In this document: in pieces, positions 1-64,000 of the stretch
How positions within the stretch are numbered: position 1 is the stretch's first letter
How the letters are laid out: each line of letters begins with the position of its first letter
Assembly (NCBI RefSeq): GCF_004959855.1
Contig: NZ_SPNT01000009.1
Coordinates: 118,739-182,738, forward strand
Length of the DNA stretch: 64,000 nt
From: Nitratireductor sp. XY-223
GTDB lineage: Bacteria; Pseudomonadota; Alphaproteobacteria; Rhizobiales; Rhizobiaceae
Direction of reading: 5' to 3'
Made by a program: the position numbers and the translations under genes
The notes under the pieces: model-generated
The model's database searches: none
What the model saw: the letters and a program-made list of their open reading frames with translations, nothing else
What the model was told of the DNA's origin: nothing

Positions 1-65
1 GCCTGCCCCCCTCGCGCGACATTGGGGTAAAGTGATGGCTTGATGCGTTTAACGCAAGGTAATTC

Positions 66-81
66 TTAAGGAAGGGTTAAC
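66..81. promoter_or_regulatory. CtrA box, perfect TTAA-N7-TTAAC (left-end copy)
   Basis: The sequence reads TTAA, seven bases, then TTAAC, the full CtrA recognition consensus known from Caulobacter and Rhizobiales. A weaker version (TTAA-N7-TAAT) lies just left at 49-63. No gene start lies within reach to the right, so the likely target is a gene beyond the left edge. The motif is plainly visible; CtrA binding is inferred. Confidence 0.6.
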
Positions 82-122
82 GGGCTTGACGCATTGCTAA
101 CCAAGGCGTTGCGGTGGTCGGT

Positions 123-131
123 TTATCCACA
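123..131 (+). promoter_or_regulatory. DnaA box (TTATCCACA)
   Basis: An exact match to the high-affinity DnaA-box consensus, 42 bases from the perfect CtrA box at 66-81 and just beyond the small-RNA terminator. A single 9-mer can occur by chance, so only its company with CtrA boxes makes it notable. It is not enough to propose a replication origin. Confidence 0.4.
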
Positions 132-148
132 AAAACAGGCATAAAGAC

Positions 149-173
149 AAAAAAAGAGCCGCATGGCGGCTCT
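149..173 (-). terminator. Rho-independent terminator (leftward)
   Basis: An 8-bp perfect stem (155-162 with 166-173) with a 3-base loop is followed on the minus strand by seven T (155-149). It ends the candidate small RNA and could also catch read-through from the DUF1192 gene. Confidence 0.85.
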
Positions 174-245
174 CAGAAGTTTAACAGGGAGGCATCAAAC
201 AGAATGACGCTCGGTCATCCGGTCCGAATCCAGAAGAACTGGATA
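149..245 (-). ncRNA. Candidate CtrA-controlled small RNA with anti-Shine-Dalgarno loop
   Basis: On the minus strand four hairpins follow one another. Hairpin 1 has a perfect 6-bp stem (228-233 with 239-244). Hairpin 2 has a 5-bp stem (204-208 with 214-218). Hairpin 3 has a 6-bp stem with one G-U pair (179-184 with 195-200), and its 10-base loop carries CCUCCC. The fourth is a rho-independent terminator (155-173) with a run of seven U. A perfect CtrA box at 269-284 would overlap the -35 region of a promoter starting near 245. A -10-like CATTAT lies at 257-252 on the minus strand, and GANTC sites lie at 226-230 and 257-261. No open reading frame of note lies inside. The layout resembles known alphaproteobacterial trans-acting small RNAs with exposed CUCC motifs. 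I do not recognise the family, and the start site is inferred. Confidence 0.65.
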
Positions 246-268
246 TCAACGATAATGACTCGTAAAGC

Positions 269-284
269 TTAACCGAGGGTTAAC
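269..284. promoter_or_regulatory. CtrA box, perfect TTAA-N7-TTAAC, upstream of candidate small RNA
   Basis: A full consensus CtrA site placed about 30 bases upstream of the inferred small-RNA start, a position typical of CtrA-activated promoters, where the box overlaps -35. It also lies downstream of the DUF1192 stop, so that gene is not the target. A GANTC site at 257-261 lies between box and start. Confidence 0.65.
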
Positions 285-352
285 ACGGCTGTTAAAAGGC
301 GGATATTTTATTCAATGTTTACCATTTTTGGGGCGCTGCAGGCGCCTGCGGC

Positions 353-541
353 CTACCGGAAAAGGGACTCCGCGTCGTCCTTGCTCTGTTGCTTCGAGGA
401 CTTTTCCTCCTCGAGTCGGGCAATTTCCTGCCTGAGAATGGCAATCCGGTCGTCCAGTTCGTCAACCGATATCAGCGAAAGATCACAACCGATTTCGTGT
501 GCAACGGGCTTTTTTTCCGCGTCGTCCTCAAAAATGGACAT
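353..541 (-). CDS. DUF1192 family small protein
   Basis: A 62-residue acidic protein of unknown role in the DUF1192 family, widespread in Alphaproteobacteria. The start at 541 is chosen because a strong Shine-Dalgarno (AAGGAGGAAA) directly precedes it. Upstream in-frame ATGs lack one. The first half is acidic and polar. The second half (about residues 25-50) is a charged helix with heptad-like spacing of Ile and Leu, compatible with a short coiled coil. It is divergent from the quinone oxidoreductase gene, with 94 bases between starts. DUF1192 proteins are often found beside this oxidoreductase in Rhizobiales. Function not known. Confidence 0.8.
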   Translation of the reverse strand: MSIFEDDAEKKPVAHEIGCDLSLISVDELDDRIAILRQEIARLEEEKSSKQQSKDDAESLFR

Positions 542-635
542 GCTTTCCTCCTTGGGCATTGCCGACCTTGAATGATATGGGAAGTAGCTGAGAAATTCCA
601 ACAATCCGCTTCACGGACAAAATCAGGGAGATTGA

Positions 636-1616
636 ATGAAGGCCGTCGAAATTAGCGAACCGGGCGGACCGGAGGTGCTGCAGCTGGTCGAAAGGCCAAA
701 GCCGGAGCCGGACGAGGGTGAACTGCTGATCGCGGTGCGGGCTGCCGGCGTCAACCGGCCGGACTGCCTGCAGCGGATGGGCGCCTATCCGCCTCCCCCG
801 GGGGCGCCGGATATTCCCGGCCTGGAGGTCGCCGGCGAGGTCGAGGCGGTCGGTTCGGCGGTCCAGGGCTTCGAGCCGGGCGACCGGGTCTGCGCGCTGG
901 TGTCGGGCGGCGGCTACGCGGAATACTGCACGGTGCACGCAACCAATGCGCTGCCGGTCCCGAGCGGCTTCAGCTTCAGCGAGGCGGCGGCGATCCCGGA
1001 GACCTATTTCACGGTCTGGCACAATGTGTTCCAGCGCGGCGGCCTCAAGCCGGGTGAAGTTCTGCTCGTGCACGGCGGCTCCTCGGGCATCGGAACGACG
1101 GCGATCCAACTCGCCAAGGCGTTCGGCTCGAAGGTCATCGTTACCGCCGGATCCGAAGAGAAGTGCGAGGCCTGCAGGGAACTCGGCGCGGACCTCGCGA
1201 TCAATTACCGCACGGACGATTTCGTCAAGGCCGTGAAGGAGGAAACGGACGGCGAGGGCGCGCAGGTGATCCTCGACATGGTGGGTGGCGATTACATTTC
1301 CCGCAACTATGACGCCGCCGCCGTCGAGGGGCGCATCGTGCAGATCGCATTTCTGCGCGGACGCAAGGCGGAGGCGGATTTCTCATTGCTGATGATGAAA
1401 CGGCTGGTGCATACCGGTTCGACACTCAGGGCCCGGTCCGTCGTGTTCAAATCCGATATCGCCGCCGAACTCAGGCGAAAGGTCTGGCCGCTGCTGGCAA
1501 AACGCACCGTCGCACCGGTCATGGACACGCTGTTTCCGCTCGACCGGGCGTCGGCGGCGCACAGCCGCATGGAGGACGGCGATCATATCGGCAAGATCGT
1601 CCTCGATGTGGGCTAA
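636..1616 (+). CDS. NAD(P)H quinone oxidoreductase, PIG3 family
   Basis: A 326-residue medium-chain dehydrogenase/reductase of the zeta-crystallin/PIG3 type, expected to reduce quinones with NAD(P)H in the cytosol. An N-terminal GroES-like domain (about 28-112) carries the family sequences GVNRPD and PGLEVAGEV. The Rossmann domain starts at HGGSSGIG (about residues 148-155). Zinc-binding cysteines typical of alcohol dehydrogenases are absent, as is usual for this family. Length matches the family. A GGAG-type ribosome site precedes the ATG. The small membrane protein gene follows after 15 bases and may be co-transcribed. The specific substrate cannot be told from sequence. Confidence 0.9.
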   Translation: MKAVEISEPGGPEVLQLVERPKPEPDEGELLIAVRAAGVNRPDCLQRMGAYPPPPGAPDIPGLEVAGEVEAVGSAVQGFEPGDRVCALVSGGGYAEYCTVHATNALPVPSGFSFSEAAAIPETYFTVWHNVFQRGGLKPGEVLLVHGGSSGIGTTAIQLAKAFGSKVIVTAGSEEKCEACRELGADLAINYRTDDFVKAVKEETDGEGAQVILDMVGGDYISRNYDAAAVEGRIVQIAFLRGRKAEADFSLLMMKRLVHTGSTLRARSVVFKSDIAAELRRKVWPLLAKRTVAPVMDTLFPLDRASAAHSRMEDGDHIGKIVLDVG

Positions 1617-1631
1617 ACCGGAGCGCATCTG

Positions 1632-1790
1632 TTGACCAAAGCGATCGCCATCGTCCTGCTGCTTGCGATGGTTGCCCACCTCATCAAGCCGTTCGGACTG
1701 CCGGGCCTGCGCCGGCGCGCTGATTTCTGGAAAATCGCGGTTTTCGCATTCGTGGCGATCACCGTGGTGATCGTTCTGCAGCATCTGTGA
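1632..1790 (+). CDS. Small two-helix membrane protein
   Basis: A 52-residue protein starting at TTG, with GGAG eight bases upstream. It has two hydrophobic stretches (about residues 3-15 and 32-51) separated by a short segment rich in Arg and Pro. It is probably an inner-membrane hairpin with a basic cytoplasmic loop. It follows the quinone oxidoreductase by 15 bases and ends 4 bases before the stop of the convergent SGNH hydrolase gene. The clean reading frame, the ribosome site and the tight packing support a real gene. No function is known to me. Confidence 0.6.
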   Translation: MTKAIAIVLLLAMVAHLIKPFGLPGLRRRADFWKIAVFAFVAITVVIVLQHL

Positions 1791-1794
1791 AGCG

Positions 1795-2562
1795 CTATTC
1801 GGCGGCCCGGACCCTGGCATCGGATGCCTGCGGCGTTCCGCTGTCTTCTCCGATCAGCGTATCGGCCAGCAGCTCGGCCCAGTACCGGTAACCGCTGGCG
1901 CCGGCGTGGAAGCCGTCGGAGGAAAAGCCCGACGGGTCCGGTGGCTGCAGGCGCGGTGCGACGAGAGCGAAGCGCTCGGGGCACAGCCGGTGCCCAACAT
2001 GGTTGATGATCCTCGCCCGCATCTCCAGAACATGGGCAAGCACCGGCGACAGGCTCGGCACGGTGCGCATGTCGATAACCGGCGACCAGACGATCCGTGC
2101 CTTTGGCCATTTCGCCCGCAATGCATAGAGCAGGCCGCCGAAGCCCTTCTTGAAACGCCGTGCGGTCAGGAAATTCTTGGCGTCGTTGGTCCCGGCAGCG
2201 ATGACGATATGCGTGTAATCCTCGCGCTCAAGATTCGGCACCACGTGGTCGCGCAGCTCCTCGCATATGGCGGAATTTGAGCCGGAACTGCGCCAGGCGA
2301 CGCATGCGCCGGTCCGTTCATGGATGACAGAGGCGATCTGCGGGCCGACCGTCTCCTCCACACGGTCTGCGCCAACGCCGGCGGCTGATGAATCGCCGAT
2401 GACCAAAATCCGGTAGGCCGGTTCCGCGCCGTCGCCGATCCTGCCGAAGGGATGACCGTGCGGCGGGTGAAGGCGCGTGGTCCGGGCGCGCAGCCTGAGA
2501 CCCGCCACCAGAGCGACGGGCACCATCAGCCAGCTAGCGATGCCGTAATAGAGATGTTTCAT
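1795..2562 (-). CDS. SGNH/GDSL hydrolase, membrane-anchored
   Basis: A 255-residue esterase or acetylhydrolase-type protein. The start at 2562 (MKHLYY) is preferred; a GTG at 2601 would add 13 residues. Residues 5-24 form a hydrophobic anchor. The SGNH blocks are present: GDSSAAG with the nucleophilic Ser (about residue 58), a Gly in block II, GTNDA (block III Asn), and a C-terminal DGFHAGASG with the Asp-His pair. Such proteins deacylate lipids or polysaccharides, often in the envelope. The substrate is unknown. The gene stands alone, leftward, 32 bases downstream of the fba start-proximal region's far end, without an obvious operon link. Confidence 0.8.
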   Translation of the reverse strand: MKHLYYGIASWLMVPVALVAGLRLRARTTRLHPPHGHPFGRIGDGAEPAYRILVIGDSSAAGVGADRVEETVGPQIASVIHERTGACVAWRSSGSNSAICEELRDHVVPNLEREDYTHIVIAAGTNDAKNFLTARRFKKGFGGLLYALRAKWPKARIVWSPVIDMRTVPSLSPVLAHVLEMRARIINHVGHRLCPERFALVAPRLQPPDPSGFSSDGFHAGASGYRYWAELLADTLIGEDSGTPQASDARVRAAE

Positions 2563-2632
2563 GAACCGCAGACCGTATTGTCTGATCCGGGTCGCAATCA
2601 CGCCTTAGCGGCCGGGTCCTGTCAAGACCGCG

Positions 2633-3658
2633 TCAGGCGGCCTTTTCCATATCGCTGGACCAGTTGCCCGTCGCGGCAAGGCCGTTCATGCGGGCGCGGT
2701 GGGCGAAGGCACGCTGGCCGGCTGCGACATTTTCCGGTTTGCCGCCCCAGGCCTTGAGGCAGGCGGCCTGCAAGGCCCGGCCGTAGGAGAATGTCAGTTG
2801 CCACGGGACGTCGTAGCCTGCATTCATCGCCGAAAGATGCGCCGTCGCTTCCTCGTCGGACTGTCCGCCGGACAGGAAGGCAATGCCGGGAACCGCGGCG
2901 GGAACGGTCGCCTTGAGGCAACGCACGGTTTTTTCGGCGACCTCGTCAACCGATGCATTGCGGGCGTTCTTGCCGTCAATCACCATGTTCGGCTTGAGGA
3001 CCATGCCCTCAAGCGCGACACGGGCATCGTAGAGTTCGGCAAAGACCGTGCGCAGCACCTGTTCGGTGACGGTATAGCAACGGTCAATGGAGTGGTCGCC
3101 GGGCTCGCCGTCCATCAGGATTTCGGGCTCGACGATCGGCACGATGCCGGCTTCCTGGCAGAGCGCCGCGTAGCGCGCCAGCGCCTGGGAATTCGCGCGG
3201 ACGGCGCTGCCGCTCGGCAGGTCGGCGGATATGGAAATCACGCCGCGCCACTTGGCGAAACGCGCGCCCAGCCCGTGATATTCGGCCAGCCTTTCGCGCA
3301 GCCCGTCGAGGCCCTCGGTGATCTTCTCGTCCGGATGGGCCGCCATCGGCTTGGCACCGCCATCCACCTTGATGCCGGGAACGGCGCCGGTCGCCCGGAT
3401 GACCTCCACCAGCGGCGTGCCGTCGGCCGCCTTCTGGCGCAGTGTCTCGTCGAACAGGATGACGCCGGAGATGTAACTGCTCATCGCGTCCGTCGCACGG
3501 AACAGCATCTCGCGGTAGTCGCGGCGGTTCTCTTCCGTCGATTCAACATTGATCGAGTCGAAACGCTTTTTGATGGTGCCGCTCGATTCGTCGGCGGCCA
3601 GAATGCCTTTTCCGCTCGTTACCATCGCGGCGGCAATATCTTCAAGACGTTCGCTCAT
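2633..3658 (-). CDS. fbaB: Fructose-bisphosphate aldolase, class I
   Basis: A 341-residue Schiff-base aldolase of the animal/plant class I type. It cleaves fructose 1,6-bisphosphate to dihydroxyacetone phosphate and glyceraldehyde 3-phosphate. The Schiff-base lysine lies in LKPNM (Lys222). Supporting lysines lie in GIKVDGG (Lys97) and FAKWR (Lys136). The N-terminal GKGILAADES is characteristic. It is the last gene of the leftward tkt-gap-DUF1272-pgk-fba block, 200 bases after pgk, so it may also have its own promoter. A good ribosome site (AAAGGAGAAT) precedes the ATG. The symbol follows rhizobial usage. Confidence 0.95.
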   Translation of the reverse strand: MSERLEDIAAAMVTSGKGILAADESSGTIKKRFDSINVESTEENRRDYREMLFRATDAMSSYISGVILFDETLRQKAADGTPLVEVIRATGAVPGIKVDGGAKPMAAHPDEKITEGLDGLRERLAEYHGLGARFAKWRGVISISADLPSGSAVRANSQALARYAALCQEAGIVPIVEPEILMDGEPGDHSIDRCYTVTEQVLRTVFAELYDARVALEGMVLKPNMVIDGKNARNASVDEVAEKTVRCLKATVPAAVPGIAFLSGGQSDEEATAHLSAMNAGYDVPWQLTFSYGRALQAACLKAWGGKPENVAAGQRAFAHRARMNGLAATGNWSSDMEKAA

Positions 3659-3861
3659 GGGGTCATTCTCCTTTGTTCGCTGGCGCCGCTACGCTCCCGT
3701 GGGTGGCGATGATATCACCGGAAGCCGGCTGCGGATAACGCGTGGCGCGCGTGGTGCCGAAATTTTCCATGTCGATATCAGATGTGGGCGATGAGTAAAG
3801 TGGCGCGCCGTGGCATTGAAACGATTGAATGTCTCTAAATCGATTGTAATCCTCAGCTCAT

Positions 3862-5061
3862 TTATTTCAGCGCTTCGACGCCGGGAAGCGGCTTACCTTC
3901 CATCCATTCAAGGAACGCCCCGCCGGCGGTCGATACGTAAGAGAAGTCCCCGGCGACGCCGGCATGATTGAGCGCCGCCACCGTGTCGCCGCCGCCGGCG
4001 ACCGAGGTCAGCACGCCCTCGCCAGTGCAGGATGCCGCGAATTTCGCCGCGGCAACGGTGGCCGCGTCGAAAGGCTCGATCTCGAAAGCGCCGAGCGGCC
4101 CGTTCCAGACGAGCGTGCTCGCCTTGCCGATCCACTCGTTGATCGCGGACACGGATTTCGGGCCGACGTCCAGTATCATGCCGTCGGCGGGAATGCTGCC
4201 GATATCCAGGGTCTCGTTGTCGGCATTGGCGGCGAATTCCTTCGCCACCACACCGTCGACCGGCAGGACGATGGCGCAGTTGTTCGACGCGGCTTCGATC
4301 ATGATCTGCTTGGCGGTCGGTGCGAGATCGTGTTCGCACAACGATTTTCCGACATCCGTGCCCTTTGCGGCCAGGAACGTGTTGGCCATGCCCCCGCCGA
4401 TGACGAGCGCGTCGACCTTGCTGACCAAGTTCATCAACAGGTCGAGCTTGGTGGAGACCTTCGCACCGCCGACGATGGCGACGACGGGACGCGCCGGATT
4501 GCCCAATCCCTTCTCCAGCGCCTCCAGTTCGGCCTGCATGGTGCGGCCGGCATAGGCCGGCAGCAAATGCGCGAGGCCTTCCGTCGAGGCGTGGGCGCGG
4601 TGCGCCGCCGAAAACGCATCGTCAACATAGAGGTCGCCGATTTCCGCCAGTTGCTTCGCGAATGCCGGATCGTTGCTCTCTTCGCCCGCATGAAAGCGCA
4701 CATTCTCCAAAAGGAGAACGTCGCCGTCCGCCATGTCGGCGACGGCACCGGCGGCTGCCTCGCCGATACAATCGGAGGCAAAGGGCACACGGTGGTCGAG
4801 CACTTCCTCGACCGTCTGGGCAATGGGTTCGAGCGACATGCTGGCGACGGCCTTGCCCTTGGGGCGGCCGAAATGCGCAAGCAGGATGACCTTGGCGCCC
4901 TTTTCCGAGAGTTCGTTGATGGTCGGCGCGACCCGCTCGATCCTGGTTGTATCGGTGACTTGCCCGTCCTTGACCGGCACGTTCAGGTCGACCCGCACGA
5001 GCACCCTCTTCCCGGCGATGTCATCCAGCGAATCGAGTGTCTTGAACTGAGTCATGATCAA
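3862..5061 (-). CDS. pgk: Phosphoglycerate kinase
   Basis: A 399-residue enzyme that converts 1,3-bisphosphoglycerate and ADP to 3-phosphoglycerate and ATP. Seen: RVDLNVP (residues 23-29), the substrate-binding HFGRPKG, the hinge region GGAKVSTKL, and the C-terminal nucleotide motif GGGDTVAAL. Full family length. The first ATG (5061) overlaps the stop of the DUF1272 gene as ATGA, so translation is probably coupled; a second ATG lies two codons on. Middle gene of the central-carbon operon. Confidence 0.97.
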
Positions 5062-5366
5062 CGCTCCCGTGGCGGAATTTCGCGGAGTTTGTGGACAAAG
5101 TCGCGAATGTTGTCGCGGTCGTATTTGAGATGGACGCGCCGGTCCGACGCCGGCGCGCTGGCAAGCCCGGTCCCCTGCCGGTGCGCGGCTTTCGGCCTCA
5201 CCGGCCGTCTCTCGAAACCGCCGCCGCAGTTAGGGCAGACATTGTGCAGGACATTTTCCGCGCAATCGGCGCAGAACGTGCACTCATAGCTGCAGATCAT
5301 GGCATCGGGCGCATCCGCGGGAAGGTCGGTGTCGCAATATTCGCAATTCGGCCTCAACTGCAACAT
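5058..5366 (-). CDS. DUF1272 zinc-ribbon protein
   Basis: A 102-residue cytosolic protein with three close cysteine clusters in its first 50 residues: CEYC, a cysteine-rich stretch with CTFCADC, and CPNCGG. The pattern fits a small double zinc-binding fold. The C-terminal half is basic (Arg-rich). DUF1272 has no known function. The gene sits between gap and pgk, with its stop overlapping the pgk start by ATGA and its start 15 bases past the gap stop, so it is co-expressed with glycolytic enzymes. Whether it acts on them is not shown. Confidence 0.9.
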
Positions 5367-5381
5367 GCGCCCGCAGCCCGG

Positions 5382-6383
5382 TCAGATGAGTTTTCCCATG
5401 GCGACAGCCGTGTCGGACATGCGGTTTGAGAAGCCCCACTCATTGTCGTACCAGGTCAGGATGCGCACGAAGGTGCCGTCCATGACCTTGGTCTGGTCCA
5501 TGTGGAAGATCGACGAATGCGCATCGTGGTTGAAGTCCACCGAGACGAGCTTCTCGTCGGTATAGCCGAGGATGCCCTTCAGCGGACCGTCGGCGGCTTC
5601 GCGGATGGCGGCGTTGACTTCCTCGACGCTGGTCTCGCGCGATGCGATGAAATTGAGATCGACGACGGAGACGTTGGGCGTCGGCACGCGGATGGCGACG
5701 CCGTCGAGCTTGCCGTTGAGTTCCGGCAGCACAAGGCCGACCGCCTTGGCCGCGCCGGTCGAGGTCGGGATCATCGACATCGCGGCCGCGCGCGCCCGGT
5801 AGAGGTCCTTGTGCATCGTATCGAGCGTCGGCTGGTCGCCCGTATAGGAGTGGATCGTCGTCATGAAGCCCTTCTCGATGCCAATGGCGTTGTTGAGCAC
5901 GTAGGCGACCGGCGAAAGGCAGTTGGTGGTGCACGATGCGTTGGAGACCACCAGGTCCTCGGCGCTCAGTTTATTGTCGTTAACGCCGAAGACGATGGTC
6001 TTCTCGACGCCCGAAGCCGGAGCCGAAACCAGCACGCGTTTCGAGCCGTTTTCAAGATGCATGGCCGCCTTGTCGCGGGAAGCGAAGATGCCGGTGCACT
6101 CGAGCGCCACATCAACGCCGTCCCAGGGCAGTTCCTTCGGATCGCGGATGGCCGTCACCTTGATCGGGCCGCGGCCGACATCGATGGTGTCGCCTTCCAC
6201 CGTGACGGTGCCCGGGAAACGGCCGTGCACGCTGTCGTAGCGGATCAGGTGCGCATTGGTCTCCACCGGTCCGAGATCGTTGATGGCGACCACCTCGATA
6301 TCGGTGCGGCCGCTCTCGATGATGGCGCGAAGAACATTGCGGCCGATGCGGCCAAATCCGTTGATGGCGACTTTGACGGTCAT
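5382..6383 (-). CDS. gap: Glyceraldehyde-3-phosphate dehydrogenase, type I
   Basis: A 333-residue enzyme that oxidises glyceraldehyde 3-phosphate to 1,3-bisphosphoglycerate with NAD(P). The N-terminal Rossmann motif is INGFGRIGR (residues 7-15). The catalytic pair is Cys151 in SNASCTTNC and His178 in TIHSY. The C-terminal WYDNEWG is invariant in the family. An AGGAG-like site precedes the start. It lies 75 bases after tkt in the same leftward block, and the intervening DNA holds no strong terminator. Confidence 0.97.
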
Positions 6384-6458
6384 GGATATACTCCCATCTG
6401 ATGTGCGGTTGCCGGCGGCAGATGCGGGCCGTGGCGTCGAATGCCGGGCCCGTCAGGC

Positions 6459-8462
6459 TCAGGCGGCCTGACCTGCCAGATTGTTCAATTTAGCCTCGAC
6501 GGCCTCGAAGGCCACGTCAGCGGTTATGCCGAAATGGCTGTACAGGTCCTTGTAGGGCGCCGATGCACCGAAGGTGCTCATGCCGATGAAGATACCGTCA
6601 TTGCCGATGAAGCGGTCCCATCCCTGCCGGACGCCGGCCTCAATGGCGATCTTCACCGGTGAATGACCCAGTATCGCCTGCTTGTATTCATCCGACTGTT
6701 CTTCGAAGAGCTCGAAACAGGGCACCGAAACCACGCGGGCCGTGTATCCGGAAGCCTCGATCTTCTTGCAGGTCTCCAGGGCGATTTCCACCTCGGAGCC
6801 GGACGCGAAGATCGTCACGTCCGCATCGCTGGCCGGAACCAGATCATAGGCGCCGAAAGCGCACATATTGTCTTCGATATAGGAGGTGCGCACGGCCGGC
6901 AGGTTCTGCCTGGTCAGCGCGATGCCGGAGGGACGCGCTTCCGATTCAAGGGCCAGTTGCCAGCACTCGGCCGTTTCCGTCGCATCGGCTGGGCGGAACA
7001 TCAGCAGGTTGGGCATGGCGCGAAGCGAGGCAAGATGCTCCACCGGCTGGTGTGTCGGGCCGTCCTCACCAAGGCCGATGGAATCATGCGTCAGCACATG
7101 GATGACGCGGATGCCCATGATGGCCGCCAGCCGGATCGACGGGCGGCAATAGTCGGAAAAGATCAGAAACCCGCCGGAATAGGGGATGAGACCGCCGTGC
7201 AACGCTATGCCGTTCATGGCCGCCGCCATGCCGTGCTCGCGGATGCCGTAGTGGATGTAGCGGCCGGAGAAGTCGTCCGGCGTTATCGCATCCGTGTGCT
7301 CGGTCTTGGTGTTGTTCGATCCGGTCAGGTCGGCGGAGCCGCCGATCGTCTCCGGAACGATACCGTTGATGACCTGCAGCGCGGCCTCGGATGCCTTGCG
7401 GGTCGCAAGGGTCGGCTTGTCCGCTGCCAGCTTCTTCTTGTATTCGTCCATCGCCGTCTCGAAGCCGCCCGGCAACTCGCCGGCCATGCGGCGGGTGAAG
7501 GCGGCGCGGCGCTCGGCACCGGTTGCTTCGACACGGTCTTCCCAGGCCTTGTGCTCCTTCGTCGAGCGCAACCCGGCAAGGCGCCAGCAGTCGAGCACAT
7601 CGGACGGGATCTCGAACGGTTCATGCGGCCAGTCCAGCGTGTCGCGAACGCCGGAGATTTCATCCGCGCCGAGCGGAGATCCGTGCGCCTTCGCCGTTCC
7701 GGCCTTGTTGGGAGCGCCGTAGCCGATGGTCGTCTCGCAGGCGATCATGGTCGGGCGATCCGAAGACTTCGCCGCAACGATCGCATCGGCGACCGCGTCG
7801 GGATCGTGGCCGTCGACCTCGATCGTGTTCCAGCCGCTCGCCTGGAAACGGGCAACCTGATCGGTCGAATCGGAGAGGCTTACGGACCCGTCGATGGAAA
7901 TGCCGTTATTGTCCCAGAACACGACAAGCTTGTTCAGCTTCAGGTGCCCGGCAAGCGCGATCGCCTCCTGGCTGATGCCCTCCATCAGGCAGCCGTCGCC
8001 GGCAAGCACATAGGTGTGGTGGTCGATCAGGTCGCTGCCAAACTCGTCGGCGAGCTTGCGCTCGGCGATGGCCATGCCGACGGCATTTGCCAGGCCCTGG
8101 CCGAGCGGCCCGGTCGTCGTCTCGATGCCCGCGGCGTGACCGTATTCGGGGTGACCGGCGGTCTTGTAGCCCAGCTGGCGGAAGTTCTTGATCTCTTCGA
8201 GCGTGATGTCCTCGTATCCAAGCAGATAGAGCAGCGAATAGATCAGCATCGAGCCGTGGCCGGCGGACAGCACAAAGCGGTCGCGGTTCGGCCATTCGGG
8301 CCGTTTCGGGTCGAAGGTCATGAACTTGGTGAAAAGGACGGTCGCGATGTCGGCTGCTCCCATCGGCAGGCCGGGATGACCGGATTTGGCCTTTTCTACG
8401 GCATCCATGGAGAGAAAGCGGATCGCGTTCGCCATCCGATCATGTTTTTCGCGTGGGATCAT
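6459..8462 (-). CDS. tkt: Transketolase
   Basis: A 667-residue thiamine-diphosphate enzyme of the pentose phosphate pathway that moves two-carbon units between ketoses and aldoses. Seen: SGHPG (His29), SAGHGSML (His69), the thiamine-diphosphate motif opening with GDGCLMEG, the central pyrimidine-binding domain with [12 protein letters not shown], and a C-terminal transketolase domain. Full length for the family. First gene of the leftward block. The chosen ATG lacks a strong ribosome site; a second ATG nine codons on is possible. Confidence 0.96.
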
Positions 8463-8773
8463 GACATTTTCAGCTTAATCAATGTATCTGGAGGCGGTGC
8501 CTCGCTGCCGCCCGTTGAAAGCAGGTGACACATAGCAGGTGGCGACGCGGAGTCAACAAATGAGGTCTGACGATTGAGTCGGCGGCCGGCATTTCGGCGG
8601 CACCGGGCGCGGAATCGCGTCCGTCCGCCGGGCATGGGCCGCAATTCGTGCCCGATTGCGGACCATAGCGGGTTATCCCCAAACGAATTGCGTCATATCG
8701 ACGACATAAATTGACGCCCGGTTTTCGCAACGCATAATCTTCGAACTGTAAGTGCCCGAGAATCAAAAGATTT
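8463..8773. promoter_or_regulatory. Divergent tkt / DUF4164 intergenic region with sigma-70-type promoter
   Basis: This 311-base gap contains a clear rightward promoter: TTGACG at 8712-8717, a 16-base spacer, and CATAAT at 8734-8739, about 35 bases before the DUF4164 start. The tkt side holds a GC-rich imperfect hairpin near 8490-8515 and no promoter I can define with confidence. GAGTC sites occur at about 8551 and 8576. No open reading frame of note. Confidence 0.55.
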
Positions 8774-9073
8774 GTGAACTCGAAGGCAAGTGACACGGCA
8801 ATGTCAGGCGAGAAAACAGCAAAATCAGCACTCGAGAGCCTCAACAAGGTCCTCTCCAGGCTTGAAAACGCGGTAGACGGTCGCGTCGAGAAAGAACGCG
8901 ATTTCACCGAGGCGGAGGAAGAGGTCCAGCGCCTCAACTCCGACAGATCCCGGCTGGCGCAGGAACTTGACCAGTCCGAGGACCGCGCCGCCAGGCTGGA
9001 AGAGGCCAATCGCGAGGTTTCCCGCAGGCTGGTGACGGCAATGGAGACGATCCGCGCGGTGCTGGATCGGTAG
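8774..9073 (+). CDS. DUF4164 family coiled-coil protein
   Basis: A protein of 99 residues (90 if the ATG at 8801 is used) that is nearly all charged alpha helix, with heptad spacing suggesting a coiled coil from about residue 20 to the end. DUF4164 proteins precede zapA in many Rhizobiales, and the function is not established. The GTG start at 8774 has little ribosome site and the ATG at 8801 has a weak AAGTGA, so the start is uncertain. The stop lies three bases before zapA, implying an operon and perhaps a shared role in division. Confidence 0.8.
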   Translation: MNSKASDTAMSGEKTAKSALESLNKVLSRLENAVDGRVEKERDFTEAEEEVQRLNSDRSRLAQELDQSEDRAARLEEANREVSRRLVTAMETIRAVLDR

Positions 9074-9076
9074 TCA

Positions 9077-9436
9077 ATGGCCCAGGTGACAGTGAACATT
9101 GATGGCAAAGCGTACCGAATGGCCTGCGAAGAGGGCCAGGAGGCGCACCTGACGGAGCTTGCCGGCAAGTTCGATCGCTATGTCGGTCACCTGAAAGGCG
9201 AGTTCGGCGAAATCGGCGACCTGCGGCTGACGGTCATGGCGGGAATCCTTGTCATGGACGAACTGAGCGAGGCACAAAGAAAGCTCAACGGGCTTGAAAG
9301 CGAAGTCGGCAGCCTGAAGAAAACGCGCGATACCGCGCTTGCCCGCGTCGACGACGCCGATGCGACGCTGGCCGAGACGATTGCCGCGATCGCCGACAAG
9401 GTCGAGCGCATCGCCGAAAAACTCGAGAAAGCCTGA
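9077..9436 (+). CDS. zapA: Cell division protein ZapA
   Basis: A 119-residue FtsZ-ring-associated protein. The N-terminal ZapA globular domain (about 1-70) starts with VTVNIDGKAYRMAC. It includes the helix around LTELAGKFD, and is followed by the family's long C-terminal coiled coil (about 70-118). It is expected to bind and bundle FtsZ filaments at the division site. It directly follows the DUF4164 gene and precedes 6S RNA, the usual alphaproteobacterial order. Confidence 0.93.
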   Translation: MAQVTVNIDGKAYRMACEEGQEAHLTELAGKFDRYVGHLKGEFGEIGDLRLTVMAGILVMDELSEAQRKLNGLESEVGSLKKTRDTALARVDDADATLAETIAAIADKVERIAEKLEKA

Positions 9437-9505
9437 AATCGGATCCGCGACCGGCATTCAATGCCGTTTTGGGGCTGGCGCTTTGCGCGGGGCGCCACTA
9501 TATTC

Positions 9506-9663
9506 CCGCGGCGGTCTGCGCCTCTCGGCAGGAAACACAATCCCCGGGGCCTTATTCGATCCAGAGGGAGCTGTCCCTGTTTAGACCCGTGGGTTTTTAC
9601 ACACGGCGCCCACCTACTTTGTAGGTTCCCGGGATCGTAAACCTTCCGCCGGTTGCCGCGGAT
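9506..9663 (+). ncRNA. ssrS: 6S RNA
   Basis: The region between zapA and fau is the conserved 6S RNA locus. The ends pair: CCGCGGC at 9506-9512 with GCCGCGG at the 3' end. The middle holds a large imperfectly paired bulge, as expected of an RNA that mimics an open promoter and binds sigma-70 RNA polymerase. A TATATT -10 box lies at 9499-9504, giving a start near 9510. Ends are accurate to a few bases. Confidence 0.85.
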
Positions 9664-9702
9664 CGCTCTCTTCAACCGGTTGCCCAGATCGATCTCGCTC
9701 TA

Positions 9703-10293
9703 ATGTCCGAAAAGCGTTTCAAAAACGAACTCCGCCGGCAGGCGCTAGCGGCCCGCGACGCGATGGACGCGGAGGCGCGCATCGAGGCGAGCCTGGAGAT
9801 CGACAGGATCGGCGCCCGGGAAATCGAGGTAACGCCCGGGACGATGGTCTCCGGCTTCTGGCCGATCCGCTCCGAGGTCGATGTCCGGCCGCTGATGTTC
9901 TCGCTGCGGGAGAAGGGCGCCCGGCTTTGCCTTCCGGCCATACTCGACAAAACCACGATCGTCTTTCGCGAGCTGGTCCGTGGCGCACCGATGGTCGATA
10001 CCGGCTTCGGCACGGCGGGGCCGGGGCCGGATGCTGAAATCGTCGATCCGGTACTGCTGCTCGTTCCGCTTGCCGCCTTCGATTGCGCGGGCCATCGGAT
10101 CGGCTACGGCGCCGGTCATTACGACCGGGCGATTTCCAATCTGCACGAAAAGGGAATAGAACCGCGTCTCGTTGGCGTCGCGTTCGCTGCCCAGGAGGTG
10201 GAGCGGGTACCCAGCGAGAGCCATGACGTCGCCTTGTCGGCGATCCTGACGGAAAGGGGGCTGCGCCCAATGCCCGAAACCGGTGACAGATGA
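9703..10293 (+). CDS. fau: 5-formyltetrahydrofolate cyclo-ligase
   Basis: A 196-residue enzyme that converts 5-formyltetrahydrofolate and ATP to 5,10-methenyltetrahydrofolate, recycling folate. Seen: the N-terminal basic segment FKNELRRQAL, the substrate region near FWPIRSEVD, and the ATP-binding glycine-rich stretch GHRIGYGAGHYDR near residues 128-140. It follows 6S RNA and may be transcribed with it, as in many proteobacteria. The stop overlaps the next gene's start by 4 bases (ATGA). Confidence 0.94.
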   Translation: MSEKRFKNELRRQALAARDAMDAEARIEASLEIDRIGAREIEVTPGTMVSGFWPIRSEVDVRPLMFSLREKGARLCLPAILDKTTIVFRELVRGAPMVDTGFGTAGPGPDAEIVDPVLLLVPLAAFDCAGHRIGYGAGHYDRAISNLHEKGIEPRLVGVAFAAQEVERVPSESHDVALSAILTERGLRPMPETGDR

Positions 10294-11108
10294 GACTGCT
10301 CTTTCTCGGAGACATGGTCGGCCGGACCGGCCGCACGGTTGTGTGGGAGAAGCTGCCGGGACTCATCGAGGAGTACGGTTTCGATTTCGTTGCCGTCAAC
10401 GGTGAGAACGCGGCGGGCGGCTTCGGGATCACCGAGGAGATTTATCTCAAGACGATCGATGCCGGCGCCGATGTCGTCACCACGGGGAACCACGTATGGG
10501 ACCAGCGCGAGGCGCTGAGTTTCTGCGAGCGGCAGGACCGGTTCATCAGACCCGCCAATTTCCCGGATGGCGCGCCAGGACGCGGATCGGGTATCTATGT
10601 CGCGCGCAACGGCGCGCGCGTCCTGGTGACCAACATCATGGGACGGATCTTCATGAGCCCGGATCTCGACGATCCGTTCATGACCGTCGAAAAGGCGCTT
10701 GCGGCCTGTCCGCTCGGGGAACAGGCGGATGCCGTGGTCATCGATTTCCACGCCGAGGCGACGAGCGAGAAACAATGCTTCGGTCATTTCGTCGACGGGC
10801 GCGCCAGCCTTGTCGTCGGAACCCACACCCACATCCCGACGGCGGACTACCAGATCCTCAACGGCGGCACGGCCTATATTTCCGATGCCGGCATGTGCGG
10901 CGACTACGATTCATCGCTCGGCATGGACAAGGAAGAGCCGATCAACCGCTTTGTCTCGAAGATCCCCAAGGGACGGTTTGAGGCGGCGACGGGCCCGGCG
11001 ACGCTGTGCGGTGTCGCCGTCGAGATTTCCGACCGTACCGGCCTCGCCGAAACGATACAGCCGCTGCGCATCGGACCGCGTCTCGAGGAAAGCCTGCCCG
11101 TGTTCTAG
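10290..11108 (+). CDS. YmdB-like metallophosphoesterase (TIGR00282)
   Basis: A 272-residue dinuclear-metal phosphoesterase. Metal ligands are visible in LFLGDMVG (Asp), VNGENAAGG (Asn, Glu), GNHVWD (Asn-His) and GTHTHIPT (two His). The family is related to Bacillus YmdB, a cyclic-nucleotide phosphodiesterase affecting development and RNA turnover. The role in Alphaproteobacteria is not established. Its ATG overlaps the fau stop, so the two are translationally coupled. Confidence 0.88.
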   Translation: MRLLFLGDMVGRTGRTVVWEKLPGLIEEYGFDFVAVNGENAAGGFGITEEIYLKTIDAGADVVTTGNHVWDQREALSFCERQDRFIRPANFPDGAPGRGSGIYVARNGARVLVTNIMGRIFMSPDLDDPFMTVEKALAACPLGEQADAVVIDFHAEATSEKQCFGHFVDGRASLVVGTHTHIPTADYQILNGGTAYISDAGMCGDYDSSLGMDKEEPINRFVSKIPKGRFEAATGPATLCGVAVEISDRTGLAETIQPLRIGPRLEESLPVF

Positions 11109-11126
11109 CCGCTGGCGGGATTCGGG

Positions 11127-11981
11127 CTAAACGCCATTCAATATGATGATCGTCGGCTGTTTCGGCAGGTTCCGCAGGGTCACCGTCAGGGTGTCTTCGG
11201 AGCGGAATTCATGCGCGAAATCGCTGCCGAAAAGATCCAGAAAAGCGTTGATCGACGTGCCGCGGCGGTGCATCGGCAGGATGACCGAGGCCCGCAGCCG
11301 CTTGACGATCTCGCTCATCTTCTCGTGTCCGATGGTCAGGCCGCCGTCGATCGGAACCATGACCACATCGAGCCGGCCGATCTCGGCGATGTGCCGGTCT
11401 TCCAGTTCATGGTGCAGGTGTCCCAGGTGCCCGATGCAAAGTCCGGCGACCTCGAATATGAAGATCGAGTTCGCATCCGGCTCCCTGCCACCGAATCCGG
11501 AGCGGATGTCGGTGGTCACGTTGCGTATGTAGGTGTCGCCGATAACGACATCGTGGTCGATGGGGCCGCCATTCGGGTTCCACCCCGGCAGCACGTTCTC
11601 GATGGCCGGGTCCGGCTGCAGGGTGAAATGGCTGGAATGTGCCTTGTTCATCGTCGCGACGGTCGGAGCGGCATTGCCGCCTATGTAGCCGTTGTAGTCG
11701 GTCGCGATCGTGATGCCTTCCGGCGTCTCGACGAGATAGGTCGAGTGGCCGATGAACGAGATACGGACCTGTTCGCGCGTCAGTGGCTCTCCGACCGCCA
11801 GGCGGACCGTTCCCTCGTTCGGCAAAGAAGCGACCGCCTGGCACTGCGAAACCGGCCGCGCCTCCGCTTCACCGCTGATGACCTGCGTTTTGTCTCCGCC
11901 GCCGGCGCTGAAACCGCCTGCTATGCCGGCCATCGCCGGCAGAACGCATATTAAAGTTGCGAACCCCCAATGTATCCTCAT
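11127..11981 (-). CDS. Secreted metallo-beta-lactamase-fold protein, degenerate metal motif
   Basis: A 284-residue protein with an N-terminal hydrophobic signal (about 5-26) and the UlaG-like core. GHSTYLVET (78-86) and ATDYNGYIGG lead to what should be HxHxDH, but the sequence is KAHSSH (113-118), so the first His and the Asp are replaced. Later GHLGHLHH and LPMHRRG supply further histidines. It may be a non-standard hydrolase or one with an altered metal site. Probably periplasmic. It is divergent from yebC, with 323 bases between. Function unknown. Confidence 0.7.
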   Translation of the reverse strand: MRIHWGFATLICVLPAMAGIAGGFSAGGGDKTQVISGEAEARPVSQCQAVASLPNEGTVRLAVGEPLTREQVRISFIGHSTYLVETPEGITIATDYNGYIGGNAAPTVATMNKAHSSHFTLQPDPAIENVLPGWNPNGGPIDHDVVIGDTYIRNVTTDIRSGFGGREPDANSIFIFEVAGLCIGHLGHLHHELEDRHIAEIGRLDVVMVPIDGGLTIGHEKMSEIVKRLRASVILPMHRRGTSINAFLDLFGSDFAHEFRSEDTLTVTLRNLPKQPTIIILNGV

Positions 11982-12304
11982 ATCGCCCGTCCCGTCTTGT
12001 AATTCGTTAAAACATCAACGACACCGCCCTGTCGGATTAAAAAATTACGCCATACCGGTACTTATGAACTGTGGCCCTTTTTCAAGCGAACCCCCGACCG
12101 CCGCCACTTGCAATAAACCCGCCGGCCCAACGCCGACTCTCACTTGCACGTAATAACGTTACTTCAATGCCACAATAGGCAGCCCACGGCAAACCGATCT
12201 CAGGTTGAACTTTCCGACGGCATCAAGTTGCCGCTGGACGACCAGCACCGACTTTCCTATAAGGCGGCGCATTCAGGAAACCGAGTAAGACGTGGGCGGG
12301 TGCC
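11982..12304. promoter_or_regulatory. Divergent intergenic region with candidate yebC promoter
   Basis: This 323-base gap holds a plausible rightward promoter: TGGACG at 12235-12240 and TATAAG at 12258-12263 with a 17-base spacer, 42 bases before yebC. The half near the metallo-beta-lactamase gene is AT-rich with several T and A runs but no motif I can name. No gene is seen. Confidence 0.4.
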
Positions 12305-13054
12305 ATGGCAGGCCATTCAAAATTCAAGAACATCATGCACCGCAAGGGGCGCCAGGACGCGGTGCGCTCGAAGCTATTTTCCAAGCTGTCCAAGGAACTG
12401 ACCGTTGCGGCCAAGATGGGCGGTCCCGATATCGAGGGAAATCCGCGACTGCGGCTCGCCGTTCAGAACGCCAAGGGCCAGTCCATGCCGAAGGACAACA
12501 TCCAACGTGCCATCAACAAGGGCGCCGGCGGAGACAGCGAGGACTACGAGGAAATCCGCTACGAGGGCTACGGCCCCGCCGGCGTTGCCATCATCGTCGA
12601 AGTGCTCACCGACAACCGCAACCGTTCGGCATCCAATGTGCGCGCCTGTTTCACCAAAAATGGCGGCACGCTCGGGGAAACCGGCTCGGTCGGCTTCATG
12701 TTCGACCGGGTGGGCGAGATCGTCTATGCGGCCGAGGCGGGCGACGAGGACACGGTGATGGAAGCGGCAATCGAGGCCGGCGCCGACGATGTCCAGTCCG
12801 GTGAAGAGGGCCACACCATCACCTGCGCCTTCGAGGCCATCGGCGATGTCTCCTCGGCGTTGGAAGCCAGTCTCGGCGAGGCCGAATCCGTCAAGCCGGT
12901 CTGGAAGCCGCAGACGAGCACCGAGGTCGATGAGGAAAAGGCCGGGACGCTGATGCGGCTGATCGATGCGCTCGAGGACGATGACGACGTGCAGAATGTC
13001 TACGCTAATTTCGACATTTCCGACGAGGTGATGATCAAGCTGGCGGATGCATAA
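12305..13054 (+). CDS. yebC: YebC/PmpR family regulator
   Basis: A 249-residue protein of the YebC/TACO1 family. It opens with the invariant [10 protein letters not shown] and has RKGRQDAVR, the DNA/ribosome-interacting helical region, and the acidic [10 protein letters not shown] segment. Members act as transcriptional regulators or as factors relieving ribosome stalling. A GGGCGGG-type site precedes the ATG. In many Alphaproteobacteria yebC lies just before ruvC. Here an accessory island separates them. Confidence 0.95.
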
Positions 13055-13121
13055 TAATCCGGCAGACTGTTGTCTGGGGACCGATGGGTGTCAGAACCGG
13101 AAAATTCCGGAACGAATATGC

Positions 13122-14105
13122 TTAAAGGCTATAAATACGGCGCGCCGTTCCGGAAAACAGCGCGTCCCTTTCGCTATCAGAGTAGCCTTCAACGGACCTT
13201 TTCATCGCATTCCAAAACGTCCGATAGGAAACCGAGAGCCGTTCCACCGGAAAATTGCTTCCAAACATACACCGGTCGGGACCGAACATTTCGACAGTCC
13301 GGTGGATCCAGAAATCATATTTGCGCGAGACTTCTTCAGATGATGGCGGGTTTTTGCGCATGCTCCAGTCGTAACCGCAATCCGGCGCCCCGAGACCACC
13401 AAGTTTGACGTGAACATTGGGGCAAGCAGCTAGGGCTTTCATGTTTGCACGCCAAGTGCTCTTCACCTCTTGCATGGCGTCTCGATACGGCCCAACGCCC
13501 AACGGCATTCCAAAATGGTTGATGACGATCAGGGTTTCGGACGCATGCTGTGCAAGCCGCGTCAGATCCGGAATCTGATGGAAGAATATCCAGTGGTCAT
13601 TGACCAGGCCATGGCGGCCAAGACAGCGTACTGAATCCCGGTAGGTGGAATTCCGGAGGATTCCCGGTGCCGCCCGCCCGGGATTTGCAAGACCCTGGCG
13701 GTTCGGATCGCACGCCGCGGCGTGCCTTACGCCAGCTAGCAAACCTTGAGCCCGCTCTTTGTGCAGGTTCAAGGCCTCGCGAAACTTCTCGGGTTGCATG
13801 AGATTGAGATGGGCCAAAATGCCCTTGATCCGCGGTTCGCGGTTTGCGCAATGAGCAGCGTAGTCCGTTTCGCCGGCCGAGCGGAGGTGTTCCGGTCCGT
13901 CGGACAGGTACCGTTCTGAACATTCGACGTAAACAACCGCCTCGACCCGGTGTCCGTCGTCGAGGTCGTCGGCTAAATTGGGTGTGAGATAGGAACCGGT
14001 CAGATCGCGATTCCACAGGTGAATATGGGAATCGACAATACGACGGTCAGGATCGTAAACCGGTTCAGCGGCTACATCATCTTTGTTAAGCTTCTGAAAT
14101 TTCAC
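13122..14105 (-). CDS. Amidohydrolase, COG3618 (lactonase-like)
   Basis: A 327-residue TIM-barrel amidohydrolase. The metal motif HxH is in VDSHIHLW. A later His lies in NHFGMP, and the C-terminal FGSNFPVER is typical of the COG3618 group, which includes sugar-lactone hydrolases such as L-fuconolactonase. The GTG start at 14105 has GGCAGG eight bases upstream; a TTG at 14126 is an alternative. It is divergent from the ABC importer across the operator-like repeat, which suggests shared control. The lactonase role is inferred from neighbours (sugar importer, aldo/keto reductase, SDR), not shown. Confidence 0.75.
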   Translation of the reverse strand: MKFQKLNKDDVAAEPVYDPDRRIVDSHIHLWNRDLTGSYLTPNLADDLDDGHRVEAVVYVECSERYLSDGPEHLRSAGETDYAAHCANREPRIKGILAHLNLMQPEKFREALNLHKERAQGLLAGVRHAAACDPNRQGLANPGRAAPGILRNSTYRDSVRCLGRHGLVNDHWIFFHQIPDLTRLAQHASETLIVINHFGMPLGVGPYRDAMQEVKSTWRANMKALAACPNVHVKLGGLGAPDCGYDWSMRKNPPSSEEVSRKYDFWIHRTVEMFGPDRCMFGSNFPVERLSVSYRTFWNAMKRSVEGYSDSERDALFSGTARRIYSL

Positions 14106-14131
14106 CGATAAAACCTGCCACGACAATATTG

Positions 14132-14161
14132 TATACCAAACTTGTATCCCAGTTTGGTATA
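14132..14161. promoter_or_regulatory. Operator-like inverted repeat, likely GntR/FCD site
   Basis: TATACCAAAC (14132-14141) and GTTTGGTATA (14152-14161) form a perfect 10-bp inverted repeat with a 10-base spacer. Each arm contains a near-palindrome of the TTGGTATACCAA type that many FCD-class GntR regulators bind. It lies between the divergent amidohydrolase and solute-binding-protein genes. The GntR gene at 19746-20525 is the obvious candidate binder. Binding is inferred. Confidence 0.65.
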
Positions 14162-14261
14162 TGTTACAAGCTCAGCGGAGGCTCGGTTTTGACGGAAGTG
14201 CTTGAGCGGGAAATCCGAAAGTCGGGTTTGAATAAAGAACCAGTGCAGCAGGAGGAGAGCA

Positions 14262-15611
14262 ATGCGTTTTGGTACAACACGACGGAAATTTATTTTCGGG
14301 TCGGCAAGTGCGGCAGCGCTTGCAGCGGTGAAATCACCGGCGGCTTTTGCGGCCGACAAGGGGCAACCGGAATCACTGCTTCGGGACGCGGATGAGGTGA
14401 TCGATTTTCGCAACTGGGGCTCCAATCCGCCGGAAATAATCGGCGCGCATCGCTTCCTGGACCTCCATCCGGATGTGGCCGTTCAGTGGAATAATGTAAG
14501 TTTCGCAAAATACAGGGACGCGCTAACGGCTGAATTTGTTGGAGGCTCCAAACTCGATTCGATGACAATCCCTGAAACTGAATTGAGCGGTTGGGCCGAT
14601 GCCGGGTTTCTTGCGCCGGTCGATGAGATGCCGGGCTATGAGGCCGTCGCCGCGAATGCGGTACCAGCGGCAATAGAGGCTGGCAAAGGATTGGACGGCC
14701 GTGCCTATGGCATACCCTACACGATGGATCCATTTGGCTATGTTTACAATCGGCGAATGCTGAACGATGCGGGCTTTGGCTCGCCGCCAAAGAACCTTGA
14801 CGAAATACGCGCTCAAATGCAGGCGATAAAAAAGGCCGGCATAAACGAATTCCCGCTTCATCTCGGATTGAAGCAGGCTCCTGGTCAGATGTGGTCGATC
14901 TGGTGTTTCGTCTTTGGGTCTGGCGGGCGGATGTTCGATGAAGAGAATCAACCGCTATTCGATGGGAAGGATGATACGCTCAGCAACGTTCTGGAGTGGT
15001 ATGTTGCGGCCATCAACGACTGGAAAATTGTCGGTCCGGATGATTTCGGAAAGAACTGGGGTGATGGACGCAATGACATAAAGCAAGGTCACGTAGCTGG
15101 TGGTTGCCTGGCGCGGTGGGCGCTGCGTTTCGCCAATGTCGATGCCGATTCGTCCGTTCGGGGCGAGGTGTTCCTCGGTAAGATGCCCGGCCTTGAGCGC
15201 GATGATGTGTCAACTGTGGGCGCTTTCCACCAGATCGGCATTGCGGCAAACGCGCAGTTGCCGGAGCCTGCCTGGCAATTCATCCATCACATTTCGGGAC
15301 CCGAGGCCAGCGGCAGTTACCAGACCCATCGTGAGCGATCGATCGCCTTTGGCGGTCGCGCGGCGTATTTGCCGGCTCTCGAACATGCTGACTACGTTGA
15401 AATGGTCAAGGAAACCAATAACGGCGAAACCGAAAATTACAACACGATCAGCGAAATGGTGCGGCAGAAGGAGGCTGTGAAGACGTACTGGTATCCCGAA
15501 TGGGAGGCATTCTGGATGCAGCAGGTCCAAGACGCCTTGACCAAAAAAGTCTCAGTAAAGGACGCGTTGTCAGCTTCCGCGGAGCGGGCGCGGCGCCTCG
15601 CCAAGGAGTAG
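14262..15611 (+). CDS. Sugar ABC transporter, extracellular solute-binding protein
   Basis: A 449-residue periplasmic binding protein (family 1, maltose-type). A Tat-like signal is present: TTRRKFIFG with Arg7-Arg8, then a hydrophobic stretch and a cleavage site near AFAA (about residue 31). The body shows the usual two-lobe pattern with PYTMDPFGYVYN and EPAWQFIHHISGP. An AGGAGG ribosome site precedes the ATG. It is the first gene of the importer operon (binding protein, two permeases, ATPase). The sugar cannot be told from the sequence. The Tat-type signal is less common for this class. Confidence 0.9.
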   Translation: MRFGTTRRKFIFGSASAAALAAVKSPAAFAADKGQPESLLRDADEVIDFRNWGSNPPEIIGAHRFLDLHPDVAVQWNNVSFAKYRDALTAEFVGGSKLDSMTIPETELSGWADAGFLAPVDEMPGYEAVAANAVPAAIEAGKGLDGRAYGIPYTMDPFGYVYNRRMLNDAGFGSPPKNLDEIRAQMQAIKKAGINEFPLHLGLKQAPGQMWSIWCFVFGSGGRMFDEENQPLFDGKDDTLSNVLEWYVAAINDWKIVGPDDFGKNWGDGRNDIKQGHVAGGCLARWALRFANVDADSSVRGEVFLGKMPGLERDDVSTVGAFHQIGIAANAQLPEPAWQFIHHISGPEASGSYQTHRERSIAFGGRAAYLPALEHADYVEMVKETNNGETENYNTISEMVRQKEAVKTYWYPEWEAFWMQQVQDALTKKVSVKDALSASAERARRLAKE

Positions 15612-15718
15612 ATCAAACCCAAATCTGCCGGCTGAAATATCGCCCGATATCAGCGATCACTCGGTCAGCCGGCAGAGCTTTTTGTCGATAAAGCGGTTGG
15701 CTTTGCAAGTGTACCGGG

Positions 15719-16666
15719 ATGCAAATGACAAGTGTTGATAATGTTGCCCTCGGGCATGATGCGATTGATCGGGAACAAACCCGTGAACGAAGGGAGTCCT
15801 TCTCGGCCTTTGCCCTGAATTCGCCTGCCATTATCTGGCTGGTTTTCATGGCGGTCATTCCGATCGGCTGGTCCTTCTGGACGTCGCTGCATTCAATGAA
15901 CCTTCGTCGTCCCCATCGGACACAGTTTATTGGTCTCGATAATTACTTTGAATTACTGCATGCGCCGGAATTTCTGAACGCGATCCAAGTGACTGCTGTA
16001 TTTGCCGCCGGAACGATCGCCTTTTCCTTGTTGATCGGTCTTTTATTGGCCCTGCTTCTCAATGAAGAATTTCCGGGCCGCAGCTTGGTTCGCGCACTTA
16101 CCTTGGTGCCCTGGGCCATGCCTCCCGTTGTTGTCGGTCTGGTTTGGTCATGGATATATGATGGTCGTTTCGGCCTGCTGAATGCGATATTCAAGTCGTT
16201 CGGAATCATACGCGAATCTAGGGCGTGGGCACTGGATCCAGATTTCGCAATGGCTTCGCTGATAACCGCGCAAGTCTGGCATCAGGTACCGTTTGTCACG
16301 ATTGTATTCCTGGCGGCGCTGCAGACCATTCCTGATGAATTCTACGAAGCTGCCAAGGTGGATGGAGCGAGCCGCCTCAGCCGGTTCTTCCATATCACGC
16401 TGCCTTGGTTGTCACAGGCCATGCTGATTGTGCTGATCACGCAAACCATGGAGGCGTTGCGCGTCTTCGACCTCGTTTTCGTGCTGACGGGAGGCGGTCC
16501 CGGTGATGCCACGACGGTTCTGGGCTGGCTCACCTATACCAGGAGTTTCAGTTTTCTGGATTTCGGGCGCGGCAACAGCTACGCGTTTGTGATGGCGTTT
16601 ATGACGCTGCTTTTGTCGGTTTTCTACATTCGGTTATTGTGGAAAAGGGGGGAGTTTGCCCGATGA
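15719..16666 (+). CDS. Sugar ABC transporter permease (MalF type)
   Basis: A 315-residue inner-membrane protein with about six transmembrane helices. The first is near residues 28-52, and the EAA loop that docks the ATPase is EFYEAAKVDGASRLSRFFHITLP (about residues 208-230; Glu, Ala, Gly conserved). Its last bases overlap the next permease (ATGA), so the pair is translationally coupled. It forms the transport channel with the gene that follows. Confidence 0.9.
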   Translation: MQMTSVDNVALGHDAIDREQTRERRESFSAFALNSPAIIWLVFMAVIPIGWSFWTSLHSMNLRRPHRTQFIGLDNYFELLHAPEFLNAIQVTAVFAAGTIAFSLLIGLLLALLLNEEFPGRSLVRALTLVPWAMPPVVVGLVWSWIYDGRFGLLNAIFKSFGIIRESRAWALDPDFAMASLITAQVWHQVPFVTIVFLAALQTIPDEFYEAAKVDGASRLSRFFHITLPWLSQAMLIVLITQTMEALRVFDLVFVLTGGGPGDATTVLGWLTYTRSFSFLDFGRGNSYAFVMAFMTLLLSVFYIRLLWKRGEFAR

Positions 16667-17565
16667 GACTCTCCAGAAAAACGAGACTGGCACTCCGTAA
16701 AGCGGGCCGAAATGCGGTGTTGCTGTGCCTGGCGGCGATCGCAATGATCTACCTGATCGGACCGGTCTATTGGATGGTTTCGACCAGCTTGATGACGGAA
16801 AAGGAAATGTTTCAGGTGCCCCCGCACTGGTATCCTCACGACCCGTCGTTTCATGCCTATCGGGCGATATTCGGGTTTAATCCTGAGTTGGTGGCGGAGG
16901 TGAACGCGCGGGGCTTGCAGGTTCAAAACATCATGCCGGCCCTGTGGAACAGCATCAAGACATCCGTGTTCGTTGCATTTGCAACGATCTTGATCGCAAT
17001 ACCGGCCGCCTACAGCTTCGCGCGTCTGAGATTTCGGCTGTCCCTGCCACTGTTGATGGCTTACATGATGTTGCGCACAGTGCCTTCAATTGTCCTGGTC
17101 GTGCCTGTCTTCATGGTGCTTCGAACGATCGGACTCATCGATACAACGGCGTCGTTGGTGCTTGTATACTGCACCTTTACCGTTCCTTTTTCGATCTGGC
17201 TTTTGCAGTCCTATTTCAAGACCATCCCGATCGAATTGGAGGAGGCAGCCTGGGTTGATGGTTGCGGTCAGTTGACAGCGGCGATCAGGATCATGCTCCC
17301 GCTTGCAGTCCCCGGGATCGTCGCCACGTTCATTCTCGCATTCATGGCTTCGTGGAGTGAATTTCTATACGCGGTGACGTTCACCAAAACCTTGAACAGC
17401 CAGACGGTTACGGTGATTGCCTCGTCATTCATAGGTATCGAGGCAGCACGTTTTGACCTGGTGCTCGCTGCGGGGGTGCTGTCGTCCCTACCACCATTCA
17501 TTCTTGCGCTTATCGTTCAAAGATACATCGTAGCGGGTTTCGCTGCGGGGTCTTTGAAAGGCTGA
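16663..17565 (+). CDS. Sugar ABC transporter permease (MalG type)
   Basis: A 300-residue inner-membrane protein with six predicted helices and an EAA-type loop around ELEEAAWVDGCGQ. The ATG at 16663 is chosen because GGGGGGAG lies just upstream and it overlaps the preceding stop. A longer frame from 16639 has no ribosome site. It pairs with the MalF-type subunit. Confidence 0.9.
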   Translation: MRLSRKTRLALRKAGRNAVLLCLAAIAMIYLIGPVYWMVSTSLMTEKEMFQVPPHWYPHDPSFHAYRAIFGFNPELVAEVNARGLQVQNIMPALWNSIKTSVFVAFATILIAIPAAYSFARLRFRLSLPLLMAYMMLRTVPSIVLVVPVFMVLRTIGLIDTTASLVLVYCTFTVPFSIWLLQSYFKTIPIELEEAAWVDGCGQLTAAIRIMLPLAVPGIVATFILAFMASWSEFLYAVTFTKTLNSQTVTVIASSFIGIEAARFDLVLAAGVLSSLPPFILALIVQRYIVAGFAAGSLKG

Positions 17566-17587
17566 CATGTGAATAGAGGACATACCA

Positions 17588-18664
17588 TTGGCCACCATTG
17601 AGATTTCTGATCTTCACAAGCGATACGGCGCTGTTGAAATTTTCCGTAACCTCAACCTGCATGTTCAGGACAAGGAGTTTGTGGTTCTTGTCGGGCCGTC
17701 GGGCTGCGGGAAATCAACGCTGCTCCGAATGCTCGCCGGGTTGGAAGACGTCACCGATGGCACAATCAGTTTCGACGGAACGGATGTGACGGACCTGAAG
17801 CCGAAGCACCGCGACGTTGCGATGGTCTTTCAAAACTACGCGCTGTATCCCCACATGAGCGTGGCGAAGAATATGGCATTCGGCTTGCGGATGCGTGGTG
17901 TCACCAACGCAGAAATAGAGCAGCGCGTGGCTGCCGCTGCGGGTGTTCTGGGATTGACAGAATATCTTGAACGCCACCCCCGTGAGCTTTCCGGCGGACA
18001 ACGGCAGCGTGTGGCCATGGGTCGCGCAATCGTCCGAACGCCGCAGGTGTTCCTGTTCGACGAACCGCTTTCAAATCTGGATGCGTTGTTGCGGGTGGAC
18101 ATGCGCGCGGAGGTGAAATCCCTCCACCAGCGCCTGAACGCGACATTCGTCTACGTGACACACGATCAGGTCGAAGCCATGACGATGGCAGACAGGATGG
18201 TGGTCATGAACAACGGGACTATCGAACAGGTCGGGGCGCCTCTGCAGGTCTATGATAAGCCGGCGAATGTGTTCGTCGCCAGCTTTATCGGATCACCTGC
18301 GATGAACATGATCCGTGCCAAGCCGTCAGTTGCAAACGGTCAAAAAGTCATTCGGTCCGATGATGGACTGACCTTTCCACACCCAAAGAACAACACCGGC
18401 TGCGAAGGCGGTTTGATTGTCGGATTTAGGCCCCGAGACCTCAATGTCGTTGACAAGGACACTTCGGGCGCAATCGAGGCAAAGGTTGAGATTGTCGAGC
18501 ACACGGGCGTGGAGACTTTGGTCTATGTTCGTGCCGGATCGCACAAGCTGTGTATGTCCATCGACAAACAGGAGTGGTCAGGGCTTGGAGAGTCGGTCTG
18601 TGTGTTACCGGACCCGGCAAACACCCATTATTTCGACGAGACGACGAAACAGCGTGTCGGCTAG
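17588..18664 (+). CDS. Sugar ABC transporter ATP-binding protein (UgpC/MalK type)
   Basis: A 358-residue ATPase that powers the importer. Seen: Walker A GPSGCGKST (about 38-46), Q-loop VFQNYALYPHM, signature LSGGQRQRVAMGRA, Walker B FLFDEPLSNLD, and switch His in THDQVEAMT. A C-terminal TOBE domain (about 240-350) is typical of the sugar-uptake class. The start is TTG with AGAGGA upstream. It follows the second permease by 22 bases. Confidence 0.93.
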   Translation: MATIEISDLHKRYGAVEIFRNLNLHVQDKEFVVLVGPSGCGKSTLLRMLAGLEDVTDGTISFDGTDVTDLKPKHRDVAMVFQNYALYPHMSVAKNMAFGLRMRGVTNAEIEQRVAAAAGVLGLTEYLERHPRELSGGQRQRVAMGRAIVRTPQVFLFDEPLSNLDALLRVDMRAEVKSLHQRLNATFVYVTHDQVEAMTMADRMVVMNNGTIEQVGAPLQVYDKPANVFVASFIGSPAMNMIRAKPSVANGQKVIRSDDGLTFPHPKNNTGCEGGLIVGFRPRDLNVVDKDTSGAIEAKVEIVEHTGVETLVYVRAGSHKLCMSIDKQEWSGLGESVCVLPDPANTHYFDETTKQRVG

Positions 18665-18686
18665 CGTTGCAAGGAGAGTCCAGCAC

Positions 18687-19718
18687 TTGTCTGTATTGCA
18701 CAAACGGCGATTGGGAAACACCCGGCTTGAGGTTTCCACCCTGGGATTCGGTGGCGCGCCGCTGGGCGGATTCCGCAGTTGTTCCAACGACGCTGTGGCT
18801 GATTCGACAGTAGAGACCGCTTTCGAAAACGGCATTACCTATTTTGATACTGCCCCGTACTACGGATACGGGAGAAGCGAGCATCGCCTAGGACATATTC
18901 TGCGGCGAAAGCGGAGAGAACAGTTTGTTCTCAGCACCAAGGTGGGGCGACATCTTCTGCCTCTGCGCCGCGGCGAGAACACAAGCGATCTGCTGGACGG
19001 CGGCCTGTCGTTCAGACCGGCATTCGACTACACCTATGAAGGTGTCATGCGTGCCTATGAGCAATCCGTTGCACGGCTTGGTGTGGGACGACTCGATATC
19101 CTGCTGATTCACGACGTTGAACCTTCTACCCACGGCAGCGAAGCGGCAGCGGAAGAGCGCTATCGTGAATGCATGGCCGGTGCGATACCCGCGCTTGAAG
19201 AGCTGCGCAAGGCTGGTGATATTTCCGCGTTCGGGGTTGGAATGAACCAAACCGACTGGTGCCAACGCTTCGTGGAAAGCACCGATCTCGATTGCGCGAT
19301 GATCGCCGGGCGGTACACGCTGCTGGACCAGCAGGCCCTTGATGGTCTGTTGCCGGCTTGTGAACGGCGTGGTGTCAGCCTGATCGTGGGCGGGCCCTTT
19401 AACTCCGGTATTCTGGCTACAGGGCCAAAGGCAGGAGCGCTCTTTCACTATCAGAACGCCGATCAGGGCGTTCTGAACAAGACCTGTGAGATTCAAGCGG
19501 TATGCGAAGCGAACGGAGTCCCCCTACAGGCTGCAGCACTCCAATTCGCATTGGGCCACCCGGCGATAGCATCGGTTGTGGCAGGTTCAAGCACACCTGA
19601 AAACGTCGAAGGGAATATTGCCAACATGACTGCCGCAATACCTGCGCGGCTTTGGGACGACCTTAAGTCCGAGAAGCTTGTCGATGCGCGATGCCCGATG
19701 CTGCAGAGCACACATTGA
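18687..19718 (+). CDS. Aldo/keto reductase (aldose-dehydrogenase-like)
   Basis: A 343-residue NAD(P)-dependent oxidoreductase with the AKR catalytic tetrad: Asp54 and Tyr59 in YFDTAPYYG, Lys85 in STKVG, His142 in LLIHDVE. The N-terminus and the RSEHRLG motif resemble D-threo-aldose (L-fucose) 1-dehydrogenases and pyridoxal dehydrogenases. The start is TTG at 18687, with AAGGAG ending ten bases upstream. The longer open frame to 18417 overlaps the ATPase gene and is not used. Its place behind a sugar importer suggests oxidation of an imported aldose to a lactone. The exact substrate is inferred. Confidence 0.82.
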   Translation: MSVLHKRRLGNTRLEVSTLGFGGAPLGGFRSCSNDAVADSTVETAFENGITYFDTAPYYGYGRSEHRLGHILRRKRREQFVLSTKVGRHLLPLRRGENTSDLLDGGLSFRPAFDYTYEGVMRAYEQSVARLGVGRLDILLIHDVEPSTHGSEAAAEERYRECMAGAIPALEELRKAGDISAFGVGMNQTDWCQRFVESTDLDCAMIAGRYTLLDQQALDGLLPACERRGVSLIVGGPFNSGILATGPKAGALFHYQNADQGVLNKTCEIQAVCEANGVPLQAAALQFALGHPAIASVVAGSSTPENVEGNIANMTAAIPARLWDDLKSEKLVDARCPMLQSTH

Positions 19719-19745
19719 CTCAGCCATGAAGGAAGGATTGGCACA

Positions 19746-20525
19746 ATGGACAAAACAGGATCGGGAACAAGCTGGGCCAACACTGAGCATGACCTGTATC
19801 GTGCTGTCCGATCCGCGATCGTTACGCTGAAGTTTGCGCCGGGACAGTTGATTTCGGAGAATGAATTAGCTGACCGATATCAGGTGAGCCGCACGCCGGT
19901 TCGCGCCGTTCTCAAAAGCTTGGAGCGCGAAGGATTGGTGCACGTGTCGTCCAGGCGCAAGACCATGGTCGCCCCTCTGGACCTGTCGGCTTATCGGCAG
20001 GCCGTCTTTGCGCGCAATGTGCTGGAGACAGCGGCCGCCGGCGAGGCGGCAAGGCTCTTCAAAACGGGTGACGAACGGGTGCTGACCAGGAATGTCGCTG
20101 AGCAGGAACAAGCACGCAAGGGGGACGATGTGGCTGCCTTGGATCAACTTGATTTCGAGTTTCACAGAGAGGTTTTTCAAGTCGCAGCACTGGAACATCT
20201 GATACCCATCGTTGACTCTCTTCGAGGGCATACCGACCGCATGCGGGTCGCTCACCTTACCGCTTTGGCGCGATACGATCGTTTCCAGATCGTGGGCCAG
20301 CATGCATCCATCGCCGATGCGATCGAGACCGCTGATCAGCAGCGGGCGGAAGCCAGCATGAGTGCGCATATCGTTTCAGTCTTATCGCGGGTCGCGCTGT
20401 TGGCGCGGGAACGGCCGGATTTTTTCGGCAATGCGACGGACGACGAGATTGCGCGGCTGGAAGATTACCTGGCAAACCAGTCGAGTCTGACTCGTAAAGA
20501 GTTCAACACATTTGGCAAAGCCTGA
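19746..20525 (+). CDS. GntR family regulator, FCD domain
   Basis: A 259-residue transcription factor. The N-terminal winged helix-turn-helix (about 15-85) includes ISENELADRYQVSRTPVR. The C-terminal FCD effector domain (about 95-235) shows metal-site residues in LDFEFHREVF, GQHASIADAI and MSAHI. A GGAAGGA ribosome site precedes the ATG. FCD regulators often sense sugar acids. This one probably controls the importer operon and the divergent amidohydrolase through the repeat at 14132-14161. Confidence 0.9.
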   Translation: MDKTGSGTSWANTEHDLYRAVRSAIVTLKFAPGQLISENELADRYQVSRTPVRAVLKSLEREGLVHVSSRRKTMVAPLDLSAYRQAVFARNVLETAAAGEAARLFKTGDERVLTRNVAEQEQARKGDDVAALDQLDFEFHREVFQVAALEHLIPIVDSLRGHTDRMRVAHLTALARYDRFQIVGQHASIADAIETADQQRAEASMSAHIVSVLSRVALLARERPDFFGNATDDEIARLEDYLANQSSLTRKEFNTFGKA

Positions 20526-20547
20526 GGCCACAGGAGGGACCTATTTC

Positions 20548-21465
20548 GTGCTGGAAGCAACGACAATCAGAAACGGGATAATCGAGGCAAACCCGGCTCT
20601 GAGCCGGTTTAGTCCACTGCCAAGAATCCTGTGCTATGACGATTTTGACTATGGGATCAATGGCTGGTGCGAGCTTCTCGGCAACCATGATGGCGACCTT
20701 GAGAAGGTACGTCCGGTCCAGGCGGACTTCCGTCCACCGCAAATCAGCAACTGCACTTTCTTTGACATTGGCACACATGGTGCGATGAACGGGAATTACG
20801 CGCTTAAACTTCAAACACGCCCAGAGCCCGGCCACATGGCGCTTGCCCTAAAGCGCCTTACGAGCGTCAAACCGGGCCTTGTGCAATTGGAGACCTACTT
20901 CGCGGTCAAATCTGAAGCCTGGATCGGAAAACGAGGTGAGGAAATCGATGGGAACATCGATCCCAGCCTGGGGGATTTCGGCGACTTCTGTATCAGCAAT
21001 GACATCTCCAACGGCGATCGGAGAGCCCATTGCTGTGTGCGGTACGTAAACTGCAATGCCAAAGGCGAGTTGGTGCAGAAATGGCAGGCCAAGACGAGCC
21101 TTCAGGTGACGTCCAAACTTGAATGGTCCGGCAGTGCCTCACGGGCCACCGACTACCATGTGCGCGATCCGGACGATTGGCAGGATATCCCAGACGGGCA
21201 GCAAGCGCTCTGTTACAACGAGCTGCCCACAAAGATCAATTGGCACTACCTGCGCTGGCAGTTTGATACCGGAACATTCCGCAATGTGTTGCTGCAGGTA
21301 AACAACAAGGTGATGCATCTGGAAGACGTCGTCGTACCCGAATATGAACGCGGTTTTCATCAGGGGCTGACCAATCTCATGAACCTAAGTGTTGATGTCA
21401 GAACGCACAGTCCGGTTCGCAATTTCATCTGGTTCGATTCAATTCTTACGTCCGTGGATTGGTAA
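20548..21465 (+). CDS. Unrecognised protein of the sugar island (about 305 residues)
   Basis: The GTG start at 20548 is chosen because GGAGGG lies nine bases upstream; a TTG at 20512 would overlap the GntR stop. There is no signal peptide and no membrane segment. The sequence is rich in aromatic residues and short beta-like segments (for example the region with CYDDFDYGINGW and the C-terminal NFIWFDSI), which suggests a beta-sandwich. Several cysteines are spread through it. I do not recognise a function. It may belong to a DUF family (possibly DUF6772), but I cannot verify this. It sits between the regulator and a second unknown gene, so it is probably part of the same catabolic unit. Confidence 0.7.
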   Translation: MLEATTIRNGIIEANPALSRFSPLPRILCYDDFDYGINGWCELLGNHDGDLEKVRPVQADFRPPQISNCTFFDIGTHGAMNGNYALKLQTRPEPGHMALALKRLTSVKPGLVQLETYFAVKSEAWIGKRGEEIDGNIDPSLGDFGDFCISNDISNGDRRAHCCVRYVNCNAKGELVQKWQAKTSLQVTSKLEWSGSASRATDYHVRDPDDWQDIPDGQQALCYNELPTKINWHYLRWQFDTGTFRNVLLQVNNKVMHLEDVVVPEYERGFHQGLTNLMNLSVDVRTHSPVRNFIWFDSILTSVDW

Positions 21466-21470
21466 TCATC

Positions 21471-21806
21471 ATGTTGAACCGAACACACACCGCCGTCTTT
21501 GAGCGTGGGGTCGAGATTGCACCCGAATTCGTCACAGAGCCCTATGAAGTGGCCTGGGTCGACCGGGGTCGCTGGTTCGTCCATGTCCTGGAAGCGGATC
21601 CGGACACCTGGCTGAACCTGCAGACGGAGATGTCTCCGGAGGGATTGACGTGGTGCAATCATGAAACAAGCGAAGGCAGTTTCAAGGCGGAGGGTTTGAT
21701 AAGCCTCAAAGTCGAGGACCCAGGTCCTTATACGCGGCTCCGTCTCGCGGTCGGCGATCGCACCAAACGCATCAAGGCGCGGATCTACCTCACAATGCGG
21801 CAATAG
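21471..21806 (+). CDS. Unrecognised small protein of the sugar island (111 residues)
   Basis: The start at ATG 21471 lies five bases after the previous stop. The protein is acidic and aromatic, without signal or membrane segment. Its alternating pattern (for example AWVDRGRWFVHVL and YTRLRLAVGD) suggests a small beta-rich domain. It is probably co-translated with the preceding unknown gene and could be its partner. I know of no assigned function. Confidence 0.65.
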   Translation: MLNRTHTAVFERGVEIAPEFVTEPYEVAWVDRGRWFVHVLEADPDTWLNLQTEMSPEGLTWCNHETSEGSFKAEGLISLKVEDPGPYTRLRLAVGDRTKRIKARIYLTMRQ

Positions 21807-21843
21807 GATGCCTCGATCCTGTATTCGTGGCGGGAGGACATGC

Positions 21844-22584
21844 ATGACTTTGAATGGAAAAACGGCAGTGGTCACCGGCGCAGGCGGCGCCATCGGCGCT
21901 GCGGTTTCGGCAGCCCTGGCTGAACAGGGCGTCTATCCCATCATGATCGATCGCGATCACGATGCACTCGCGCGGGCCGCTGGCATGATGCCTTGTGAAA
22001 GTCACCAGGTCGTAGCCGATCTTGCCCATGAGTCCGAGATACAGTCGGCGGTTCGGCGAATCCTCAGGGATCATGATTGCGTCGATATCCTCGTAAACAA
22101 CGCAGGCATCCTGTCCAACAACAAGCTGCAGGCTACGGGCATGGTAGAATGGCGCCGCACCTTTGCGGTCAACCTTGAATCGGCACTTTGGCTGACCAAG
22201 GGCTTCATCGATCCAATGGTAAAAAGCGGGTGGGGTCGGATCGTCAATATGTCGTCCTACGCCGCAAAGTGTGGTGGTTTGACCGCCGGTACAGCGTATT
22301 CAACCTCGAAGGCCGCCCTATCGGGCCTTACATTTTCAGTGGCACGCGAGTATGCGGGTCGGGGCATCACCGCAAACGCAATTGCACCGGCCTATGTTCT
22401 TTCTCCCATGGTTTCCGAACAACTGTCGGAAAAGCAGCGGGCCTGCCAGATATCGGCGCTGCCTGTTGGCCGGTTTTGTACGCCGGAGGAGGTGGCTCAC
22501 ACGGTCGCGTTTCTGTGCTCCCCCCTTGCGGGATTTATCACCGGAGAAGTGATTGACATGAACGGTGGCTTGCAATTCGACTGA
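21844..22584 (+). CDS. Short-chain dehydrogenase/reductase
   Basis: A 246-residue classical SDR. It has cofactor motif TGAGGAIG (residues 11-18), NNAG (85-88), and catalytic Ser138, Tyr152 and Lys156 in YSTSK. The start at 21844 has GGGAGGA upstream; the frame extends to 21808 without a ribosome site. The C-terminal GEVIDMNGG is typical. In the island it could oxidise a sugar-acid intermediate, as the SDR of the L-fucose pathway does. That is an inference from context. Confidence 0.85.
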   Translation: MTLNGKTAVVTGAGGAIGAAVSAALAEQGVYPIMIDRDHDALARAAGMMPCESHQVVADLAHESEIQSAVRRILRDHDCVDILVNNAGILSNNKLQATGMVEWRRTFAVNLESALWLTKGFIDPMVKSGWGRIVNMSSYAAKCGGLTAGTAYSTSKAALSGLTFSVAREYAGRGITANAIAPAYVLSPMVSEQLSEKQRACQISALPVGRFCTPEEVAHTVAFLCSPLAGFITGEVIDMNGGLQFD

Positions 22585-22663
22585 AGCCCAATTGGCAGAC
22601 AGTCGTGTTTACCCGCAAACGCCCGGCTCCCCGATCTGGATTTTCTGTTACTAGTAACGAAAT

Positions 22664-22678
22664 GTTTTTGTTTTGTTC
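22664..22678. promoter_or_regulatory. Possible LexA (SOS) box upstream of ruvC
   Basis: GTTT-N7-GTTC differs by one base from the alphaproteobacterial LexA consensus GTTC-N7-GTTC and lies about 50 bases before ruvC. A TAGATT -10-like box lies near 22694. A separate perfect 12-bp palindrome, GTTACTAGTAAC, is at 22647-22658. SOS control of ruvCAB would make sense, but this match is imperfect. Confidence 0.35.
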
Positions 22679-22727
22679 GCATTTCTGTGGCATAGATTCG
22701 TAGCGGCGGAAAAACAACGGGGGTGTG

Positions 22728-23255
22728 ATGCAGGCACCAGTCACACGCATTATCGGGATCGATCCGGGCCTGCGCCGGACCGGCTGGGGAATGGTCGAAA
22801 GTCTCGGCAACACCCTGCGCTTCGTGGGGTCCGGCACAGTCCGGTCGGACGGCAAGTGCGACCTCGCATCGCGCCTTTGCCAGTTGCACGACGGGCTTTC
22901 GCAGGTCCTTCATGAACATCAGCCGCACGAAGCGGCGGTCGAGGCGACCTTCGTCAACAAGGACGCGACCGCAACGCTGAAGCTCGGGCAGGCGCGCGGC
23001 ATCGCCATGCTGGTCCCGGCCCTTGCCGGACTGCCGGTGTCGGAATACGCGCCCAACGCGGTGAAGAAGTCGGTGATCGGCGTCGGCCACGGCGACAAGA
23101 AACAGATCCACATGATGGTCAAGGTGTTGCTTCCGAAGGCGCAGTTCGACACCGACGATGCGGCCGATGCTCTGGCGATCGCCATCTGCCACGCCCACCA
23201 CAGGCAGAGCCTTGCCGGACGTATGCGCGTCGCGGAGAAGGCGGGGTCCGCATGA
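22728..23255 (+). CDS. ruvC: Holliday junction resolvase RuvC
   Basis: A 175-residue endonuclease that cuts Holliday junctions. Acidic catalytic residues appear in GIDPGLR (Asp), VEATFV (Glu) and [10 protein letters not shown] (Asp). The ATG at 22728 is used; a GTG one codon earlier is possible, and GGGGG lies upstream. The stop overlaps the ruvA start (ATGA). Standard length. Confidence 0.96.
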
Positions 23256-23869
23256 TCGGGAAACTGAAAGGCACCATCGACGAGATCGGCGATGACCACG
23301 TGCTGATCGATGTTCACGGCGTCTGTTATGTGGCCCATTGCGCAGCGCGTACCCTGGCGGGAATCGGGAGCCCCGGCGAGGCCGTGGTGCTGCATATCGA
23401 GACCTTCGTGCGCGAGGATCAGTTGAAGCTCTACGGCTTTGCCACGGCGGTGGAGCGCGAGTGGTTCCGGCTGTTGCAAAGCGTGCAAGGCGTCGGTGCG
23501 AAGGTCGCGCTGGCGGTGCTGTCGACACTCTCGGCGGCCGACCTTGCGAACGCGATCGCGCTGCAGGACAAGGCGATGGTCGCGCGGGCGCCCGGCATCG
23601 GACCGAAGGTCGCGCAGAGGATTGTCACGGAACTGAAGAGCAAAGCACCCTCGTTCGGGGGTGAAGCGGGTGTCGTCATCGGTCTCAAGCAGGAACTGGG
23701 CGAGGGTGTCGCCGCCGGACCGGTGAGCGATGCGGTTTCGGCGCTTTCGAATCTCGGTTATTCACGGGACCAGGCCGCCACCGCGGTGGCCGCGGCGATG
23801 AAATCGGCAGGAGAGGCGGCCGATTCGGCAACGCTGATCCGGCTCGGCCTGAAGGAACTGGCGCAGTGA
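23252..23869 (+). CDS. ruvA: Holliday junction branch-migration protein RuvA
   Basis: A 205-residue DNA-binding subunit that holds the junction for RuvB. The N-terminal OB domain starts [12 protein letters not shown]. Two helix-hairpin-helix motifs follow ([11 protein letters not shown] and [10 protein letters not shown]). The C-terminal domain III (about 155-205) contacts RuvB. It overlaps ruvC by 4 bases. Confidence 0.96.
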
Positions 23870-23894
23870 GCGATTGCCCTCTCGGATGTAGAAC

Positions 23895-24934
<1,040 letters not shown>

Positions 24935-24938
<4 letters not shown>

Positions 24939-25837
24939 TCGGTCCTTGCGACCAGGCGCGCCACTTCCGATTCCAACAGTTCTTTTCCGCCCGGCTGCCA
25001 GCCGAGGCCGCGCAGCTTTGCGGTGTCCATGACGTTGTATGAAGCGTGATCCGCCGGTGCCGGCGGCGGGATTGAGCACCTCGTCCTTTCGGCAACGAGT
25101 TCCAGCAGATCGTGGCGGTCGACCAGCAAGTCGGAGACGTTGAAGATCTCTCCCGCCACTTTGGACCTGTCGGCCTCCAGCATCAGCCGGATTGCGCCGG
25201 CGACATCGCGTCCGTGAACCTCCGTGCCGCAGCGCGGCGCGATGGGCCGCCCGGCGCGATAATCGGCAAAGAGAGAGAGCCACTTGTGTTCGGCGCCGCC
25301 GGGCGGCGATCCGTAGACGCCGGTCACACGAAGGCTGGTCACGGCAAGCCCGCTGTCACGGTCCAGTTCCTTCAGGTGCCGTTCGCAGGCACGCTTGACC
25401 GCGCCGTAGTGGGTGTCCGGATGGCACGGCGTCGTTTCAACGAGCGGCGCGCCCGGCGTCTGCGATCCATAGGCGGCGCGGCTCGACAGAAAGACGGCGC
25501 GTTCTACGCCGCTCTGCGCGGCTGCCTGGAAGAGCAGCAGGGTGGCGAGGAAATTGCTGCGCCAGAATCCCGCAACATCGTCGCCTTCGCCGCCGCGGTA
25601 ACGGCCGGCAACATGCGAGAAGGCTGCGTGGACGAGCATGTCGCAGCCGGCAAGGGCATCCTCGAACGGCGATTTCGGATCGAGCGGCAGTTCGATGAAA
25701 CGCACGGGCGCACGAAAGGACTCTTTATCCGGTTCGCTCCTGCCGGAAACGGTAACTTCGTATCCGCGTTCAAGCAGGTCATCGACGACAAAGCGGCCAA
25801 CCGTGCCGGCGCCGCCGGTCACCAGCACGCGCGTCAT
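24935..25837 (-). CDS. sqdC: NAD-dependent epimerase/dehydratase-type protein, SqdC-like
   Basis: A 300-residue extended SDR. Its Rossmann motif [10 protein letters not shown] lies at residues 6-15 and a YGAVK (Tyr-x-x-x-Lys) active site is near residue 150. The ATG at 25837 overlaps the upstream glycosyltransferase stop (ATGA). Position after sqdB and a glycogenin-like transferase matches the sulfolipid operons of Rhodobacter and Sinorhizobium, where SqdC is a reductase-like protein of uncertain step. The name rests mainly on this context. Confidence 0.75.
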
Positions 25838-26688
25838 GGACCCACCGCCGGATTCTTGAGCGACCCGATGTCGGGGATATCGTCGCCGGAGAGGTACGCC
25901 TGCCAAAGCGCGATGAGCGGCGCCAGCTGACCGGCCCTCGGATGGTCCTTCTCCCAGGGCTTCTCGTACTGGAAATGCAGTACGCCGATGGACGACCAGT
26001 CCCACAGCTGCGGCATGTTGAACCAGACATATTGCAGCATGTTGTAGAAGACGGGCAGGCCGTGCCATTCCGGAAAATAGCTCTGCAGGAACGTCTGGTC
26101 GGTCCGCTGCCAGAAGGCGTCCGGCCTGTCCAGCGCGCTCAGCATGTCGTCGAAAGTCGCCAGGGACGGCTCGGCGACGAAGACGCCGGAATTCAGCCGG
26201 TGAAAATCGGCGAGCGATTCATAGACATTGGGCGCGGCGGAAAATTGCGGGTAACCAAACAGGCGGTCGATATTGCGCAGCACGATGGCGTCGGCGTCGA
26301 TGAACACGCAACGCTCGTATTCCTCCAGCTGCCAGAGCCGCAGTTTGACGAAGTTGTCGAGCGGCGTGTGGAATTGCGGCTTGCGGCCCTTGGTGAAGGG
26401 CGCATTGGCGTGGAGACGGGCCCGGGCATGCCGTTCGTTGAACGCGTCCGACGTGGGCAGAAGTTCGGCCCGGATCAATCGCGCGCCGAGTTTGGCCACT
26501 TCATCGAGGTCCGTTGCCGGAACCGCGCCGGTGTGCAGCACCACGATGTCGGCTTGTGTTCCGGTCAGCGCGATCGACCGCACGAGGGCGAGGGCGCCTC
26601 CCGCGTAGTCGCCGTTGGTGACCAGCGTCACAAAGGCGGTCTTGCTGTTCGCCGGTTTCGACGCGCTCAGTTCGGGTTGTTCGGCCAC
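25834..26688 (-). CDS. sqdD: Glycogenin-like glycosyltransferase (GT8), SqdD
   Basis: A 284-residue cytosolic glycosyltransferase. The donor-binding DxD motif appears as FIDADAIV (about residue 129). The N-terminal FVTLVTNGDY is typical of the glycogenin-like fold. In the sulfolipid pathway SqdD is thought to transfer sulfoquinovose from UDP-sulfoquinovose to diacylglycerol. It starts 16 bases after sqdB, and its stop overlaps sqdC. The assignment combines family and operon order. Confidence 0.85.
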   Translation of the reverse strand: MAEQPELSASKPANSKTAFVTLVTNGDYAGGALALVRSIALTGTQADIVVLHTGAVPATDLDEVAKLGARLIRAELLPTSDAFNERHARARLHANAPFTKGRKPQFHTPLDNFVKLRLWQLEEYERCVFIDADAIVLRNIDRLFGYPQFSAAPNVYESLADFHRLNSGVFVAEPSLATFDDMLSALDRPDAFWQRTDQTFLQSYFPEWHGLPVFYNMLQYVWFNMPQLWDWSSIGVLHFQYEKPWEKDHPRAGQLAPLIALWQAYLSGDDIPDIGSLKNPAVGP

Positions 26689-26704
26689 GCCGCCAATGTC
26701 CCGG

Positions 26705-27925
26705 TCACGACGCCGATTTCAGCGTCTTGCCCTCGGGATCCCGGTTGATGGTCGGCTCGATGTCCTTGGTCCAGGCCGATACGGCCGGGATGCGGCTGCG
26801 GTCGACGCGGTAGGAGTATTTCCTGGCCACCTCGACAACCTCCTCGAGGAGACCCTCCTCCAGCGTGATCGGGTCGAGGCCGAGCTCCAGGAACTGCTCG
26901 TTGTGCACGACCAGGTCGTTTTCCGGGGCTTCCTTGCGCGGATTTGGCAAATAGGCGATCTCAACCCCGGTCAGCCGCGATACGAGTTCGGCGAGGTGCT
27001 TGACCCTGTGGGTCTCGGTCATCTGGTTGAAGATCTTGACCTTGTCGCCGGGCTCCGGCGGATTCTGCAACGCCAGGTCGACGCAGCGCACGGAATCCTG
27101 GATATGGATGAACGCGCGGGTCTGGCCGCCGGTTCCGTGAACCGTCAGCGGGTAGCCGATCGCCGCCTGGATCAGGAAACGGTTGAGCACGGTGCCGTAA
27201 TCGCCGTCATAGTCGAAGCGGTTGATGAGCTGTTCGTGCCGGCGCGTCTGTTCCGTATGGGTGCCCCAGACGATGCCCTGGTGCAGGTCGGTGATGCGGA
27301 TGCCGTCGTTCTTGGCGTAGAACTGGAACAATAGCTGATCGAGGCACTTGGTCATGTGGTAGATCGAGCCGGGATTGGCCGGGTAAAGGATATCCTGCCG
27401 GACCGTATCGCCTGCCATCGTGTCGATGCCCACTTCCAGGTAGCCTTCCGGAATGGCCGCGCCGACCGTCGAATAGCCATAGACGCCCATCGTTCCGAGA
27501 TGCACCAGATGGGAATCGACGCCGGTCTCCACCAGCGCGTTCAGCAGGTTGTGCGTGGCGTTCACATTGTTGTTGACCGTGTAGTTCTTGTGCCGGTCGG
27601 ATTTCATCGAGTAGGGCGCCGCGCGCTGCTCGGCGAAATGCACGATCGCGTCCGGTTTTTCCTCGGCCAGCCACGACTTGAAGACGTCGTAGTCGCGGGC
27701 GATGTCGATCAGGTGGAAATGGATGCGTCGTCCGGTCTCGTGATGCCAGATGCGGGTCCGCTCCTGTATGGAGTCCATCGGCGTGAGCGACTGGACGCCC
27801 AGTTCCGTATCGATCCATCGGCGGGAAAGGTTGTCCACGATATGGACGTCGTGGCCCTGTTCCGAAAGGTGAAGCGAGGTCGGCCAGCCGACAAATCCGT
27901 CGCCACCGAGTACCGCAACTTTCAT
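26705..27925 (-). CDS. sqdB: UDP-sulfoquinovose synthase SqdB
   Basis: A 406-residue extended SDR that makes UDP-sulfoquinovose from UDP-glucose and sulfite. Cofactor motif GGDGFVGW lies at residues 7-14. The family hallmark HFAEQRAAPYSM and the active-site YHMTK are present. The ATG at 27925 has GGAGGA upstream; a longer frame to 27970 lacks support. It is the first gene of the leftward operon for sulfoquinovosyl diacylglycerol, a phosphorus-free membrane lipid. Confidence 0.94.
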   Translation of the reverse strand: MKVAVLGGDGFVGWPTSLHLSEQGHDVHIVDNLSRRWIDTELGVQSLTPMDSIQERTRIWHHETGRRIHFHLIDIARDYDVFKSWLAEEKPDAIVHFAEQRAAPYSMKSDRHKNYTVNNNVNATHNLLNALVETGVDSHLVHLGTMGVYGYSTVGAAIPEGYLEVGIDTMAGDTVRQDILYPANPGSIYHMTKCLDQLLFQFYAKNDGIRITDLHQGIVWGTHTEQTRRHEQLINRFDYDGDYGTVLNRFLIQAAIGYPLTVHGTGGQTRAFIHIQDSVRCVDLALQNPPEPGDKVKIFNQMTETHRVKHLAELVSRLTGVEIAYLPNPRKEAPENDLVVHNEQFLELGLDPITLEEGLLEEVVEVARKYSYRVDRSRIPAVSAWTKDIEPTINRDPEGKTLKSAS

Positions 27926-27961
27926 GGGAAAATCCTCCATTCGCATCTTTGCGCGAGCGTT

Positions 27962-27979
27962 AGACCGCAATTATGACAG
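27962..27979 (-). promoter_or_regulatory. Possible PHO-box half upstream of sqdB
   Basis: On the minus strand CTGTCAT is followed by AATT and a poorly matching second half, 37 bases before sqdB. One half fits the PhoB direct-repeat consensus exactly and the other does not. Sulfolipid genes respond to phosphate limitation in some bacteria, so the match is recorded at low confidence. Confidence 0.25.
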
Positions 27980-28083
27980 GAATACAATGACCCGCGGGCA
28001 TTTGTGTCACTTATGTGTCGATGGGGCATTGCTCTGGCAATGAAATTGTGTTCGGTCAACCGCGTGGACACCCATAGTTGTTG

Positions 28084-28533
28084 ATGGAGGCACTGTTGAA
28101 AGAGGCGCTTGCCGGGGAACTCGTCGGAAACGGCCATCGGCTGTGGCAGCGGGTCTATTATGAAGACACCGACTTTTCGGGCGTCGTCTACCACGCGCGC
28201 TACCTGCATTTTCTCGAGCGCGGCCGCACCGACTACCTGCGCTGCCTCGGCATCAACCAGGGCGCGCTGGCCGACGGGCAGGAGGGGCGGGAAGGCCTGG
28301 CTTTCGTCGTCTATCACATGGATATCGCGTTCCGGGCGGCAGCGCGGATGGACGACATACTGGAAATTGCAACCGAGCCCGAGCGCATGACCGGGGTCCG
28401 GCTGGTTCTGAATCAGAAAATAACCTGCAATGACAGGCAGTTAATCGTCGCCAAGGTGACGGTTGCAACCGTCGATCGGCAGGGCCGGCTTGTGCGCATG
28501 CCGAAAGACACTGCGCAATTGTTCGGTCTTTAG
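28084..28533 (+). CDS. ybgC: Tol-Pal-associated acyl-CoA thioesterase YbgC
   Basis: A 149-residue hot-dog-fold thioesterase. The catalytic Asp region is YYEDTDFSGVVYHARYL, with the helix FLERGRTDYLR following. It may really start at TTG 28096, since GGAGG lies five bases before it. Upstream (28027-28042) is a 6-bp hairpin with a UCUG loop. It heads the tol-pal cluster; in related bacteria it acts on acyl chains of phospholipids at the membrane. The sqd operon diverges from it. Confidence 0.9.
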   Translation: MEALLKEALAGELVGNGHRLWQRVYYEDTDFSGVVYHARYLHFLERGRTDYLRCLGINQGALADGQEGREGLAFVVYHMDIAFRAAARMDDILEIATEPERMTGVRLVLNQKITCNDRQLIVAKVTVATVDRQGRLVRMPKDTAQLFGL

Positions 28534-28821
28534 TCCGCTTTTTGCGATAAATGCTTTATAATTTCACGTTCCTGTCATTGTGCGGAATAAATACTTGCCT
28601 TATTTCCTAACCTGTCATTAACCATAACCGTGCCTTAATGGAATTTGAGGGTTTGCGCTTTTCTTGCGCCTTCCTTTGACCAAAATTTGCCGCGACAAGG
28701 CAGGCCGGGTGAGTGAGACGGTGCGAGCAGTAGAAGCGATACCGGACCGCATAGTGCGTCTATCGACACTGATCCTGCGAGCGTGCGGCGGCGCAATATT
28801 CAAATTCTAGGATCGGACGGT
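28534..28821. other. Intergenic region before tolQ
   Basis: A 288-base gap, AT-rich in its first half. It contains TTAACC and TTAATG but not at CtrA spacing, and a TTGACC at about 28676 without a matching -10. tolQ may have its own promoter here. No gene is seen. Confidence 0.4.
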
Positions 28822-29538
28822 ATGGAACAGGTAGGTCTGGCTGCCACTAACGAGGTTACGCTCTGGGCGCTTTTCGTAGAGGCCAGTTTTGTGGTCCAGT
28901 TGGTTATGGTGGGGCTGGTGGCGGCGTCAATCTGGACCTGGGCGATCATCATCGACAAAACAGTGAATTTCGGCCGCGCCCGGCGGCAGTTCGACCGGTT
29001 CGAACAGGTGTTCTGGTCCGGCCAGTCCCTGGAAGACCTCTACCAGATGCTCTCCGACCGACGCACGAGCGGCATGAGTTCCATATTCGTTGCCGCGATG
29101 CGCGAGTGGAAGAAGTCCTTCGAGCGCGGGGTGCGCTCGCCGATGGGGCTGCAGATGCGCATCGACAAGGCGATGGACGTGACGCTGTCGCGGGAAGCCG
29201 AGAAGTTCGAGGCGCGCCTGGGCTCCCTGGCGTCGATCGGATCCGCGGCGCCCTTCATCGGTCTCTTCGGTACTGTTGTCGGCATCATGACGTCCTTTCA
29301 GGCGATCGCCGGTTCGAAGTCCACGAACCTCGCGGTCGTGGCGCCGGGCATTGCGGAAGCCCTGCTGGCGACGGCGATGGGGCTGCTTGCCGCCATTCCC
29401 GCGGTGATTGCCTATAACAAGTTCTCGTCCGATGCCGGCAAGCTGACCGCACGTATGGAGGGCTTCGCCGACGAATTCTCGGGCATCCTGTCGCGGCAGA
29501 TCGACGAGAAGATGCAGCCGCGCGCGGCAGCCGAGTAG
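28822..29538 (+). CDS. tolQ: Tol-Pal motor protein TolQ
   Basis: A 238-residue inner-membrane protein of the ExbB/TolQ/MotA family. It has three transmembrane helices: residues about 22-46, then two after the cytosolic loop near IGSAAPFIGLFGTVVGIM and the helix LLATAMGLLAAIPAVIAY. With TolR it forms the proton channel that energises TolA. The start MEQVGL is preferred over an ATG 13 codons upstream, where no ribosome site is seen. Confidence 0.96.
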   Translation: MEQVGLAATNEVTLWALFVEASFVVQLVMVGLVAASIWTWAIIIDKTVNFGRARRQFDRFEQVFWSGQSLEDLYQMLSDRRTSGMSSIFVAAMREWKKSFERGVRSPMGLQMRIDKAMDVTLSREAEKFEARLGSLASIGSAAPFIGLFGTVVGIMTSFQAIAGSKSTNLAVVAPGIAEALLATAMGLLAAIPAVIAYNKFSSDAGKLTARMEGFADEFSGILSRQIDEKMQPRAAAE

Positions 29539-29548
29539 GATTGCATCG

Positions 29549-30010
<462 letters not shown>

Positions 30011-30019
30011 TCCCCGGCG

Positions 30020-31075
30020 ATGAAACTCGGCGTCATCATATCCGCTTTTGCACACGCGATGCTCTTGAGCTGGGGGTTGTTCTGGCTGGCCGCGCCTGAT
30101 TCGCACGAGGCCCTGGAAATCGACGCGGTGCCGGTCGATATCATTCCGGTGTCGTCGATCACCGAGATCCAGGAGGGCGACCGCTCCGCATCTGCGGCCG
30201 AGCGCGCGGCGCCGCGGCCGACCAGCCGGCCCGAGCCGGTCGAGGACGCCGTGAATATCGGGGACAACGCGATCGACCTGAAGCCGACACCTGCCGAGAA
30301 GCCGTCCGAGCGGGTTGTCGAGGCCGCGGCGGAGCCGCAAAAGGCCGAGATCGCCGAGCCGGTTCCGTCGACGGAGCCCGAGGCCGTTCCGAAACCGGCC
30401 CAGAAACCGGAGCCGGTCGCGGCAACCGAAGTCGCGGCGCTGCCGGTACCGCAGCAGGAGGTGGCGCCTGATCCGGTGGCGGAGGCCATCTCCCGGGCAG
30501 AGACGGCGAAACCCGAGTTCGAACCGCTTCCCGAAAAGGTGCCGACGCCGAAACTGAGGCCGAAACCGCCCAGGGCGCAGACCGCCAAGACACCGGAGCG
30601 GAAAATCAACGAGGACCGGCAACAGACATCCAAGGTCGCCTCGACCCGCGACAGCGATTTCAATGCCGATGAGATCGCCGCGCTCCTCAACCGCGAGGAC
30701 CCCGCCGGCGGCGGCGCGAAGCGTAGCCGGGATGAGGCCGCGCTGGGCGGCCAGCGGACCACGACCGGGCTGCAGCTTTCGCAATCCGAGATGGACGCGC
30801 TGCGCGGGCAGATCCAGCGCTGCTGGACGATCCGGCCCGGCATGGCCGATGGCGAGGACGTGCGGGTGCGCGTCACGATGCGCCTCGATCGCAACGGCGC
30901 CGTTGAGGGTCAGCCGGTTGTCGAAACGTCCGGGGGCGCGGCCAATATCAGACGGGTCCTTTCCGGCGACGCACGCAGGGCCGTCCTGCGTTGCGCACCC
31001 TACGACCTTCCAACCGAAAAATATGAGACATGGGCCGATGTTGTGGTTAACTTCGACCCGTCACAGCTGTTTTGA
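30020..31075 (+). CDS. tolA: Tol-Pal protein TolA
   Basis: A 351-residue protein spanning the periplasm. It has one N-terminal membrane helix (about 3-24), then a long Pro/Glu/Ala/Val-rich segment (about 50-210) in place of the helical domain of enterobacterial TolA, and a C-terminal globular domain (about 255-350) containing QIQRCW and the conserved final beta hairpin. It links the TolQR motor with TolB/Pal. The Pro-Glu composition is usual for Rhizobiales. Confidence 0.9.
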
Positions 31076-31085
31076 GGGAAATTCC

Positions 31086-32432
31086 TTGAGCACGATGCCT
31101 ACCACAATCCACCGTTCGCCGATCGCCGAATTCAGCAACCTCATCCTCCGGGCCCTTGTTTTCATCTGCGGACTTGCGGCCCTTGCGGCGCCGGCACATG
31201 CGCTTGTCGAGATCGACATCAACAAGGGCAATGTCGAGCCGTTGCCGATGGCGGTGACCGATTTCGTTTCCCAAGACGATCTCGGTCCGCAAATCTCAGC
31301 CGTCATTGCCGAGGACCTGCGGCGCTCCGGTCTGTTTTCGCCGATACAGAAGGCCGCCTTCATCCAGAAAATTTCAAATCCGGACGTTGCGCCCCGGTTC
31401 GAGGATTGGCGGGTCATCAATGCACAGGCCCTGGTGGTCGGCCGCGTCAGCAAGGAGGCGGACGGGCGGCTGCGCGCCGAGTTCCGCCTGTGGGACACGT
31501 TTGCCGGCGAGCAGCTCATCGGCCAGCAGTTCTTCACGCAGCCGGAAAACTGGCGCCGTGTGGCGCATATCATCGCCGACGCCATCTACGAGGAACTGAC
31601 CGGCGAGCGCGGCTACTTCGACACCCGCGTCGTTTTCGTCTCGGAGACCGGTCCGCGCAACGAACGCCAGAAGCAGCTCGCGATCATGGACCAGGACGGC
31701 GCCAACCTGCGCTATCTCACACAGGGCAATGACCTGGTGCTCACGCCGCGTTTCTCGCCGAGCCGCCAGGAGGTCACCTACATGTCCTTCGCCGACGGCG
31801 AGCCGCGCGTCTACCTGCTGCAGCTCGAGACCGGACAGCGCGAGATTGTCGGCAACTTTCCCGGCATGACCTTCTCGCCGCGGTTTTCTCCGGACGGGCA
31901 GAAGGTGATCATGAGCCTGCAACAGGGCGGCAACGCCAACATCTACACCATGGACCTGCGTACGCGGGCGACGACCCGGCTGACCGATACGGCCGCAATC
32001 GACACGTCGCCGTCCTATTCGCCCGACGGCAACCGGATCGTCTTCGAATCCGACCGGGGCGGACGCCAGCAGCTCTATGTGATGAATGAGGACGGCGGCA
32101 ACCAGCAGAGAATCTCGTTCGGCGACGGATCCTATTCGACGCCGGTGTGGTCACCGCGCGGCGACCTGATCGCCTTTACGAAGCAGTCGGGCGGAAAGTT
32201 CTCGATCGGCGTCATGCGCCCGGACGGTTCGGGCGAACGCATCCTGACGACGGGCTTTCACAACGAGGGGCCGACCTGGTCGCCGAACGGGCGTGTCATC
32301 ATGTTTTTCCGCCAGCCTGCCGGTGCCGCCGGGCCGCAACTCTATTCGATCGATCTGACCGGCTACAATGAGCAGAGGGTGGAAACCCCCAGCTACGGAT
32401 CGGATCCGGCCTGGTCGCCGCTGTTGAAATAG
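31086..32432 (+). CDS. tolB: Tol-Pal translocation protein TolB
   Basis: A 448-residue periplasmic beta-propeller. A signal sequence (about 18-40, ending near APAHA) is followed by the N-terminal domain (DLRRSGLF) and six-bladed WD40-like repeats with [16 protein letters not shown] and WSPNGRV. The TTG at 31086 is preferred because GAGGG lies seven bases upstream; the ATG at 31095 is too far from it. The open frame to 30663 merely overlaps tolA. Confidence 0.94.
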
Positions 32433-32543
32433 GCCAAGACCGGTCGCAACCATGCCGCAAAGTGCTGTATAAGGGGCAAGCGGCGCTTTGCCCTTCCCGC
32501 GGGGATCGATAAAACCAGTGTCGTCATAACGAGGAGACCGACC

Positions 32544-33050
32544 ATGAAACTCATGATGAGCATAGCGCGCAATCCGGCCGTGCTCGGGCTGGTTGCCGTG
32601 CTTGCCCTGGCAGGCTGCTCGTCCAAGCGGACCTTGCCCAACAGTCCGGGCGAACTCGGCCTGGGAGGCAGCGGCGCCGTCCCGGGATCGCAACAGGATC
32701 TGACACTGAATGTCGGCGACCGGATCTTCTTCGACACCGATTCGGCGGCGATCAGGCCCGATTCGGCGACGACGCTCGACCGGCAGGCCGCATGGCTGAA
32801 GAAATATCCCGACAAGTCGGTGACGATCGAGGGACACGCCGACGAACGCGGCACGCGTGAATACAACCTGGCACTCGGCGCGAGGCGGGCCGCGGCGACC
32901 CGTTCCTACCTGATCTCGAAGGGCATCTCGTCGAACCGGATCAAGACGATTTCCTACGGCAAGGAACGTCCTGTCGCCGTGTGCGACGACATCTCCTGCT
33001 GGTCCCAGAACCGTCGCGCGGTGACGGTCGTTACCGGCGTGGGCAGCTAA
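32544..33050 (+). CDS. pal: Peptidoglycan-associated lipoprotein Pal
   Basis: A 168-residue outer-membrane lipoprotein. The lipobox LAGC places the lipidated Cys at residue 25. The OmpA-like peptidoglycan-binding domain (about 60-165) includes DTDSAAI and GHADERGTREYN. It binds TolB and anchors the outer membrane. The 111-base gap after tolB may hold a separate promoter. Confidence 0.96.
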   Translation: MKLMMSIARNPAVLGLVAVLALAGCSSKRTLPNSPGELGLGGSGAVPGSQQDLTLNVGDRIFFDTDSAAIRPDSATTLDRQAAWLKKYPDKSVTIEGHADERGTREYNLALGARRAAATRSYLISKGISSNRIKTISYGKERPVAVCDDISCWSQNRRAVTVVTGVGS

Positions 33051-33107
33051 ATCAAGGGCACGTGAGGGGCATCCGGATAGCGCCGTCGAGGCAAAGGTAT
33101 TAGAACA

Positions 33108-34025
33108 ATGATCGCATATTCCCGCATTCTGGCCGCCTGTCTGTCACTGACCATCGCGCCGGGCCTCGCCCACGCGGCTTGGTGGGCCAATCCCGCGCCG
33201 GCTGTCGCTGCGCCCACCGAACGGCCGTTGGTCCTGGTGCAGGCGGATGACAGCACGTTCCGCATCGGCCAGCTTGAAGAGCAGGTCCGTATTCTGAACG
33301 GGCGCATCGAGGAAATGAACTTCCAGCTGCTGCAGATGCAGGAGCAGATGCGCCAGATGCAGGAGGACAACGAGTTCCGCTTCCAGGAACTTGAAAACGT
33401 CAGCGGCGAGCGCTCACAGGCGGAACAGCCACAGACGCATGCCGAGCAGCCACAGACGCAGGCCGAGCAGCCTCAGACGCAGGACGAGCGCAGCGTCGTC
33501 GTGCTCGACCCCTCGGGTCAGTCGGACGGCTCGCAGAATCTCGGCTCGATCACATTCAACGAAAACGGCGAAATGGTCGATGGTCAGCCGTCAGAGGCGG
33601 ATGCGGGACGGGACCAGACGCAAACGGCGGCGTTGCCGGCATCCGATTCCGAGGAGCTCTACCGCGCCGCCTATGGTTTCATCCTGTCGGGCGACTATCC
33701 CCAGGCGGAGGCCGCGTTCCGGGAATATATCGACCAGTATCCGGGCGAGCCGAAGGTTGCCGATGCCTATTTCTGGTTGGGCGAGGCGCAGTATTCGCAA
33801 GGCACCTATCACGAAGCGGCCAAGACGCTGCTGACGGCGCACAAGCAGTATCCGAGTGCCGCGAAGGCACCGGAGATGCTGTTGAAACTCGGTATGTCGC
33901 TCGCAGCGCTTGACAATCGCGACACGGCCTGTGCCACATATCGCGAGGTGCTGACACGCTATCCGGATGCATCGGTGGCGGTCAAAGACAAGGTTGCGGT
34001 CGAGCAGAGCCGCATGAGTTGCTAA
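33108..34025 (+). CDS. cpoB: Cell division coordinator CpoB/YbgF
   Basis: A 305-residue periplasmic protein. It has a signal peptide (to about residue 20, AHA), a coiled-coil trimerisation segment (about 45-95), a linker, and C-terminal TPR repeats (about 180-300: AYGFILSGDYPQAEAAF and following). The linker carries three tandem copies of the heptapeptide AEQPQTH/Q, encoded by 21-bp repeats at 33420-33482. It coordinates outer-membrane constriction with peptidoglycan synthesis in related bacteria. Confidence 0.9.
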   Translation: MIAYSRILAACLSLTIAPGLAHAAWWANPAPAVAAPTERPLVLVQADDSTFRIGQLEEQVRILNGRIEEMNFQLLQMQEQMRQMQEDNEFRFQELENVSGERSQAEQPQTHAEQPQTQAEQPQTQDERSVVVLDPSGQSDGSQNLGSITFNENGEMVDGQPSEADAGRDQTQTAALPASDSEELYRAAYGFILSGDYPQAEAAFREYIDQYPGEPKVADAYFWLGEAQYSQGTYHEAAKTLLTAHKQYPSAAKAPEMLLKLGMSLAALDNRDTACATYREVLTRYPDASVAVKDKVAVEQSRMSC

Positions 34026-34041
34026 TTGAGAGCGGGATGAG

Positions 34042-35373
34042 GTGTCTGACGTCCAGCCGGAAGTTGCGATTGACGCATTTGTTTCCAGGCTGAGGCCGTC
34101 CAAGACCCTGTGCGTCGCCGTTTCAGGCGGCAGCGATTCGACGGCCCTGCTGCACCTTCTGGACAAACACCTGAAAAGCAGCGGCGGGCCGCGTCTGGTG
34201 GCCGTCACCGTGGATCACGGGCTGAGAGCGTCCTCTTCCGGCGAAGCCGAGCAGGTGGCCGCCTTTTGCAGCTCCCGGGATATCAAGCACATCACCATGC
34301 AGTGGACCGGCGAGAAGCCGGCGAGCGGCCTCCAGGATGCGGCGCGCAACGCCCGCTACGAATTGCTGCGCGAGGCGGCACTGTCCGTCGGTGCGGCGGC
34401 CATCCTCAGCGCCCACACGCGCGACGATCAGCTCGAGACGATCCGGATGCGGCAGCGGCGGGGCATGGGCCGGGGTCTGTCGGGGATGGCTGAAGCCGTG
34501 CTTTTCCGGCGCGACACGTGGATTCTCCGGCCCCTGCTGAAGGTCACCCGAAACGCACTGCGCGGGGTGCTTGAGCGCGACGGCATCGGCTGGATCGACG
34601 ATCCCAGCAACGAGGACCGCCGTTTCGAGCGCGTGCGCGTGAGAAAGGAGGGCGGCGGGCCGCAGGTCGATGACGAGTTGCTGTCCATGGTGGAAGCCAT
34701 TGCCGAGGCGCGGCGCAAGGACGGGCAGCGACTGTCGCGGTTCCTGCACGACGACGTGGTCATCCACGGCGACATGATTGCGGAATTGCCGCTGGTTCCC
34801 GAAGGTCTTTCCGACGTGCTGCAGCAGGCCGTCGCCCTGCTGGCGGCACTCTTGGGGGGACGCGCCTATCTACCGGGCTCGCGGTCGCAGGACCAGATCG
34901 CACGGCTGGTGACCGGCGGCGGGCCTCCGCGGGTCAATCTGAGCCGGTCGGTGATCGACCGGCGGGCACGGCGGGTATTCGTCTACCGGGAGCGGCGCTC
35001 CATTCCGACCATCAGGCTGCCGGCCGGCGGCGAGGCCGTCTGGGACGGCCGTTACCGGCTGGTCAGCCATTACAAGCGCCGTTCCGTGGAAATCGGACCC
35101 GCCGACGGCGATTCCGGCCAGGTGCCGCCGGATCTGCCGGACAACCTTCCGCGCGGCGTGATTTCCAGGGCGGCGCGGGCGCAACCGGCAATCATCACGG
35201 GAAGCGGGGCAACACAACCGGAAAGGCGGCAGGCGGCGTTCCGCTCGCGCTTCCTTTCCCTGTCCCGGCACTTCACGCATTTCGACCTGTTTTTGCCCGA
35301 TTTCGAGCGTAGCGTCGCCGATGAATGCGCCGCTCTGTTCGGACTTCCGCCCTATCCCGAACCGCCTTTGTAA
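34042..35373 (+). CDS. tilS: tRNA(Ile)-lysidine synthetase TilS
   Basis: A 443-residue ATPase that modifies C34 of the CAU-anticodon tRNA(Ile) to lysidine, changing codon reading from AUG to AUA. The PP-loop SGGSDS lies at residues 28-33. The region ISAHTRDDQLET follows, and GWIDDPSNED is conserved. GTG start with GGATGAGG upstream. It lies 16 bases after cpoB. Confidence 0.93.
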   Translation: MSDVQPEVAIDAFVSRLRPSKTLCVAVSGGSDSTALLHLLDKHLKSSGGPRLVAVTVDHGLRASSSGEAEQVAAFCSSRDIKHITMQWTGEKPASGLQDAARNARYELLREAALSVGAAAILSAHTRDDQLETIRMRQRRGMGRGLSGMAEAVLFRRDTWILRPLLKVTRNALRGVLERDGIGWIDDPSNEDRRFERVRVRKEGGGPQVDDELLSMVEAIAEARRKDGQRLSRFLHDDVVIHGDMIAELPLVPEGLSDVLQQAVALLAALLGGRAYLPGSRSQDQIARLVTGGGPPRVNLSRSVIDRRARRVFVYRERRSIPTIRLPAGGEAVWDGRYRLVSHYKRRSVEIGPADGDSGQVPPDLPDNLPRGVISRAARAQPAIITGSGATQPERRQAAFRSRFLSLSRHFTHFDLFLPDFERSVADECAALFGLPPYPEPPL

Positions 35374-35435
35374 CAAAGCGTTCAGGGACGGCGGGTATAA
35401 TTTGCCGCAGTTGTCGCATCTGCGCCTTTGGTGGT

Positions 35436-35464
35436 CTTGGCAAGGGACCTTCGGGGACCTATGT
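35436..35464 (+). promoter_or_regulatory. Candidate RpoH (heat-shock) promoter of ftsH
   Basis: CTTG at 35436-35439 and CCTATGT at 35458-35464, 18 bases apart, resemble the rhizobial sigma-32 consensus (CTTGAA...CYTATNT). ftsH is a known RpoH target in Alphaproteobacteria. A leader hairpin with a 7-bp stem (about 35485-35502, one G-U) lies between this and the start. Spacing is a base or two longer than ideal. Confidence 0.4.
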
Positions 35465-35522
35465 TATTTCCACATGAAAAAGCCTGCCAAAAGGCGGGCC
35501 TACGGCTGTTTCGGGGTACCGT

Positions 35523-37460
<1,938 letters not shown>

Positions 37461-37483
37461 CGGACCGTCAAGAAAAACCTGTA

Positions 37484-37513
37484 AAAATGGCCGCTTGATG
37501 CGGCCGTTTTTGT
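37484..37513 (+). terminator. Rho-independent terminator after ftsH
   Basis: GGCCGC at 37489-37494 and GCGGCC at 37500-37505 form a stem with a 5-base loop, preceded by A-runs and followed by GTTTTTG. It separates ftsH from glmM. Confidence 0.85.
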
Positions 37514-37604
37514 TTGAAAAACTCGGAAACGATATCTGATCCACATTGGCGGCCGAAAATGCTATGGATCGGCCGGCGCGCACAGCGATCGAATCGAGGA
37601 AGAC

Positions 37605-38957
37605 ATGTCTCGTCAGTATTTCGGAACAGACGGAATTCGCGGCAAATCGAACGCGTTCCCGATGACGCCCGATGTTGCCATGCGGGTCGGGCTGGCGGCC
37701 GGGAAACTGTTCCGCCGGGGCAACCACCGCCATCGTGTCGTTATCGGCAAGGATACCCGCCTGTCCGGCTACATGCTTGAGAACGCGCTTGTCGCGGGCT
37801 TTACCGCCTCCGGCATGGACGTGTTCCTGCTTGGCCCCATACCGACGCCGGCCGTTGCCATGCTCACACGGTCGCTGCGCTCGGACATCGGTGTCATGAT
37901 CTCGGCATCGCACAACCCTTATGAGGACAACGGCATCAAGCTGTTCGGTCCCGACGGCTTCAAACTGTCCGATGAGATCGAGCTGCAGATCGAGCGGCTC
38001 ATCGAGGCGGATATCTCGAAGCTGCTGGCGAAATCAGAGGCCATCGGCCGCGCCAAACGCATCGACGGAGTGCACGACCGCTATATCGAGTTCGCCAAGC
38101 GCACCATGCCGCGCGACGTTTCGCTGAGCGGGCTGCGGGTTGCCATCGACTGCGCCAACGGTGCCGCCTACAAGGTCGCGCCGGCGGCGCTTTGGGAACT
38201 CGGCGCAGAAGTGATCACGCTGGGCAACGAGCCGAACGGCCATAATATCAATCTCGACTGCGGTTCGACCCATCCGGTGGCCCTTGCCAAGAAGGTTCAC
38301 GAAGTGCGCGCCGACATCGGCATCGCGCTGGACGGCGACGCCGACCGCGTGTTGATCGTCGACGAAAAGGGCGCCGTGGTCGACGGCGACCAGCTCATGG
38401 CCGTCATTGCCGAATCCTGGTCCGGCGACAACAGGCTTTCAGGCAGCGGGATCGTCGCAACGGTCATGTCGAACCTGGGTCTCGAGCGGTTCCTGGCCGA
38501 CCACGGCCTGCAGCTTGCCCGCACCAAGGTCGGCGACCGTTACGTTGTCGAATATATGCGCAACAACGGGTTCAACGTCGGCGGCGAGCAGTCCGGCCAT
38601 ATCGTCCTGTCGGATTTCGCGACGACCGGTGACGGGCTGGTCGCGGCCCTGCAGATCCTTGCATGTGTCAAGCGCATGGACCGGCCGGTCAGCGAAGTCT
38701 GCCGCCGGTTCGAGCCGGTGCCGCAGCTATTGAAGAATGTCCGTGTTTCAGGCGGCAAGCCGCTGGAGAACAAACACGTGCAACAGGCCATTCAATCCGC
38801 CGAAGAGGAACTGGCCGACAGCGGCCGACTGGTAATCCGGCCGTCAGGAACAGAACCTCTGATCCGGGTCATGGCGGAAGGCGACGACAAGGCGATGGTC
38901 GAGCGGATCGTCGACGAACTCGTCGACGTCATATCCGGCGTGCGCAGCGCCGCCTGA
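37605..38957 (+). CDS. glmM: Phosphoglucosamine mutase
   Basis: A 450-residue enzyme that converts glucosamine 6-phosphate to glucosamine 1-phosphate for peptidoglycan and lipopolysaccharide precursors. The phosphoserine is Ser102 in ISASHNP. The metal loop is DGDADR. The sugar loop GGEQSGH and the C-terminal phosphate loop [12 protein letters not shown] are present. GAGGAAG precedes the ATG. It follows ftsH in the usual order. Confidence 0.97.
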
Positions 38958-39070
38958 CCGGCACATATCTTTCTCAATCGAACCCCTGCGGCAGGGCGCG
39001 GCCGGCGCCGGTGCAACGCGCCGCCGTGTCCGCCAGAACCGCAAAATTTTTTTGCCGTCTGCCGGGAAAG

Positions 39071-39096
39071 ACTCTGTTCACTCAGAGTTTTATTTG
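39071..39096 (+). terminator. Probable terminator after glmM
   Basis: ACTCTG at 39071-39076 and CAGAGT at 39083-39088 pair with a six-base loop and are followed by TTTATTTG. The stem is short and GC-poor, so confidence is moderate. The rest of the 304-base gap (38958-39261) holds a GC-rich stretch and a TTAACC half-site at about 39164, but no gene. Confidence 0.5.
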
Positions 39097-39261
39097 CTGT
39101 TACCTTCTGAAATCATTGGGGAAAATTAGATTCCTCGGTAAACGGACATAGATAACAGGCTCTTAACCTTTTTACGCGACACTTCCTACCGTGCAATTCA
39201 AACATCGCCACGGCGCGGGCATTGGGGGTCCGTCCTGTTTGGTGGGGCGCGGAGTAGTAAA

Positions 39262-40122
39262 ATGAGAGTTTACCTGATAGCAGCCACTACGGCACTCGTT
39301 GCCGCACCGGCATGGGCTGCGGACACGATTCCAACACCGACGCCGGAGCCGGTGCCGATCCATGATACCCAGATGCGCGGTACGACCCATGTTGCCGATG
39401 GCGACTGGTCGGGCGTCTACGTCAAGGGCCAGGTCGGTTACGTCTGGCCGGCAATCCGGGGCGCGTCCTACGCGGTTGCAGGCGGCACCAATATTTTCGC
39501 CACCCATACGGTCGACAATACGTGGATGGCCGGTGTCGGCGCCGGTTACCAGATCAACCGGTACCTGAGAACGGAACTGATGTTCGACTACATCTTTGAT
39601 TCCGATTTCACCGGTTCGACCTTCGGTTCCTGCGGTGTCGCCGCGGCCTGCGTATCGACGGACCTGTCGAGCTGGAACGCCTATTCGCTGATCGCCAGCG
39701 TCTATGTCGACCTTGATTTCTGGGGCTACGGCTCCGCCTGGGGTCACTTCGTACCCTATGTCGGCGGTGGTATCGGCGGATCCTACGTCAACTGGGACGA
39801 TCTGCAGAACACCTCCTGTGAAATCGCCGACCCGACGAACTGTGATCCGACTGTCTTCCACGAAGGCGGCAGCTCCTGGCGCTTTGCCTGGGAACTTGCA
39901 GCCGGCGGTTCCTACTACTTCCGCTGCGACTTCGCCGGGGAAGCCGGTTACAAGTACCGCCGCATCGAGGGCGGGGACTTCTTCGGTGTCGCCGCCGGTG
40001 CGGGACCTGGCTGGGACTCGGGCTTCAGCGCGCACATGGTCAATGTCGGCCTGCGCTACTATCCGGGCCGCGACTGCGAGCCGCCTTACGAGCCGCCGGT
40101 CGTTCCGCCGGTCTTCAAGTAA
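39262..40122 (+). CDS. Outer-membrane beta-barrel protein (Omp25/RopB-like)
   Basis: A 286-residue outer-membrane protein with a signal peptide (about 1-20, cleaved after AWA). It has the eight-strand barrel pattern of the OMP_b-brl family: YVKGQVGYVWP, VDNTWMAGVGAGYQINRYLRTE, a VPYVGGGIGG strand and a C-terminal HMVNVGLRYYPG. Three or four cysteines in loops may form disulfides. Downstream terminator. Such proteins stabilise the envelope and bind lipopolysaccharide. It is related to the next gene. Confidence 0.85.
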   Translation: MRVYLIAATTALVAAPAWAADTIPTPTPEPVPIHDTQMRGTTHVADGDWSGVYVKGQVGYVWPAIRGASYAVAGGTNIFATHTVDNTWMAGVGAGYQINRYLRTELMFDYIFDSDFTGSTFGSCGVAAACVSTDLSSWNAYSLIASVYVDLDFWGYGSAWGHFVPYVGGGIGGSYVNWDDLQNTSCEIADPTNCDPTVFHEGGSSWRFAWELAAGGSYYFRCDFAGEAGYKYRRIEGGDFFGVAAGAGPGWDSGFSAHMVNVGLRYYPGRDCEPPYEPPVVPPVFK

Positions 40123-40143
40123 GACCAGCCACAAGCTCTTCGA

Positions 40144-40172
40144 AACCGCCCGGCCTGCCGGGCGGTTTTTCT
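40144..40172 (+). terminator. Rho-independent terminator
   Basis: AACCGCCCGGC and GCCGGGCGGTT form an 11-bp stem (40144-40154 with 40157-40167), followed by TTTTTCTT. It ends the first outer-membrane protein gene. Confidence 0.9.
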
Positions 40173-40236
40173 TATGGCCGTCCTGATCTGCGCGCATGGA
40201 TAATCGCCCGTAAACAAACGTGGTGAACAAACATGC

Positions 40237-40252
40237 TTAACCGCAACTTAAC
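40237..40252. promoter_or_regulatory. CtrA box, perfect TTAA-N7-TTAAC, upstream of outer-membrane protein gene
   Basis: A full consensus CtrA site 80 bases before the start of the second outer-membrane protein gene and past the terminator of the first. CtrA is known to control outer-membrane composition in Brucella, so this fits. Binding is inferred. Confidence 0.6.
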
Positions 40253-40331
40253 CAGTTTGCCCGATAGTCGTCCCATCGACTTTGCTTAGGGTGACATTTC
40301 TCACTCCGAGCCTGGCAGAGGAACTGGTTTA

Positions 40332-41174
40332 ATGATCAAACGTGTATTGTCCCGTTCACTGATCGCCGCGTTGCTTGTGGGCGCCTCGAATGCAGCGCTG
40401 TCGGCGGACCTGGACAACATAATCTATGCGCCGGAACTGCCCAGGACCGTACCCGTGGAAGTGGGAAATGGCTGGTATCTGCGTGGCGATGTCAGCTACG
40501 ACTTCTCGACCGACGGTGACGCGACCTCTTTCAGGTCCTGGGATTTCAACACCAATACCGAAGGTCCTGCCGTGGCCTATTCATCGTCCTCGTTTGAGAC
40601 GGACTGGGGCGTTGGACTGGGCGTCGGATACCAGTTCACGAACTGGCTTCGCGCGGAAGGCATGCTGAACTACCAGCGCGGCACATTCAGCGCGACGAGC
40701 AGTGACGCGGCGGTCCCCTGTACGGGCCTCCTTGCGGACGGCTGTGACACCAGCGGCGCAGCGGATTTCACGTCATACGGCCTGATGGCCAACGGCTATA
40801 TCGACCTCGGCACCTATGCCGGCTTCACGCCCTATGTCGGCGCCGGCGCGGGCATGACCCTCGTTGATTATGACAGCTATGTCGCCTCGGAAACCTGCGT
40901 GGGCGCCTGCCCCGGCGGCACGACTCCGGTGACCGTCACGCATGCGGGCGAGGCGGACTGGCGCTTCACCTACGCCTTCATGGCCGGTGTTTCCTACGAG
41001 TTCATCCGCAACCTGAAAGCGGACCTGGGATACCGGTACACCAATGTCGACGGCGGCGACATCTACGGATTCGACACCACCTCGGCAGCGGCCGGCGCCA
41101 CCGGCATTCAGAGCTCCGACAACGGATATTCGACCCACGCGATCACCGCATCGCTGCGTTACGCCCTCTGGTAG
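40332..41174 (+). CDS. Outer-membrane beta-barrel protein
   Basis: A 280-residue outer-membrane protein with signal peptide (about 1-25, ending LSA). Barrel strands include WYLRGDVSYDF, WGVGLGVGYQFTNWLRAEG, FTPYVGAGAGMTLVDY and the C-terminal YSTHAITASLRYALW, which ends in an aromatic residue as outer-membrane proteins do. It is a diverged relative of the preceding gene, probably an old duplication. Likely CtrA-regulated through the box at 40237-40252. Terminator downstream. Confidence 0.85.
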   Translation: MIKRVLSRSLIAALLVGASNAALSADLDNIIYAPELPRTVPVEVGNGWYLRGDVSYDFSTDGDATSFRSWDFNTNTEGPAVAYSSSSFETDWGVGLGVGYQFTNWLRAEGMLNYQRGTFSATSSDAAVPCTGLLADGCDTSGAADFTSYGLMANGYIDLGTYAGFTPYVGAGAGMTLVDYDSYVASETCVGACPGGTTPVTVTHAGEADWRFTYAFMAGVSYEFIRNLKADLGYRYTNVDGGDIYGFDTTSAAAGATGIQSSDNGYSTHAITASLRYALW

Positions 41175-41199
41175 GGCCTGTTCCAGGACAATGATCGGC

Positions 41200-41225
41200 G
41201 GCGGGCCTGCGGGCCCGCCTTTTTT
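41200..41225 (+). terminator. Rho-independent terminator
   Basis: GGCGGGCC (41200-41207) pairs with GGCCCGCC (41212-41219) and is followed by six T. It ends the second outer-membrane protein gene and faces the convergent YedK-type gene. Confidence 0.85.
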
Positions 41226-41241
41226 GTTGCGCTGACACCGT

Positions 41242-41925
41242 TCAGGCGGCGTCGACCGCGTCGATCAGCTCAGGGCCCTTGTTGTTGACATTGCCGACGG
41301 CCCTGGTGACCGGATGATAGACGAAGTCGGCACCACGGTTATGCTGCAAGAGCTCCAGCGCTCCGGCCTTGTCGGTGTTCGGATCCATCCACGCCTCGAG
41401 AACGTCATTCTTGAGTACGACCGGCATGCGGGCGTGCAGACCGCTGACGGAAGGGCCGGCGGCCAGCGTGACAATGGCGAAGGTGGCGGCATCGAGTTTC
41501 TTGTTGCGGGACATGACGCCGGCGAACGCAAATGGCTCGAAGACCGGCGCGTTGCCGGGAAGATGGATGAGATAGGGCTGCTTTTCCTTGCCCATTGTTT
41601 TCCATTCGAAATATCCGGTCGCGGGCACCAGGCATCGGCCATGTTCGAATGCGCTGCGGAAAAAGGGCTTGTCGGTAATTGTCTCGCCGCGCGCATTGAT
41701 CATGGCGCGCGTCTTTGAGTCCTTCGCCCAGTGGGGAATCAGGCCCCAGGTGAACGGCTCGATGGCAATTTCGTCTTCCCGCCGGACCACGATGTCGAGC
41801 TCGGATGTCGGGGCGACATTGTAGTTGGGCTGCGGACCGTTGCGGCCATCCACTTCCGGCGGGAGTATACTCAGGTATTTCCTGTACTCCTCCCAAGTCC
41901 CGGTTGTTATAAATCGGCCACACAT
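41242..41925 (-). CDS. YedK/HMCES-type SOS-response-associated protein
   Basis: A 227-residue SRAP-domain protein that forms a covalent link to abasic sites in single-stranded DNA. The start at 41925 leaves Cys2 (MCGRF), the catalytic residue exposed after Met removal. Other family residues are in NYNVAPTS, ATGYFEWK (Glu) and LHARMPVVL (His). The frame extends eight codons further, but that would bury Cys2. It stands alone. Confidence 0.93.
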   Translation of the reverse strand: MCGRFITTGTWEEYRKYLSILPPEVDGRNGPQPNYNVAPTSELDIVVRREDEIAIEPFTWGLIPHWAKDSKTRAMINARGETITDKPFFRSAFEHGRCLVPATGYFEWKTMGKEKQPYLIHLPGNAPVFEPFAFAGVMSRNKKLDAATFAIVTLAAGPSVSGLHARMPVVLKNDVLEAWMDPNTDKAGALELLQHNRGADFVYHPVTRAVGNVNNKGPELIDAVDAA

Positions 41926-42008
41926 CTTCTGATCTCTTTTCGGAATCAAACAGCCGAAGTATTCATTTCACTGTGCGGTAAATCCACTAACCAGAACGAG
42001 TACCGCGC

Positions 42009-42257
42009 ATGCCCGGAGAATCCGTTACGACACTCGCCGACCTTCAGGCCGAAGGATGGCATTGCTGGGCCCATTGCGGCGCCCGCAACTGCGGAAGCGC
42101 AAGCAAGCTGGATATCGGCTTGCTGATCGAGCGGTTCGGCCCCGGCCACTCATTCATCAATGAAGCGAGAATCTCGTCGCTGCTGGTGTGCCGCCGCTGC
42201 GGCCATCAGGGCGGGCGGCTCAGTATCTGCGCTTCCGGAAACGCCGAGACCCGGTAG
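42009..42257 (+). CDS. Small cysteine-rich conserved protein
   Basis: An 82-residue cytosolic protein with CWAHCGARNCG (about 19-29) and CRRCGHQGG (about 61-69), a pattern fitting a zinc-binding site made by two cysteine pairs. It lies on the plus strand between two minus-strand genes. Similar small proteins occur in Rhizobiales, to my recollection. Function unknown. Confidence 0.65.
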   Translation: MPGESVTTLADLQAEGWHCWAHCGARNCGSASKLDIGLLIERFGPGHSFINEARISSLLVCRRCGHQGGRLSICASGNAETR

Positions 42258-42340
42258 CAGGACGGCACATTAATGCGTTTGCCGATTGCCCTGGGGATGT
42301 GGCGGCACACGTGCCGCCACATGGTCTTTGATGCCGGCCG

Positions 42341-42973
42341 TCAGTGCCGGTGCCATACGCCGCCGCCGTGGTGCGGGGCAGGGTGTCCGCCGCCGCCATG
42401 GGGGTGACCGCCATGGTAGCCGCCGCCGCCGTGATGCGGGCTGTAGAGCGGTCCGTGAGGCCCGTAGGGGTGGTACGGATGATAAGGGTGGTACGGATGA
42501 TACGGATGGTATGGGTGATAGGGGTGGTATGGGCCGTACGGTCCATAGGGCCCGTAAGGGTGGTACGGATGGTAGGGATGATAGTAGCGGTTCCAGTAGG
42601 GATACCAGGGATAGTTCTGGTAATGTGCGTGCCAGTAGGCCTGGTTGAAGATGACAATGGTGATGCCGACGGCAACCGCAACCTGCGGTGTCAGAACGGT
42701 GCGCTGCCCGTTGTTGACCGTGAGAATGTATGACGAGGCGATCCAGCCGCGCGCCGCATTCCATGATACGTCGCACCAGTCATAGCCGGACTGACAGCCA
42801 TAAACCTCGATGGTTGCGTTCTGGGGCAGGGTCGCGACGACCGGATAGTTGGTCCCGGGGCCGGCGCGGAGATGCACGGTCGCGGTTGTGTAGCCGGTGG
42901 TCTGTGCCAGCGCTGCCGTGGCGATCAGAGGCATTATCAGGGCCACCACTGCCCTTAGAAAAAACTTCCTCAT
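42341..42973 (-). CDS. Secreted SH3-domain protein with His-Pro-Tyr repeat
   Basis: A 210-residue protein with a signal peptide (about 1-23), a bacterial SH3 domain (about 28-84: VHLRAGPGTNYPVVATLP, YGCQSGYDWCDVSW, GWIASSYI), a hydrophobic segment (about 93-110), and a tail of (HPY) and (GPY) triplets at residues 131-171 followed by a Gly/His-rich end. SH3 domains of this kind bind cell-wall peptides. The His-rich tail could bind metal ions. Encoded repeat DNA at 42461-42583. Confidence 0.8.
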   Translation of the reverse strand: MRKFFLRAVVALIMPLIATAALAQTTGYTTATVHLRAGPGTNYPVVATLPQNATIEVYGCQSGYDWCDVSWNAARGWIASSYILTVNNGQRTVLTPQVAVAVGITIVIFNQAYWHAHYQNYPWYPYWNRYYHPYHPYHPYGPYGPYGPYHPYHPYHPYHPYHPYHPYHPYGPHGPLYSPHHGGGGYHGGHPHGGGGHPAPHHGGGVWHRH

Positions 42974-43243
42974 GGGTTCGTCCTGTTCACCTGATTGAGC
43001 ACGGAAATATTAGATAGCCGGGCGAGTATCGGGTCAAGTTAATGATTGGTGAAGGCCGGCCCTTCCATGGCTGTGCCGATTGTTGTTACGCACGCGCAAG
43101 CACCGGCACAGTGTGCCGCGTCGCACAACCTATTCTCGAAAACCGGTCGGCGATGACGCGGGAAATGCCGGCCGTGCATCCGGGCGCTGCGACAATTGAT
43201 TCCCATTTCAGGCTTGCGCCGCTATCGGCTTTTGGCTATTGCC
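42974..43243. other. Divergent intergenic region upstream of serC leader
   Basis: This gap between the SH3 gene and the serC leader holds no gene I can support. A long open frame runs into serC from 43042 but lacks a ribosome site and does not resemble SerC. A GAAGG...CCTTC imperfect hairpin is at about 43050-43065. The serC promoter must lie here, but no clear boxes are seen. Confidence 0.4.
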
Positions 43244-43296
43244 GTCCGTGGGACACCCCTCCCCAACGAGGGGCAACTATCTGGAAGGATAGCGAC
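43244..43296 (+). promoter_or_regulatory. serC leader RNA motif
   Basis: Three hairpins in a row end at the serC start: GTCC/GGAC (43244-43254), a 6-bp stem CCCCTC/GAGGGG (43256-43273), and CTATC/GATAG (43277-43292). The Shine-Dalgarno GGAAGGA lies in the loop and 3' arm of the third hairpin. This matches the serC RNA motif known upstream of alphaproteobacterial serC. The effector is not established. Confidence 0.75.
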
Positions 43297-44472
43297 ATGA
43301 CCAAGACTGCCAAGCCGGACCTGCGTCCGGCCAATCCGCGTTTTTCATCTGGACCCTGCACGAAACGCCCCGGCTGGACACTGGACGCACTTGGCGACGC
43401 GGCCCTCGGCCGTTCCCACCGCGCCAAGATCGGCAAGAGAAAACTCAAACAGGCCATCGACAAGACCCGCACGCTGCTCGGCGTGCCGGACGATTATCGC
43501 ATCGGCATCGTACCGGCATCGGACACCGGTGCCGTCGAAATGGCGCTCTGGTCGCTGCTGGGCGCACGCGGCGTCCACATGCTGGCCTGGGAATCCTTCG
43601 GCGCCGGCTGGGTCAGCGACGTCGTCAAACAGCTCCGTCTCGAAGATGTCGAGGTGCTGGAGGCGGAATACGGCCTGTTGCCGGATCTCGACCAAATCGA
43701 ATTCAACCGCGATGTCGTCTTCACGTGGAACGGCACGACATCGGGTGTGCGCGTCCCCAACGGCGATTTCGTTCCGGCGGATCGCGAGGGCCTGACGATC
43801 TGCGATGCGACGTCGGCCGCGTTCGCGCAACAGCTTCCGTTCGACAAGCTCGACGTGGTGACATTCTCCTGGCAGAAGGTGCTCGGCGGAGAGGGCGGTC
43901 ACGGCGTCCTCATCCTGAGCCCGCGCGCCGTCGAACGGCTGGAGAGTTACACGCCGCCCTGGCCGTTGCCGAAGATCTTCCGGATGACGAAAGGCGGCAA
44001 GCTGATCGAGGGCATTTTCGAGGGCGCGACCATCAACACGCCCTCGATGCTGTGCGTCGAGGACTATCTCGATGCGCTTTCCTGGGCCGAGGAGATCGGC
44101 GGACTGCCTGAACTCCTGCGGCGCGCCGACGCCAACGCCGGGACAATCGCCGATTTCGTCGCACAACGGACGTGGATCGATTTCCTGGCGGTGGATCCGC
44201 AAACGCGGTCCAACACTTCGGTGTGCCTCAAGATCATCGATCCCCGGGTGACAGCGCTTGCCGAAGACCGGCAGGCGGCATTTGCCAAGGGTCTTGTCGC
44301 CATTCTCGAGGAAGAGGGGGTCGCCTTCGACATCGGCGCATACAGGGACGCGCCCGCGGGTTTGCGGATCTGGACCGGCGGAACCGTCGAAAAAACCGAC
44401 CTTGCGGCGTTGATGCCCTGGCTCGACTGGGCGTTCGAAGCGCAAATCTCGGTAATCGAGTCAGCCGCCTGA
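43297..44472 (+). CDS. serC: Phosphoserine transaminase
   Basis: A 391-residue PLP enzyme that converts 3-phosphohydroxypyruvate and glutamate to phosphoserine. The PLP lysine is Lys194 in [20 protein letters not shown] and the C-terminal [10 protein letters not shown] fit the alphaproteobacterial (Methanosarcina-like) SerC type. The ATG at 43297 is fixed by the leader motif and the ribosome site. Followed by serA after 72 bases. Confidence 0.94.
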
Positions 44473-44544
44473 CTTAGTTTTGCGGGCCGCGGAGGCGTGG
44501 CCCATCTCCTGTTAAGCGAATGCGAATTGAAAGGGAGGCCTTAA

Positions 44545-46140
44545 ATGGCACCGCGCGTACTTGTTTCCGACAAGCTTTCCGAGACCGCCATCCAGATCTT
44601 CAGGGACCGCGGCATCGACGTCGATTTTCTGCCCGATGTCGGCAAGGACAAAGAGAAAATGCTGGAGATCATCGACCGGTATGATGGTCTCGCCATCCGC
44701 TCCGCAACGAAGGTCTCGCCGAAACTGATCGAGGCGGCAAGAAATCTGAAGGTTGTCGGCCGCGCCGGCATCGGCGTCGACAATGTCGACATACCGGCCG
44801 CCTCGCGGCGCGGCATCATTGTCATGAACACGCCGTTCGGCAATTCCATCACGACCGCCGAGCACGCCATCGCGCTGCTGCTCGCGGTAGCCCGCCAGAT
44901 TCCGGCGGCCGATGTCTCCACGCAGGCCGGGAAATGGGAAAAATCCCGTTTCATGGGCGTCGAAATGACTGGCAAGACGCTCGGCGTTATCGGATGCGGC
45001 AATATCGGCTCGATCGCCGCCGCGCGCGGCATCGGCCTCAAGATGCGGGTGATTGCCTTCGATCCGTTCCTGTCTGTCGAGCGGGCCGAGGAGATCGGCG
45101 TCGAGAAAGTCGATCTTGATGAGCTTCTTGCACGGTCCGACTTCATCACGCTTCACGTGCCGCTGACCGACAAGACCCGCGCCATCGTCAATGCCGATGC
45201 GATCGCCAAGATGAAGGACGGTGTGCGCATCATCAACTGCGCTCGCGGCGGGCTGGTGGTCGAGGCCGATCTTGCCGAGGCGCTGAAGTCGGGCAAGGTG
45301 GCAGGCGCCGGCTTCGATGTCTTCGAGCACGAACCGGCTACGGACAGCCCGCTCTTCGGGCTCCCCAATGTCGTGTGCACGCCGCATCTGGGGGCGTCGA
45401 CCAGCGAGGCGCAGGAAAACGTTGCCCTGCAGGTGGCCGAACAGATGTCCGACTATCTTCTCAAGGGCGCCGTCACCAATGCCATCAACATGCCGTCGAT
45501 CAGCGCCGAGGAGGCGCCGCGCCTCAAGCCGTTCGTCAAGCTTGCCGAGGTGCTCGGCGCCTTCGTCGGGCAGGTGACCGAGAGCGCGATCAAGGAGGTC
45601 GACATCCTCTATGACGGCTCCACGGCCCAGATGAACACGAACGCGCTCACCAGCGCGGTTCTTGCCGGGCTCATCCGTCCGCAACTTGCGGAGGTCAACA
45701 TGGTATCGGCCCCGGTGATGGTGAAAGAGCGCGGCATCATCCTTTCCGAGGCGCGACGCGATAAGTCGGGCGTGTTCGACGGTTACATCATGCTGACCGT
45801 CAGGACAGCCGACAAAACACGCTCGATCGCCGGGACCTGCTTTTCCGACGGAAAGCCGCGCTTCATACAGATCAAGGGCATCAATCTGGACGCCGAGGTC
45901 GGTGCGAACATGGTCTATACGACCAATGCGGATGCACCGGGGATTATCGGACTGCTCGGCACCGTCTTCGGCAAGGCCGGGGTCAATATCGCCAACTTCT
46001 CGCTCGGCCGGAACAAGCCCGGAGGCGATGCCATCGCGCTTCTCTACGTCGACGAACCGGTCAGCGAAGAGGTGCTTGATCTGGTGCGCAGCCACAAAGA
46101 GATCGACTCGGCGAAACCCCTGGTCTTCGACGTCGCCTAA
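44545..46140 (+). CDS. serA: D-3-phosphoglycerate dehydrogenase
   Basis: A 531-residue enzyme, the first step of serine synthesis. Substrate domain, NAD domain with GCGNIGS (150-156), catalytic His in CTPHLGAST, an intervening domain, and a C-terminal ACT domain (about 455-530, starting near VYTTNADAPGIIGLLG) for serine feedback. GGGAGGC ribosome site. Operon partner of serC. Confidence 0.96.
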   Translation: MAPRVLVSDKLSETAIQIFRDRGIDVDFLPDVGKDKEKMLEIIDRYDGLAIRSATKVSPKLIEAARNLKVVGRAGIGVDNVDIPAASRRGIIVMNTPFGNSITTAEHAIALLLAVARQIPAADVSTQAGKWEKSRFMGVEMTGKTLGVIGCGNIGSIAAARGIGLKMRVIAFDPFLSVERAEEIGVEKVDLDELLARSDFITLHVPLTDKTRAIVNADAIAKMKDGVRIINCARGGLVVEADLAEALKSGKVAGAGFDVFEHEPATDSPLFGLPNVVCTPHLGASTSEAQENVALQVAEQMSDYLLKGAVTNAINMPSISAEEAPRLKPFVKLAEVLGAFVGQVTESAIKEVDILYDGSTAQMNTNALTSAVLAGLIRPQLAEVNMVSAPVMVKERGIILSEARRDKSGVFDGYIMLTVRTADKTRSIAGTCFSDGKPRFIQIKGINLDAEVGANMVYTTNADAPGIIGLLGTVFGKAGVNIANFSLGRNKPGGDAIALLYVDEPVSEEVLDLVRSHKEIDSAKPLVFDVA

Positions 46141-46144
46141 CGGG

Positions 46145-47050
46145 CTATCGCCCGGGGCGGCCGGTCTGCGCCTGGCTCGGCTTGTGTTCGGCGAGCGCGA
46201 TGCCGCCGAGCACCAGCGCCAGCGCGACGAGGTGGTAGGCGAATAGGTCCTCGCCGAGCAGGGTCACGGCAAAGAACGTACCGAAAATCGGCACCAGGTT
46301 GATGAACAGCCCGCCCCGGTTGGCGCCGATCAGCTCGACGCCCCTTATAAAGCAGGCCTGTGAAATGATTGACGGGAAGATGGCCGCGTAGGCGAGCACC
46401 AGCCAGCCCTGCATATCCGGCAGAACAAGGCTGCCGGAGGCGGCTTCCCACAGCGTAAAGGGTATGCCGCCGATAATGGCGCCGACGGAAAGCGCCGTCA
46501 TCGCGCTCAGCCAGTGCAGTTTCGGCATCCAGCGCAGCGAAACGGTATAGGCGCCGTAAAACGCGATGGACAGGATCAGCAGCGCGTCGCCGTAGCCGAT
46601 ATCAAGGCGCAGGATACCGATGAGGTCGCCATGGGTCGCCACCAGCGCGACGCCGACAAGCGATATGAAGAAGCCGAAAATCTGGCCCGGGCTGACACGC
46701 TGTCCGAACAGCACGAAATTCGCGATGAATACCAGCAGCGGCATCGACGCCTGTTCGATGGCGCCGTTGATCGCGCTCGTGTAGTTGAGCGCCAGGTAGT
46801 AGAAATTGTTGAACAGCGCGAAGCCGACAATGCCGAGCACCATCAGGAACCAGAAATGCGCCCGGATTGTCGTCCATTCGCGGCGCAGCTGCGGCAGGGC
46901 AAAGGGCAGCAGGATCGCCAATGCGATCAGCCACCGTCCGCTGGTCAGGAGCGCCGGGCTGATATGGCCGGCCGCCAGCTTGCCGGCAATGGCGTTGCCG
47001 CCCCAGCCAAGCGTCGTAATGATCAGCAGAATGTAAGCCCTGACCGCCAT
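46145..47050 (-). CDS. EamA/DMT family transporter
   Basis: A 301-residue inner-membrane protein with about ten transmembrane helices in two EamA repeats (first includes TLGWGGNAIAGK; second from about residue 148). Drug/metabolite exporters of this family move amino acids or other small metabolites; the substrate is unknown. The start at 47050 is used; the frame upstream to 47209 lacks a membrane pattern. It ends five bases from the serA stop. Confidence 0.88.
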   Translation of the reverse strand: MAVRAYILLIITTLGWGGNAIAGKLAAGHISPALLTSGRWLIALAILLPFALPQLRREWTTIRAHFWFLMVLGIVGFALFNNFYYLALNYTSAINGAIEQASMPLLVFIANFVLFGQRVSPGQIFGFFISLVGVALVATHGDLIGILRLDIGYGDALLILSIAFYGAYTVSLRWMPKLHWLSAMTALSVGAIIGGIPFTLWEAASGSLVLPDMQGWLVLAYAAIFPSIISQACFIRGVELIGANRGGLFINLVPIFGTFFAVTLLGEDLFAYHLVALALVLGGIALAEHKPSQAQTGRPGR

Positions 47051-47274
47051 GCATGTCCCATCGGCAAAGAAGGCCGCACCATTCTGGCAAGCCGAAGCGG
47101 ATGTCAACACGCAATCGGCGCCGCGTATTGATTCGGCATCGATTTCATCGCGGCAGATGATTGTAGTTAAAGCTAAATTCAGCCGGGAGATTTTACTTGG
47201 ATTCAACATGCGCTATAGATGCGCCGGTTTGAATCGGAGGCAGCGGCAGGCTGCCGGTTACGCAAGGGGAATAC

Positions 47275-48573
<1,299 letters not shown>

Positions 48574-48639
48574 GCTTAGGAAAGAAAGAGAACAAGAACG
48601 GGTCCGGGCTCGCCGGAACGAATTGTACAGAGCAGTTAT

Positions 48640-50112
48640 ATGGTGGATTTTGTAGCGGTTATTGAAAAAGCTGTTGACGGGTTGAGCGACAACACGCCGC
48701 AAATGCGTGAGAAGGTCTATGAAAAGGCCCGTGGTGCGATCCGCCGTCAACTGGACAATATCGATCCACCGGTCAGCGATTCGGTCCGCGACAAGCAACT
48801 CGCCAGGCTTGAGGAAGCGATCCTTGAAATCGAGGACCGTCACGCCGACGCCTTTCCCGACATCGACGAGGACGCCTTCGCCGACATTCTTTCCGACGGC
48901 CAGATCGACGAGGACGATATCGGCGAGGAAGAAGCCGTTGCCGCGCCGAGACCGAAACGGCGTGCTCCCGCGCGTGCCGAACCGGCCCGCGGGCCGGAGA
49001 TGGACGACGAGGAAGATGACGAGGACGACGATGAGTACGGCGTCGGCATAGACGATTCCATACAGCCAGAAGCCCGCAGGATGGGCGACAGCCCGGTGGC
49101 GGACTACCTGCAGCCGCGCCGGCGCAGTTCCCTTGGTCCGGTCCTTGTCGGGCTGGTCGCGTTCGTCGTTTTTGCCGCAATCGGCTTCGGCATCTGGGTG
49201 TTCAGCGACAGCATCACATCCCTGGTCGGCGGGTCGCCATCGACGGTGCAGACATCCGGTCAGGCGGGCACCTCCGGTCAGGATCAGACGAATGCCGCTC
49301 AGGGCGCATCCGCCAGGCCGACGCAGGGCGCCACGGACGGTCCGCAGAAATTCACGCAGCGCCTGATGCCGGACGGCTCGGAGGTCGACGAAGGACCGGC
49401 GGCCAATTCGAACCTTGCAAGCGACGCCGAGGGCAAATCCGTTGCGGCGCTCGATCTGTCGCAGCCCGACGCCGGGGCGCGTGCAGAGCCGGCGCCCGCC
49501 GAAACCGCAGCGCAGCAGCAGAATTCCGAGACCCTCGCCACGCCGCCGCGTGTCGGCCAGAAGATGTTCCTATACGAGGAACGCCTGGGCCAGCAGGCTC
49601 CGACGGCGGTGCAGGGCAATGTGGTGTGGAGTATCGTGCGCGAGTCGCCCGGCGACAACCTGCCTCCGGAGCCGGCGATCGAAGCCCAGATCACCGTTCC
49701 CGACAAGGGCCTGAGCGCGATCATGACGATCAAGCGCAATGCCGACCAGTCGCTGCCGGCAAGCCACCTCATCGAAATTGTCTTTGCGCTGACGGAGGGC
49801 TTCGACGGCAACGGGATCGGCGCCATCCAGAACTTTGCCCTGAAGCAGACCGAGCAGGACACCGGCGATTCCCTGATCGCGGTGCCGGCAAAGATCACCG
49901 ACAGCTTTTTCATGATCGCGCTGAACGACTATGTCGAGGCCGTGCAGTTGAACCTGAAGCTGCTGCGCGAGCGGAACTGGATCGACCTGCCGATCAGTTA
50001 CGGCAATGGCCGCAGGGCGCTGCTGACGCTGGAAAAAGGCTCGACGGGAGCCGAGGTGTTCGATCAGGTGATCCGTGCCTGGGAGGCGCGCACCGCCAGC
50101 AGCACCCAGTAG
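48640..50112 (+). CDS. Membrane protein with acidic N-terminal half, function unknown
   Basis: A 490-residue protein. Residues 1-75 are helical. Residues about 78-145 are very acidic, including an Asp/Glu run (DDEEDDEDDDE). One transmembrane helix lies at about 165-190. Beyond it a Gln/Ala/Pro-rich linker (about 195-300) leads to a folded C-terminal domain (about 305-485, starting near GQKMFLYEERL). The topology is probably cytosolic N-terminus, periplasmic C-terminus. Similar proteins are found between purA and rpoH in Rhizobiales; I do not know a function. Confidence 0.75.
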   Translation: MVDFVAVIEKAVDGLSDNTPQMREKVYEKARGAIRRQLDNIDPPVSDSVRDKQLARLEEAILEIEDRHADAFPDIDEDAFADILSDGQIDEDDIGEEEAVAAPRPKRRAPARAEPARGPEMDDEEDDEDDDEYGVGIDDSIQPEARRMGDSPVADYLQPRRRSSLGPVLVGLVAFVVFAAIGFGIWVFSDSITSLVGGSPSTVQTSGQAGTSGQDQTNAAQGASARPTQGATDGPQKFTQRLMPDGSEVDEGPAANSNLASDAEGKSVAALDLSQPDAGARAEPAPAETAAQQQNSETLATPPRVGQKMFLYEERLGQQAPTAVQGNVVWSIVRESPGDNLPPEPAIEAQITVPDKGLSAIMTIKRNADQSLPASHLIEIVFALTEGFDGNGIGAIQNFALKQTEQDTGDSLIAVPAKITDSFFMIALNDYVEAVQLNLKLLRERNWIDLPISYGNGRRALLTLEKGSTGAEVFDQVIRAWEARTASSTQ

Positions 50113-50137
50113 GCGGCTGCCGGCGGGCGATCGGACC

Positions 50138-51040
50138 TTATTGTGCGACGGTCTGAAGGCTGCTGGCGCGCTCGTGGGCGGCCTTGCGAACAGCGTTCTG
50201 CACCTTCTCGAATGCCCTGACTTCGATCTGCCGGACACGTTCGCGGCTGATGTCGAACTCACCTGACAGCTCTTCAAGCGTGAGGGGCGTTTCCGACAGG
50301 CGCCGCGCCTCGAAAATCCGCTTTTCGCGATCGTTGAGGACATTGAGTGCAGAGGCCAGCATGGCGCGCCGGTCTTCCAGCTCGTCCTGCTGGATCAGCA
50401 TCGTCTCCTGGTCGTCGCTGTCGTCGACCAGCCAGTCCTGCCACTGACCGGATTCGCCCTCTGCCGCCTTGATCGGCGCGTTCAGAGACGCATCGCCCGA
50501 AAGGCGGCGGTTCATCGAGACGACCTCGTCCTCGCTGACATTGAGCTTGTTGGCGATTTCCGCGACCTGATCCGGCCGCAGGTCGCCATCGTCAAGCGCC
50601 TGGATCTTGCCCTTCAGCTTTCGCAGGTTGAAGAACAGCCGCTTCTGGTTGGCGGTCGTGCCCATTTTCACGAGCGACCAGGACCGCAGGATATATTCCT
50701 GTATCGATGCCTTGATCCACCACATCGCGTAGGTGGCCAGCCGGAAGCCGCGCTCCGGGTCGAACTTCTTGACGGCCTGCATCAGGCCGACATTGCCCTC
50801 GGAGATGACTTCGCCGATGGGAAGCCCGTAGCCGCGATAACCCATGGCGATTTTCGCCACGAGACGCAGGTGACTGGTGACCAGCTTGTGGGCCGCTTCG
50901 GTGTCGTGATGTTCGTGATACCGCTTCGCCAGCATGTATTCCTGCTGCGGCTCGAGCATCGGAAATCGACGTATTTCTTCGAGATAACGGTTGAGACCGC
51001 CTTCACCAGCGGTCACCGTCGGTAAGGTGTTTCGGGCCAT
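50138..51040 (-). CDS. rpoH: RNA polymerase sigma factor RpoH
   Basis: A 300-residue heat-shock sigma factor. Region 2 includes GNVGLMQAVKKFDPERGFRLATYAMWWIKA. The RpoH box QKRLFFNLR lies at 132-140 and marks it as sigma-32. Region 4 ends with FDISRERVRQIEVRAFEKVQ. The ATG at 51040 has GAGGGG upstream. The gap to the RluD gene (51041-51252) should carry its promoter. It would drive ftsH and other stress genes. Confidence 0.96.
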   Translation of the reverse strand: MARNTLPTVTAGEGGLNRYLEEIRRFPMLEPQQEYMLAKRYHEHHDTEAAHKLVTSHLRLVAKIAMGYRGYGLPIGEVISEGNVGLMQAVKKFDPERGFRLATYAMWWIKASIQEYILRSWSLVKMGTTANQKRLFFNLRKLKGKIQALDDGDLRPDQVAEIANKLNVSEDEVVSMNRRLSGDASLNAPIKAAEGESGQWQDWLVDDSDDQETMLIQQDELEDRRAMLASALNVLNDREKRIFEARRLSETPLTLEELSGEFDISRERVRQIEVRAFEKVQNAVRKAAHERASSLQTVAQ

Positions 51041-51252
51041 TACAGCACCCCTCTTTCGCTTTTCGGCTCCCTCTTGGAGGCAAGCCCACCATGCCCCTTG
51101 TTGTTCAGGCACATTTGCTTTTGAGATAGTTACGAATGACGACGAGATCAAGTCATTCGGCCGTATATCGACTTATGCCTTTGATTCTAGCGACTATTCG
51201 GTCAAATTTTTGCGCCCGGACTGCGACAATTCGGCGCAGCCGGCGAGTTTTC

Positions 51253-52281
51253 CTAAATCATTGATAATGCTTCAATAACCGATGCCATATCCGCAGGAAC
51301 GGGTGCCTCGAAACGCAGGGTCCGATTGTCACGCGGATGGGCGAACTGCAGCAGGTAGGCGTGCAAACCCTGTCGGTCGAGCCTGCCGACCGCCGCGGCG
51401 GCCGGTTCGGGCAGTTTGTTGACCTTGGTGCGAAAGGCGCCGCCATATTCCGGATCGCCGATCAGCGGATGGCCGATATGCTGCATATGCGCGCGGATCT
51501 GATGGGTGCGACCGGTCTCCAGCCTGCATTCGACCAGCGACGCGACCGCATCGGCGCCGCCCGCTTCGCCATAGCGATCGCGCACCTCGTAGTGGGTGAT
51601 CGCATGGCGACTGTCCGGTCTTTCCGTGCGGTGCACGGACCGTTTCGTGCGGTCGGCGCCGGATCGCCCGAGCGGTGCGTCGATCGTTCCCCTGAGCTGT
51701 TCCGGGCGGCCCCAGACCAGCGCCAGATAGGCCCGATTGAGCGGCCCCGAGCGACCATGGTCGGCGAATTGTTCAGCAAGCCGGTTGTGGGCGAAATCGT
51801 TCTTCGCAACGACCATGACGCCGCTCGTGTTCTTGTCGAGGCGGTGCACGATTCCCGGACGCTTCACACCGCCGATGCCGGACAGCGACCCGCCGCAGTG
51901 GTGCAGCAGGGCATTGACCAGGGTCCCCGAACGGTTTCCGGCGCCGGGATGGACGACCAGGCCGGCCGGTTTGGCGATAACGATGATGTCGTCGTCCTCG
52001 AACACGATCTCGAGCGGAATGTCCTCAGGCAGTGGGACGGCGGCTTCCGGCTCCGGCACGGTCAGTTCTATCGTGTCGCCGGGGGCCACCTTGTGGCGGA
52101 CTTCGCGGACCGCTGTGCCGTTGACCGTCACCGAACCTTCCTTGATCAGCGCCTGGATGCGGTTTCGCGAAAACGTCCCGTCAAGGGCGGCGGCCAGCCA
52201 TGAATCGAGCCTGCCGGTGGCCGATTCATCGGCTGTCAGCACTTTCCTCTCGCCCGGTGCTTGGGTAAAGGGTTCAGTCAT
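51253..52281 (-). CDS. rluD: RluD-family ribosomal large subunit pseudouridine synthase
   Basis: A 342-residue RNA modification enzyme. It has an N-terminal S4 RNA-binding domain (about 23-85) and a catalytic motif HRLDKNTSG with Asp149. ETGRTHQIRAHM is the conserved second motif. RluD modifies helix 69 of 23S rRNA; RluC/RluA cannot be fully excluded, though the length and S4 domain fit RluD. The start at 52281 avoids a Cys-rich upstream stretch with no support. Confidence 0.9.
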   Translation of the reverse strand: MTEPFTQAPGERKVLTADESATGRLDSWLAAALDGTFSRNRIQALIKEGSVTVNGTAVREVRHKVAPGDTIELTVPEPEAAVPLPEDIPLEIVFEDDDIIVIAKPAGLVVHPGAGNRSGTLVNALLHHCGGSLSGIGGVKRPGIVHRLDKNTSGVMVVAKNDFAHNRLAEQFADHGRSGPLNRAYLALVWGRPEQLRGTIDAPLGRSGADRTKRSVHRTERPDSRHAITHYEVRDRYGEAGGADAVASLVECRLETGRTHQIRAHMQHIGHPLIGDPEYGGAFRTKVNKLPEPAAAAVGRLDRQGLHAYLLQFAHPRDNRTLRFEAPVPADMASVIEALSMI

Positions 52282-52313
52282 AAAACTGCAATCCGCGCAA
52301 AACAGGGGCCGCA

Positions 52314-52694
52314 ATGACCAAGGTGGAACTGGAGCAGGAAGACGAAAAACCGCTCGATCCGGAAATGGAACGCGTGCGGCAGAAGATGGTCCGGCTCCTT
52401 GTCGTTTCCATCGGCATCATGATTCTCGGTGTTATGGCCGTCCTCGCCGGCGTTGTCTACAAGGTGATGACACCCGATGCGGAGCCGCAAATCGTTGCGG
52501 GTGAAACGTTCACCGTTCCCGACGAGGCCCCGCTGCGGGTGACCGCGTCGCTGCCGGCCGGTTTCAGCGTGGACAAAGTCGCGCTCGATGGGCCGCGGAT
52601 CCTTTTCTACGGCCGCAAGTCCGACGGTTCGGCGGGCGCGCTCATCCTTGACATCGCCACCGGCCGCCTGGTTGCGGATATCTCGCTGAAATGA
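52314..52694 (+). CDS. Small membrane protein (DUF6476-like)
   Basis: A 126-residue protein with an acidic N-terminus, one transmembrane helix (about 27-48) and a periplasmic beta-rich domain (about 60-125) ending in LILDIATGRLVADIS. It resembles the alphaproteobacterial DUF6476 family, from memory. Its stop overlaps the next gene's ATG by 4 bases. Function unknown. Confidence 0.75.
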   Translation: MTKVELEQEDEKPLDPEMERVRQKMVRLLVVSIGIMILGVMAVLAGVVYKVMTPDAEPQIVAGETFTVPDEAPLRVTASLPAGFSVDKVALDGPRILFYGRKSDGSAGALILDIATGRLVADISLK

Positions 52695-53518
52695 CCCAGG
52701 AGCGCGACCGTTTCGCCCGCATAACCGATGCCGAGGATGAACGGATCGCGGAATTCAGGAACATCCGGGAGCGCGACCTGGTCGGTCGATCCGGCCGCTT
52801 CATTGCCGAGGGGACGGTCGTTCTGCGCATGCTGGCGCAGTCGCAGCGGTTCAGCGCCGAAAAGATCCTGGTTCTCGACAGCCGGGTCGGCGGGATTGAG
52901 GACACCCTCCAGACGTTCGATGCCGATACGCCCATCATGGTGTGCACACGGCCGGTCATCGACGCCATTGCCGGATTTCCGATGCATCGCGGGGTGCTTG
53001 CCATTGGCCGGGCCGAGCCCGCAGCGGGCGTCGAACAGGCGCTCGCCGGTTTGAAGCGGGATGCGCTGGTGCTGGCCTGCAACGGCATTTCCAACCACGA
53101 CAATATGGGCAGCCTGTTTCGCAATGCGGCCGCGTTCGGTGTCGACCTCGTTTGTCTCGACGCCCGGTGCTGCGATCCGCTCTACCGCAAATCCATTCGT
53201 GTCTCGGTCGGCGCCGCACTGACTGTCCCCTATGCGCGGGGCGGAGCCATCGCGGACATCCTCGACGCGCTCGACGGGGCTGAATTCGGGCTTTTGGCGC
53301 TCTCGCCGGACGGTGAGCGCGCGATCGGTGACGTCGACGCCGCCAGGCGCACCGCGCTAGTGGTCGGAACGGAAGGTGAGGGGCTACCGAAAGCGCTTCT
53401 CGACAGATTCGACACCGCGCGGATACCACAGGCGCCGGGTCTCGACAGTCTTAACGTCGCCACGGCGGCGGGGATCGCGCTGTTTTCGATTGCCACCGCA
53501 CAGGGGCGCATTCGATAG
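52691..53518 (+). CDS. TrmH/SpoU-family RNA 2'-O-methyltransferase
   Basis: A 275-residue SPOUT methyltransferase with an N-terminal substrate-binding domain (about 1-100) and the knotted SAM domain. Motifs: NGISNHDNMGSLFRNAAAFG (motif 1), LVVGTEGEGLP (motif 2) and PQAPGLDSLNVATAAGIALF (motif 3). Target RNA unknown. Translationally coupled with the preceding small membrane protein. Confidence 0.9.
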   Translation: MTQERDRFARITDAEDERIAEFRNIRERDLVGRSGRFIAEGTVVLRMLAQSQRFSAEKILVLDSRVGGIEDTLQTFDADTPIMVCTRPVIDAIAGFPMHRGVLAIGRAEPAAGVEQALAGLKRDALVLACNGISNHDNMGSLFRNAAAFGVDLVCLDARCCDPLYRKSIRVSVGAALTVPYARGGAIADILDALDGAEFGLLALSPDGERAIGDVDAARRTALVVGTEGEGLPKALLDRFDTARIPQAPGLDSLNVATAAGIALFSIATAQGRIR

Positions 53519-53541
53519 AAAACAGGCCCGTCGCGGCGCGG

Positions 53542-55806
53542 CTAGTTTTCCAGTTCCGATTTTGCGCGGCTGGCCAGGCTGACCCGGCCTGACGGCTTGC
53601 GGGCGGTGGCGTCGGAAATGATCCTGTGTATCGGCGACGCGTCGCCTTCCCGCTGCCCGGAAAGGCCGACGACAGCAGCGGCGATGGCGGCGATCTCCTC
53701 CCGCACTCCAGAATCGGCACTCGGATCGGACGCTTCCTTGATCTTGTCGATCAGTTGGGAGTGGCGCTGGCGCAGGCTTTCAACGCGGCCATTGACGGTG
53801 CCGTTGAGTTCGAGCCCTTCACCGTTTTTGGGATGCGGCCCCTCGACAGGCACTGCGGCCCCGTTTCCGCCGGCCTCGGTGCCCTTGTGTAATCGTTTGA
53901 TTTCCTTGCGCATTTTTTCCAGCTGTTCTTTGAATTGCCGCGAGGTTGCGTGGCTCTCCTTGAGTTCGGTTTTCAGCAGATTGATCTGGTCCACAAGATC
54001 CCGGTTGCGTTTTTCGACGTCGTCGCGCGCCCTGTCCTGTTCCTTGCGCTCCGAGACGACCAGTTCCAGCTGGCTTTGGCGCCGGGATACATCGCCGAGC
54101 GCTTCCTCGAGCTCCTTGCCGCGGGAGGCGAGCTCCAGTTCCTTGTCCTTCAGGGCCGAGGCGATGCGGGCGGACTGCTGCTGCTCGTGATCGAGCTGCC
54201 GCTCCAGGTCGCCGGACAGCGCCGTCACCGATTTGAATTCCTTTTGAAGATCGCGCGCATCCGATTTCAGCTCGCTGATCTTCTCGCGCGCCTGCCGTTC
54301 CAGGGTCTTGCTCTTTTCCAGGGCGGTTTTGGTGTTTTCGACGCGCCCTTCCAGCGCATCGATGTGCCGCTGCGCCTTGCGCAGTTCCTGGACGCTGATG
54401 CGGTTCGCTTCGCTGGCCTCGCGCAGCTGCTGCACCTGCTGCTCGATGTGCTCGTTCGCCTCCGCCACCTGCCGGGTTCTGTCCTTCAGCAGCGACTGAG
54501 CCGTGGAAAGCTCGATACGCGTTTCCTTGTGGTCATCCTTCTCCGCATGCAGGTCGCTGTGCAGGGAATCGGATTTTTCGTTGGCGCCGGCCAGGTCGGC
54601 CGCCAGGCGCGACTGCTCCTTGTTGAGCGCGTCGATCTGCTTGCCGAAATCGCGTGCCTGTTCCTTCATGGCGTCAGCGGCCCGAACCAGCTGGGAGTCG
54701 CGGTCCGCCACCTCCGACTGGGAAGCCGCGAGTTCGATGCGGGTTGCCTCGTGGTCCTTTTGCAGGGACTCCGACCTTTCATTGGCGCCGGCTAGGTCGG
54801 CCGCCAGGCGGGACTGCTCCTTGTTGAGCGCGTCGATCTGCTTGCCGAAGTCGCGTGCCTGCTCCCTCATGGCATCATCGGCCTGGACAAGCTGGGAGTC
54901 GCGGTCCGCCACAACAGACTGTGAAGCCGCGAGTTCGATGCGGGTCGCCTCGTGCTCCTGCTGTTCGTGCTGCAGGACCTTCTCCTGCTCGTTGGCCGCG
55001 TCGGCGGCAACGGTAAGCTGACCCTCCAACGTGCGGATTTCGGCGTCGAGCTGCTGCTTCTGCAGTTCAAGCAGTTCGAACGTCTCCTGCAGTTGTGCCT
55101 CGCGGTCGGAGAGCGAGGTCTGCACCGCGGCGAGATCTATGCGGGCCTGGTTGTGGCTTTCCTGCTCCTGCTGCAGTTTCTGTTCAAGCGTCTGGGCGGC
55201 ATCGGCTATGGCCTGGATGTCGTTCAGCAACTGATCGCGCTCAATACTGACCTGATCAATCTGCGAGCGCAGGTTCACCGTTTCGGTGTGGCTGGCCGCC
55301 AGGTCGATGCGCATGCTCTCCACTTCCGTTGAAATGGTGATCAGATCATTGTGCAGGCGCGCAATCTCCGAATTGTCCATTTTCTTGATGCGCTCGAACT
55401 CGCGCACCGTCCCGGACAGCGTGTCGATGAGCTGCTCTTTCTTGCGCGCATCAGATCGCATCTCGCCGGCATCGTGGAGAAGGTCCTCGATCCGCTGATC
55501 GGCCAGTTGTTTGTCGCCGGCCAGCGCCGCGAGGTCGCTTTGCAGCTTGTCGGAACGCACATTGTTCAGGGCGACCTCGTCCTGCGCGGATCGCAACTGG
55601 GTTGAAAGCTTGGCGGATTCGCTTGCGAAACCGGCCCGCATCTGGTCGGCCTTGCCCTTTATTTCGGCAAGGCTCAAGGGCACGGTGGCCTCGATCCGCT
55701 TTTCGGTGAGCTTGACGACCCTTCCATAGATTGTCGGCGTTATCAGCATTGCCAATATCGCCGCCGCAAGGAACCCCAATGCGAATATGAGAAGAAACTC
55801 AATCAC
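53542..55806 (-). CDS. Large coiled-coil membrane protein
   Basis: A 754-residue protein with an N-terminal transmembrane helix (about 4-26) and a nearly continuous coiled coil from about residue 30 to 640. A tail of lower charge follows. It contains two almost identical copies of 67 residues in tandem (residues 285-351 and 352-418), encoded at 54954-54754 and 54753-54553, with diverged copies before and after. Start is GTG at 55806. The topology suggests a long cytosolic rod tethered to the inner membrane. The role is unknown; membrane or chromosome organisation would fit. Confidence 0.75.
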   Translation of the reverse strand: MIEFLLIFALGFLAAAILAMLITPTIYGRVVKLTEKRIEATVPLSLAEIKGKADQMRAGFASESAKLSTQLRSAQDEVALNNVRSDKLQSDLAALAGDKQLADQRIEDLLHDAGEMRSDARKKEQLIDTLSGTVREFERIKKMDNSEIARLHNDLITISTEVESMRIDLAASHTETVNLRSQIDQVSIERDQLLNDIQAIADAAQTLEQKLQQEQESHNQARIDLAAVQTSLSDREAQLQETFELLELQKQQLDAEIRTLEGQLTVAADAANEQEKVLQHEQQEHEATRIELAASQSVVADRDSQLVQADDAMREQARDFGKQIDALNKEQSRLAADLAGANERSESLQKDHEATRIELAASQSEVADRDSQLVRAADAMKEQARDFGKQIDALNKEQSRLAADLAGANEKSDSLHSDLHAEKDDHKETRIELSTAQSLLKDRTRQVAEANEHIEQQVQQLREASEANRISVQELRKAQRHIDALEGRVENTKTALEKSKTLERQAREKISELKSDARDLQKEFKSVTALSGDLERQLDHEQQQSARIASALKDKELELASRGKELEEALGDVSRRQSQLELVVSERKEQDRARDDVEKRNRDLVDQINLLKTELKESHATSRQFKEQLEKMRKEIKRLHKGTEAGGNGAAVPVEGPHPKNGEGLELNGTVNGRVESLRQRHSQLIDKIKEASDPSADSGVREEIAAIAAAVVGLSGQREGDASPIHRIISDATARKPSGRVSLASRAKSELEN

Positions 55807-55845
55807 CCGATACGTCCACGGATTTCGTTATCCCTACCACTAGCA

Positions 55846-55936
55846 GGTAATACCGATGGGTCTGAATTTCGACCCCCGCGAAATCAGGCGGCCTGCGCCG
55901 TGTCGCGGGACAAAGATCCGTACCTTCGGTATTACC
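55846..55936. repeat. Structured 91-base element with perfect 11-bp terminal inverted repeat
   Basis: GGTAATACCGA (55846-55856) and TCGGTATTACC (55926-55936) are exact inverted repeats. Between them lie two further hairpins: GGGTC/GACCC (55858-55875) and CCGCGA/TCGCGG (55876-55908) with an inner GC stem. Folded, this is a three-way junction. On the minus strand it would be the 5' leader of the coiled-coil gene, ending 40 bases before its start. No U-run follows on either side. It may be an RNA element or a palindromic repeat. Confidence 0.55.
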
Positions 55937-55977
55937 CCCTAAATTTCACTGAGCATGGTAGCAGAAAAGGGTAAAGA

Positions 55978-56024
55978 TTGCGCGACGCAAGGCACAACCC
56001 CGGCCGAATCCGTCGGGGTGTGCC
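55978..56024 (-). terminator. Tandem hairpins downstream of eipA
   Basis: A strong stem of 11 bp with one bulge (55991-56002 with 56014-56024) and a small perfect 5-bp hairpin (55978-55990) are followed on the minus strand by TCTTTACCCTTTT. It probably ends leftward eipA transcription, though the T-tract is broken. Confidence 0.5.
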
Positions 56025-56070
56025 ATATCTACAATTGTCCGGAATATGACGCGGTCAGGAATCTGCGCGC

Positions 56071-56670
56071 CTAAAACGGATTCCAGGTGGGACGGGGCGT
56101 CAGCTTGAGATAGCCGATATTGATGCCGATCCGGGCGCCGATGCCGGTGCGGATCGGGACGATGACCACATGGCCGCCCTGGAGCACGGTCATGCCGACC
56201 CCGGCCACCGCATAGGCCTGTCCGCTGACACCGGCGAAGCGGCCGTAGATGTCCTCGATGCTCTGCAACTCGTAGACCAGCATCATCACGCGGCTGCCCT
56301 GGCCGCCATAGTCGAACCCGAGGGACGGCCCCTGCCAGAAGACCGGGTGCTCGCCGGCGTTCTTGGTATAGAGCTGGCCTTCGCCATAGGTCAGGCCGCC
56401 GACGATTGCGCCGGAGCCTTCTTCGCCGAGAACATAGCCGTTCGGCAGGCCGTATTGCTCGAACGAACGCTCCACGACCCGTGCCAGGCCATCGGTCGCC
56501 TGGCCGAAATAATTGTGTCCCTCGTCGACGATTTCCTGCATCGTATAGGGCTCGGAACCGACCGGCTGGGCGTGCTGCGCAAGGGCTGGCGAATGTGCAG
56601 CCGCGAACACCAGGGCGGCCGCCGCAAGCTGACTGACGACGACGGCAATTGCACCAAATGTGCGCTTCAT
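56071..56670 (-). CDS. eipA: Envelope integrity protein EipA (DUF1134)
   Basis: A 199-residue periplasmic protein with signal peptide (about 1-31, ending ALAQ). The DUF1134 domain covers most of the rest, with GEGQLYTK, FDYGGQGSRVMMLVY and the C-terminal IGYLKLTP. In Brucella, EipA supports envelope integrity, is needed for virulence, and is under CtrA control. It diverges from chpT, with a CtrA-like site between. Confidence 0.9.
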   Translation of the reverse strand: MKRTFGAIAVVVSQLAAAALVFAAAHSPALAQHAQPVGSEPYTMQEIVDEGHNYFGQATDGLARVVERSFEQYGLPNGYVLGEEGSGAIVGGLTYGEGQLYTKNAGEHPVFWQGPSLGFDYGGQGSRVMMLVYELQSIEDIYGRFAGVSGQAYAVAGVGMTVLQGGHVVIVPIRTGIGARIGINIGYLKLTPRPTWNPF

Positions 56671-56734
56671 CCTATATCTCCATTCCGGTATTAACTCGGC
56701 GCTCATATTGCGTGCGTATCATCGCGTGAGGACG

Positions 56735-56749
56735 TTAACAGTCGGTTTA
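56735..56749. promoter_or_regulatory. CtrA-like site between eipA and chpT
   Basis: TTAA-N7-TTTA, one mismatch from consensus, lies 65 bases before eipA and about 98 before chpT. The known CtrA control of eipA in Brucella makes this a reasonable site. Confidence 0.45.
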
Positions 56750-56846
56750 CCAACTGTGGTGTCTTTGTGGCGTTTCGTGCATATAGGGAGCCACGACTGA
56801 CAGAGTGCAGGCATGTGGCCGGGGCTGGCCATAGAAGGAGCAGAAT

Positions 56847-57482
56847 ATGTCTTCAAATCCCAATCTGACGCTTTCAGGATCAGACCTGGCGGCGCTCCTT
56901 TGCAGCCGGGTATGCCACGACATCATTTCCCCGGTGGGCGCCATCAACAACGGTCTGGAACTGCTTGACGAAGGTGGGGCAGACGAGGACGCGATGGACC
57001 TGATCCGGACCAGCGCGCACAATGCTTCGGTGCGGCTGAAATTCGCGCGCCTGGCGTTCGGCGCTTCCGGCTCCGTGGGCGCTTCGATCGATACCGGCGA
57101 GGCGGAAAAGGCGGTCATGGATTTCGCCAGCGCCGACAACAAGACCGAGATCACCTGGCAGGGCAGCCGGGCCATCGTCGCCAAGAACAAGGTGAAGCTG
57201 CTGCTGAACCTGTTCCTGGTCGCCTACGGGTCGATTCCGCGCGGCGGCGCCATTTCAATCATCCTCGAAGACCTCGAGACGGCTCCAAAATTCACCCTCA
57301 AGGCGAGTGGCAAGATGGTACGCGTGCCGCCCAAGTTCCTGGAAATCCACAGCGGTGAAAGCAGCGAGCCGATCGATGCGCATTCCATCCAGCCCTACTA
57401 CACGGTGCTTCTTGCCGAGGCCGCCGGAATGACGATCAATTCAACGGCCGGCGCCGATGAGGTCGTCTTTATCGCCGCATGA
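56847..57482 (+). CDS. chpT: Histidine phosphotransferase ChpT
   Basis: A 211-residue protein that relays phosphate from CckA to CtrA and CpdR. The phospho-accepting His is residue 24 in RVCHDIISPVGAINNGLELL, the dimerising helix. A degenerate ATPase-like domain follows (about 100-210). An AGAAGGAG ribosome site precedes the start. Its target CtrA is encoded 1 kb away. Confidence 0.94.
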   Translation: MSSNPNLTLSGSDLAALLCSRVCHDIISPVGAINNGLELLDEGGADEDAMDLIRTSAHNASVRLKFARLAFGASGSVGASIDTGEAEKAVMDFASADNKTEITWQGSRAIVAKNKVKLLLNLFLVAYGSIPRGGAISIILEDLETAPKFTLKASGKMVRVPPKFLEIHSGESSEPIDAHSIQPYYTVLLAEAAGMTINSTAGADEVVFIAA

Positions 57483-57516
57483 CGGATGGGCGTCCGACCC
57501 CGGCGTGTCCGGGGCA

Positions 57517-57531
57517 TTAAGCGTAAATTAA
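57517..57531. promoter_or_regulatory. CtrA box, perfect TTAA-N7-TTAA, upstream of receiver gene
   Basis: A consensus site 133 bases before the receiver gene start and 35 bases after the chpT stop. Another TAACC lies at 57541. It suggests the receiver gene has its own CtrA-controlled promoter, apart from chpT. Confidence 0.55.
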
Positions 57532-57663
57532 TCCTCTCTGGTAACCAATTCTTACTCTCTGACAACTAGAGTCAGTGCCATGACGGGGCGACATTGGTCT
57601 GCCCTTCGCGGGTGCAAGCGGCTGTTAGGCGGCGATGTGCCCGGGGGTCTGTATTGGGGAGAT

Positions 57664-58035
57664 ATGACGATGCAACGGCTGATTTTGGTCGATAAATCGG
57701 TGATTATTCGCAAGGTGGCGAAGCGTATCCTTTCGGACCTTGGGTTCCTGGTTTCGGAAGCGGACGACGCGCAGACGGCGCTTTCGATCTGCAAGGGTCG
57801 CGTGCCAGCGGTCATGATCGTTGATGCCTGCCTGCCCGGCGCCACGGACCTTATTGAAGAGGTTCGGGAGCTTCCCGGCGGCGACAAGGTGAAAATCTAC
57901 TACTGCCTCATCGAGGGCAAGCTCAAGCACATGATGCAGGGCAAGCGCGCTGGCGCGGATGATTTTCTGCTCAAGCCGTTCGACCGGGAAATCCTTACGA
58001 AAGTCTTCTCCGACCAGTCGAAGACCGCCGCCTGA
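57664..58035 (+). CDS. Atypical single-domain response regulator
   Basis: A 123-residue stand-alone receiver domain. The phospho-accepting Asp is probably residue 54 in MIVDACLPG, and the conserved Lys is residue 104 in LLKPFD. The acidic pair is VDKS: Asp10 kept, the second acid replaced by Lys11. The switch Thr/Ser site is Leu82. It is therefore likely to phosphorylate poorly or act without phosphorylation. The start with GGGGAG upstream is used. It lies between chpT and ctrA; not DivK or CpdR by sequence. Role unknown. Confidence 0.8.
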   Translation: MTMQRLILVDKSVIIRKVAKRILSDLGFLVSEADDAQTALSICKGRVPAVMIVDACLPGATDLIEEVRELPGGDKVKIYYCLIEGKLKHMMQGKRAGADDFLLKPFDREILTKVFSDQSKTAA

Positions 58036-58335
58036 GCGGCGGTATCGCCTGGCTGAAGAGCAGCGGGTCCGGCCGACGGCCGGAGATCGCGAATGCCGTT
58101 CGCCCAGCGGGCCTGTAAACCTTTCAGTCTGATTCTTTTCATCCGTCGGGGCACCGCCGAAAGCGCGCTCGCCCGTTGTTTTACAGTAGCCTCGCCATGT
58201 GATCCGGCGCGCACGCGGGGCCGGCGTTAATGCCGTGTTTACCGGCCGGATTAAGCAAAACCGCACAGGAAAAACCCGCCGGAAGCGTTGCTTCGGCGGG
58301 TTAGATGATGCTTTGAGTGGAGCGCCGACTAAGGC
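58036..58335. other. Convergent intergenic region, receiver gene / ctrA
   Basis: A 300-base gap. A CCGGCC/GGCCGG hairpin at about 58071-58085 may end the receiver transcript. A near-CtrA motif TTAA-N7-TTTA is at 58227-58241, in a place where no promoter is expected. The ctrA terminator lies at 58269-58302. No gene is seen. Confidence 0.4.
58269..58302 (-). terminator. Rho-independent terminator of ctrA
   Basis: On the minus strand a 13-bp GC-rich stem (58273-58286 with 58290-58302, one bulge) is followed by a run of T. It lies 34 bases after the ctrA stop. Confidence 0.88.
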
Positions 58336-59037
58336 TCAGGCGCTTTCGAGAATCTCGCTGTCTTCCGGTTCGCGCAGCACATAACCGCGCCCCCACACCG
58401 TTTCGATGTAGTTGCGCCCCCCGGCCGCAGTTGCCAGCTTCTTGCGCAACTTGCAGATGAATACGTCGATGATCTTCAGTTCCGGTTCGTCCATTCCGCC
58501 GTACAGATGGTTGAGGAACATTTCCTTGGTCAGGGTCGTGCCCTTGCGCAGGGAAAGCAGCTCCAGCATCTGGTATTCCTTGCCGGTCAGATGCACGCGC
58601 TGGCCGCTGACCTCGACGGTCTTGGCATCGAGATTGACCAGCAGGTCGCCGGTGGTGATCACCGACTGGGCGTGCCCCTTGGAACGGCGGACGATGGCGT
58701 GAATGCGGGCGATCAGCTCGTCCTTGTGGAACGGTTTGGTCATATAATCGTCGGCGCCGAAGCCGAGACCCCTGACCTTGTCTTCAATGCCGGCCATGCC
58801 GGACAGGATCAGTATCGGTGTTTTGACCTTGGAAAGGCGAAGGGTCCGCAGCACTTCGTAGCCCGACATGTCGGGAAGGTTCAGATCCAGCAGGATGATG
58901 TCGTAGTCATATAATTTGCCGAGATCCACGCCTTCTTCACCGAGGTCGGTGGTATACACATTGAAACTTTCCGACTTGAGCATCAGCTCGATGCTCTGCG
59001 CCGTCGCGCTGTCGTCCTCGATCAATAATACCCGCAT
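58336..59037 (-). CDS. ctrA: Cell cycle response regulator CtrA
   Basis: A 233-residue OmpR-type regulator, the master cell-cycle regulator of Alphaproteobacteria. Receiver domain: acidic triad EDDS, phospho-Asp51 in LLDLNLPD, and Lys in MTKPF. The DNA-binding domain (about 125-225) contains [17 protein letters not shown] and a recognition helix in [13 protein letters not shown]; the C-terminal ESA tail is the degradation-linked end. The ATG at 59037 gives MRVLLIEDD. It is the probable binder of the CtrA boxes in this window. Confidence 0.98.
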
Positions 59038-59093
59038 GAATTTCCCCTTTTCCGCCGCAGAAGGCCGCAACGGCCTATGCCACTCTGCGGATC

Positions 59094-59383
59094 GAGTCGT
59101 TGCCTGCCGAAAACCTGCCATCAAATGGTTAACAAATTCTAATTCAGTATGGCAACCCTTAATTGTCGCGTCAGTTGAACTCCACAACTACTTGATTCTT
59201 AATGGTAATTGAAAAACCAAATGTTAATCAATCACATTAAGAAATGCTTATAACCGACTCGGTAGACTCACGAAAGAAATCTTCTTGTAGCGGTCTTTCA
59301 TTTACCCGGTTTTAAGCGATTGGCCCTATGATTAACGATGTCCGTAAACGAAAGGTTACCAAATCGGCCAATTAGGTTGATTC
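59094..59383. promoter_or_regulatory. ctrA/fliJ divergent control region with clustered GANTC sites
   Basis: The 433-base gap (59038-59470) holds five GANTC sites at 59094, 59194, 59256, 59265 and 59379 (first base of each). A near-CtrA site TTAA-N7-TAAT lies at 59129-59143, and several TTAA half-sites surround it. CcrM methylation and CtrA autoregulation of the ctrA promoter are known in Caulobacter, and the layout fits. Promoter boxes are not clear to me. Confidence 0.6.
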
Positions 59384-59470
59384 CCAGGCTTTTTGGGCGT
59401 GCGGATCGGGTGCCGGAGGGGCGGATGAATAACTGGTATGCCGGTATCTCGCGTCACGGGAGTATTGCGT

Positions 59471-59827
59471 ATGAAATCGAGTGAGAGCCTTGTTCGCCTG
59501 AAGGAGTTTCAGGTCAACGACAAACGCCGACAGCTGAACCAGATTCAGCTGATGATGTCCGAGTTCGAGCGGATGGCCGCTGAGCTCGAGTATCAGATCG
59601 CTGCCGAGGAGAAAAAGGCGGGGATTTCGGATCCGACTCATTTCGCCTATCCGACCTTTGCCAAGGCGGCGCGGCAACGCGCCGACAATCTGCAGGGCTC
59701 CATCCGCGAATTGCGGGTGCAGCAGGATGCGGCGGAACTCGCGGTCGAGGAGGCCGAGGCCGAGCTTGAAAAGGCGGCCGCACTGGAAAGCCGCGACACC
59801 AATACACGCAGTTCCAAGGCGGGCTGA
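59471..59827 (+). CDS. fliJ: Flagellar export protein FliJ-like
   Basis: A 118-residue all-helical coiled-coil protein, short for FliJ (about 140). Beside ctrA, the same place as in Caulobacter and Brucella, it is assigned as FliJ, the chaperone-escort of the flagellar export ATPase. The start MKSSES is used; the frame to 59438 lacks a ribosome site. No other flagellar gene is in the window. Assignment rests on context and helical pattern. Confidence 0.7.
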   Translation: MKSSESLVRLKEFQVNDKRRQLNQIQLMMSEFERMAAELEYQIAAEEKKAGISDPTHFAYPTFAKAARQRADNLQGSIRELRVQQDAAELAVEEAEAELEKAAALESRDTNTRSSKAG

Positions 59828-59994
59828 CCGGCCCGCCGCATCATGACATTGCCGCTTGTTCGGTGAACGCATCCGCTATGGGGTGTCTGTGACCGCCGGG
59901 ATGCGCTACCGGACCCCGGCCTGGCGCCGTCGGTTGCGCGTGCACCGCGATTCGCCCATATTGCGATCAACACCATCGCGGCCGAGGTTGGTCA

Positions 59995-60486
59995 TTGCCC
60001 TATCAGTTGTTGCTGCCACCCCTGCTCTTTGCCGGACCGTTCTTCCTGGGGCTCGGCCTGACCCTGCCATTGGTGCGGTTCGAGAAGCTCTATTTCTTCG
60101 AGGAAACGCCGTCGCTGATCGGAATCGTCGTCACCTTGTGGCGTGACGGCAGCATCCTCCTCGCACTGCTCGTCGCGTTGTTTTCAGCAGCATTCCCCAT
60201 CGCCAAGGTGCTGACCGTTTTCTACGAGGCAGCGGTGCGCGGCAACGGCGAGGCGGTGCGGCCAGGATTGCTGAGCAGTTTCATCCCGCTGCTTTCCAAA
60301 TGGTCGATGATGGATGTGCTGCTGGTGGCGCTGGTCATCGTCGCGGCGAAAACCAGCGGTGTCGCCGATGCGTTCACCCAACCGGGCCTGTGGTTCTATG
60401 CGGCATCCGCCGTGGCCGTGACGGCGGCGCACTGGATGCTGCAGATGCGGGCAGCCGTGACGCCGGGCGGCAGTCGAGGCGATTGA
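59995..60486 (+). CDS. Paraquat-inducible protein A family protein
   Basis: A 163-residue inner-membrane protein with four hydrophobic segments: about 3-24, 45-70, 95-120 and 130-150. The PqiA-type pattern SKWSMMDVLLVALVIVAAK is present. It is shorter than two-domain PqiA and matches the single-domain form. The TTG start has GAGG seven bases upstream. In other bacteria PqiA takes part in lipid transport across the periplasm; here the role is unknown. Confidence 0.75.
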   Translation: MPYQLLLPPLLFAGPFFLGLGLTLPLVRFEKLYFFEETPSLIGIVVTLWRDGSILLALLVALFSAAFPIAKVLTVFYEAAVRGNGEAVRPGLLSSFIPLLSKWSMMDVLLVALVIVAAKTSGVADAFTQPGLWFYAASAVAVTAAHWMLQMRAAVTPGGSRGD

Positions 60487-60538
60487 GTTTTCGGGGAGTG
60501 ATCGGTATGGGACCGGCCCGTGGGTGGCCGGCCGCGCT

Positions 60539-60814
60539 TTAGTGGCGGTATTGTTGAATGCGTGTCGTACGAAGGCCTGCCAGACCATGCGCGTCAATCG
60601 AGGCCTGCCAGGAGAGGAATTCCTCAACGGTCAGCGTATAGCGCTCGCAAGCCTCTTCGAGGCTGAGCAATCCGCCCCTGACAGCCGCAACCACTTCCGC
60701 CTTGCGGCGGATGACCCAGCGACGCGTGGTGCTGGGCGGCAGGTCGGCGATTGTCAGCGGACTGCCGTCCGGGCCAATCACGTACTTTATTCTCGGTCGA
60801 ACCATTTCGGTCAT
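60539..60814 (-). CDS. sciP: CtrA inhibitor SciP (DUF1153)
   Basis: A 91-residue DUF1153 protein. In Caulobacter SciP binds CtrA and prevents it from recruiting RNA polymerase. The conserved body runs VRPRIKYVIGPDGSP, a helix-turn-helix-like region with RRWVIRRKAEVV and the SLEEACERYTLTVEEF segment, and the C-terminal GLRTTRIQQYR. The ATG at 60814 is chosen over two others. A GACTC site lies just upstream at 60817. Confidence 0.93.
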   Translation of the reverse strand: MTEMVRPRIKYVIGPDGSPLTIADLPPSTTRRWVIRRKAEVVAAVRGGLLSLEEACERYTLTVEEFLSWQASIDAHGLAGLRTTRIQQYRH

Positions 60815-61038
60815 TGGACTCTCTGTACACACTCAAAGACCTAACTGCGCACACAATACCGATTGAGGTTTAAAGATTGTCTAAACAAACCGCCGCAACT
60901 TTATGCAACGTTGATCGCGGGTTATTTGAACGGCGACGGTCACGCCCGCGTGCCGGCGAATAATTCGGAACTTGCCGCGGTCCGGGCAATTGCATATATC
61001 AGTGCCGGAAGCTTGATTGGCGCCTTTAACGCCTTTGA
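60815..61038. other. Divergent intergenic region, sciP / mnmA
   Basis: A 224-base gap containing one GACTC site (60817-60821). No CtrA box at full consensus. No gene is seen. Confidence 0.4.
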
Positions 61039-62253
61039 ATGCGGAACAAGACCTTGAACACACTTGATATCGACAAGAAGCCTGAAGACACCCGGGTTGT
61101 CGTCGCCATGTCGGGCGGCGTCGATTCCTCCGTCGTCGCGGGCCTGCTGAAGCGCCAGGGCTACGATGTCGTCGGCGTGACGCTGCAGCTCTATGACCAC
61201 GGCGCCGCGGTGCACCGGGCCGGATCGTGCTGCGCGGGCCAGGACATCGACGACGCGCGCCGGGTGTCCGAAACGCTCGGCATCCCCCACTATGTGCTCG
61301 ACTACGAACAGCGGTTCCGCGAGGCGGTCATCAACCCGTTCGCGGAAAGCTATGTGGCCGGCGAGACGCCGATCCCGTGCGTCGCATGCAACCAGACCGT
61401 CAAGTTCGCCGATCTTTTGAAGACGGCGCGGGAACTCGGCGCCGACGCGCTGGCGACCGGCCACTATATCCGCTCGCGGGCCAACGGGGCGCACCGGTCG
61501 CTTTACCGTCCGATCGACGGCGACAAGGACCAGAGCTATTTCCTGTTCGCCACGACTCAGGAGCAGATCGACTATCTGCGCTTTCCCCTCGGCAATATGT
61601 CGAAGGCGGAAACCCGGGCACTGGCGGGCAGCATGGGGTTGAACGTGGCCGACAAGGCCGAGAGCCAGGACATCTGTTTCGTGCCGCAGGGCAAGTACAG
61701 CGATGTCATCACCAAGCTTCGGCCGGAAGCGGCCCGGTCAGGTTCCATCGTGCATATTGACGGGCGCGTGCTCGGCCGGCACGACGGCATCATGCACTAC
61801 ACGATCGGCCAGCGCCGCGGCATCGGCGTCGCGGTCGGCGAGCCGCTCTACGTCGTCCATCTGGATGCGCCGACGGCCCGCGTCGTTGTCGGCCCGCGCT
61901 CGGCGCTCGAAACGCACCGTCTCTTCCTGCGCGACATCAACTGGCTCGGCGACGGGCCGGTCTCCGACCTGCCGGCCGGTGGTTTCGCGTGCTTTGCCAA
62001 GGTGCGCTCGACGCGCCCGCCGCGGCCGGCAACGGCCTGGTTCCGGGACGACACGCTTATGGTCGAACTGGCGGACGGCGAGGCGGGGATCGCGCCGGGC
62101 CAGGCCTGCGTGCTCTATTCGAGCGACGGCGACGATGCGCGGGTCTTTGGCGGCGGGTTCATCGAACGGACCGAACGCACCGACAAGGCAGAGCGGCAGT
62201 TGCAGTCGCTGCTTTCACAGGACATGCCAGCAACCGCCGCCCACCCGGGCTGA
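61039..62253 (+). CDS. mnmA: tRNA 2-thiouridine(34) synthase MnmA
   Basis: A 404-residue enzyme that thiolates U34 of tRNAs for Lys, Glu and Gln. PP-loop SGGVDS at 25-30. The catalytic cysteines are Cys117 in CVACN and Cys212 in DICFVPQ. The beta-barrel domain at the C-terminus follows. The N-terminus is slightly extended; a TTG at 61054 is an alternative start. Convergent with the secreted-protein gene, which ends one base after it. Confidence 0.95.
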
Positions 62254-62754
62254 TCAGGCCGGTCCGGCGCTTTCAGGGCCTGCGCTCACGCGCTGGCCGG
62301 TGAAGCTGGTTGCGAATGAGTGCACCGGATCGGTGGTCGGGGCGAGCGGGTTCTCGCCCTTCTCGAATGTCTGGCCCGAATAGGAGCCTTCGACGCTCCG
62401 GTACGCGCCGTCCTTCAGGTCGGAAAACGTCAGCTCATAGGTGGTGCGGGTGATGCCGTCGCCACCGCCGGTTTCCTTGACGTCGAAATTGAACGAGATC
62501 AGCTCGGCCTTCGCCGTGCCGGTGCCCGTCTTGGTCCAGGCGCCGAGGCTGGCGGTGAAGCCGATCAGCGCTTCCTGGTCGCTGACCTGGGAGACGCTGC
62601 CGCCCGGCGAGAACGACAGCACCCGCTGGTGGGCATTGTCCTGGAGCAGGATGTAGGATCCCTCCATGGCGCCGGTTCCCTCATTCGCCTGGGCGCTGCC
62701 GGCGAAGATCAGGGCTGTGGCCACGGTCGTGGTCAATAGTGCGGTCCGGATCAT
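62254..62754 (-). CDS. Secreted protein of unknown function (copy 1)
   Basis: A 166-residue exported protein with a signal peptide (about 1-23). The mature part has LLQDNAHQRVLSFSPGGSVSQVSDQEALIGFTASLGAWTKTGTG-like blocks, shared with the next gene. It is rich in Ser, Thr and Gly, with beta-strand patterns, and could be a small barrel. Preceded by AGGAGG. No known function. Confidence 0.75.
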   Translation of the reverse strand: MIRTALLTTTVATALIFAGSAQANEGTGAMEGSYILLQDNAHQRVLSFSPGGSVSQVSDQEALIGFTASLGAWTKTGTGTAKAELISFNFDVKETGGGDGITRTTYELTFSDLKDGAYRSVEGSYSGQTFEKGENPLAPTTDPVHSFATSFTGQRVSAGPESAGPA

Positions 62755-62787
62755 GGGGACCTCCTTTGCAATGGTGGATGTATCGGC

Positions 62788-63267
62788 CTATTCGGCGACG
62801 ATGCGGGTGCCTTCGAAGTTCGTTCCGAAGCTCCTGACCGGCGCTTCCGAAGGCTTCAGCGGATCCTGGCCTGTTGCGAAGGCTTCGCCCGAGAACGTGC
62901 CGGAGACGTACTGGTAACTGCCGTCCACCGGGTTCGAGAATGTCAGGTCGAAGACGATCATCGAGGGGCCGTGCCCGGAATCCACCGGGTCCGGTTGATT
63001 GAAGTCGACAATGCTGGCCGTGACACTGCCGGGACCGGTCTTGGTCCAGGAACCGAGGCCGGACGTGTAGCCGACCGCGTTCTGCTGGTCGCTGATCTGG
63101 CTGACGGTGCCGCCGCTTTCGAAGGTCAGCACCCTTTGGTGCTCGTCGCTCTGGCGCAGCAGATAGGCGCCATCGATCGTGCTTGAGTCGCTTTCGACCG
63201 CCAGGGCAGCGGTCGGGATCGCCAGTGCGGCGACCAAAGCTGTTGCGAGTACGGGAAGTTTCGTCAC
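62788..63267 (-). CDS. Secreted protein of unknown function (copy 2)
   Basis: A 159-residue exported protein (signal about 1-23). It shares with copy 1 the order: an LxQ..DEHQRVLTF block, GGTVSQISDQ, GLGSWTKTGPG, and a final region with RSFGTNFEGTRI. The two are tandem duplicates. AGGAAACGG precedes the start. Probably co-transcribed leftward with copy 1. Confidence 0.75.
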   Translation of the reverse strand: MTKLPVLATALVAALAIPTAALAVESDSSTIDGAYLLRQSDEHQRVLTFESGGTVSQISDQQNAVGYTSGLGSWTKTGPGSVTASIVDFNQPDPVDSGHGPSMIVFDLTFSNPVDGSYQYVSGTFSGEAFATGQDPLKPSEAPVRSFGTNFEGTRIVAE

Positions 63268-63387
63268 TACCGTTTCCTCCGTATGGGTGTGTTCGCCCCC
63301 ACCGGTTCGGCCGGTTTCATGACAGGATGTGGTGACCGATTATGGCCGGTTTTAGATTCGTGGATATAGACTTTAGGATCATGAACG

Positions 63388-63413
63388 AAAAAGGCCGGCA
63401 CAGGAGCCGGCCT
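63388..63413 (-). terminator. Rho-independent terminator (leftward)
   Basis: AGGCCGGC (63392-63399) and GCCGGCCT (63406-63413) form an 8-bp stem with a six-base loop. On the minus strand it is followed by TTTTTCG. It ends the aminotransferase gene. Confidence 0.88.
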
Positions 63414-63438
63414 CTTTCATTCCGGAATTGGAAGTGCG

Positions 63439-64000
63439 CTACTCGGCGGCGACGGCCTGGCGGGCGGAGACGAATTCGACGATCGTCTCGATGATGCGGT
63501 CCTGGTCGGCGCGCTGCAGATAGGGATGCATCGGCAGGCACAGGATCGAGTTCGGCAACTGCTCGGTCACCGTCATTTCGCCCGGGCCCTTCGGATAATG
63601 CGCATAGGCCGGCTGCTGGTGCAGCGGCTTGACGTAGTAAACAACCGAGGGAATGCCGTTGTCGCCCAGATGCGCCTTGAGGGCATCGCGGTCGACGGTC
63701 TCGATGGCGAACTGCGCCCAGGCCGAGACCATGCCGTCCGGCGTTTGGGGAACGCGCACATGTTCCTTCAGATTGTCGCGATAGTAGTCGGCGATCGTCT
63801 GGCGCGCGGCCAGTTCCTCGTCGAAAATGGCAAGCTTTTCCAAAAGCACCGCGGCCTGGATCGTGTCGAGCCGCGAGTTGAGGCCGATATGAATGTTGTC
63901 GTACTGGCTCTCGCCCTTGCCGTGGAAGGCATAGGAGCGGAGCTTTTCCATCATCGCGTCGTCATTGGTGAACATGGCGCCGCCGTCGCCGTAACAGCCG
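63439..64000 (-). CDS. DegT/DnrJ/EryC1/StrS aminotransferase (partial)
   Basis: The C-terminal 186 residues of a PLP-dependent sugar aminotransferase; the N-terminal part with the PLP lysine is beyond the window. The visible part starts CYGDGGAMFTND, contains HIGLNSRLDTIQAAVL (family-typical), and PLHQQPAYAHYP. Such enzymes transaminate nucleotide-linked keto-sugars in surface polysaccharide synthesis. Frame runs open to the window edge. Confidence 0.88.
   Translation of the reverse strand, partial: GCYGDGGAMFTNDDAMMEKLRSYAFHGKGESQYDNIHIGLNSRLDTIQAAVLLEKLAIFDEELAARQTIADYYRDNLKEHVRVPQTPDGMVSAWAQFAIETVDRDALKAHLGDNGIPSVVYYVKPLHQQPAYAHYPKGPGEMTVTEQLPNSILCLPMHPYLQRADQDRIIETIVEFVSARQAVAAE

Follow-up and report, generated by a model that had tools for sequence, protein, structure and literature searches.

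What is encoded between the DUF1192 gene and rcdA in Nitratireductor sp. XY-223, and what does the CtrA box found there control? The interval lies at the left end of the stretch of 64,000 nucleotides that we analyzed (hereafter, the window). An earlier note had read in it a CtrA-activated small RNA with three hairpins and a rho-independent terminator, the third hairpin presenting an anti-Shine-Dalgarno loop. Follow-up analysis confirmed the observation in part: the CtrA box, two GANTC sites, a -10-like CATTAT, two hairpins and the terminator are present, and the third hairpin was not confirmed. The interpretation was likewise supported in part; neither the family to which the RNA belongs nor its linkage to rcdA had been recognized. 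Coordinates are given in Table 1.

Table 1. Features of the RNA locus (window positions, unless otherwise indicated).
Feature	Position	Strand	Basis
DUF1192 gene, upstream neighbor, same strand as the RNA	353-541	-	PF06698, 70 bits
CtrA box TTAACCGAGGGTTAA (minus strand: TTAACCCTCGGTTAA), -24 to -38 of the predicted start	269-283		conserved position, variable spacer
-10-like hexamer CATTAT	252-257	-	read by eye; AT-rich consensus at the same spacing in 139 box-anchored promoters
Small RNA gene, about 97 nt (RF02356, BjrC1505)	149-245	-	covariance match 149-290, fold z
Stem-loop 1 (SL1)	228-244	-	fold and covariation: 3 of 5 counted pairs two-sided, 96.7% of cells paired
Stem-loop 2 (SL2)	202-220	-	fold and covariation: 4 of 6 counted pairs two-sided, 97.3% of cells paired
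Seed GAUGCCUCCCUGUU, mostly single-stranded, anti-Shine-Dalgarno	183-196	-	conservation and unpaired probability
Intrinsic terminator, stem 174-154 plus U7 tail	149-174	-	terminator call and covariation
Another perfect CtrA box, TTAAGGAAGGGTTAA, past the RNA terminator and ahead of rcdA	66-80		motif scan
Leader region towards rcdA	1-148	-	rcdA lies outside the window
rcdA	L001:1287-765, start 66 bases left of window position 1	-	family models

The RNA family and its fold

The Rfam search that the earlier note had proposed identified the element: the minus strand from 290 to 149 is a full-length match to RF02356 (BjrC1505, an alphaproteobacterial small RNA), with 63.6 bits and an E value of 1.1e-11, above the 50-bit cut-off for membership. 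The RNA is genuine but belongs to an already catalogued family and is not new. A different identity, suhB/mmgR (RF00519), was rejected because the same DNA scored 20.1 bits against the 41 required. RF02356 is single-copy in the source genome. Matches at E 0.001 were found in 52 of 61 genomes of relatives, 41 of them above the cut-off; the order-level set gave 254 out of 297 (222 above the cut-off), the source genome being counted in both cases. At class level, 28 of 241 genomes had a match, 14 above the cut-off, in a set that takes in the source genome and a few further genomes of the same order. None of 14 control genomes, Caulobacter vibrioides among them, gave a match. Taken together, the counts depict a family found mainly in one order, with scattered members elsewhere.

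Comparative analysis made use of at least 118 loci of the order fetched by a 17-base RNA motif, plus 58 found by the covariance model. Anchoring failed in 10 of the 118 and in one of the 58, and 165 places were anchored. Four motif-fetched loci with at least two box mismatches and no rcdA (L062, L077, L103 and L105) look like chance matches and were scored as misses. Linkage to rcdA was found at 147 places, reduced to 144 once identical stretches were removed, and some genomes are possibly present twice (L015 and L061). Sixty-one diverse loci were picked from the 144, and alignment A1 was made with 50 divergent sequences, including that of the source; 11 loci were omitted by hand, and 27 of the 50 rows are motif-fetched.

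The exact 5' end of the RNA is a prediction: it was placed at 245 on the basis of the -10-like CATTAT and of the size of SmelC671 (100 nt), the Sinorhizobium meliloti RNA discussed below. The 97 nt of minus strand thus delimited fold with -35.5 kcal/mol (z -5.28), a stability equaled by none of 200 shuffles. SL1, SL2 and the terminator, which are consensus stems of RF02356, are paired in 95.2% of the cells of A1, and 13 of their 19 pairs show two-sided changes, with 39 such cells. Shuffled alignments gave means of 90.9% paired, 3.5 two-sided pairs and 4.9 cells, and none out of 500 was as high; when the partners were slid by 1-3 columns, pairing dropped to 33-57%.

The covariation expected in the earlier note is therefore found in these three stems; the third hairpin (GUUUGA with UUAAAC, loop UGCCUCCCUG) stays at shuffle level. 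Over the 50 sequences it shows no two-sided change, and its pairing is 76.7% versus 76.9% in shuffles. In the window sequence its probability is about 5%, and it is missing from the minimum-energy fold, in which GUUUGA is occupied by an outer helix of SL2. On these grounds the third hairpin was rejected.

The promoter and its gene neighborhood

Perfect TTAA-N7-TTAA sites are rare in the window: four in 64 kb versus 0.08 expected, and two of them (66-80 and 269-283) are at the RNA locus. When we examined whether the promoter box is conserved, loci fetched by the RNA motif alone were counted apart, since the Rfam model itself contains the box stretch. The search in these motif-only loci was limited to 45 bases at the expected promoter place. 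Among the matches listed, 100 of 108 had a box with one mismatch at most, and 45 had an exact one. At spacers of 5, 6, 8 and 9 bases no exact box was present among the matches listed, while 10, 45, 7 and 5 loci, respectively, had one with up to one mismatch; the count of 45 at spacer 6 is perhaps high because shifted TTTAC variants fit. Model-found loci behaved similarly (56 of 57 with up to one mismatch, 23 exact, versus two exact at spacer 5 and one at spacer 8).

For the rcdA-linked loci the figures are 139 of 144 with up to one mismatch and 58 exact. Dinucleotide shuffles of the same loci gave means of 12.3 (maximum 19) and 1.1 (maximum 3), and a background of stretches away from the RNA contained three exact boxes in 17,191 windows. 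In box-anchored sequences, conservation of the TTAA halves is 91-100% at every base but the third (A in 61%, otherwise T), figures that are inflated by the anchoring itself; 84% have C right after the first half, and conservation at spacer bases 6-10 is no higher than 35-48%. Class-wide, 14 of 19 loci could be anchored, and a wider search stretch yielded a box with up to one mismatch in 13 of these and an exact box in six, counts that include one locus of the same order (L410) and come from loci found with a model that includes the promoter.

The box thus adjoins the promoter, as would be the case in a CtrA-controlled small RNA, and this footprinting strongly supports CtrA control of the RNA. 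The activation claimed in the earlier note is suggested by the position of the box; both the binding of CtrA at this box and its sign are predictions made from DNA sequence. CtrA also acts as a repressor, and a box lying over the -35 region is compatible with either sign.

Location of the box has a consequence for the Rfam model. The CtrA box aligns to model positions 8-22, so that the 5' part of RF02356 looks like a promoter rather than RNA. Across 97 sequences, the share of paired cells is 45% for the first of the four helices modelled at positions 1-43, 34% for the second, 45% for the third and 52% for the fourth. Pairing in helices two and four stays at shuffle level; helices one and three, though poorly paired, were equaled by only 0 and 1, respectively, of 300 shuffles. 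For this test the columns were lined up on the box, ungapped and without alignment to the model, and the register may therefore slip downstream. Together with the size of SmelC671 (100 nt), this suggests promoter DNA in the first 40-45 positions of the model. Positions 1-43 (248-290 in the window) seem to be promoter DNA with a CtrA box that has been modelled as structured RNA. The low 5' pairing counts against that part of the model and not against membership by score, and the conserved CtrA promoter suggests that the model should be trimmed.

Two GANTC sites had been pointed out in the earlier note, and they are present at 226-230 and 257-261. Control by GANTC/CcrM was nevertheless rejected. 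At the promoter, GANTC shows no conservation: 13 of 144 loci have it there, and 8 and 7 have it in the two stretches used as controls. GANTC is commoner in the SL1/SL2 region (39 of 144, versus 12, 12 and 16 in controls); there it overlaps the conserved stem CTGGAT and may be a by-product of it. Over the whole window, GANTC is strongly depleted, with 150 sites versus 327 expected from shuffles.

RcdA is an adaptor in CtrA proteolysis. The identity of the downstream gene is supported by PF07323, by the solved RcdA structure 3ctw (2e-30) and by the NCBIfam RcdA equivalog NF051867 (208 bits, cut-off 170). The RNA is directly upstream of a same-strand rcdA in 132 of the 144 loci having more than 900 bases downstream. 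The placement given in the earlier note, upstream of DUF1192, is incorrect, as the RNA lies downstream of that gene. Twelve loci have no same-strand rcdA downstream, L091 among them; in L091 the motif is found between rcdA and DUF1192 in antisense orientation to both genes, so that the RNA gene appears to be inverted. A further CtrA box is found in the rcdA leader, exact in 32 of 144 loci and with up to one mismatch in 54, versus 0-4 exact at other spacers. Outside the order, seven loci (L407, L408, L409, L411, L419, L420 and L422) have the RNA and a CtrA box and no rcdA in the fetched stretch; the box of L422 is at an unusual distance.

Other elements of interest are present in the window. 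The ctrA gene itself is found at 58336-59037 (minus strand), clustered with chpT (an NCBIfam equivalog) and a single-receiver gene within 56847-59037. We take the receiver gene to be CpdR-like, a name that no family model assigned. A perfect CtrA box lies between chpT and the receiver gene (57517-57531), and another one (40237-40251) about 80 bases ahead of an open reading frame (40332-41174, plus strand) whose product looks by eye like an outer-membrane beta-barrel protein.

The seed motif and its candidate targets

The anti-Shine-Dalgarno motif announced in the earlier note is real and conserved; it is, however, mostly single-stranded and not a hairpin loop, with unpaired probabilities of 0.65-0.99 across CCUCCCUG. 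Conservation resides in the sequence GAYGCCUCCCUGUU as such. Its invariance in motif-fetched loci is by construction, as the fetch used the 17-base motif and the anchor requires GAYGCCTCC(C/T). A fair count comes from loci found by the covariance model, even if high-scoring loci favor the consensus: the complete GAYGCCTCCCTGTT is carried by 52 of the 58 order-level loci and by 16 of 19 in the class-wide search.

Direct pairing with ctrA, gcrA or rcdA was considered and gave no consistent result. No consistent strong pairing was detected over 26 ctrA starts (from 27 loci) and 13 gcrA starts (from 30 loci) of relatives, many of whose ctrA starts have AGGGGA. An exact complement of at least 7 bases is found near the start of 32 of 141 rcdA genes, compared with 8 of 81 for DUF1192, 1 of 96 for QOR and 1 of 88 for L31; rcdA also had the lowest mean duplex energy of the genes compared, and many start codons are uncertain. 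No conserved target emerged from these comparisons. As a CUCCC motif can pair with many strong ribosome sites, its pairing may be unspecific.

Among the mRNA starts of the source genome that carry CAGGGAGG (L177-L206 and L324-L343), solute-binding proteins of the ABC, TRAP and TctC types are frequent. Such proteins account for 12 of 34 open frames at CAGGGAGG starts and 1 of 18 at starts with the control CAAGGAGG (p 0.017). The class was picked after looking, the p value is uncorrected for this choice, the control is small, and the comparison is a hint only. The count of 1 in 18 leaves out L294, whose frame begins at an internal ATG and matches the final part of a solute-binding protein; if this internal hit is included the control becomes 2 of 18 (p 0.058). 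Inspection covered 51 of 54 matches for CAGGGAGG and the first 30 of 54 for CAAGGAGG; the scan took in 16 of 18 control proteins and omitted L314 and L323, internal starts by eye, and 35 matches to AGGGAGGC served for ranking only. In a distant relative (G232), the enrichment was not repeated by eye among the first 30 of 50 and of 44 matches. An enrichment in solute-binding proteins would be in keeping with nutrient uptake being tied to the stage of the cell cycle. Repression of GGGAGG-type mRNAs by the RNA is plausible.

Interpretation and comparison with known systems

Family membership, structure, a conserved seed, a conserved box and linkage to rcdA are established here. The explanation that we regard as rather probable is that a CtrA-activated, trans-acting RNA of the BjrC1505/SmelC671 family blocks the GGGAGG-type ribosome sites of a set of mRNAs. 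Phosphorylated CtrA would bind TTAA-N7-TTAA at about -24 to -38 and activate transcription. An RNA of about 97 nt would be produced that ends at its own terminator ahead of the next gene, rcdA, and would carry two hairpins, the exposed seed and the terminator, in this order. While CtrA is active, the seed would pair with the ribosome-binding sites of its putative target set and repress their translation.

The same box might have the opposite effect. Because it spans the -35 region, a bound factor could block the polymerase, and the RNA would be made when CtrA is low, for instance in stalked or differentiating cells. We deem this unlikely, although some data from S. meliloti fit it. A 2008 survey enters a sigma-70 promoter for Sm84 (PMC2573895), an indication that an activator may be unneeded. 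The table of a 2020 review lists SmelC671 expression in nodule zone II; in that table, however, the promoter-motif and Hfq cells of SmelC671 are empty (PMC7143759). Furthermore, the position of the box fits activation equally well, and a precedent for its geometry exists in ccnA, which is presumably activated by CtrA from a box at -23 from the start (PMC8959179). An interpretation that dispenses with trans action views the element chiefly as a leader or attenuator of rcdA: transcription would start at the box and be mostly terminated, read-through would set the level of RcdA, and the short RNA would be a by-product. The immediate vicinity of a same-strand rcdA in 132 of 144 loci speaks in its favor. 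Yet the strictest conservation resides in a 14-base stretch with no consistent complement near the rcdA start, rather than in a pairing alternative to the terminator; in many loci a CtrA box is present in the rcdA leader itself (exact in 32 of 144); and some other Alphaproteobacteria keep RNA and box with no rcdA in the fetched stretch. We consider this interpretation improbable. Still more improbable is an RNA that acts like CcnA on the translation of ctrA and gcrA. A CtrA box, an unpaired C-rich motif, a cell-cycle locus and the AGGGGA of many ctrA starts would all suit it, but the pairing predicted over the 26 ctrA and 13 gcrA starts is inconsistent, and RF02356 is silent in the 14 controls, which include C. 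vibrioides. In turn, CcnA uses CCCC against GGGG and is encoded at the origin of replication, and no CcnA-like homolog is reported as clearly detected in S. meliloti (PMC8959179).

A tentative extension, possible but short of probable, is that BjrC1505/SmelC671 makes up an unrecognized RNA arm of the CtrA circuit of Hyphomicrobiales, and that the CtrA sites at the rcdA promoter of S. meliloti drive the RNA instead of rcdA. On this view, CtrA would work at two levels, by transcription and by way of an anti-Shine-Dalgarno RNA of wide conservation whose gene adjoins that of the adaptor for CtrA degradation. ChIP-seq in S. meliloti detected CtrA sites at the rcdA promoter, and CtrA depletion left rcdA expression unchanged (PMC4433202); the RNA promoter offers an answer to this occupancy without change in rcdA. 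A CtrA promoter next to rcdA also provides a catalogued RNA with a likely regulator and a physiological setting.

Comparison with known RNAs, based on passages of the published accounts, helps to place the element. The anti-Shine-Dalgarno RNAs SmelA075 and SmelA099 share an exposed CCUCC-type motif; they have, however, three or four hairpins, CCUCCUCCC-type loops and several copies per genome. EcpR1 (SmelC291), to which the earlier note had likened the RNA, likewise acts in trans in rhizobia and is linked to the cell cycle. It was rejected as the nearest relative because its locus is different (between divK-pleD and rpmG) and so is its active loop, UCCGCCGCAUCU; the UCCUCG loop of EcpR1 is a second, less conserved one, and EcpR1 belongs to the stringent-response regulon (PMC4414408). 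On reading the 97-nt RNA, the SL1 loop UCCGCCGCAUCU of EcpR1 is absent. CcnA of Caulobacter resembles the RNA in having a CtrA box just 5' of its start and a C-rich motif thought to be active at ribosome sites, and differs in its length (182 nt), its location at the replication origin and its CCCC loop, and in the silence of RF02356 in the Caulobacter control.

Closer likeness is found in two entries. BjrC1505 (RF02356) matches in sequence and structure over 149-290, above the cut-off; the difference is that the Rfam model also takes in about 45 positions 5' of the likely transcript, with the CtrA promoter drawn as folded RNA. SmelC671, also known as Sm84 and ReC71 (RFM SmelC671), is a single-copy chromosomal RNA of 100 nt detected by RNA-seq (PMC2873474), with hairpins on either side of a conserved unpaired CUCCCUGU, a 3' terminator and a location between two same-strand genes; an unpaired CUCCCUGU between variable hairpins is also found in the RNA described here. 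The family is broadly distributed, with extensive microsynteny (PMC3927594). In the 2008 survey, Sm84 lies between SMc03988 and SMc03989 and is transcribed in the same direction; its expected size was about 110 nt, the Northern band was about 80 nt, and a microarray signal was recorded under all six stress conditions listed (PMC2573895). Locus orientation agrees in both organisms, and from conserved gene order rcdA is predicted to follow Sm84. The literature searched, in which the 2012 Bradyrhizobium small RNA paper by Madhugiri and colleagues figures as a reference only, yielded no function of BjrC1505/SmelC671 and no CtrA link for it, and in the latter respect SmelC671 as described differs from the RNA of this study. 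Compared by description, SmelC671/Sm84 is likely the orthologue of the RNA; what the present analysis adds to the catalogued family, as new and well supported, is a conserved CtrA promoter and linkage to rcdA.
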